DNA of 32,718 nt from Acidobacteriota bacterium (GTDB lineage: Bacteria > Acidobacteriota > UBA6911 > RPQK01 > JAJDTT01), in NCBI GenBank assembly GCA_022827025.1, contig JAJDTT010000293.1, forward strand, positions 1-32,718. Direction: 5' to 3'. Every line of letters starts with the position of its first letter. Position 1 is the stretch's first letter. Below are positions 1 through 32,718 of the stretch, in pieces. The notes beneath the pieces were generated by a model. The model saw nothing but the letters and a program-made list of their open reading frames with translations. It ran no database searches and was not told the origin of the DNA. The translations under genes and the position numbers were made by a program.

Positions 1-168
1 GATGAATTCGAAGCTCCGCGGCTGGACGTCCTGGTTCTTTTCTTCGAAGGGAGGTCGGTCCTTTCGCTCGGTGTTTCTCGAATGCGAGGTCGTAAGACGG
101 CGGCGAGGACGCCGCCGCTCCGGCGCCCGGAAGGACGCCGATCCCGGTCGGCGCCGGGGACGACGCCG
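1..168 (-). repeat. Intergenic repeat module, copy A (inverted relative to 9611-9805)
   Basis: Read on the minus strand, this stretch matches 9611-9805 of the plus strand with few mismatches. Both copies share the hairpin GGCGGCG-AGGA (98-117 here, 8-bp stem), then the conserved words CTTACGACCTCGCATTCGAG and CCTCCCTTCGAAGAAAAGAA. Copy A lacks 58 bp present in copy B. The missing piece lies between two CGAGCG words in copy B, and a single CGAGCG (65-70 here) marks the junction. Copy A in turn holds about 35 bp extra, rich in CGGCG/CGCCG dyads (about 121-158). The module follows the 3' end of the propeller/CRTAC1 gene and may continue left of the window. Confidence 0.8.
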
Positions 169-181
169 CTCCACGCCGGGC

Positions 182-202
182 GGGCGACCACAAGGGTCGC
201 CC
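182..202. repeat. Hairpin with ACAAG loop, 7 bp past a stop codon
   Basis: Perfect 8-bp stem GGGCGACC closing the loop ACAAG. It lies 6 bases from the stop codon of the propeller/CRTAC1 gene (209-211). The hairpin at 21067-21087 has the same loop and a stem changed at two positions on both arms. No U-tract follows, so it is not a classical intrinsic terminator, although it could slow transcription or protect the 3' end. Confidence 0.75.
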
Positions 203-208
203 CGATGT

Positions 209-3200
209 CTATTCTCCCGGTTCCCTGACGACCAGGAGTTGTCCCGCCGCAACATCCTCCTGGACCTGCGTGATGCCGCTGGGCCAGCGGACCTCCAGAC
301 GGTCCACCTGCTTCGATTCGCCCAGGCCGAAGGTCAGCCGGGGATCGCTCTCGGAGAGATAGCTGGAGCCGGATCGCCGATAGCGCCGTTGGGTTGTGGA
401 GCCGGATTTCACGGTGACCAGGGTGCCGATGCCGTCCCGGTTGGAGGCGTTTCCCACGAGCCGGATCTGGATCCAGTGGTTTCGGTTACCTCCCTGGTTG
501 CGAAGCAGGTGCGCCGGGCCCCCGTTCTCCGTCACGACCAGATCCAGGTCCCCGTCGTTGTCATAGTCGATGGCCGCGGCGCCCCGTCCGGCATAGGTTC
601 GATCCAGAGCCGAGCCCGCCTCCCGGCCCATGGGCAGGAAGCGTCCGTCTCTTCCGTTGCGGAACAGGAGCGGGCGTTGCCGGTAGGTCAGCCGGGTCTG
701 AACCGTCTCCACCAGGTCGTCGATATGGCCGTTGACCGCCAACAGGTCCTGCCAGCCGTCCAGGTCATAGTCCAGAAAGAGGAGTCCGAAGCCAAGGGAC
801 AATAGACTGGGCTGCCCGATGCCCGCCGGGACGGCCTGATCGATGAAGTTCAGGCCCTTGCCCCAGCGGTAGAAGCCGATCCCCTCGTAGGAGAAGTTGG
901 TGACGGCCACCACCCCTCCACCGTCGTTGCCGGCGTCGGCCACGTCGACCCCCATGCCGGCCCGGGCCTGGCCCGATTCGGAAAAGCCGAATCCGTTGCG
1001 GGTCCCCACCTCCTCGAAGCGAAACCCGCCCCGGTTCAGATAGATCTTGTCGGGCTGGGTGTCCTCGGCCACCACCAGGTCCATCAGTCCGTTTTCGTCG
1101 AAATCCCAGAGGGCCACTCCCAAGGCCTTTCCCGTCGAGTTGAACAGTCCCGCCTCTTTGGTGACGTCCCGAAATCTTCCATTGCCCAGGTTGCGGTAGA
1201 GGCGCGAGGTGTCTCCGGAGAAGATCTCCGGAGTGCAATAGTGCTTGGCCCCGGGGCCGTAGCCGCACCACTGATCCTGCGAGGGAGTCCAGCGGACGTA
1301 GTTGGTGACGAAGAGGTCGAGGTTCCCGTCGTTGTCCGCATCCAGCCAAGCCGCGCTGGCGCCCCAGGAGGGATCGCCCACGCCAGCCTCAACGGTGATG
1401 TCGGAAAATGTCCCGTCCCCGTTGTTCCGATAGAGCCGGTTGATGCCCAGGTTCGTCACATACAGGTCCGGGAAGCCGTCGTTGTCGTAGTCTCCGGCCG
1501 CCGCCCCCATGCCGTAGGCGTGAGACCCCAGTCCGGCCTCCCGCGTCACGTCGCCGAAAGTGCCGTCCCCCCGGTTGCGGTACAGAACGGATCCGGCCCC
1601 TTCGGGCCTTCCAAGTTCCAGGCGCCAGCCGTTGACGAAGAAGAGGTCCATCCAGCCGTCCTGATCGAAGTCCAGGACCGCCACTCCCGACCCCATGGTC
1701 TCGGGCAGGTATCGTTTTCCCGTCTCACCCTTGAAATGCCGGAATCGGATGCCCGCTTCCTCGGTCACGTCCGTAAACTGGACCGAGGCAGGCTCGGCGC
1801 TTGCCAGGACGGCAAACGGCGCCCGAAACCACTCCCAGGCAAGGGATTTCGCTCTTCTCCAGACTTCTGAGAAAAACATGGGGCCCCCGGAGGGGGGACT
1901 TTCCAGTCCCCCCGTGGGAGTGGGGGTAGGAAAACCCCCACTCCTTAGCCGTCCCAGGAATCCGTCCCCCGTGCCAGTCTCCTTTCCCTCGCTCAGCGCA
2001 GCGGACGGATCGTTCCGGCCCCGGTCCCGGACGAAGACGTCGATGGTCCCGTTGTCGTCGCGAGCCACGAGGTTCGAGGCCTCCGATTCGAAGGCCACAA
2101 ATCGGCCGTCTTTGCTGACAGTGGAATCCCGGCTGAGGCCGTTTGTTTCCAGCCCCCTGACGGTCAAGCTGGTCCGGGTCGTGGATCCCGTCTCCCGGTC
2201 GTTGACGAAGATGTCCAGTGATCCATTGGTATCCCCATCCACCAGGTTGGAGGCGAAGGAGTGAAAGGCGACCCACCGGCCGTCGGCGCTGACAGCCGGG
2301 ACCCCGCTGCTCCCATTGGCCTGCCGGCCCTGGCTGTCGACGCTGACGCGGATGGTCTCCCCCGTCTGCCGGTCGTGGACGAAGACGTCGATATCCTGGT
2401 TGGTATCGCCGTCCACCAGGTTGGAGGCGTAGGAACCGAAGCCCACGAAACGGCCGTCTCCGCTGAGACTGGGGGCTGCGCTGCCTCCGTTGGCCTGGCG
2501 GCCCCGGCTGTCGACGCTCACCCGGGTGGTCTTCCCCGTCTGCCGGTCATGGACGAAGACGTCCGACACCCGATTGGTGTCGCCGTCCACCAGGTTGGAG
2601 GCGAGCGACTCGAAGGCCACGTATCGGCCCCGGCCGTCTACGCTGCAACCGGCGCTGCCTCCGTTGGCCTGGCGGCCCCGGCTGTCGGTGCTCACCCGAG
2701 TGGTTTCCCCGGCCTGCCGGTCGTGGACAAAGACATCGGTGGATTCGTTGCTGTCGCCGTCCACCAGGTTGGAGGCGAGGGACTCGAAAGCGACGAAGCG
2801 GCCGCCGCCACTGAGGCAGGGAACCCCGCTGGCGCTGTTGCCCTCGGCTCCGCCGTCGGCAAGGCTGACCCGGGTGGTCCTCCGCGTCTGCCGGTCGTGG
2901 ACGAAGACGTCCAGCGCTCCGTTGGTGTCGCCGTCCACCAGGTTGGAGGCGAGGGACTCGAAAGCGACGAAGCGGCCGCCGTCGCTGATCCTCGGAAACT
3001 GGCTCAGACTGTTGCCCTGGTTGCCTGCGTCGTCGACGCTGACCCGGACGGTCTCGCCCGTCCGGCGGTCGTGCACGAAGACGTCCGACACCCAGTTGGT
3101 GTCGCCGTCCACCAGGTTGGAAGCGGTCGACGTGTAGCCGACGAAGTGTCCGTTGGCGCTGATCTGGGCGTGTTGACTGGGACCGTTTCCCCGGTTGGGC

Positions 3201-3328
3201 CCGTGGACGCTGACCCTGGTGGTCGTCTGGGCGGCAAGTTCGGGGGCCGGCAGGATCAGGGGGAAGAGCAGCGGGAGAGTGGCGAGAACGCCTGCGGTGC
3301 TCCGTCCGCACCCAACCGGTTCGCTCAT
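209..3328 (-). CDS. Secreted seven-bladed propeller fused to CRTAC1-type FG-GAP/ASPIC-UnbV protein
   Basis: 1039 aa from the ATG at 3326-3328. This start gives a good signal peptide (hydrophobic LATLPLLFPLILP, Ala-rich cleavage region) and a 25-bp gap to the upstream phosphatase-like gene; a longer frame to 3499 would overlap that gene. Residues about 35-455 hold seven repeats of 58 aa (DNA period exactly 174 bp) with the signature ASNLVDGDTN...DVFVHDR, resembling TolB/PD40 propeller blades. The last blade lacks its final strand, which the N-terminal TTTRVSV strand can supply. From about residue 500 come seven FG-GAP calcium-loop repeats (for example DFDQDGWMDL, DYDNDGFPDL) and a C-terminal ASPIC/UnbV domain, the CRTAC1 arrangement. 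The linker at residues about 462-479 is encoded by two repeat hairpins (1892-1944). An ATG at 1877-1879 would give a stand-alone protein of about 556 aa, close to usual CRTAC1 length, so the frame may be a fusion of two genes. Probably extracellular; ligand unknown. Confidence 0.85.
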   Translation of the reverse strand: MSEPVGCGRSTAGVLATLPLLFPLILPAPELAAQTTTRVSVHGPNRGNGPSQHAQISANGHFVGYTSTASNLVDGDTNWVSDVFVHDRRTGETVRVSVDDAGNQGNSLSQFPRISDGGRFVAFESLASNLVDGDTNGALDVFVHDRQTRRTTRVSLADGGAEGNSASGVPCLSGGGRFVAFESLASNLVDGDSNESTDVFVHDRQAGETTRVSTDSRGRQANGGSAGCSVDGRGRYVAFESLASNLVDGDTNRVSDVFVHDRQTGKTTRVSVDSRGRQANGGSAAPSLSGDGRFVGFGSYASNLVDGDTNQDIDVFVHDRQTGETIRVSVDSQGRQANGSSGVPAVSADGRWVAFHSFASNLVDGDTNGSLDIFVNDRETGSTTRTSLTVRGLETNGLSRDSTVSKDGRFVAFESEASNLVARDDNGTIDVFVRDRGRNDPSAALSEGKETGTGDGFLGRLRSGGFPTPTPTGGLESPPSGGPMFFSEVWRRAKSLAWEWFRAPFAVLASAEPASVQFTDVTEEAGIRFRHFKGETGKRYLPETMGSGVAVLDFDQDGWMDLFFVNGWRLELGRPEGAGSVLYRNRGDGTFGDVTREAGLGSHAYGMGAAAGDYDNDGFPDLYVTNLGINRLYRNNGDGTFSDITVEAGVGDPSWGASAAWLDADNDGNLDLFVTNYVRWTPSQDQWCGYGPGAKHYCTPEIFSGDTSRLYRNLGNGRFRDVTKEAGLFNSTGKALGVALWDFDENGLMDLVVAEDTQPDKIYLNRGGFRFEEVGTRNGFGFSESGQARAGMGVDVADAGNDGGGVVAVTNFSYEGIGFYRWGKGLNFIDQAVPAGIGQPSLLSLGFGLLFLDYDLDGWQDLLAVNGHIDDLVETVQTRLTYRQRPLLFRNGRDGRFLPMGREAGSALDRTYAGRGAAAIDYDNDGDLDLVVTENGGPAHLLRNQGGNRNHWIQIRLVGNASNRDGIGTLVTVKSGSTTQRRYRRSGSSYLSESDPRLTFGLGESKQVDRLEVRWPSGITQVQEDVAAGQLLVVREPGE
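1892..1944. repeat. Double hairpin element inside a reading frame
   Basis: Two adjacent perfect hairpins. The first (1892-1913) has a 9-bp stem GGGGGGACT and loop TTCC. The second (1917-1944) has an 11-bp stem GGAGTGGGGGT and loop AGGAAA. The same pair, in the same order and orientation, occurs at 18725-18777 in an intergenic region. Here it encodes the Gly/Pro/Ser/Thr-rich linker between propeller and CRTAC1 domains on the minus strand. Confidence 0.9.
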
Positions 3329-3353
3329 GTCCGGATCCGCCACGATACCGCCA

Positions 3354-3830
3354 TCATCCGCTCCGGCGGAGGTTCCGGCCCGATTGAGACCTGACCTGGT
3401 CGATGAACCGCTGCCACGCCGGATAATCGGCGGGGTTCCAGATCGAAGCGATATGGGCACGGGCGTCTTCCCACGACCAGTCCAGGTCTTGCATCGCATA
3501 GAGAGCGTAGAAGGCGCTGACCCGATAGTTGGCCGCGCAGTGAATCAGGATCTTCTTTTCCCCGGCGTTCTTCATGACGAGTCTGAAGCGGCGGAAGTCC
3601 GTTGGCGTCGGGTTCGCGAAGTCGACGGGCAGGTAGTGGTATTCCAACCCCTGACCCTCGACAATCGCCCGTTCATCGGTGGCCGCCGCCTCCGATGAGT
3701 CCGGCAACATGTTGACCACCGCATCGAAGCCCTCCGCCCCGAGACGCCGCAGGCGGTCTTCGGACACCGATCCGGAGGTCGCGACGCGCCTGCTGATTTC
3801 CCGGTAGTTGACGGCGCCTTCGGTTGCCAT
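3354..3830 (-). CDS. Protein tyrosine phosphatase-like protein (DSP/DUF442-like)
   Basis: 158 aa, no signal peptide, so probably cytoplasmic. Residues about 95-105 carry IHCAANYRVSAF, matching the P-loop of the DUF442/beta-lactamase-hydrolase-like branch of cysteine phosphatases, where Cys and Arg are separated by four residues rather than the five of classical PTPs. The N-terminal part (DRLRRLGAEGFDAVVNMLPD) fits the usual first strand and helix of the DSP fold. The ATG at 3828-3830 is preceded by GAGGTGAAACC, a good ribosome site. It is the first gene of a minus-strand pair, 25 bp upstream of the propeller/CRTAC1 gene, and diverges from the GH38 gene 82 bp away. Substrate unknown; distant relatives include sulfide-metabolism fusions, but nothing here supports that role. 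Confidence 0.85.
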   Translation of the reverse strand: MATEGAVNYREISRRVATSGSVSEDRLRRLGAEGFDAVVNMLPDSSEAAATDERAIVEGQGLEYHYLPVDFANPTPTDFRRFRLVMKNAGEKKILIHCAANYRVSAFYALYAMQDLDWSWEDARAHIASIWNPADYPAWQRFIDQVRSQSGRNLRRSG

Positions 3831-3912
3831 GGTTTCACCTCAATTCGGATGTTGTTAGTCTCGAAACACAGACTTCCTCGGCTGAGCCTGCACAAGAGAA
3901 ACGGAGCGCGAG

Positions 3913-6900
3913 ATGGACGAGTGGAAGATTCTGAATGTCGATCCCTTGCCGGTGGTGGGCCGTCCGGCGGCGGACCTGTCCCACCCCCATCGCTGGATCG
4001 AGGTGGAGTTGGCGGATCCGGGGATTTCGTTGCCGGCCGGCCTGACGGTCGAGACGACGGCGGGAGGGGTGACCCTCAGCTCTCCCGGTGAGTGTGTTCG
4101 GGACGAAAAAAAGCTGTCTCTCCTGGCGGTGGCCAGGGACGTCTCCGATCCTGTCTGTGCGTCGGTCCGTCTGCTTGCCGGGGAACGGGTCCTGGCGGGA
4201 GCCGAATTCGAGACCGGTCCGGTCCCCCTCTTCGAATATCACCTGATGCCTTCGTCCCATCTCTGTTTCGGATATTTTACCGGTCTCCCCGAGCACTGGG
4301 AGGCATTCCGATCATTGCGCGACGCCGTCCGCTTGATCTCCGAGGATGACCATTACACCTACAACGTGGAGTTCCTCTACGGACTCAAGAATCTGCTGCA
4401 CAAGCGTCCGAAGTTGCAGGATCGTGTCAGACGCTTCATCCGGGAGGGCAGGCTGGACATCAGCCCCACGTTCACTCCCAGCTATGCGGACTTCTATGAA
4501 GGGGAATCCTATATCCGCCAGTTCGCCGAAAGCCAATGGTGGCTCCGGCGCCGTCTGGGCGTCGAGGGCCGCGTCGTCTACTCCTGTGACAGTCCCGGTT
4601 TCGACCCGCAGATGCCCCAAGTCCTCGAGAAGTGCAAGGTTTCCTTCTTCTGGCGCGGACGCTACGGGGGCATCTATCCCCGGCCGTCGGGCAGTCCGTT
4701 GCTCGACGTCGAGGGCGCGGACGGGACCGTTCATCCCAGTTTTGTTCCGCAGGAGGGGGTCCTGGCCGGTTACACCTCGCCCACCGTCTCCGCTCTCTGG
4801 CGGACCGACGAACTCATAGAGGGAAGTTTCGCCTCCCGGAGCAAGGTGGTGCGCCAGGCGGCGCCCTCCATTCGCGCCGTCCTTGCGGCCTGGGGCGCCC
4901 CCTACGTCGGTCACGCCGCCGCTCGGGACCAGGCCGAATCCAGGCGGGCCCTGATCAACCGGGTGGCGGCCTGGAACCGCAGTTTCGTCACTCCCCGGGC
5001 CCGGTTCAATACCCTGAGCCGTTTCTCGGACCAGGTCGCCGCCGACTCCCGGGTCCGCAGGGACCGCCACCAGGGCTATCTGCCCCACTTCGCGCTGAAC
5101 GCCCACGGGATGTACCCCATCATGGAGCAGTCCCATCGAGCCGGCTACGCCCTGGCGGCGGCGGAGAAGGCCGCGGCCCTCGACTATTGCGTCACCGGCG
5201 CCCTCTATCCGCGGGACCTGCTGTCCGCCCTCTGGTCCGACCTGCTCTTCACCCAGCAGCACGAGCAGATCGGCTGGGCCGGCGACGAGACCATCCAGCA
5301 CACCCGGGACATCTTGAGGAGGGTCCAAAGAGCGGCTGACGACGTGACGGGTTCGGCTGTGAACCGGATCGCCTCCAAGATCGCCTTCCGGCGGGAGGAT
5401 CCGGCCGTGGTGGTCTTCAACCTGCTGAATTGGGAGCGCCGGGACCTGGTTGAGCTTCCGCTTCCCGGCCCGGTCGAAAAGGGACGGCTGGCACTCTCCG
5501 ATTCCGCCGGTTCCGCGGTGCCGCACGAGCTGGGGCCGGACGGCACGCTGCGTTTCAGCGCCCGGGTTCCCGCCATGGGATACGAGACCTTCTATCTGAA
5601 TGGCAACGGAAAACGGGAGGAGATCGACAGCCCCCTGAAAACGGGTCGGCACTCCATCGAAAACGAGTTCTACCGGGTCCGGCTCGACCCGATGACCGGA
5701 TTCTGCGAGAGCCTTTACGACAAGGCGCTGGGAGTCGAGCTGGTGGACGGATCGGCTGCATTCGGAGCGGGAGAACTGCTCATCGAAGAGGACAGCGGGC
5801 GCAGTTGTATCGACTTCGATCCCACCGGACGGGAGTATCGCAGCCGCGATCATGGGCCACCTGAAATCCGGGTCGACGGAGGAGCCGTTTCGGCGAGCAT
5901 CGAGGTGCGCCGTTCCCTCCTGACTCCGAAAGGCGGTCCGGCCTTCTTCGGAGGCTACTGGAGCCAACGCTGCGTCCTCTACGCGGGTCTCCGGCGCGTG
6001 GACTTCTTCTTCCGCTGGCACTGGAACAACCGTCCCATGCACGGATTGCGCTGGTTCTTTCCGCTGGACCTGGAAGATCCCGAGATCGATTTCGACACTC
6101 TGTTCGCAACCCAGGAGCACGAGCGGCGCCTGACCGATCGGCTGGGTGCGGACGAAGTATGGCTGGCGGGCGGGAAGGCCAAGGCCGACCGGGACGCCCG
6201 CATGACCGGCCGTTTCGTGTCGATCCGGGACCCACGCCGCGACTTCTGCGTCACCGTCACCCCTCCCAAGAGCATGGTGCGGTTCGACCGGGGCGTCCTC
6301 TGCGCCCAACTCTCCAGCAACTGCAGCATCTACGCGCCCACTTTCAACTTCTTCGCCGGAGAACAGGAGGCCCAACTCTCGCTGACCTCCCACGCCGGAG
6401 ACTGGAAGAGCGGCCGGGACTGGCGGTTCGGGTGGGAGCACCTGGGGGGATGGAACCGTCTCCTGCCTATCGTTCCGGACCGCCGGTACGACATTCTGGC
6501 TGAGAAGGGGAGCCTCATTGCGGTGGGCCCGGACAACGTGGTGCTCTCGGCGTTGAAGCTGTCCCAGGACGGAGAGGATCTGGTGGCCCGGGTCTACGAG
6601 GCCGAGGGCCGTCCGGTGAGCATGACCTGCGAGCTCCTGGCTCCCTTCGTGACCTTCCGTCCCTACGAGCTGGCCCTGCACCGCCGCGGCGGGGCGCCTC
6701 TCATCCCCCGTAAATTCGGCCCGTTGCCGGTGGTCGACGCCTGGGAGACCAATCTTCTGGAGGACAACGTGACGCAGCTCGACCCGGAGGCGCCGGCCCG
6801 GGGAGTGCCTCTCTCCGCCGCCGAGATCAAGACTCTCAGGCTGGTCCTCCCCGAGGTGCGGCGGGGAGACGTGAGCGCGGAGCTGGGAGAGCGAACGGTC

Positions 6901-6996
6901 TACCGCCTCGAAAAAGCGCCTCCCGAACCGGAGGGCAGCGGCGGCGAGCCGGAGGAACCGATTACCGGAACCTCGCAATACTTGGGGGTGGGGTAG
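3913..6996 (+). CDS. Glycoside hydrolase family 38 (alpha-mannosidase-like)
   Basis: 1027 aa, no signal peptide. Layout fits GH38: an N-terminal beta domain (1-105), catalytic domain (about 106-470) and C-terminal beta-sandwich domains. The nucleophile region is SCDSPGFDPQMPQVL (Asp226), matching the family's DxFG...LPQ pattern; the region GRLDISPTFTPSYADFYEGE also aligns. His116 in MPSSHLCFGYF corresponds to the first zinc ligand, but the next ligand, Asp two residues later, is Cys118 (codon TGT at 4264-4266). His450 in TQQHEQIG is a candidate for the last metal ligand. ATG at 3913 preceded by GGAGCGCGAG. Its stop codon (6994-6996) abuts the GTG start of the symporter fusion, so the two are probably cotranscribed. 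Role inferred: intracellular hydrolysis of mannosides or related glycosides, with altered metal chemistry. Confidence 0.85.
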   Translation: MDEWKILNVDPLPVVGRPAADLSHPHRWIEVELADPGISLPAGLTVETTAGGVTLSSPGECVRDEKKLSLLAVARDVSDPVCASVRLLAGERVLAGAEFETGPVPLFEYHLMPSSHLCFGYFTGLPEHWEAFRSLRDAVRLISEDDHYTYNVEFLYGLKNLLHKRPKLQDRVRRFIREGRLDISPTFTPSYADFYEGESYIRQFAESQWWLRRRLGVEGRVVYSCDSPGFDPQMPQVLEKCKVSFFWRGRYGGIYPRPSGSPLLDVEGADGTVHPSFVPQEGVLAGYTSPTVSALWRTDELIEGSFASRSKVVRQAAPSIRAVLAAWGAPYVGHAAARDQAESRRALINRVAAWNRSFVTPRARFNTLSRFSDQVAADSRVRRDRHQGYLPHFALNAHGMYPIMEQSHRAGYALAAAEKAAALDYCVTGALYPRDLLSALWSDLLFTQQHEQIGWAGDETIQHTRDILRRVQRAADDVTGSAVNRIASKIAFRREDPAVVVFNLLNWERRDLVELPLPGPVEKGRLALSDSAGSAVPHELGPDGTLRFSARVPAMGYETFYLNGNGKREEIDSPLKTGRHSIENEFYRVRLDPMTGFCESLYDKALGVELVDGSAAFGAGELLIEEDSGRSCIDFDPTGREYRSRDHGPPEIRVDGGAVSASIEVRRSLLTPKGGPAFFGGYWSQRCVLYAGLRRVDFFFRWHWNNRPMHGLRWFFPLDLEDPEIDFDTLFATQEHERRLTDRLGADEVWLAGGKAKADRDARMTGRFVSIRDPRRDFCVTVTPPKSMVRFDRGVLCAQLSSNCSIYAPTFNFFAGEQEAQLSLTSHAGDWKSGRDWRFGWEHLGGWNRLLPIVPDRRYDILAEKGSLIAVGPDNVVLSALKLSQDGEDLVARVYEAEGRPVSMTCELLAPFVTFRPYELALHRRGGAPLIPRKFGPLPVVDAWETNLLEDNVTQLDPEAPARGVPLSAAEIKTLRLVLPEVRRGDVSAELGERTVYRLEKAPPEPEGSGGEPEEPITGTSQYLGVG

Positions 6997-9579
6997 GTGA
7001 GAGAGGAAAGAGGAGCGTTTCCGGAGCGGGGGTTTTCCTACCCCCGCTTTCGCAGCCTGCTGTCGCTGGCCATTGGTCACGGCAGGTCCGAAAGGAGGCG
7101 CCCGAAAGACGCTCCGGAATGGGGGACAGGAAAGTCCCCCCTCCTGGCGCTCCTTGTCCTGATGCTCCTCGGAGTTGCTCCCGTCTTCGGAGAGGACCAG
7201 GCGCGGCTCCTGAGGGAACGGAGCGTGGAGGTTCTGCGCCAAGCGCTGGAAGGCGAGACGGGGTGGGTCCGGATCCGGGCCGCCGAAGCCCTGCTCTGGC
7301 ACAACAACGGCGAGGGCGTGAAGGAGGTCTTCTCCGGCGAGGCGCCGGAACCCGGCTCGAGTCACGAGATCGGAGTCTGGCAGATCCTGGCCCAGGCGAC
7401 GCTCCGGAAGAGCCAGCACGAGCAGGAGCGCCAGCAATACGTGGACCGGATCCTCCAAGCTTTCCTGTCGAGTGAAGCCGAAAGGGGAAGCCGGGCGGCG
7501 GAGGCCCTGGTCAGGCTGGGGTTCGCGGGCCGGCCGGAGGAACTGCTTCGGTTGGCCCGCGAGGGTCGGCAGGCCCGGCAGGTGGACGCCCTTTGGCTGC
7601 TGGCTGCCTCCGGAGAGGACGATGATCGTACGGCGCTCGCCTCGCGCTTGGATTCTCCCGACACGGCTGTTCGCGCCAGGGCGGCCTACGCGCTCCGCCG
7701 CCTGGAGAGCGCCGGTCCCGATGTCCGTAACGCTTTGGAGCGGGCCCTGTCCGCTGAGGCCGCCGATTCAAGTGCCCGGATCTACCTCCTGAGCGGGCTC
7801 TACGTGCACGGCAACGGGGAAATCAGTCCCCCGGTCCGGTCCGAACTGCTTGGCTACGTCACGGACGGGACCCGGGAGCAGAGGTTGGAGGCCGTCGAGG
7901 CCCTGGCTCAGACCGGAGGCAAAGTCCAGGTCCCACTCCTGGAACCGCTGATTCGCCAGGGGACCGAACCGGAGATCCGCGTCGCCGCCGCCAATGCGCT
8001 GCTGCGGGTCGAGCGGCGGGACTTCCGGGGCCTGGGGTGGGTGGACTGGTTCGTGGTCGCCGCCTACGGCGCCTTCATGCTGGGCGTGGGCTGGTACTAC
8101 TCCCGCCGCCAGACCGACACCGAGGAGTATTTCCTGGGCAGCCGCAGCCTGGGTTCGTTCGTCATCGGGATTTCGCTCTACGCCACCTTGTTGAGCACGA
8201 TTTCCTATCTGGCGGTTCCCGGGGAGCTGGTCAAGCACGGACCGGGCATCGTCGTCTGGGGAATGTTGGGGATCCCTCTGATCGTCGTGTTCTGCGGCTT
8301 CTTCCTCCTGCCCGTTTTCATGAAGCTGCGCATCACCAGCGCCTACGAACTCCTGGAGGGCCGTCTGGGAATCGGGGTCCGGATCACGGCGGCGGTGATC
8401 TTCATCCTGACGCGCCTGGTCTGGATGGCTCTGCTCATCTACCTGGCGGCCAAGGCGGTGGTGGTCATGGTGGGTTGGCCCGAATCGGCGACGCCCATGG
8501 TGGTGATGGTGGCCGGGGCAATCGCGGTGCTCTACACCGCCCTCGGGGGTCTGCGGGCGGTCGTGATCACGGACGTCATTCAGTTCGTCATCCTCTTTGC
8601 CGGAGGGCTGATCACCATGGCGATGGTGACCATGGACATCGGTCTCGGGGGTTGGGTCCCGACCTCATGGGCGCCCCACTGGGACGAGATTCCGGTCTTC
8701 GACTGGAACCCGGCCGTGCGGGTGACGGTGATCGGATCGATCCTCTCCGGCGCGGTGTGGAGCATCTTCACCTACGGTTCGGACCAGGTGGCCATTCAGC
8801 GTTACCTGGCGACCCGGGACACCAGGGCCGCCCGGCGCGCCCTGTACATCAACATCGGCGCCGGCATCGCCGTCTCGGTTCTGCTGGCCGGGCTGGGCTT
8901 CTCGGTCCTGGGATTCTTCCAGACCCATCCCCACGCCATCGCCGACGGCAAGGATCTGCTGGCGGACGCCGATTTCCTGTTTCCCCACTTCATCGCCAAC
9001 TTTCTGCCGCAGGGATTGGCCGGCCTGGTCATCGCGGCCATGTTCGCCGCCGCCATGTCGAGCCTGGACTCGGGCATCAATTCCATCGTGACCGTGTTCC
9101 ACGTCGATTTTCTGGGCCGTTTCCGCCGCCGGAAACTGCGGAAGGAACACAGCGTCAAACTGGCCCGGGCGCTGGTGCTGGGGATCGGCATCGCGGTGGT
9201 TCTCCTCAGTGCGCCGGTGGGCAACGTCCCCGGCAACATCACCGAGGTGACCAACAAGACCAACGGCCTTTTCGTCGCCCCCCTGTTCGGACTCTTCTTC
9301 ATGTGCCTGTTCGTGCCGTTCTCGACGCCGTTCGGCGCCATCGTGGGGGCGGCCTACGGTTTTTCCTTCGCCTTCCTCTGGGCCTTCTGGGACCAGTGGA
9401 CCGGCGGGCCGAGCCTCAGCTTTCAGTGGATCTACCTGTTCCCGTTCATCGTCCACGTCGCGGTGGGCTCGGCCGCGAGCCTGCTGCCGACCCGCGGCAG
9501 GTCCTGGCGGTTCCTCCTCGTCTGCAGCCTCGCCGCCGGGGCCCCAATAGCAATCGCCTTCCTGTTATTGAGTTCGTAA
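6997..9579 (+). CDS. HEAT-repeat / sodium:solute symporter fusion protein
   Basis: 860 aa. Residues about 70-340 are helical repeats of HEAT/PBS-lyase type (for example VRIRAAEALLWHN, VRARAAYALRRLES, RVAAANALLRVE). Residues about 347-860 form a complete SSS-family sodium symporter: first membrane helix WVDWFVVAAYGAFMLGVGWYY, then YFLGSRSLGSFVIGISLYAT, LYTALGGLRAVVITDVIQF and SSLDSGINSI, with about 13 hydrophobic segments. A hydrophobic stretch at about 49-63 (LLALLVLMLLGVAPVFG) looks like a signal or anchor, which would place the HEAT part outside the cytoplasm. The start is uncertain: GTG at 6997 touches the upstream stop, and the only ATG near the anchor (7162) would leave too short a signal. 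The first 50 residues contain two repeat hairpins (7025-7048, 7121-7140). Likely imports a product of the neighbouring glycosidase or a related sugar. Confidence 0.85.
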   Translation: MREERGAFPERGFSYPRFRSLLSLAIGHGRSERRRPKDAPEWGTGKSPLLALLVLMLLGVAPVFGEDQARLLRERSVEVLRQALEGETGWVRIRAAEALLWHNNGEGVKEVFSGEAPEPGSSHEIGVWQILAQATLRKSQHEQERQQYVDRILQAFLSSEAERGSRAAEALVRLGFAGRPEELLRLAREGRQARQVDALWLLAASGEDDDRTALASRLDSPDTAVRARAAYALRRLESAGPDVRNALERALSAEAADSSARIYLLSGLYVHGNGEISPPVRSELLGYVTDGTREQRLEAVEALAQTGGKVQVPLLEPLIRQGTEPEIRVAAANALLRVERRDFRGLGWVDWFVVAAYGAFMLGVGWYYSRRQTDTEEYFLGSRSLGSFVIGISLYATLLSTISYLAVPGELVKHGPGIVVWGMLGIPLIVVFCGFFLLPVFMKLRITSAYELLEGRLGIGVRITAAVIFILTRLVWMALLIYLAAKAVVVMVGWPESATPMVVMVAGAIAVLYTALGGLRAVVITDVIQFVILFAGGLITMAMVTMDIGLGGWVPTSWAPHWDEIPVFDWNPAVRVTVIGSILSGAVWSIFTYGSDQVAIQRYLATRDTRAARRALYINIGAGIAVSVLLAGLGFSVLGFFQTHPHAIADGKDLLADADFLFPHFIANFLPQGLAGLVIAAMFAAAMSSLDSGINSIVTVFHVDFLGRFRRRKLRKEHSVKLARALVLGIGIAVVLLSAPVGNVPGNITEVTNKTNGLFVAPLFGLFFMCLFVPFSTPFGAIVGAAYGFSFAFLWAFWDQWTGGPSLSFQWIYLFPFIVHVAVGSAASLLPTRGRSWRFLLVCSLAAGAPIAIAFLLLSS
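7025..7048. repeat. Hairpin, loop TTTCCT
   Basis: Perfect 9-bp stem AGCGGGGGT closing loop TTTCCT, the complement of AGGAAA. Lies within the first 20 codons of the HEAT/SSS gene and encodes GFSYPR. Confidence 0.85.
7121..7140. repeat. Hairpin, loop AGGAAA
   Basis: Perfect 7-bp stem GGGGGAC closing loop AGGAAA. Encodes GTGKSP just before the hydrophobic signal/anchor of the HEAT/SSS protein. Its inner stem is the same as that of the 30203-30234 hairpin in the opposite orientation. Confidence 0.85.
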
Positions 9580-9588
9580 TCCCGGGAG

Positions 9589-9649
9589 CGGCGACATCCC
9601 TGTCGCCGAAGGAGCGGCGTCGTCCGGAGCGGCGGCGTCCTCGCCGCCG
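9589..9649. repeat. Hairpin cluster between convergent genes
   Basis: Begins 9 bp after the stop of the HEAT/SSS gene. Hairpin 9589-9608 has an 8-bp stem CGGCGACA and loop TCCC. Hairpin 9630-9649 has an 8-bp stem CGGCGGCG and loop TCCT, and is the copy of 98-117. Between them, GGAGCGGCG recurs, the same leader that precedes the hairpins at 25040 and 32480. A degenerate hairpin, GGGCG...CGCCC around CAAGAATG, follows at 9819-9838. Confidence 0.85.
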
Positions 9650-9805
9650 TCTTACGACCTCGCATTCGAGAAAAACCGAGCGGCCGCATCGTCTCGACCC
9701 GCCGGTGTTCGTCCTCACCCCCTCAACGCAAAAACGAGCGAAAGGACCGGCCTCCCTTCGAAGAAAAGAACCGAGACGTCCGGCCGCCGAGCTTCGATTT
9801 CACCC
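9611..9805 (+). repeat. Intergenic repeat module, copy B (inverted copy of 1-168)
   Basis: Plus-strand match to the reverse complement of 1-168. It contains 58 bp (9683-9740) absent from copy A and bounded by CGAGCG words (9677-9682, 9735-9740). The module lies between the convergent HEAT/SSS and FG-GAP genes. I see no open reading frame with family features in it. Confidence 0.8.
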
Positions 9806-9861
9806 AACGCTCGAAAGAGGGCGCCAAGAATGACGCCCCTCCAGTCCCCCCTCGCGTCCCC

Positions 9862-12633
9862 CTACTCGGAGTTCAGTTCGATGCTCACCCGGTCCAGGAT
9901 CGGGTAGGAGTCTCCGTTGTCGGACTCGAAGACGGCCTGATACTGGAGGACGCGGTCGCCCCTCTCCAATGGGAAGCGGTCCCCGGTCACTCGGCGCCAG
10001 GGCTTTTTCTCCAGTCCGGACGGATCGGCTCCGGACCGGATGCGGAAGCTCAGCCGGCTGAGGGCCGGCATTTCGGCCGTGGCCGTGAGCCGGCCTCCGC
10101 TACGGCCCCCGGTCCAACGAAACAGGGAAGACTCGTAGGTCTGGCGCCAGCTCCGGTCGTAGATGTGGCCCACGTCGGTCAGGTAGATGGTATGTGCCCC
10201 CAGGGATGGGAGCCCCACCGTCCTGGGGGCGGTGAAGCGGTTCCCATCGTTGTAGAAGACCTTGGAGTCGATGCGGTGGTCTCCGTGCCGGGTGTGGCAG
10301 ACGACGGCCAGGTCGAGGAGACCATCCTGATCGAAATCTCCCGCCATGGCGTCGCTGGCGCTGTCGCACACGAGCCGGGTCTTGTTCCCGGGGCGCAGGC
10401 CGTCCCGGCTCCCCCAGAACAGGTAGGAGGGTATGGACTCGCGGACGCCGGTGCCGTGATAGGAGGGCGCGAACAGATCCAGGAATCCGTCCCGGTCGAA
10501 GTCGGCCACCAACGGAGCCAACTGGCCCATGCCGGGCAGCCACTGGGCGTTCCAGGGCGTGAAACCCTTCTCCGATCCCCAGAAGATGAAGAGTCCCACG
10601 TCGAAGGAGCGGGTGGTGGGGTCGGCGTAGCCCCCCACGATCAGGTCCAGGTATCCATCGGAGTTGAGATCGGCCGTTTCCTGGTTGGCCGCCCAGGGCA
10701 CGTAACCGATGGGATCCAGTTCGCGGCTCAGGCCGTCCGGGCCGCCCCACAAGATTCCCACCTCTCCGCCCGGCGAGCTTCCCGACAGGTCCAACCAGCC
10801 GTCCCGGTTGAAGTCGGCCAGGGTCAGCACCGAGGGTAGAACCCGGCGCCGCGTCCGGTGGTAGCCGGTGGCCGAGCCGTAGTAGACGATGGTTTGAGCG
10901 GGGTCGAATCGGTTGAGGACCAGATCCAGGTAGCCGTCGCGGTCCAGGTCGGCGACGTTGCCGGAAGAGACATGGTTTTCGGCGAGGATGGTCCGGGGAC
11001 GGTCGAGGTCGAATCCCTCGGGTGTGCCCCGGAGGATATGGGCGCCCGTGTCGGGGCCCATCTGACCGCCGTGTCCGGAGTTCATGGCCACCAGATCGGT
11101 GATGCCGTCCGAGTTCAGATCGGCGGCCACGGCTCCGTAACCGGCGCTGAAGGGGATGACCCAGCGATGCTCGGGGTCGAAGCCTCCCTTGCCGCCCCAG
11201 TAAACGTAGAGGGGAACCCTTTCGTCCAAGGCTCCGCCCTGGCTATTGGAGAGCACGATCCGGGCCGGCAAGGGTCCCTCCGCCGGGACCGTCAGAACGT
11301 GGACGGCGCCGGAGGAGGGGATGCCCCGGCTCGCCGGCCGGAAGGAGCGGCCGCCGTTTCCGAAGAATACGGCGGACTCGGCGCTGAAACTCGAGTGGCC
11401 CTGGTAGACGGCCACCGCCAGATCGGCCCTCCCGTCGCCGTCCAGATCACCGATCGCGGAGGCCGAAGGGTGATCCACGTCCAAACTCGACGAGCGGGCA
11501 GGATCGTAGTTTCCCGCATCTCCCCAAAGCACCCGAATCCCGCCCGGACGGTCGGCCGCGCCCCGCTCGCCCCCCGACGCATGCCGGATGCCGAACTCGG
11601 TGAGCGCCAGGTCGGCATGTCCGTCGCCGTCCAGATCGCCGATGGAGATGTGGGAAGCGGGTCCGGACCGGTGACGGTTCGGCTGGTTCCAGTTGCGCCG
11701 GGCGCCGGCGTTGACGGTGTAAAGGGTCCCCTCATCGGTTCCGGCCACCAGGTCGGCGCGTCCGTCCCCATCGATGTCCCCGGCCGCCAGACAGACGGCC
11801 TCCGGGCCCGGCAGGGGGACGCGGGTGAAACTCGGGGGCAGGGTCGCAGGCGACGATTCGGAAGCCGCCCAGAAGACCCGGATCTCGTTTTCCGAGGTCA
11901 GCACGGCAACGTCCCGGGCTCCGTCGGCGTCGAAGTCGGCCGCCTTCAAGTCGACCGAAACGGGGAGCTCACGGCTCTGGCGCCTGCCGAGAAAAAAGCC
12001 CAGCCGGCTGCCCCAGAACACCTTCATGACCATCCTGTCCACCGGTTTGCCGTCCGGCTGCCTGCGGGGGGCCTGGCCCAGGACGACGATATCGGGCCAG
12101 CGGTCCCGGTTCAGATCGGCGATGGCCACGGCTCGAGGGTCCCAGGCCGGCAGGACGCCGGTGATCCGGTTGGAACTCCAGCCCTCCCGGCCTCCCCAGG
12201 CGATGGAAATGAACCTGCGGGGGTGTTGAATCCCGTCGGGATTGGGGCAGAAGACCAGGTCGGCGAAACCGTCCCGGTTCAGGTCTCCCGCCGCCGCGCG
12301 GAGACTCCCCAGCACCGCCAGGGAGGAGTGGGAGGGGGTCCGGCCGGCGTCGAACTGGGCCCAAGTGGCGTCGACGTAGGTGAGGCTGTCGTGAGTATTG
12401 TTGAAGATCAGGTCCAGGTAGCCGTCCTGGTTCAGATCGAAGCGGTGAATGGTGCGGACGGTTCCGTCTCGCGAGACGTAGATGTTCTGGCCGGAGGCGT
12501 CCAGACGTCCGTCGGCAAAGTCCTCGAAACTGTCTTCAATCCAACTCTGTGCCCTCATGGCGGGGAAAGCCGCCGCCAGCAAGAGAGCCGGCAGGAAGGG
12601 CAGGTGGGAAAAGCGGCGACAGGAATTCGGCAT
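9862..12633 (-). CDS. Large secreted FG-GAP/VCBS repeat protein
   Basis: 923 aa from the ATG at 12631-12633, six bases after GGGAGG; a TTG two codons upstream overlaps that ribosome site and is unlikely. Signal peptide at about 1-28 (FLPALLLAAAFPAMRAQ). I count about 13 calcium-loop repeats of the form DxNxDGxxDL (for example DLNQDGYLDL, DIDGDGRADL, DFDRDGFLDL), spread over the chain. They imply one or two integrin-alpha-like propellers binding calcium. The last 100 residues (ending VLQYQAVF...PILDRVSIEL) resemble the beta-sandwich that closes many secreted proteins of this type. Distinct from the CRTAC1 protein: no ASPIC/UnbV domain. Probably extracellular and adhesive or polysaccharide-associated; the partner is unknown. 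Confidence 0.85.
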   Translation of the reverse strand: MPNSCRRFSHLPFLPALLLAAAFPAMRAQSWIEDSFEDFADGRLDASGQNIYVSRDGTVRTIHRFDLNQDGYLDLIFNNTHDSLTYVDATWAQFDAGRTPSHSSLAVLGSLRAAAGDLNRDGFADLVFCPNPDGIQHPRRFISIAWGGREGWSSNRITGVLPAWDPRAVAIADLNRDRWPDIVVLGQAPRRQPDGKPVDRMVMKVFWGSRLGFFLGRRQSRELPVSVDLKAADFDADGARDVAVLTSENEIRVFWAASESSPATLPPSFTRVPLPGPEAVCLAAGDIDGDGRADLVAGTDEGTLYTVNAGARRNWNQPNRHRSGPASHISIGDLDGDGHADLALTEFGIRHASGGERGAADRPGGIRVLWGDAGNYDPARSSSLDVDHPSASAIGDLDGDGRADLAVAVYQGHSSFSAESAVFFGNGGRSFRPASRGIPSSGAVHVLTVPAEGPLPARIVLSNSQGGALDERVPLYVYWGGKGGFDPEHRWVIPFSAGYGAVAADLNSDGITDLVAMNSGHGGQMGPDTGAHILRGTPEGFDLDRPRTILAENHVSSGNVADLDRDGYLDLVLNRFDPAQTIVYYGSATGYHRTRRRVLPSVLTLADFNRDGWLDLSGSSPGGEVGILWGGPDGLSRELDPIGYVPWAANQETADLNSDGYLDLIVGGYADPTTRSFDVGLFIFWGSEKGFTPWNAQWLPGMGQLAPLVADFDRDGFLDLFAPSYHGTGVRESIPSYLFWGSRDGLRPGNKTRLVCDSASDAMAGDFDQDGLLDLAVVCHTRHGDHRIDSKVFYNDGNRFTAPRTVGLPSLGAHTIYLTDVGHIYDRSWRQTYESSLFRWTGGRSGGRLTATAEMPALSRLSFRIRSGADPSGLEKKPWRRVTGDRFPLERGDRVLQYQAVFESDNGDSYPILDRVSIELNSE

Positions 12634-12936
12634 GGTCAACCTCCCTTGAGGGTCGGCGTCAGTTCACCCGGAGGGTCCGGCTTCGACGGCCCGGAGGCAC
12701 ATCGCCTTCCTGGCGGAACCAGCGCGCGACCGCGTGAAGAAGCCGAGAGTTGGAGCCGGAAGTCGAGCACACTTTACAGCCCGTGGTGAAAGTCCCGCGA
12801 GCGCCGAGACCGTTCCTGCGCCCGCCGGACAAGGCGCGATTCGGATGCATACCGGGAGTATGTGAGCCCATAGCAACGCCGTCCGCGCACGATGCAGGGA
12901 CGGTCGAATGCCGCGATGACTTTTGCCACGGGCCGT
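12634..12936. other. Intergenic region without recognisable gene (303 bp)
   Basis: Lies between the SDR gene and the FG-GAP gene, both minus strand. It holds the FG-GAP ribosome site (GGGAGG, complement at about 12640-12645). I see no convincing promoter, no family-like frame, and none of the repeat hairpins found elsewhere. Confidence 0.6.
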
Positions 12937-13713
12937 TTACTCCGGGAGAGGCAGCTTGCTCATCATCCCGCCGTCCACGTTGATGGCGATCCCCGTGACG
13001 TATGCGGAGAGAGGAGAGGCCAGAAACAGAGCCATGTTGGCGATGTCTTCCGGCAGTCCCACGCGCCCCAGAGGCAGGGAGGCCACCAGCCTCTCCATGT
13101 AGGCGTCCCGATCCTCATTGCTGGTGAAGGACCGGTCCAGCATCGGAGTCTGGATGCAACCGGGACAAATGGTGTTGACGCGGATGTTGTACTGGCCCAA
13201 GTCTCGGGCCATGTCCCTGGTCATGGCCAGGATGCCCCCCTTGGCGGCGGCATAGGGTGCGATCTGTCCGGTGGTGGCCAGGGCCTGCACCGAGGCGGTG
13301 TTGACGATGCTGCCGCCGCCGTTCCGGATCATGGAGGGAATGGCCCTGCGGCTGCAGAAGAACACACTCTTCAGGTTGACGGCGATCTGCCGGTCGAACT
13401 CCTGGTCCGTGAATTCCAGGAATTCCTGGTAGTGCTCGATGCCGGCGACGTTCACCAGGGCGTCGACGGTCCCGAAGCCGGCCAGGATCTTCTCGAATGC
13501 GGCGTCGGTGCTCCTCTCGTCGCCGACGTCCGCCTGCACCTCCAACGTATCTCCACCCCTCTGCCGGATCTCTCGGGCCGTCTCCCGGGCGGTTTCGAAA
13601 TTGATGTCGACGACCGCAACTGTGGCGCCGTGCTCGGCGAACTTCAGCGCCACCCCCCGGCCGATGCCGGCGCCGGCGCCGGTGACCACTGCCGTCTTGC
13701 CGCTCATGTTCAT
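12937..13713 (-). CDS. SDR-family NAD(P)-dependent oxidoreductase
   Basis: 258 aa from the ATG at 13711-13713, nine bases after GGAGG; a longer frame to 13842 has no ribosome site and does not look like an SDR N-terminus. Classical SDR: cofactor motif TGAGAGIG at 11-18, an Asp after the second strand (VAVVDIN) suggesting NAD(H) preference, NVAG in place of NNAG, catalytic Ser in NTASVQA, and Tyr/Lys in YAAAKGG. The C-terminus INVDGGMM is typical. Reaction inferred: oxidation of a hydroxyl of a sugar, polyol or similar compound; substrate not readable from sequence. Diverges from the TonB-receptor gene. Confidence 0.9.
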   Translation of the reverse strand: MNMSGKTAVVTGAGAGIGRGVALKFAEHGATVAVVDINFETARETAREIRQRGGDTLEVQADVGDERSTDAAFEKILAGFGTVDALVNVAGIEHYQEFLEFTDQEFDRQIAVNLKSVFFCSRRAIPSMIRNGGGSIVNTASVQALATTGQIAPYAAAKGGILAMTRDMARDLGQYNIRVNTICPGCIQTPMLDRSFTSNEDRDAYMERLVASLPLGRVGLPEDIANMALFLASPLSAYVTGIAINVDGGMMSKLPLPE

Positions 13714-14037
13714 CTGATTCGTCCTCCGAATTCCTGAGATCCGGTTCTTACGGCGCCCCCTGGTGAGAAGTGGGAACTTAATGATGGCGTAAATTATAAG
13801 GCTTGACGATGTCGAATGGCGCGTGGTAAAAATAAGCCACACGCGGGCTCGATCCCAGAGGGCTCGATATCTAATTTTCCTGGACGAAATTAACCAGGAT
13901 CAAGTTTGGTAGGAACTGTCCTAATCAGGGTATCCGTAGCCGACACAGGTTATAGACGGGAACTTGTATCCTACTACGACCGAGCGCGTTCCCAGGCGCT
14001 CCCTTCCATCTGTTTTCTTCTGAAATAAGGAGAGGTC
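13714..14037. promoter_or_regulatory. Divergent intergenic region with possible promoter and two dyads
   Basis: 324 bp, clearly more AT-rich than its surroundings, between the divergent SDR and TonB-receptor genes. On the minus strand 13793-13798 reads TATAAT, a perfect -10 match, though I see no good -35. On the plus strand TTGACG at 13803-13808 is 18 bp from TAAAAA. Two dyads could be operators: TCCTGG-N10-CCAGGA (13878-13899) and TAGGA-N4-TCCTA (13910-13923). AAGGAGAGG just before 14038 is the receptor's ribosome site. None of the loop-conserved repeat hairpins occurs here. Confidence 0.45.
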
Positions 14038-17000
14038 ATGAACAACAGGCGTATTCTTTGGGTTCTGCTGATTCCGGCGTTGATTCCCCTCCTGGTGACA
14101 CCAGCGCAGGCGCAGACCACCGCCGCCACCGTGCTAGGTACGGTCACCGACGCCGCCGGGGCGATCGTTCCAGGTGTGACGGTGACCCTCACCAACCAGG
14201 ACACGGGCTTCATCCGCCAGACTATCAGCGACGATCGCGGGGACTTCGAGTTCGCCGTGGTGCAGGCGCCGAACACCTACACCCTCAGCGCGGAGCTGCC
14301 CGGTTTCAAGAAGTATGTCAACGTTGACAACTATCTGGCCACTCGGGTCACCCAGCGGTTCGACGTCAGACTGGAAGTGGGTGAGGTAGCCGAGCAGGTG
14401 ACCGTGCAGAGCGCGGCACCGGTGATCAACACCGACACGCCCCAATGGAGTGAGACCCGGACCGACCGGCTCATCAACGCGGGACCGCGCGGGACCATGG
14501 TCATGAGTCGCTTCGGCCACGCCACCCGGCCCCTCAGCCTGGCCTTCATCAACGCTGACGTGGCCGACAGCTACAAGAGCAACGGCTCGCGAACCACCAT
14601 GACCCAGACTTCGGTGGACGGGACGCCCATGAACGGCGAGCAGGTGGGGCCTCCCTTCTCGGCCATCGCCGAGGAGAAGACGGTCGCCTTGAACGCCGCC
14701 GCCGAATACCGGGCCCCGCTGACCGTCGATGCCGTCACCAAGCGCGGTGAGAACCGGCCCCACGGGATGTTCACGCTGAACATGCGCCACCCTCGGCTGC
14801 AAGCCCGCTGGCCCGGCCCTCCCGGCGCGGTGCGGAATCCCAACGCAGTGTGGGCATTTCGATACAATTTCACCGGGGGCGGTCCCATCTACATTCCGAA
14901 AATCTACGACGGCCGCGACAAGAGTTGGCTCTTTATTTCCTTTGAGCAGAATCCGCCCACCAACATCACCTTCGGGCAGGGAACTTGGTTGAACACCCCC
15001 ACCCAGGCCATGCGCAGGGGCGACCTTTCCGCGTATCTGGCCAAGGTCCGGCCCCAATTGGGGGAATTGAAGGATCCCCTCACCGGGGAAACCTTCGCCG
15101 GGAACATCATTCCCCGCTCCCGTTGGAACCCCGTCGCCATCAACATGATCGACAAGTGGCTCCTGGAGCCCACCGGATCCAACCTGGGCGACCCCGATAT
15201 CCCGGAGCAGAATTTGCAGTATATCGGAAGCCAGCAGGGGGCCAACAAGCAGTGGATCTATCGCTTCGACCAGAGCATCCTCAACCGGAACACCTTCGGC
15301 ATCATGCACACGCAAAGAGATGCCTGGGAGACTTGCCATTGCGGGGGTTCCACCTTTTTCGGCCAGCGCCATCCCGCCACCGGACAGGACTGGTTCGGCA
15401 GTCTCAATGACGTCATCAACGTCTTCGATACCCATATCTTCACTCCCGGTCTCATCAACGAGTTCCGCTTCGGCTTGTTCCGCCGGGACAACTACAACCG
15501 GACCGAGCATTCCGCTGCCCTCTTCATCGACTCGCTGGGGATCGACCTGGGCGACGACGCCGCCACCCGCAAGGCGTTCAACACCCTCCCCTACATCAGG
15601 GTCGACAACCTCCACACCATCGGCACCCGCTCCGGCGCCACCAACGAGACGGTGACCAACTACTACAGCATCCGCAACAACCTCAGCTATCGCACCGGAA
15701 TCCACAGTTGGAAGCTGGGCTACGACCACGCCATCCGGCGTATCTCCGACCTCCGGGCCCTCAGGTCGGTGGCGGGCGACTGGAATCACACCGGTTTCTT
15801 TACCGGCGATCCCTTCGCCGACTTCCTGCTGGGACTTCCCACCCAGACCGGGCGCCACACCCCGCGGCCGGCCGTGGAGGGGCGCTACAGCGAGTTCGGG
15901 ATGTTCGTCCAGGACGACGTTCAGGTCAGTCCCAGGTTGAAGCTGAACATCGGGTTCCGCTACGACCGGATCTCCCCGCGCACGGATGCCAACGGGGCTT
16001 GGTACAACTTCAATATGGCCACCGGCGCCCTGGTGGTGCCGGAAGCCGGACGGGGTTTGATCGCCCCCGCCTTCCATCCCGCCATTCCCATCGAGACGGC
16101 GGCCGAGGCCCGCTTTCCCAGCCAACTGATCAATTCGTTGACCAAGTGGTCACCGCGTCTGGGCTTTGCCTACCGGCTCGACGACAAGACCGTCCTGCGG
16201 GTCGGTTACGGCATGTTCATGCACGACGCCGGGAGCACCAACAACTACTTCGCGACGCTGCTCACGGGCGGGCCTTTCGCTCTGGACGAGACCTTTCGGA
16301 ATACCATCACCGACGGCGTCCCCCTGGTCACCACCGACCGGCCCTTTCCCCGGGCGACCGTCGGAGGCTCGGCTCCGGCCACCTTCAACATCCAGGGCGT
16401 GAACCCCAAGATCAAGGAGCCCTACCTGCAGCAGTGGAACCTGACCTTGGAGCGGCAGTTGGGACGCGAAACCTCCTTCCGCTTCTCCTACGTCGGCTCC
16501 TCGGCTACGAGCCTCTGGTACTCCAGGGACGTCAACATTCCTCCCGCGAGTCTGACTCCCTTTACCGAAGAGCGGCTCAACTACCCCCACAACCCGGGTT
16601 TTGACGACATCATCTACCTGGACAGCGGCGGCCACATGAGCCATAGCCAGTTCCAGTGGCAGTTCACTCGGCGCATGTCCCGGACTCCTATCGGCGGGCT
16701 CATGTTCGACGGAATATTCCAGTGGCTCAAAGAGATCGAGGACGTGGACGACACTACGGCGTTCGCGTCCGCCTACGGGCGGGGCATAGCGCCGCGCCTC
16801 GGAGGCTATGCCGGGATCGAGGATCCCTACGACCGGAACCGGGATCGGGCCGACGCCTATCTGAACCCGACATCAATCCGCATCAACTTCATCTGGGAGC
16901 TCCCGTGGGGTCCGGATCAGCCTTACCTGTCGCACCTGAGGAAAGGCTCGATCCTGAGCGGCCTGCTGGGTGGCTGGGAATTCGCGGGCATCTTCGATGC

Positions 17001-17457
17001 CGCTACTGGACGTCCGTACCACCAGTACTACAGCGGTTTCGATCCCACCAACACCGGTCGCTTCAGCGGCCGGGCCAGCATGTCCAAGGCCGGCTGCGAC
17101 CCGCAGATCCGCCCCCACAGCTATACGCGGCCGACGACCGTCAACATCAACTGCTTCAAGGTCCCGGATCCGGGCACCTACGGCACGACCCCGCGCGACG
17201 CCGTGAGCCGGTTGCCCGGCTGGGCCTTTGACGCGACCTTTTACAAGTTCCTTCCCATCCGGCTGCTCCATGAAGACATAAAAGCCCGGCTCTCCGTGAC
17301 CTTCGTCAACCCATTCCACCACGTGGTGGCGTCGAGAGACCGCGGCCTCTACGTCACCAGCCCGGCTCGCTTCGGAATCCCTTCACGGGGCGGAGGCCTG
17401 CTGCGGTTCGGGTCGGCTCCCCGTAGCGCCCACTTCCAGTTCCAGATCGTCTGGTAG
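14038..17457 (+). CDS. Oar-like TonB-dependent receptor with carboxypeptidase-regulatory-like domain
   Basis: 1139 aa. Signal peptide about 1-26 (VLLIPALIPLLVTPAQAQ). Residues about 30-115 form a CarboxypepD_reg-like domain (ATVLGTVTDAAGAIVPGVTV, RGDFEFAVV). A plug region follows with VTVQSAAPVINTD. From about residue 350 is a long beta-barrel with the alternating, aromatic-rich pattern of outer-membrane receptors, ending FQFQIVW with the terminal aromatic expected for barrel assembly. This arrangement is highly expanded in Acidobacteriota. Start ATG follows AAGGAGAGGTC. Role: energised uptake of a large substrate, probably an oligosaccharide or peptide; not determinable here. A strong terminator-like palindrome begins 29 bp after the stop. 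Confidence 0.9.
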   Translation: MNNRRILWVLLIPALIPLLVTPAQAQTTAATVLGTVTDAAGAIVPGVTVTLTNQDTGFIRQTISDDRGDFEFAVVQAPNTYTLSAELPGFKKYVNVDNYLATRVTQRFDVRLEVGEVAEQVTVQSAAPVINTDTPQWSETRTDRLINAGPRGTMVMSRFGHATRPLSLAFINADVADSYKSNGSRTTMTQTSVDGTPMNGEQVGPPFSAIAEEKTVALNAAAEYRAPLTVDAVTKRGENRPHGMFTLNMRHPRLQARWPGPPGAVRNPNAVWAFRYNFTGGGPIYIPKIYDGRDKSWLFISFEQNPPTNITFGQGTWLNTPTQAMRRGDLSAYLAKVRPQLGELKDPLTGETFAGNIIPRSRWNPVAINMIDKWLLEPTGSNLGDPDIPEQNLQYIGSQQGANKQWIYRFDQSILNRNTFGIMHTQRDAWETCHCGGSTFFGQRHPATGQDWFGSLNDVINVFDTHIFTPGLINEFRFGLFRRDNYNRTEHSAALFIDSLGIDLGDDAATRKAFNTLPYIRVDNLHTIGTRSGATNETVTNYYSIRNNLSYRTGIHSWKLGYDHAIRRISDLRALRSVAGDWNHTGFFTGDPFADFLLGLPTQTGRHTPRPAVEGRYSEFGMFVQDDVQVSPRLKLNIGFRYDRISPRTDANGAWYNFNMATGALVVPEAGRGLIAPAFHPAIPIETAAEARFPSQLINSLTKWSPRLGFAYRLDDKTVLRVGYGMFMHDAGSTNNYFATLLTGGPFALDETFRNTITDGVPLVTTDRPFPRATVGGSAPATFNIQGVNPKIKEPYLQQWNLTLERQLGRETSFRFSYVGSSATSLWYSRDVNIPPASLTPFTEERLNYPHNPGFDDIIYLDSGGHMSHSQFQWQFTRRMSRTPIGGLMFDGIFQWLKEIEDVDDTTAFASAYGRGIAPRLGGYAGIEDPYDRNRDRADAYLNPTSIRINFIWELPWGPDQPYLSHLRKGSILSGLLGGWEFAGIFDAATGRPYHQYYSGFDPTNTGRFSGRASMSKAGCDPQIRPHSYTRPTTVNINCFKVPDPGTYGTTPRDAVSRLPGWAFDATFYKFLPIRLLHEDIKARLSVTFVNPFHHVVASRDRGLYVTSPARFGIPSRGGGLLRFGSAPRSAHFQFQIVW

Positions 17458-17486
17458 CGGGTTTCAAGCCGGGAAAAGTCGATTAG

Positions 17487-17522
17487 AAAGGGGGGAAGGG
17501 AACCGGTTCCCTTCCCCCCTTT
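17487..17522 (+). terminator. Very strong intrinsic terminator-like palindrome
   Basis: Perfect palindrome with arm AAAGGGGGGAAGGGAACC (18 bases), followed by a T-run extending to about 17526. It is 29 bp past the receptor stop codon and only 19 bp before the next start codon. It has no conserved purine loop core (centre CCGG), so it does not belong to the repeat-hairpin family. Confidence 0.85.
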
Positions 17523-17541
17523 TTTTAATGGGGTGGAGGAT

Positions 17542-18567
17542 ATGAACAGAATACGTGGTTGTCTCTGGTTCGTACTGGGAACCCTTTTCCTGCTGGCGTT
17601 GGAGCAGGGCGCCGCCCAGCACCGGGGCACGTTGCAGGGTCAGATCAAGGACCAGGAGGGCAAGCCCCTCAGAGATGTCGCGGTCAGGATCGAGGGACTC
17701 AATAGCACAAAGAGATACGAGCTCAAGACCGACAAAGGCGGGAGATATTTTCACATCGCCGTCGATCCCTATCTCTCATATCGAATCGTGGCCATCAAGG
17801 AGGGTTACTGGACCGAAGAGTCGGTGGGGGTTCGGGCGTCACGGTCACAAAGCGGCGGCATCAACAACTTCACCATGAGACCCGGCCACTCCACTGACGC
17901 CGAGATGACCCGAGCGGAGAGAAACACGCTGGTCCGAGAGCTGCGCCAGGCGGAAGAAATGAAACGGACAGTGAAGGTCATCGACGAGAGCCACAAGGTG
18001 GCCATGCGATTCATCGACGAAGGTCGATACGCGGAGGCGGCGGAGGCCTTCCGCAGGGTGGTGGAAATACAACCGACGCTGGCGCCCACCTGGGCCAACC
18101 TGGGCCACGTCTACAACAAGCTGAAAAAACCCGCGGATGCCGTGGCCGCTTACCGGAAGGCCATCGAGCTCGATCCCGAGAACGCCACCTACTACCAGGA
18201 CCTGGGACACGTCTACTCGGACATGGGGAAGGCCGGGAAAGCCACGGAAATGTACCGGAAGGGATTGGAGTTGACCGGGGATCAGGACTCCAAGGAAACG
18301 GCGAAATCGCAATTCTTCATCGCCGTGAACCACCTCAACTCGGGGAGGGACGCAAAAGCCATGGACGCCTTGCGTAAAACCCTCGCCGCCGACCCCGAAC
18401 ACGCCGATGCCCACTACTACGTCGGGGTTCTGCTACTTCAGGAAAATCGGATGGCGGAAGCCCTGGAACATCTGAAAAAACACCTGGAACTCGCGCCCCG
18501 AAGTACCACCGCCGCGGATGCCCAGGCGCTCCTGGAGGCGCTCAGGCAAGTGCCCAAGACCGAATAG
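17542..18567 (+). CDS. Secreted CarboxypepD_reg-like / TPR protein
   Basis: 341 aa from ATG 17542, preceded by GGTGGAGGAT; a GTG three codons upstream overlaps that site. Signal peptide about 1-25 (CLWFVLGTLFLLALEQGAAQ). Residues about 28-110 are a carboxypeptidase-regulatory-like beta domain (LQGQIKDQEGKPLRDVAVRI). Residues about 150-335 contain four or five TPR motifs (AAEAFRRVVEIQPTLAPTWA, AVAAYRKAIELDPENATYY, AMDALRKTLAADPEHADAHY). Likely periplasmic and protein-binding; the shared domain type and position suggest work with the upstream receptor, which is inference. No room exists for a promoter between the terminator palindrome and this start. Confidence 0.9.
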   Translation: MNRIRGCLWFVLGTLFLLALEQGAAQHRGTLQGQIKDQEGKPLRDVAVRIEGLNSTKRYELKTDKGGRYFHIAVDPYLSYRIVAIKEGYWTEESVGVRASRSQSGGINNFTMRPGHSTDAEMTRAERNTLVRELRQAEEMKRTVKVIDESHKVAMRFIDEGRYAEAAEAFRRVVEIQPTLAPTWANLGHVYNKLKKPADAVAAYRKAIELDPENATYYQDLGHVYSDMGKAGKATEMYRKGLELTGDQDSKETAKSQFFIAVNHLNSGRDAKAMDALRKTLAADPEHADAHYYVGVLLLQENRMAEALEHLKKHLELAPRSTTAADAQALLEALRQVPKTE

Positions 18568-18647
18568 AATTCGATCACGTTCCTGATTCCGGATTGAAAC
18601 CGGAAGTTCGAAACGACAAAGACTCCTTGAATCTTAGAGTGGGGGAG

Positions 18648-18667
18648 GGGGGACATTCTTGTCCCCC
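18648..18667. repeat. Hairpin, loop TTCT, downstream of TPR gene
   Basis: Perfect 8-bp stem GGGGGACA closing loop TTCT, 80 bp after the TPR stop. No T-run follows. Read on the other strand the core is ACAAGAATGT, which links the AGGAAA and ACAAG loop types. Confidence 0.8.
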
Positions 18668-18724
18668 TCTTCGCCGCGGTTGCTTTCGCTGGGCCCCGGT
18701 GGGGCCGGAGTTGGGCGGATAGGA

Positions 18725-18777
18725 GGGGGGACTTTCAGTCCCCCCCGAGGGAGTGGGGGTAGGAAAACCCCCACTCC
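18725..18777. repeat. Double hairpin element between convergent genes
   Basis: Second copy of the 1892-1944 element: hairpin 18725-18745 (9-bp stem GGGGGGACT, loop TTC) then hairpin 18750-18777 (11-bp stem GGAGTGGGGGT, loop AGGAAA). Only a few positions differ, all in the first loop and the joint. It lies 44 bp from the stop codon of the GWxTD gene. Confidence 0.9.
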
Positions 18778-18821
18778 TTTTCTCGCAGGATTTCGCCGGA
18801 CCGGGGCCGGTGGGGAAGCTC

Positions 18822-20483
18822 CTAGCGGAACACCTGAGCTTGGCTGGCGTCGCCGGCAGGCTTCAGAATGGTGAACTTTTCCTCGCGGCTGGTGTTGTTC
18901 CCTCCGATCCGGTCTGCGATCTGCGCACTGAGGGTGTACTTCCCCGGCTTCAGCCGGGCCAGGGGAAACCGTTGCAGCAACATGGTGCGGCGATAGGAGG
19001 AGAAGTAGACCGACTTGCCCAGAGAGTCATGGATCTCGAAGACGATCTGACCATTTTTCAGGATGTAGTAGTCCGCCTTGATGGAGGGTTTGCTGGAGGC
19101 TGAGTCCAGTTCCAAACCATAGATCTCCAGGTAAACCCATAGCGGATTCTCGCCGTCGAAACTCCTGGAGACGCTGGGGCGGACCAACAGGTCCCCCATG
19201 ACGAACATCTCGTATTGTTCCGGGACATAACCCAACTGGCTCACGTGATCCGACAGCAGCAGGGTACTGGCTCCCAGACCTTCATCCCGGGGTCGAAAAG
19301 GATTGATGGCCAGGGTCTTGCTGCCCACCTTTCCACTCTCCAGGTCCTGCAGAAAGAGTTCCAGCTTGTAGCGCTGCCCCCGGCCCAGGGCAAGGACCAC
19401 CTGGTGCAGGGAGAGGTCGTTCAGCCCTGCCGCCAACTCGTCCGTGGCCACGTGGACGGCGATCTCCTGGTCGATCTCGGCCACATGCTGGTTGGTCATG
19501 TTGGTCACCACCCCATACAGGTCCAGCGTGGCCGTAGCCACGGCCGCGCCGCCCGGTTTGAAGTTGAGCTCCTTCTTGGGCACTTCCAGCGTCAGCAGCA
19601 CCAGAACTTCCTCGCCATTCAGCTCCAACTGGTCGTTCCTGAGCCGAAAGGGAAGCGGCTCATACGAGACACGGGTCCTCACGAACTTCTTCAGGTCGTC
19701 GTACTTGCCCTTGGTCTGTCCCATGGTGGCGGTAGTGACGCGGAGCCGGTCGAAATACTTCTGCACCTGGAGCCAGTCGCCGGCGCCGCTCATATCCATC
19801 ATGGGGTATCCGTGCCTTAGCCAGCGCTCGGACCTGTCGGTCCATCCTTGTACCTCGGCCCACTTCATGCCCCCGAATCCCTTGTCGTCCATCAGGTCCT
19901 TTTCGTCGGGGTGGTAGGCGAGCTTGTAGTCTCCCGTCATGGACTGGTCGACAAACTCGATGATGATGTTCGATCCGATGCCCTCCAGGTTCCGGTAGCG
20001 CCAGCGCTCAAAGGGAAAGACGATGGTGGTGCCGAGTCCTTCATCCAGGGTCCGGTCGTAGCGGCCGCCGGCAGGAAAGCTCTCGATGTCGGCCGGCGGA
20101 CCGTGCATGATGTAGATCCGGCCCCGATCCGTATTCCGGCCCGCGAGTCCGCTGGAGAAGTGGTCGTCGGCGTAGGCGATCCGGCGGTAGTGCTCCTCCT
20201 TGAACTCATTGAGCATGGTGCGAGGGTCGGGATCCCGCCGACGCCAGAACTGCTCGATGAAGTTCTCTTTCTCCTCGGGACTGGTCAGCTTTTCGAAGAC
20301 CGCACGTTCGTCATGGGCGATGATGTGGACGACCGTGTCGTTCAGCCACTTCTCGTAGTAGTCGACGGCCTCTTCGCTGGAGGTGTCCTTTTCCTTGGGC
20401 CCCGCCCAGGTGATTTCGGGGGTCAGCGCCAGAAACAGGACCAGCGAAGCTACCGCGCTCGAATTGGAACAGGAAGGAAACAT
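18822..20483 (-). CDS. GWxTD domain-containing secreted protein
   Basis: 553 aa. Signal peptide about 1-28 (SLVLFLALTPEITWAG). The N-terminal half matches the GWxTD domain family common in Acidobacteriota and relatives: YYEKWLNDTVVHIIAHDERA, FIEQFWRRRDPDPRTMLNEF, EEHYRRIAYADDHF, then NTDRGRIYIMHGPP. The name-giving Trp is Arg here (GRNTDRG instead of GWxTDRG). The C-terminal half is beta-rich with no recognised motif. Function of the family is unknown; probably periplasmic or surface-bound. Convergent with the TPR gene across a hairpin-rich intergenic region. Confidence 0.9.
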   Translation of the reverse strand: MFPSCSNSSAVASLVLFLALTPEITWAGPKEKDTSSEEAVDYYEKWLNDTVVHIIAHDERAVFEKLTSPEEKENFIEQFWRRRDPDPRTMLNEFKEEHYRRIAYADDHFSSGLAGRNTDRGRIYIMHGPPADIESFPAGGRYDRTLDEGLGTTIVFPFERWRYRNLEGIGSNIIIEFVDQSMTGDYKLAYHPDEKDLMDDKGFGGMKWAEVQGWTDRSERWLRHGYPMMDMSGAGDWLQVQKYFDRLRVTTATMGQTKGKYDDLKKFVRTRVSYEPLPFRLRNDQLELNGEEVLVLLTLEVPKKELNFKPGGAAVATATLDLYGVVTNMTNQHVAEIDQEIAVHVATDELAAGLNDLSLHQVVLALGRGQRYKLELFLQDLESGKVGSKTLAINPFRPRDEGLGASTLLLSDHVSQLGYVPEQYEMFVMGDLLVRPSVSRSFDGENPLWVYLEIYGLELDSASSKPSIKADYYILKNGQIVFEIHDSLGKSVYFSSYRRTMLLQRFPLARLKPGKYTLSAQIADRIGGNNTSREEKFTILKPAGDASQAQVFR

Positions 20484-20576
20484 TGCAGTTTCGAGTAGTT
20501 TAGGCCCGAACCGGAGACGAGGTCAAGCCGGGGATGGGAGTAACGAAGCCGTGGTCTTCACCCGGCAGACTCGCAG

Positions 20577-20672
20577 TCAGGCCAAGCTTGCCGCGTGCAT
20601 GATCCTGTCCGACAAATACGCGTGGCTGCGCACTTCGCCATGGAACCGGGCATCGACCACAAATCCGCTCAA
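20577..20672 (-). pseudogene. Truncated PIN-domain toxin remnant
   Basis: A 31-codon frame from TTG at 20670-20672, overlapping the antitoxin's TGA by four bases (TTGA) as in intact vapBC/fitAB pairs. It reads LSGFVVDARFHGEVRSHAYL and onward. SGFVVDA is the usual first strand of VapC/FitB PIN nucleases including the first acidic residue, and EVRSHAYLSD resembles the first helix after it, but the segment between is shortened. The frame stops at 20577-20579. I found no continuation in other frames before the GWxTD gene. Judged non-functional. Confidence 0.55.
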
Positions 20673-20905
20673 TCCGAGATGTCCCGATCTCGGTCGGCCC
20701 TTATGACCTCACTGCTGTCGACGGAGGTTCGAAGCCGTTGCCTTAGGCTCTTGGCCCGGGAGGCAAAGTTCTCCTCTCTTTCGAGTAGTGCCCTACGGAG
20801 GATCTCCCTGTGCTCGGCTTCGGCGGATCTGCCATGGGCCGCAGCTCTCCGCTTAAGCGCACGCACCACTTGATCGGTCACGTTCCGAACCGTTAGTCGC
20901 GCCAT
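20669..20905 (-). CDS. FitA/VapB-like ribbon-helix-helix antitoxin
   Basis: 78 aa. Residues 1-40 (MARLTVRNVTDQVVRALKRR, then AAAHGRSAEAEHREILRRAL) match the FitA-type ribbon-helix-helix antitoxins: a beta-strand for operator binding, two helices for dimerisation, then a basic/acidic tail that would wrap the PIN toxin. No strong ribosome site lies directly before the ATG; AAAGGAGC is about 20 bases upstream. The toxin that should follow is reduced to a short remnant, so this is an orphan antitoxin. Confidence 0.75.
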   Translation of the reverse strand: MARLTVRNVTDQVVRALKRRAAAHGRSAEAEHREILRRALLEREENFASRAKSLRQRLRTSVDSSEVIRADRDRDISD

Positions 20906-21066
20906 GTTCTATGCCAGCAAGTCTAGCTCCTTTCAAGACTGCTGGGCACGCATCCGAATTGCCTCACCAAGGAAATCAACCCGAAACAGAAGTCGTCGCG
21001 GCTTTCGATCCACCCTGCGACCCAACGGGCGTCATCGTCACTGCGTCATAGGCTTCGATTGGAAAC

Positions 21067-21087
21067 GGGCAGCCACAAGGGCTGCCC
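21067..21087. repeat. Hairpin with ACAAG loop (second copy)
   Basis: Perfect 8-bp stem GGGCAGCC closing loop ACAAG. Compared with 182-202 (stem GGGCGACC) two inner base pairs differ on both arms while pairing is kept. Located in the intergenic region before the lipoprotein gene, about 65 bp upstream of its start. Confidence 0.75.
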
Positions 21088-21152
21088 CTACCTTCGGGAT
21101 GGCGCAACTGGCGAGATTGCCATCTTCATTCATAATGGGGAAACTCGTGCAG

Positions 21153-22727
21153 ATGTTTCTTCGATCCGCCGCATGCCTATTCTGCGGCGCAATGGCCTTC
21201 GTTGTCGCGTGCAATGTCGAGCCCGCGCCCCAAAAACGCCAGGACATCGTACTGCTGGCTATCGACGACCACCTGCTCCCCTTCCGGCGGAACCTCTGCT
21301 ACTACCTGTCCCGGCCGCGGGTCCGGAAGGAGCCGGTGCTGGTCCCCAGTCGCGACGACCCCGGCGCGCCCGACCAGTTGGCGGCGCATTTCTACGGCAC
21401 CGTGATCGCGGACGAGGGCAGATTTCGCATGTGGTACTACCCGGTCCGTTTCGGCGCCCGGACTTCGGAACTGGGATTGGGGCCCGCCGCCTACGCCGAG
21501 AGCGAGGATGGCATTCGTTGGGTCAAGCCTTCGCTGAAGCAGGTCTCCATCAAGGGAAATCTGGAAAACAACGCCATCCAATTATTGCCCGACCAACGGG
21601 TCATGGGGGTCACCGTCATCAAGGACGAGGAGGAGACCGATCCCGAACGGCGCTACAAGATGGTCTACAATCCCATCGCGGCGCGGGATCGCTGGGCCGA
21701 ACCGAAGTTGAATGGGCTGCCCCGATCCACCCTCCGAACCGCCACCAGCCGCGACGGATTGACCTGGTCTGCAACGCCCGATCTGCCGCTCGACGTCTTC
21801 GTCGAACTCTCCTCCTTCTTCAAACACAAAGGGCTCTACCTGGCTCACGGGCAGGGAAAGCTGTTTGGTGAGGGTGGAGAGCTGCACGAACGCCGGGGTT
21901 ACGCCTGGGTGTCCACCGACTTCGAACACTGGCTGGCGGGCCAAGCCGAGACCTTCGGATTACCGGAGCCCCGGACCCTGGGCCCAAGGGGAGCCGCCGG
22001 GGAGTATGATCAGGTCCACCTGGGCGTCGGGGGGGCCAGCTACGGGTCGGTAGTGGTGGGACTCTACGGAATCTGGCGCCACGGCGGCACGGGAGTCGGC
22101 GGAACCACCTGCGACCTGGGTCTGGTGGTGAGCAACGACGGGATCCATTTTCGCGAGCCGGTGAAGAAGCACGTCTACATCTCGCGGCACGATTCTCCGG
22201 TCACGCCGGTGGCCGGGAAGGACTATCCCACGATCCTGTGCCAGGCCAACGGCATTTTGAACGTCGACGACGAGACCCGGATCTATCACGGCCGCTGGCG
22301 GAACGCGCCGGTGGGACCCGAATATTATGGGGAGGTCGCCCTTGCCACCTTGCCTCGTGATCGATGGGGCGCCGTGGGGCTGATTCGGGGAGTCTCCGAG
22401 GGCTGGGTCTGGTCGGCGCCCCTCCAATGGCCCGAAGGGGGCGCCCAGGTCTACCTGAACGCCGATTTCGCTCCGCAGATGCGGGTTGAGGTGTCCGACG
22501 TCGATTTCAATCTGCTCCCCGGCTACTCCGATGCCAACGCCGGCACGGTCTCCTGTACCGACGGCACGGGGCGTTTCCGAGAGCGGAACGGGGGACTCGA
22601 CTGCTCCGTCGCCTGGCCCGGGGCTCAGCCTTCGGAGTTGGCGGGTCGGCAGGTGCGGCTTCGCGTCCAACTCACATCGGACGGAGGCGATCCCAGGCTC
22701 TACGCGGTGTATGTGCGCGGGGAATGA
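21153..22727 (+). CDS. Lipoprotein with glycoside-hydrolase-like propeller (GH32/43-like), function unknown
   Basis: 524 aa from ATG 21153; an ATG six codons earlier (21135) is possible, and the frame stays open to 20904, but that extension includes the intergenic hairpin at 21067 and is probably non-coding. The N-terminus MFLRSAACLFCGAMAFVVAC ends in a lipobox-like VVAC, suggesting a lipid-anchored exported protein. The body repeats motifs of GH32/GH43-type propellers: GRFRMWYYPVRF, YAESEDGIRWVKP, TATSRDGLTWSA, VVSNDGIHFREP. The C-terminal 90 residues form a beta domain (LRVQLTSDGGDPRLYAVYVR). Catalytic residues cannot be assigned by eye. First gene of a probable three-gene operon; likely acts on an external carbohydrate. 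Confidence 0.75.
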   Translation: MFLRSAACLFCGAMAFVVACNVEPAPQKRQDIVLLAIDDHLLPFRRNLCYYLSRPRVRKEPVLVPSRDDPGAPDQLAAHFYGTVIADEGRFRMWYYPVRFGARTSELGLGPAAYAESEDGIRWVKPSLKQVSIKGNLENNAIQLLPDQRVMGVTVIKDEEETDPERRYKMVYNPIAARDRWAEPKLNGLPRSTLRTATSRDGLTWSATPDLPLDVFVELSSFFKHKGLYLAHGQGKLFGEGGELHERRGYAWVSTDFEHWLAGQAETFGLPEPRTLGPRGAAGEYDQVHLGVGGASYGSVVVGLYGIWRHGGTGVGGTTCDLGLVVSNDGIHFREPVKKHVYISRHDSPVTPVAGKDYPTILCQANGILNVDDETRIYHGRWRNAPVGPEYYGEVALATLPRDRWGAVGLIRGVSEGWVWSAPLQWPEGGAQVYLNADFAPQMRVEVSDVDFNLLPGYSDANAGTVSCTDGTGRFRERNGGLDCSVAWPGAQPSELAGRQVRLRVQLTSDGGDPRLYAVYVRGE

Positions 22728-22799
22728 AGGGCCGGTCCTTTCTGGTATCCGGGACACGGTCCTAGAGCGAATCGAAGCGATGACCATGGGAGTTTGAGT

Positions 22800-24242
22800 A
22801 TGTCGAATGTCCTCTTTGCGGGCGCCGCCCGAAGAATCATCAACCCGCCCCTGGGAACGAAGCGGCCCGGCATCCGGCTGTTCGCCGAACCGCTCCAGGC
22901 CGTCGAATCGGATCTGTCGGCGACCGCCGTGGTTCTCTCCAATCAGGCCGGCAAGGTGGTCATCGTCGGGATCGACATCTGCACTATCTTTTTGCCTGTC
23001 GCTCTCGAAATCCGGCGCCGCATCGGCGAGGCGGTGGGGACGCCGGCGTCCCATGTCCTGATCAATTTCAACCATACCCACAGCGGTCCGGCGCTCCCCG
23101 ATTTCCTGCCCGACTCGCCCGGGCAGATGAGGCTTCAACGCGCCTACCAGGAACAACTCATCGAATGGCTGGTGGAGACGTGTGCGGAAGCCGACCGGTC
23201 GTTGCAGCCGGCCCGGATCGGGGCCGGGTGGGGTGAAGCCCATATCGGCGTCTACCGGCGGGAGACGGGTCCCGACGGCCGGGACGTGCTGGGAGAGGAT
23301 CCCGGCGTACCCATCGATTCGGCCGTGGGCGTCCTCAGGATCGACGATCTGGAAGGTCAACCCATCGCCACCTGCTTCAGTTACGGTTGCCACACCGTGA
23401 CCATGGGACCCCGCTCGTCGTTGGTCTCCTCCGACTTCCCCGGTCCGGCCCGCGACCTGGTCGAAAACACTTTGGGTGGTCTTTCAGTCTTCCTGCAGGC
23501 CTGCGGCGGAAACGTCAATCCCGTCCACGGGATCGGCTACGAGGTGGATTGCCGGGACACCAAGAATCGGACCGGCCTGATTCTCGGTGCCGAGGTCGTC
23601 AAAGTGGCCTCTGACATCCGCACCAACGTCCAGCGCGGGAAGGAGCGGCGTCCCATGGGCGTCATTCCCAATATCCTGTTCTGGCCGTGGGAGCCGGTGG
23701 AGGGCGATACCTGCACCTATCTGGGCGCCGTCGACGAAATCATCCAGTTGGAGTTCGGGGAACTGCCGCCGCTGGAGGAAGCGGAGGCCATCCGTGACGA
23801 GTGGAGGCAAAGGCTCGCCCATGCCCGGGCCAGCGATGCCAGGAACTGGGAGATCAGCGTGGCGATGCGCTTTACCGACTGGGCCGAAAAACTGGTCGAA
23901 GCCGTGCACCAGGGGAATCCGCCGTTGGATACTCTCATCCAGGCGATTCGGATCAACGACATCGTCCTGGCCAGCGCCAGCGTCGAGGCCTTCTTTCAGA
24001 CCGGGCTGGACGTCAAGGCGCGATCGCCCTTTGAGCATACCCAGTTCCTGGGGTTCTCCAACGGCCTCGTCGCCTACCTGCCCCGCGCCGATGATTATCC
24101 CGAAGGCGGCTGGAGTGTTCACGAGCGCTACGCCGTGCCGGACCTCCTGGTGCAGAGCTATTCGATGCCGGTGGCGTTCCGGCCCGAAGCCGAGCAGACC
24201 GTCGTCGAGCGGGTGTCAGAACTGATCCGGCAGCTCGCCTGA
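22800..24242 (+). CDS. Neutral/alkaline ceramidase N-terminal domain-like protein
   Basis: 480 aa from ATG 22800, seven bases after GGGAG; a TTG two codons earlier is less likely. The opening VLFAGAARRIINPPLGTKRP is typical of the family, which has TP- or NP-containing starts. Candidate zinc ligands lie in NFNHTHSGP (about 83-91) and CFSYGCHTVTMG (about 195-206). The protein is shorter than true ceramidases (about 650-750 aa) and has no signal peptide, so it is probably a cytoplasmic hydrolase of unknown substrate; in environmental bacteria this family often sits with sugar-acid and SDR genes, as here. Middle gene of the operon: 72 bp after the lipoprotein gene, 22 bp before the SDR gene. Confidence 0.85.
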   Translation: MSNVLFAGAARRIINPPLGTKRPGIRLFAEPLQAVESDLSATAVVLSNQAGKVVIVGIDICTIFLPVALEIRRRIGEAVGTPASHVLINFNHTHSGPALPDFLPDSPGQMRLQRAYQEQLIEWLVETCAEADRSLQPARIGAGWGEAHIGVYRRETGPDGRDVLGEDPGVPIDSAVGVLRIDDLEGQPIATCFSYGCHTVTMGPRSSLVSSDFPGPARDLVENTLGGLSVFLQACGGNVNPVHGIGYEVDCRDTKNRTGLILGAEVVKVASDIRTNVQRGKERRPMGVIPNILFWPWEPVEGDTCTYLGAVDEIIQLEFGELPPLEEAEAIRDEWRQRLAHARASDARNWEISVAMRFTDWAEKLVEAVHQGNPPLDTLIQAIRINDIVLASASVEAFFQTGLDVKARSPFEHTQFLGFSNGLVAYLPRADDYPEGGWSVHERYAVPDLLVQSYSMPVAFRPEAEQTVVERVSELIRQLA

Positions 24243-24264
24243 TCGGGACCGGAGGAATACAAAA

Positions 24265-25011
24265 ATGGACGAAAAACTGGCCGGCAAGGTGGTGCTGATC
24301 ACGGGGGCTGCGGGCGGAATCGGAACGGCCATCGCCCGGGCCGTCACCGATGAGTCGGCAACGGTGTTGCTCTGCGACATCAATCTCGAGGGCGCCCAGA
24401 GACTGGCGGATCGGTTGATCGGGGAAGGCCGGTCGGCGGCCGCTTACGCCCTCGATATTTCCCGGCCCCCGGAGATCTCGTCGGTCGTCGAGAAGATCGT
24501 GAAGCAACACGAGCGCATCGACGTGCTGGTGAACAATGCCGCCATCTGTCCTCGAATCCCGTTGGAAGAGGTGACCGAAGCCGATTTCGATCGGATCGTG
24601 GGGATCAACCTGAAGGGGACCTTCTTCGTGTCCCAGGCGGTGTCGCCGGTTATGGTCAGCCAGGGTTCGGGGAGAATCGTGAACATCAGTTCCGTCGGCG
24701 CCCGGACCGGCGGCGTGGCCGCTTCGTCGGTCTATGCGGCCACCAAGGCGGGCATCATCGCCATCACCAAGTCGTACGCCCGGACTCTGGCCCCCGACGT
24801 CACCGTCAATGCCATCGCTCCCGGAGTCGTCGATACGGACATGATGCGGATTCCGTCGGAGCAGGTGGCGGCCATCGTCGACCAGATTCCCCTGGGAAGG
24901 CTGGCCGATCCGGAAGAGATCGCCTCCGTCGTCGTCTTCCTGGCCTCGCAGGAAGCGTCCTACTTCACCGGAGCCACCCTCGACGTCAACGGGGGGTGGT
25001 TCATGTATTAG
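24265..25011 (+). CDS. SDR-family oxidoreductase
   Basis: 248 aa; GGAGG lies nine bases before the ATG. Cofactor motif TGAAGGIG at 13-20, Asp after strand two (LLCDIN) favouring NAD(H), NNAA, catalytic Ser in NISSVGA, Tyr and Lys in YAATKAG, and C-terminus LDVNGGWFMY. Similar in type to 3-oxoacyl-ACP reductase or polyol dehydrogenases, but fatty-acid synthesis neighbours are absent, and the context suggests a catabolic dehydrogenase. Last gene of the operon; a hairpin cluster starts right after its stop codon. Confidence 0.9.
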   Translation: MDEKLAGKVVLITGAAGGIGTAIARAVTDESATVLLCDINLEGAQRLADRLIGEGRSAAAYALDISRPPEISSVVEKIVKQHERIDVLVNNAAICPRIPLEEVTEADFDRIVGINLKGTFFVSQAVSPVMVSQGSGRIVNISSVGARTGGVAASSVYAATKAGIIAITKSYARTLAPDVTVNAIAPGVVDTDMMRIPSEQVAAIVDQIPLGRLADPEEIASVVVFLASQEASYFTGATLDVNGGWFMY

Positions 25012-25138
25012 GGGAGCGAAATCCTTGTCGCCGAAGGAGCGGCGATTTCCAATCGCCGAGGGCCGGCGGTTTCTAGTCGCCGACAGGGGGGATTAGGGGG
25101 GACGGCAGTCCTCCCTCCGCGTAGCGTCTTCCAAGAGG
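25012..25138. repeat. Degenerate and intact hairpins downstream of SDR gene
   Basis: Contains a decayed version of the 9589 hairpin (GAGCGAAATCCTTGTCGCCG, 25014-25033), an intact hairpin at 25040-25058 (8-bp stem CGGCGATT, loop TCC), a partly wobble-paired one at 25064-25082, and the words GACAGGGGGG and TTAGGGGGG, which recur in similar order at 32500-32513. No coding frame. Confidence 0.75.
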
Positions 25139-25254
25139 GCGATTAGGAAATCGCCCCTCCGGTGGGCGGCTAGAAACCGCCTCTCCCGGCGATTAGGAAA
25201 TCGTCCTTCCAGGGGGCGGCTAGAAACCGCCCCTCCTGGCGATTAGGAAATCGC
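25139..25254. repeat. Array of five alternating hairpins at exact 25-bp spacing
   Basis: Type 1 hairpins (stem GGCGATT, loop AGGA) start at 25139, 25189 and 25239. Type 2 hairpins (core GGCGGCTAGAAACCGCC) start at 25164 and 25214. Starts are exactly 25 bp apart, so each type repeats with a 50-bp period. Most hairpins are followed by a CTCC-like word. The middle type 1 copy has one change (T for C) in its right arm. The last copy contains the stop codon of the enolase-superfamily gene. Not a CRISPR: the two unit types alternate and there are no unique spacers. Confidence 0.9.
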
Positions 25255-26385
25255 CCCTCCGAACGCGTACTTCTCGACCACGGACTGGTCCACCGTCACC
25301 CCCAGGCCCGGGCTCTCCCGGACCTCGAGATAGCCGTCCTCCTGGACCCAGGGATCGGAGACCAGCTCATGCTGCATCGGTGAAGTGTGGGGCTTGAAGT
25401 CCATCGCTGCGCCATGGGTCGAACTGGCGAGAAGGTGAACGCTCGCCGCCGTGTTCAGGGCGCTGCTCCAGGTGTGGGCGGAGAACTGGATGTTCTGGGC
25501 CTCGATCAGCGGAACCACCTTGACGCAGCCGGTGATCCCCAGGCACCGTCCCGGATCCATCTGCACCACGTCCACGGCGCCGTGCTTCAGGAGGCGCCGG
25601 TAGCCCTCCGGGTTCCACTCCTGCTCGCCGGTGCCGATGGGGGTCCGGGTCCCCGCGCGGAGGAGCCGGTGAGCGGCATAGTCCTGGGGCGGAAGCGGCT
25701 CTTCGATCCAGCGCAGCCGGTAGGCTTCGAAGTCGCGGACCCGGCGAATCGCCTCCTGGGCGCTCCATTTCACCCGGCCTCCCAACACGTCGAAGACGAT
25801 CTCGCATTCGGGGCCGACGATCTCCCTCACGTCTCGCACCAGCGCCAGGTCCTTGGCGTGGTCCAACCCGAAGACGGCGTCGGGCGCGCTGCCCCAGCCG
25901 CCCTTGACGATCCGGTAGCCCTGGTCCTTGAAGGTTTGAAACTCGTTCAGCGTCCAGTCCAGGTCGACCATGTCCAGGTGGATGGACGCCATGGCCACGA
26001 CTCGCGGCACGACCCGTCCTCCCATGAGCCGGCACACCGGCTGGTTCAGCAGGTGCCCCTTCAGATCCCAGAGGGCCATGTCCACGGCGCTCACGGCGAA
26101 TCCCGCGATCCCCTGGGGCCCGTACCACCAGATGTGATTCAACAGCTTGTGCCAGAGGCGCTCCACGTCCAGGGCGTTCTCGCCGGTCAACATGGGGGCG
26201 TATCCGCGCTCGATGACGGTCTTGACGGCTGCGGCCGACTCGGGAAACTGGCTGATGCATTCCCCCCAGCCCACGGCTCCCCCTTCGGCTTCCACCCGGG
26301 CCAGGGTGATGTAGCGGATGTTGTTGTGGTCGTGAGGTTCGGGGTAGCGCAGAGGATACGCATCCACCCGCCGTATCTTCGTCAT
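25243..26385 (-). CDS. Enolase-superfamily enzyme (mandelate racemase/sugar-acid dehydratase group)
   Basis: 380 aa. Capping domain 1-125, then the barrel. Metal ligands are Asp199 (VFDV), Glu228 or Glu229 (WIEEPL) and Glu254 (GTGEQEW). The general base His304 (FSAHTWSSA) pairs with Asp277 (VQMDPGR), as in the mandelate racemase subgroup. On strand two only Lys161 of the usual KxK is present; residue 163 is Gly. This points to a dehydratase-like or divergent enzyme for a sugar acid such as an aldonate. Upstream minus-strand genes include a RhaT-type transporter, so L-rhamnonate or a similar acid is conceivable but unproven. ATG at 26383-26385 follows GGAAAGG. The last four codons and the stop (GAIS-stop) are made of a repeat hairpin. 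Gap of 45 bp to the PSD1-type gene upstream. Confidence 0.85.
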   Translation of the reverse strand: MTKIRRVDAYPLRYPEPHDHNNIRYITLARVEAEGGAVGWGECISQFPESAAAVKTVIERGYAPMLTGENALDVERLWHKLLNHIWWYGPQGIAGFAVSAVDMALWDLKGHLLNQPVCRLMGGRVVPRVVAMASIHLDMVDLDWTLNEFQTFKDQGYRIVKGGWGSAPDAVFGLDHAKDLALVRDVREIVGPECEIVFDVLGGRVKWSAQEAIRRVRDFEAYRLRWIEEPLPPQDYAAHRLLRAGTRTPIGTGEQEWNPEGYRRLLKHGAVDVVQMDPGRCLGITGCVKVVPLIEAQNIQFSAHTWSSALNTAASVHLLASSTHGAAMDFKPHTSPMQHELVSDPWVQEDGYLEVRESPGLGVTVDQSVVEKYAFGGAIS

Positions 26386-26430
26386 CGTCTCGACCTTTCC
26401 GGTGGAGGGGAATGGGGAATTCAGGCGTGA

Positions 26431-29400
26431 TCAACGCACATAGATGAATTCCGGCGCGTTGAACAGGGCGTGAGCCGTATCTTTCCAGACTTGCGCCGAT
26501 TGCATCACGGGGAGCCGTCCTTCGGATCCCGCATCCCGGCCGTGGAGGGCGGCGATGTCGATGACGGCTTCGGACCAGCGGGTCAATTCCTCGGCCACGG
26601 GGTCCCGGTTGAAGGCTCGCTTGAACATGTAGGCGAGCCTCTCGCGAGGCGACTCATGCGGCGTCCTCACCAGCTCCTGGGCCCAGAATTCGGCCTGTCC
26701 CGCGACGAAGGGGTCGTTCAGCAGGGCCAGGGCCTGGGCCGGAACATTGGTGACGTCCCGCCTTCCGGTGGGAATCTTGGGCTTCGGCTGGTTGAAGGTC
26801 GCCAGCAACTTGGAGGGCTCCATGACCGTCATCTTGAGATAGATGGACCGCCGCCCGTCGCCGTCGAGGGGTCCGGAGAAGAGGCGCTTGGTCGCATCCT
26901 CCATCTTGCGATAGGGATTGACGGGTGCACCGAAGAGGCTCCGGTCCAAACGTCCCGAGACGGCCAGCAACGTATCGCGAATCGACTCGGCGTCCAGGCG
27001 CCGCAGAGGCATGTGATGCCAGAGCCGGTTGGAGGGGTCCGCCTCGACCGCCGCGGCGCCGGCTTGCCCCGACTGCCTGAAGGTCTCGCTCAAGACCATC
27101 GTCCGGACCAGGTGCTTCACGGACCAGCCGTTTCGAACGAAGTCGTCGGCCAGGTAGTCCAGCAGTTCCGGGTGTGTCGGCTGATCTCCCAAGTGGCCGA
27201 AGTCGTTGGGCGTGGAGACGATGCCGCTTCCGAACACCCATTGCCAGACCCGGTTGACGAACACGCGAGAGGTCAGCGGATTCTCGGGGCTCGCCACCAG
27301 GTTGGCCAGCTCCAACCGGCCGCTGCCCTGGGGCCGGCCGTCGTGGTCCGCCCTCAGGACCCGAACGTGCCCCCGGGGAACCAGGTCTCCCAGGTCGTCG
27401 TAAACCCCCCGGATATTGACGCGGTAGTCACGTCCCGGGTCCAGGTCGACCATGCCGTTGATGGTCTGAGGCTCCAGAAGCCGCTTCTCCACGGTGCGGT
27501 AGGATGCGACCAGGTCTCGAACCGGCTCCCGCTCCTCCATGCTGTTGGGCAACAGCTTCCGGTTGAGCATCCAGTTGATCAACTGGACGTCATCTTCGTC
27601 CGCGCGATCGTTGGCCCAGTCCTGGAGGGAAGCGGTCAGCCACGCGCCATAACGCGCCGCGGCCTCCGGCAGGCTGGAAGGAGGATCGCCGGAGAAGAGA
27701 GGCCGGAACCGGGACAGCTCGTCCGCCGGCGACTCGACGCAATCGAAGATGGCGCCGTAGTTCGTGACCTTGCCTTTGTCGACCAGGTACGCCCGGGTGA
27801 CGCCGAACCAGCTCTGCGGGTCCTCGGACCCGCAGTCGTCCTTCGCAATTTCTTCCTCTCTGCATCCGCCCAGCCCGTAACGCGGCGGGAAGTAGGGATT
27901 GGAGGTCTTGGTGGTGAACTCGAGATAGTTCCGGGTTTCCGCCGCCTCGACGGCTGATTTGGGCCAGGCGCTCTTGTCGGCCGCATTCTGGGTATGGCAC
28001 ACCCAATGCAACTCGTCGTCGTCCATGTATCCCCACTCGCGCTCGGTCAGGAACCCGTTGTCCACCACGAGCCGGCGGGTGCTGTAGTCGCCGCCGTTCA
28101 TTTCCAGGCTGATGACCTGGGGACTGGTGGGATCGAGGAAGGGACTGCGCACGGCGCCATTGAGCCGCGGCGAGATCGCGTGGGTGAACAGCCCGGCCGG
28201 AAGCAGCATGTCCACCGCCTCGGCCCCGTCAATCGCCACCGCGAAATCGCCGTTGGAGACCGGACCGCGGCGCAGTCCGACCCCATCCAGCGACCACCCT
28301 TCCGGCACTCCCTCCCGGAAATCGGCCATCAGGGGGAAGTTCTCGGCATTGTTCCGGGACCGCTCCTGTCCGGTGCTCCCGTATTCCTGCGCCAACTCCG
28401 ACCAGCGGCCGTCGACACCGCCGCCCTGTTTCGCCGACGCGTGCAGTTGGAGCCAGGGATAGAGAATGTCCTCGAGTGCCGGCTTGTCTTCCTCCTGCTC
28501 TTCTTCGGATTCTTTCTCGGCGGCTTCCCGTTCCTCGGCTTCTTCAGCCTTCTCGCCGCTTTCGGCCGGCTCCTCGACCGGCTCGAACCGGAGCGCCTTC
28601 TCCCAGGCCTGCAGCCGCTCGGGCTTCAACCCTTCGGCCAGTCGGCCCGCGGCTTCATCTCCGTCGATCCGCGCCTGGGCGGCCAGGATATAGGCCGGAA
28701 TGTCATGGGACGCCTCCAGCCACCAGTCCGCCAGCGGCGCCCGCATCTGCTTCTTGAGATTCGAGAGTTCCTCGATGACGCCTCTGTTCCGTTCGGGGAG
28801 ATCCAGCGTGTTGGTCCCCCAGCGCGAGCTCATCAGGACGCCGGCCAGCGCGTAATAGTCGGTCTGGGCGACGGCGTCCAGCTTGTGGTCGTGACAGCGC
28901 GCGCAAGCGACGGTCATGGCCTGAAACGCCTTGGAGAAGGCGTCGATCTTGTCGTCCACCATCTCCTGGTGGATGCCGTTGAAGACCACGCTGTCCCCGT
29001 GCCGCTTCTCACCCATCATGTAGAACATGGGACCGATGAGCGATTCGTTGATCTGCTGCTCCGTGTTGATTCTGGGAGGCTCCAGCATGTCACCGGCGAT
29101 CTGCTCGCGGATCAGGCGGTCGAAAGGCAGGTCGTCGTTGAAGGCGCGGATCAGGTAGTCGCGGAATCGCCAGGAGCCCTTGGCCGGAATGTCCCACTCG
29201 TAGCCGTAGGTGTCGCTGTACCGCACCACGTCCATCCAGTGACGCGCCCAGCGCTCGCCGAAGTGGGGGGAGTCGAGCAGGCTCTCCACGAGGCGCTCAT
29301 AGGCGCCCTCTTCGGAGTCGCGAACAAAGGACTCGACCTGTCCGGCGGTCGGCGGCAGACCGGTCAGCACCAAGCTCAGGCGCCGGACCAGCGTGCTCCG

Positions 29401-30024
29401 TTCCGCCCGGGGAGCCGGCTCCAGTCCATTCTTCTCCAGTTGGGCGAGGATAAAGCGGTCCACGGACAGGTCGGACCAACCCTCGTTCCCGACCTGAGGC
29501 AGCGGCGGTCGAACCACCGGTTGAAGACTCCACCAGCGGCTCCGTTCCTCGTAGACTTCTTCCCACGACTCGTCCGGGACATACGCGGTATTGGCCGCGG
29601 GGGGCGCGTCGCGCGGGTCCGGCGCTCCCATGAGGATCCACTGTTCGAAGTCATGGATGGCCTCGGCCGACAGTTGCCCGCCACCCAGGGGCATGGGGGT
29701 TCGCGAGCCGTCGTGCCGGATGGCTCGAATCAGGGGACTCCGGTCCGGATTTCCCGGGACCAGCGCCGGACCCGACTGACCGCCCTCCTGCCATCCGCCC
29801 CGAAAATCGAGGCGCAGGCCTCCCATGGCCTGGTTCTCGCTGTGGCAACTGTGACAGCTATCGACCAGGACGGGACGGATTCGCTTCTCGAAGAACTCCA
29901 GCTCCGCCGGGCTGATTTTCTTCTCGGCACTCTCCGCCTCCCCGCCGGGCGCCCAAGCGCAGACCATAGCCAGGGCGGCAACTCGCAAGAAATGTTTCGC
30001 CATCCGAACTGCGAATTTGTTCAT
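26431..30024 (-). CDS. PSD1-type protein: cytochrome c, DUF1549 and DUF1553 domains
   Basis: 1197 aa from the ATG at 30022-30024 (GGAGG 12 bases before it); 30054 and 30003 are alternative starts. Signal peptide about 1-34 (HFLRVAALAMVCAWAPGGEA). A planctomycete-type cytochrome c domain follows, with haem site CHSCH at 57-61 and MP in SRTPMPLGGG as a possible axial ligand region. DUF1549 starts at about 180 (LSVDRFILAQLEKNGLEPAP), with a second CARCHDHK motif at about 365. A strongly acidic, Glu-rich segment lies near 490-525. DUF1553 occupies about the last 300 residues (SRVFVNRVWQWVFGSGIV). The family is secreted and abundant in polysaccharide-degrading Planctomycetota, Verrucomicrobiota and Acidobacteriota; its exact reaction is unknown. 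Probably in one operon with the enolase-superfamily gene. Confidence 0.9.
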   Translation of the reverse strand: MNKFAVRMAKHFLRVAALAMVCAWAPGGEAESAEKKISPAELEFFEKRIRPVLVDSCHSCHSENQAMGGLRLDFRGGWQEGGQSGPALVPGNPDRSPLIRAIRHDGSRTPMPLGGGQLSAEAIHDFEQWILMGAPDPRDAPPAANTAYVPDESWEEVYEERSRWWSLQPVVRPPLPQVGNEGWSDLSVDRFILAQLEKNGLEPAPRAERSTLVRRLSLVLTGLPPTAGQVESFVRDSEEGAYERLVESLLDSPHFGERWARHWMDVVRYSDTYGYEWDIPAKGSWRFRDYLIRAFNDDLPFDRLIREQIAGDMLEPPRINTEQQINESLIGPMFYMMGEKRHGDSVVFNGIHQEMVDDKIDAFSKAFQAMTVACARCHDHKLDAVAQTDYYALAGVLMSSRWGTNTLDLPERNRGVIEELSNLKKQMRAPLADWWLEASHDIPAYILAAQARIDGDEAAGRLAEGLKPERLQAWEKALRFEPVEEPAESGEKAEEAEEREAAEKESEEEQEEDKPALEDILYPWLQLHASAKQGGGVDGRWSELAQEYGSTGQERSRNNAENFPLMADFREGVPEGWSLDGVGLRRGPVSNGDFAVAIDGAEAVDMLLPAGLFTHAISPRLNGAVRSPFLDPTSPQVISLEMNGGDYSTRRLVVDNGFLTEREWGYMDDDELHWVCHTQNAADKSAWPKSAVEAAETRNYLEFTTKTSNPYFPPRYGLGGCREEEIAKDDCGSEDPQSWFGVTRAYLVDKGKVTNYGAIFDCVESPADELSRFRPLFSGDPPSSLPEAAARYGAWLTASLQDWANDRADEDDVQLINWMLNRKLLPNSMEEREPVRDLVASYRTVEKRLLEPQTINGMVDLDPGRDYRVNIRGVYDDLGDLVPRGHVRVLRADHDGRPQGSGRLELANLVASPENPLTSRVFVNRVWQWVFGSGIVSTPNDFGHLGDQPTHPELLDYLADDFVRNGWSVKHLVRTMVLSETFRQSGQAGAAAVEADPSNRLWHHMPLRRLDAESIRDTLLAVSGRLDRSLFGAPVNPYRKMEDATKRLFSGPLDGDGRRSIYLKMTVMEPSKLLATFNQPKPKIPTGRRDVTNVPAQALALLNDPFVAGQAEFWAQELVRTPHESPRERLAYMFKRAFNRDPVAEELTRWSEAVIDIAALHGRDAGSEGRLPVMQSAQVWKDTAHALFNAPEFIYVR

Positions 30025-30202
30025 GGTCGAGGCAGCCCTCCAGGTCACGGGCAACGGTGGCGTTTCAGAATCCCGCCTTCTTCTCCCAAGCCTCCAGGTC
30101 TTCCGGAAAGATGGAGGTCCCCGGTTCCAGGTACGACACTCACCTAGAACGATAACTCAGGCGTTGGACACATTATTACTTCCCGGCCCGTCCGGTTCAA
30201 AC

Positions 30203-30234
30203 GAGGAGGGGGGACTTTCCTGTCCCCCCTCCTC
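30203..30234. repeat. Hairpin, 13-bp stem, loop TTTCCT
   Basis: Perfect 13-bp stem GAGGAGGGGGGAC closing loop TTTCCT. It lies 15 bp downstream of the rhaT-like stop codon and about 180 bp upstream of the PSD1-type start. It is the longest stem of the family in this window. Could act as a 3'-end or termination structure for rhaT, although no U-run follows on that strand. Confidence 0.85.
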
Positions 30235-30249
30235 CCATTCCACATGGAC

Positions 30250-31302
30250 CTACCCCAACGTATTCGTCCACCCGATCAGAAACATCGAAGCAGACAAGAC
30301 CAGGATCGACACGCCCATCACCGCCATCGACTTCCTCGAAGCGCCGGTCCACTCCCCGCTCAACGCCCCCCAGAACGTAGCGGCAATGATCGACATGGCG
30401 GAAGCCATGGGCCAGCCGATGACCTCGCGCATGTCGCCCATCATGGAGCCTCCGATGCCATAGGTGACGACGCCCGAAACCCACAAGATCCCCATGGCCA
30501 CTCCCACCCCGTAGTGAAACGGCTGCCCCCGAAAAATATTCCAACTCCTCCCCTTGACGATCAGGTAGACACAGTAGCCCGCATTCACCAGAAACCCAGC
30601 GGTCAGGGCCACCACCCAGATGACGTTCGAAGCCATCGACGGCGAAGTCCCGAGGACAACGGCCTGGTCGGCCAACCGGATCCCGTAGGCGAAGCTCAGG
30701 TTCAGCATGGGCGAGAGTATTCCCGAAAGGGCGGCCACCAGAAGCCCCAGCAGCACCGCCGCCGACTTCTTGGATTCCTTCTCCGGGGTTTCCGAACCCT
30801 CCGCAGTTTCCTGGCTCCGACCCGGCGATTCCTCTCTCAACTTTCCCGCCCAGGCGGAGAGCAGGACGCCAACGACGACCAGCAGGACTCCGGCGCTGAT
30901 CACCGTGCCCTTGAAGGTCAGGAAATCGTCCCAATGGAGCAGCACGAACGGCGCCATGGTGCCGACGGCCGCGGTCAGGCCCATGACGATGGCGTAGCTC
31001 AGCGCCAGGCCGACCATCTTCAGGGCCAATCCATAGAGGACGGACCCCACTCCCCATCCCATTCCGAACAGGAAGACCAGAAGCAGATCGCGACCGTCGA
31101 CCGCCGCCAGAACGGCAAACAGAGACTCGACGGTGAGAAAACCGAGGAGCCAGGGCATCAGGATCATCGCGGTCACGGAGAAGAGAAGCCAGATATGCTC
31201 CCATTTCCAGCTTCGCGTGAACTTGAGTCCCAGTCCAAAGGCGGAATTGGCCGTAGATCCCGCCAGGATCACCAGAATTCCCAGGCCGAAACCGGTTTCC
31301 AT
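30250..31302 (-). CDS. rhaT: RhaT-type L-rhamnose/proton symporter
   Basis: 350 aa from the ATG at 31300-31302, with AAGGAG nine bases upstream; the frame continues to 31350, but that would overlap the divergent E2 gene. Length fits E. coli RhaT (344 aa). About ten hydrophobic segments; family-like features include SWKWEHIWLLFSV after the first helix, FGMGWGVGSVLYGLALKMVG, and TYGIGGSMMGDM near the C-terminus. A hydrophilic cytoplasmic loop (SPGRSQETAEGSETPEKESK, about 190-210) is longer than usual. Inner-membrane sugar import; rhamnose is the family substrate, but other 6-deoxy sugars or sugar acids are possible in this lineage. A small dyad (31304-31319) encloses its ribosome site. Confidence 0.85.
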   Translation of the reverse strand: METGFGLGILVILAGSTANSAFGLGLKFTRSWKWEHIWLLFSVTAMILMPWLLGFLTVESLFAVLAAVDGRDLLLVFLFGMGWGVGSVLYGLALKMVGLALSYAIVMGLTAAVGTMAPFVLLHWDDFLTFKGTVISAGVLLVVVGVLLSAWAGKLREESPGRSQETAEGSETPEKESKKSAAVLLGLLVAALSGILSPMLNLSFAYGIRLADQAVVLGTSPSMASNVIWVVALTAGFLVNAGYCVYLIVKGRSWNIFRGQPFHYGVGVAMGILWVSGVVTYGIGGSMMGDMREVIGWPMASAMSIIAATFWGALSGEWTGASRKSMAVMGVSILVLSASMFLIGWTNTLG

Positions 31303-31303
31303 C

Positions 31304-31319
31304 GGCAAATCTCCTTGCC
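31304..31319 (-). promoter_or_regulatory. Hairpin enclosing the rhaT ribosome-binding site
   Basis: On the minus strand, GGCAA and TTGCC (5 bp) flank the hexaloop GGAGAT and end one base before the ATG. The Shine-Dalgarno word AAGGAG is split between stem and loop. Such a fold would reduce translation and could be a target for a CsrA-type protein, which binds GGA in hexaloops. Structure seen; function inferred. Only five pairs, so chance is possible. Confidence 0.35.
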
Positions 31320-31340
31320 AGAAACTACACTGGAGGGGAT

Positions 31341-32513
31341 ATGGAGACAATCCAATTGCCCAAGCTGGCCATCACCATGGAAGAGGGGACCGTCGTGCGA
31401 TGGCTCAAGCAGGAGGGCGATCCCATCGTCAAGGGTGAACCTGTGGTCGAGATCGAGACCGAGAAGGCCAACGCCGAGATCGAGGCCATCTGCGTCGGCT
31501 TCCTCAAGAAAATCGCCGTCAAGGAAGGCGAAGCCGCCCCGGTGGAAGCCGTGCTGGCCTATGTCGCCACCGACGAAGCGGAATTGAGCGCTCCCTTCGA
31601 ACCCGCCGTCCCCGAGCTGAAGCCAAAGGCCCCGGTGCTTTCCACGAAACCGTCCCCCAAGACCCCGCGCCGACCCTCTCAGGGCCCTGCGGCCAGAACG
31701 AAGGGCCCGGTGCGGGCCGCTCCGGCGGCCCGCCGGTTGGCCCGGGAACTGGGTCTGGATCTCGCGTCGATCCCGGGGACCGGTCCGGGAGGGCGTATTC
31801 TGCCGAAGGACGTTCGCCGTGCCCAAGCCGCTGCCGCCGAACCGCCGGCAGACCCACTCGAAAAACGAAGGCCGATCATTGCCACGCTGACCAAGTCCAT
31901 CCGGTCGATTCCCCACATCCACATCTGCCGGAAGCTGCCGGCGGACGGATTGATCGCCCTGAAGCGACGCAACCGGGACGTGACCTACACGGAGATCCTG
32001 CTCAAGGCCCTGGCGCTGGCGGTCGAGAAATGTCCCGCGTTCAAGACTTCACTGGTGGACGACCGGCTCCACCAGCCGGACACCACCAGGCTGGGGTTCG
32101 TCGTCGACGTGGAGGACGCCCTGGTGATCCCCACCATCGAAGACCCGGCAAGCAAATCGATCCAGGATCTGGCGGCCGAAGTTCGGAGCCTGACCCGCCG
32201 GGCCCGGCAGGGGACCCTGAAGCACGCCGACGTGAGTGGGGCCACGGTGAGCCTCAGCAATCTCGGAATGCACGAGGTCGACCTCTTCACCGCAGTCATC
32301 CCTTACGGCCAGGCCGCCGTGCTCACCACCGGCCGGATCCGATATCAGCCGACCCTGCAAGAAGGATCGTTGGGGGAAGTCCCCCGGCTGTGGGCGAACC
32401 TGACCGTGGACCATCGCCTGATCGACGGCGTCGCCGCCGCCAAGTTCCTGAAGACCCTGGCCAACCTGCTTGGTAGGAGCGGCGGCTTTCCAGCCGCCGA
32501 CAGGGGGGTCTAA
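31341..32513 (+). CDS. Dihydrolipoamide acyltransferase, E2 of a 2-oxoacid dehydrogenase complex
   Basis: 390 aa, GGAGGGG before the ATG. Lipoyl domain 1-77 with the lipoylated lysine Lys42 in EIETEKANAEIE; a Pro/Ala/Lys-rich linker 78-120; peripheral subunit-binding domain about 125-160 (ARRLARELGLDLASIPGTGP); catalytic domain about 170-377 with the active-site motif DHRLIDG (His358, Asp362). Transfers the acyl group from lipoamide to CoA. No E1 or E3 gene is in the window, so it may pair with subunits encoded downstream beyond the transposon or elsewhere. The C-terminus is odd: after LANLL the last 13 residues (GRSGGFPAADRGV) and the stop come from two repeat hairpins, replacing the usual short tail. 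Divergent from rhaT, 38 bp apart. Confidence 0.9.
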   Translation: METIQLPKLAITMEEGTVVRWLKQEGDPIVKGEPVVEIETEKANAEIEAICVGFLKKIAVKEGEAAPVEAVLAYVATDEAELSAPFEPAVPELKPKAPVLSTKPSPKTPRRPSQGPAARTKGPVRAAPAARRLARELGLDLASIPGTGPGGRILPKDVRRAQAAAAEPPADPLEKRRPIIATLTKSIRSIPHIHICRKLPADGLIALKRRNRDVTYTEILLKALALAVEKCPAFKTSLVDDRLHQPDTTRLGFVVDVEDALVIPTIEDPASKSIQDLAAEVRSLTRRARQGTLKHADVSGATVSLSNLGMHEVDLFTAVIPYGQAAVLTTGRIRYQPTLQEGSLGEVPRLWANLTVDHRLIDGVAAAKFLKTLANLLGRSGGFPAADRGV

Positions 32514-32522
32514 GTCCCCCCT
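32480..32522. repeat. Two hairpins at the 3' end of the E2 gene
   Basis: Hairpin 32480-32499 has an 8-bp stem CGGCGGCT and loop TTCC, preceded by GTAGGAG. Hairpin 32502-32522 has a 7-bp stem AGGGGGG and loop TCTAAGT, which contains the E2 stop codon TAA (32511-32513). The order of elements (GGAG, CGGCGG hairpin, GACAGGGGGG) is the same as at 25060-25100. Confidence 0.85.
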
Positions 32523-32546
32523 CGTGAATCTTTAGGGGATTATAAA

Positions 32547-32563
32547 GAGTGTTTGACACGCTC
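32547..32563. repeat. Small dyad just past the TnpB stop
   Basis: GAGTGT and ACGCTC flank the five-base loop TTGAC (six pairs including one G:T). The position directly downstream of tnpB fits the subterminal hairpin found at the right end of IS200/IS605 elements and at the 3' end of omega RNA. The element's other end is outside the window, so this cannot be confirmed here. Confidence 0.35.
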
Positions 32564-32718
32564 TACAGTTCTGGTGACACGCTCGGCCTATCGGCCCACG
32601 TTCCGCCACCGGCGGCAGAAACCCCAGCCGCCAAGATGTTGATCGCAGCGTTATGGTCCCTGTCCATCCGGAGTCCGCAGGTGCGGCACCTGTAGGTCTC
32701 ACTGCGTCCCGGATCGTG
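32563..32718 (-). CDS. tnpB: TnpB (IS200/IS605/IS1341-type) C-terminus, partial at window edge
   Basis: Last 51 codons plus stop of a minus-strand frame that continues beyond the window. It reads HDPGRSETYRCRTCGLRMDR followed by DHNAAINIL. The CRTC pair is the second half of the TnpB zinc ribbon, and the Asp in DRDHNAA is the final RuvC catalytic residue. TnpB is an RNA-guided nuclease encoded by transposons of this group. Its omega RNA normally covers the 3' end of the gene and the element's right end, so it would lie around 32540-32640 here. The E2 stop is only 49 bp away, so the transposon end must fall in that gap or the E2 tail. Confidence 0.85.
   Translation of the reverse strand, partial: HDPGRSETYRCRTCGLRMDRDHNAAINILAAGVSAAGGGTWADRPSVSPEL

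Follow-up and report, generated by a model that had tools for sequence, protein, structure and literature searches.

The window analyzed here, by which we mean the whole 32,718-nucleotide stretch of DNA from an Acidobacteriota bacterium, contains between two convergent genes a run of five hairpins of two kinds, and the locus raises the question of whether these are a one-off array or part of a larger repeat element. A sequence-only reading had described the hairpins as alternating in the order A-B-A-B-A, with a single change in one arm of the middle A. Both observations are borne out at positions 25138 to 25255: the A hairpin (GGCGATTAGGAAATCGCC; 18 nt) has a 7-bp stem and the loop AGGA, the B hairpin (GGCGGCTAGAAACCGCC; 17 nt) has a 5-bp stem and the loop CTAGAAA, and the middle A ends in GTC instead of GCC. 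That reading had missed two inverted copies (25040 to 25058 and 25065 to 25081), a further, apparently decayed copy (25011 to 25033), and a core hairpin (25095 to 25116). The five reported hairpins are the lengthened right arm of a REP/BIME element and not a one-off array; the arms point outward from the core, with two intact REPs and one probably decayed REP on the left and five on the right. The whole 235-nt element fills the gap between the two genes and is laid out as follows.

24265 to 25011, + strand: flanking gene for a short-chain dehydrogenase/reductase (SDR; PF13561).
25011 to 25033, + strand: left-arm REP GGGGAGCGAAATCCTTGTCGCCG, probably decayed, directly after the SDR stop codon TAG (25009 to 25011); recognized from its sequence.
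25036 to 25058, + strand: left-arm outer REP, tag GGAG (25036 to 25039) and hairpin CGGCGATTTCCAATCGCCG; pattern match.
25060 to 25081, + strand: left-arm inner REP, degenerate tag GGGCC and hairpin GGCGGTTTCTAGTCGCC; pattern match.
25082 to 25136, no strand: core or spacer of about 56 bp, parts of which are also found at this locus in congeners and in several other elements of the genome.
25095 to 25116, no strand: core hairpin with a 9-bp stem, AGGGGGGAC-GGCA-GTCCTCCCT; found by folding.
25137 to 25160, − strand: right-arm REP A1, tag GGAG (25157 to 25160); pattern match.
25165 to 25186, − strand: right-arm REP B1, tag GGAG (25183 to 25186); pattern match.
25188 to 25210, − strand: right-arm REP A2, one arm base changed, tag GGAA (25207 to 25210); pattern match.
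25214 to 25236, − strand: right-arm REP B2, tag GGAG (25233 to 25236); pattern match.
25238 to 25260, − strand: outermost right-arm REP A3, tag GGAG (25257 to 25260); its loop supplies the stop codon TAA (25243 to 25245) of the enolase-like gene.
25243 to 26385, − strand: flanking convergent gene of the enolase/mandelate-racemase superfamily (PF13378, PF02746).

At the place of the putatively decayed copy, two congeners carry intact-looking counterparts, GGGAGCGACTTCCCTGTCGCCG in G001 and GGGGAGGCGACTTTCCTATCGCCG in G002. Folded as single-stranded DNA, the 235-nt element reaches −79.2 kcal/mol versus −49.1 kcal/mol for shuffled sequences (z, −7.5). The outermost hairpin also alters a protein end: relatives of the enolase-like gene product terminate in ...EKYAF followed by the stop, and here A3 adds GGAIS and provides the TAA.

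The internal structure of the right arm is that of a repeated pair. The 25-bp spacing originally described as exact results from the choice of start points; the hairpin axes alternate between 26.5 and 23.5 bp, with linkers of 9 nt from A to B and 6 nt from B to A. Tandem-repeat analysis recovered a period of 50 with 0% indels and one of 24 with 13% indels, so that exactness exists only at 50 bp. The two full 50-bp units are identical at 44 of 50 positions, and the remaining six differences (6/50) indicate that the amplification is not notably recent, leaving the earlier suggestion of recency unsupported. The proposal that a 50-bp A+B pair is the local unit fares better, for a second alternating array (contig C181, locus L175) has a pair period of 49 bp, and outer and second REPs differ throughout the genome.

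The search of the whole genome, a 5.3-Mb draft in 318 contigs, showed that these hairpins belong to a large family. A relaxed hairpin pattern gave 136 exact matches and 206 with one mismatch, and the reversed-pattern control gave 0 and 1. With up to two mismatches allowed, the genome contains 40 copies of the A hairpin of the window and 100 of the B hairpin; the reversed control patterns found 0 and 2, so these numbers are far beyond chance. The element is dispersed over about 100 sites, usually just after the ends of genes. Exact pattern matches number 39, 38, and 129 in three congeners (likewise draft genomes), and a search of 56 others drawn from the order, class, and phylum yielded a single match in one genome; the hairpin pattern is thus essentially confined to the genus.

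A census of 182 REPs in 97 regions, chosen from pattern matches among the matches listed (later contigs being covered through A and B matches only), defined the anatomy of the unit. The clusters typically consist of a left arm, a core, and a right arm, with tags outward, and the REPs have stems of 5 to 8 bp, each preceded by an unpaired GGAG or GGAA. This unpaired tag GGA[AG] occupies positions −5 to −2 on the 5′ side of the stem in 161 of the 182 copies (GGAG in 120, GGAA in 41), while the 3′ side of the same copies holds nothing comparable. The stems vary in a compensatory manner, with A-T in 98 and G-C in 82 copies at the fifth pair (two exceptions) and G-C in 82 and C-G in 72 at the foot pair, these counts being of copies and not of independent events. 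Position within an arm is likewise marked: among 56 distinct tandem arms, the outermost REP carries the tag GGAG in 52 and mostly a CCAA, CCAG, or CCTAA loop. The GGAA tag is found in 25 second REPs versus 1 outermost REP (Fisher P = 9e-9), and the CTAG loop in 26 versus 2 (P = 1e-7). On account of this genome-wide polarity, we read the A-B alternation of the window as a repeated instance of the outer/inner order, although loop types and tags are partly shuffled there (A2 has GGAA), so that the pair is not cleanly assignable to outer and inner roles.

The genome also encodes candidate enzymes for such a system. Two Y1 transposase genes, on contigs C22 and C110, exceed the Pfam cutoff (PF01797). 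Their products match the NCBIfam REP-associated tyrosine transposase model (NF047646) with E values of 4e-18 and 2e-20, and their scores of 65.8 and 72.9 bits fall below its curated cutoff of 80, which is an annotation threshold and not a defining property. The aligned RAYTs possess the class-defining HuH motif P[NK]HVH and the tyrosine motif EYIR[LEG]NP, and a profile of six congeneric RAYTs found E. coli TnpA_REP as its best solved relative (4er8; 2.2e-5); the predicted RAYT structure, with a mean pLDDT of 39, is too low in confidence for fold comparison. Tagged hairpins adjoin RAYT genes in all four species (that of the genome under study and the congeners G001, G002, and G003). In G003, the RAYT of contig C53 is flanked by GGAAGGGCGATTTCCTAATCGCCC, which is exactly the A hairpin of the window with its tag. 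In the genome under study, the REPs directly beside the RAYTs are of other types: the C110 gene is bounded by a different tagged hairpin, GGAGGGGGGACTTTTAGTCCCCCC, and its nearest A/B REPs lie about 0.55 kb downstream, which counts against a settled pairing of the A/B hairpins with an enzyme. The C22 gene and its counterparts in G001 (C15a), G002 (C477), and G003 (C53) are taken as syntenic because their flanking DNA is 87 to 97% identical, and the REPs beside them differ by species. A second RAYT of G001 (L206:1483-2117) is disrupted by frameshifts, and two REPs of the type typical of that species come after it.

Repeats of related and unrelated kinds occur elsewhere in the window and genome. 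Positions 18648 to 18740 hold a cluster of another tagged REP type, GGAGGGGGGACATTCTTGTCCCCC and GGAGGGGGGACTTTCAGTCCCCCC with the inverted partner GGGGGTAGGAAAACCCCCACTCC, which is the type flanking the C110 RAYT. Two GGAG-tagged hairpins, CGGCGACATCCCTGTCGCCG and CGGCGGCGTCCTCGCCGCCG, lie at 9589 to 9649, the second belonging to a type that also occurs near the C22 RAYT, and single tagged hairpins of REP type are present at 98 to 117, 7121 to 7140, and 32480 to 32499. A tandem repeat of about 174 bp (5.4 copies; 2187 to 3125) falls within an open reading frame on the − strand (209 to 3499). A larger mosaic repeat of about 320 bp, present at L164:1441-1760 and about 20 other loci, contains a CCAG/CTAG REP doublet close to one of its ends and REPs of other types in its interior; many of its copies coincide with the ends of contigs, making it a probable cause of breaks in the assembly.

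These properties correspond closely to those of REPs, which are defined by a tetranucleotide, mostly GTAG, 5′ of a short hairpin (PMC8266576, PMC6006769). The hairpins described here are palindromes within the 20- to 40-nt range of REPs in the broad sense, are of high copy number and mainly extragenic, and carry four conserved, unpaired nucleotides on the 5′ side of the hairpin foot; a RAYT gene flanked by REPs is present in the genome; and, as in BIMEs and REPINs, inverse REPs are joined by a linker and frequently clustered. The canonical tag is GT[A/G]G (PMC6006769, PMC3733652), which we counted against a REP assignment, since the tag here is GGA[G/A]; neither GTAG nor GTGG occurs among the listed tags of the 182 REPs. 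Like the y and z REPs of E. coli and those of Stenotrophomonas and Pseudomonas (PMC2817692, PMC8266576), the family comprises short tagged intergenic hairpins in more than 100 copies, clustered about a spacer in inverted and tandem arrangement, with a RAYT beside REPs and REPs touching stop codons; two variants share one composite, as with y and z. It differs from them in its GGAG/GGAA tag, in its arms, which often contain several direct copies that follow a preferred outer/inner order, and in its phylum, Acidobacteriota. The GTAG REP superfamily (Di Nocera 2013, PMC3733652) was already known to include inverted dimers whose tags face outward and whose spacers are conserved, as well as tandem clusters and stop codons supplied by the REP, including by its tag, but that superfamily has GTAG, from which GGAG is one base away. 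The REPINs of P. fluorescens SBW25 (PMC3116915) resemble the present elements in being dispersed as an inverted REP pair with a spacer, in forming some ordered tandem clusters, and in their proximity to a RAYT, whereas here an arm contains one to seven REPs in direct orientation and spacers vary in length. Within Acidobacteria, the hairpins of TnpA_Y1 class 3, about 600 of them in Solibacter usitatus, are also of high copy number and linked to a Y1-type enzyme, but they have the tag CnGA and the enzyme motif Y....Q (PMC6006769), in contrast to GGA[GA] and YIR[LEG]NP. As the tag departs from both GTAG and CnGA, we file the element as a REP/BIME in the broad sense and not as a GTAG REP. Acidobacterial RAYTs have been named (PMC3733652), and RepRanger gave REP-like counts for three Acidobacteriota genomes (PMC12306157); the literature searched yielded no description of a GGAG/GGAA-tagged REP family.

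Comparison of the SDR/enolase junction among species indicates what has been retained and what has changed. The G003 contig extends only about 75 bp past the stop codon of the enolase-like gene, so the comparison is of the genome under study, G001, and G002. The arrays of G001 (on two contigs) and G002 have a related core and other loops, e.g., CTTTCTTG in G001, a type that, with at most one mismatch, numbers 293 in G001, 167 in G002, 80 in G003, and 83 (one of them exact) in the genome under study. The junction occurs twice in G001 (L222 and L223, on contigs C38 and C44) with different REP arms; because 8% contamination is recorded for that assembly, it may be a mixture of two strains. The second junction examined (C76) shows a related core in each of the four species, with differing arms. 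At a third (C234), the genome under study has six REPs, G003 has two REPs without the core, G002 has other hairpins, and G001 has none. Core hairpins related to that at 25095 to 25116 were found in all four species. A related core with other types and numbers of hairpins at two orthologous sites suggests that the arms may turn over in place. This resembles the "orthoswitch" of REPs at syntenic RAYTs in Pseudomonas and Stenotrophomonas, in which older REPs are partly replaced (Nunvar 2013, PMC3686654): here, too, a RAYT is syntenic in four congeners and the flanking REP types differ. Unlike in the orthoswitch, the difference in type extends to two non-RAYT sites, around a retained core. It is conceivable, though we hold this only tentatively, that the core had settled in these junctions before the genus diversified and has been retained, and that each species overwrites the attached REPs with the type active in it at present and in its own number, driven by switches in RAYT specificity; with three loci examined, in-place replacement is a reading and not a result.

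We consider it very probable that the hairpins, together with the core, make up a composite REP element (BIME) of the type associated with RAYT/TnpA_REP transposases, with the tag GGAG in place of GTAG. We infer mobilization by the RAYT, a route for the lengthening of the arm, and an effect on transcripts along the following lines. The RAYT, a single-strand HuH transposase, would nick beside a tagged hairpin when the DNA is single stranded and would insert or exchange REPs next to existing ones. Duplication of the pair, either by the RAYT or by replication slippage, may then have extended the right arm to A-B-A-B-A. The element would persist because, immediately after stop codons, it is harmless, and it may serve as a 3′-end hairpin for the transcripts of both convergent genes.

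Replication slippage of the 50-bp pair might also have produced the A-B-A-B-A array entirely by itself, with no transposase acting on it. The 50-bp period without indels and the adjacency of units sharing 44 of 50 positions are as expected from slippage, but it accounts for local copy number only and not for the dispersed sites, the fixed tag, and the inverted design; moreover, arms of other hairpin types in the congeners are likewise multicopy. As the sole origin of the array, slippage therefore seems to us rather doubtful.

The position of the REPs relative to genes bears on a different proposal, that the hairpins are primarily a selected device at transcript 3′ ends (a bidirectional terminator or an mRNA-stabilizing structure) and their mobility is incidental. 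Where both neighbors were called, the gaps holding elements are tandem in 25 cases, convergent in 17, and divergent in 7, and 10 elements were scored as overlapping genes; these counts are approximate because the gene context comes from a home-made codon-usage gene caller. Nineteen outward-facing REPs begin 5 to 9 nt beyond a stop codon (TAGGAG, TAAGGAG, and TGAGGAG being the typical sequences), and in others, including that of the window, the stop codon is inside the loop. This hugging of stop codons, the 17:7 excess of convergent over divergent gaps, the strong folding, and the related core common to congeners at the same two junctions would all suit a 3′-end device. However, no hairpin is followed by a T run, hairpin types and numbers vary freely among species, and REPs are absent from the third locus in G001, so we regard such a primary role as unlikely; it is nevertheless compatible with the REP assignment, the two not being exclusive. 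Two specific candidates were rejected. The hairpins are not canonical intrinsic terminators, as they lack the T run and are followed by CCTCC-like sequence on the + strand and by G/C-rich linkers on the − strand, and a search of the element against Rfam for a known structured RNA gave no match above the gathering score, the best two (E values of 0.35 to 0.42) being far below it.

A regular phasing of the hairpins was also proposed, with 25-bp steps placing binding sites on alternate faces of the helix. In the genome, the axis distances of about 100 tandem neighbors do cluster despite the variable sequence of the linkers (mostly 9 to 10 nt), at 26 (n = 35), 27 (n = 27), and 27.5 bp (n = 10), and this mode of 26 to 27 bp is nearer 2.5 helical turns than 25 bp is, a proximity that we consider coincidental. 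The distance of 25.0 bp was found in only five of these neighbors, the extremes are 19 and 28 bp, and the axes in the window alternate between 26.5 and 23.5 bp. Since tag, hairpin, and short linker make a fixed unit length, the same clustering is expected with no need for phasing, and we consider phasing very improbable and reject it as a rule on this census. An assembly artifact or chimera, which a draft of 318 contigs with other copies of the repeats at contig ends might suggest, has next to no likelihood, because elements of the same design stand at the same junction in independently assembled congeners and the 125-bp array, with its diverged units, lies well inside the contig.

The composite REP element thus adds a GGAG-tagged REP system to the Acidobacteriota, where RAYTs and counts of REP-like palindromes had already been reported. 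In annotation, small C-terminal extensions that are species specific can be explained by stop codons contributed by REPs. If arms are indeed overwritten around an old core, the element in the window would record one moment in the history of a repeat that is renewed at fixed positions and not only by new insertions. The set of four species offers a natural test of how changes in REP type accompany changes in RAYT specificity and of whether REPs are renewed at old sites.
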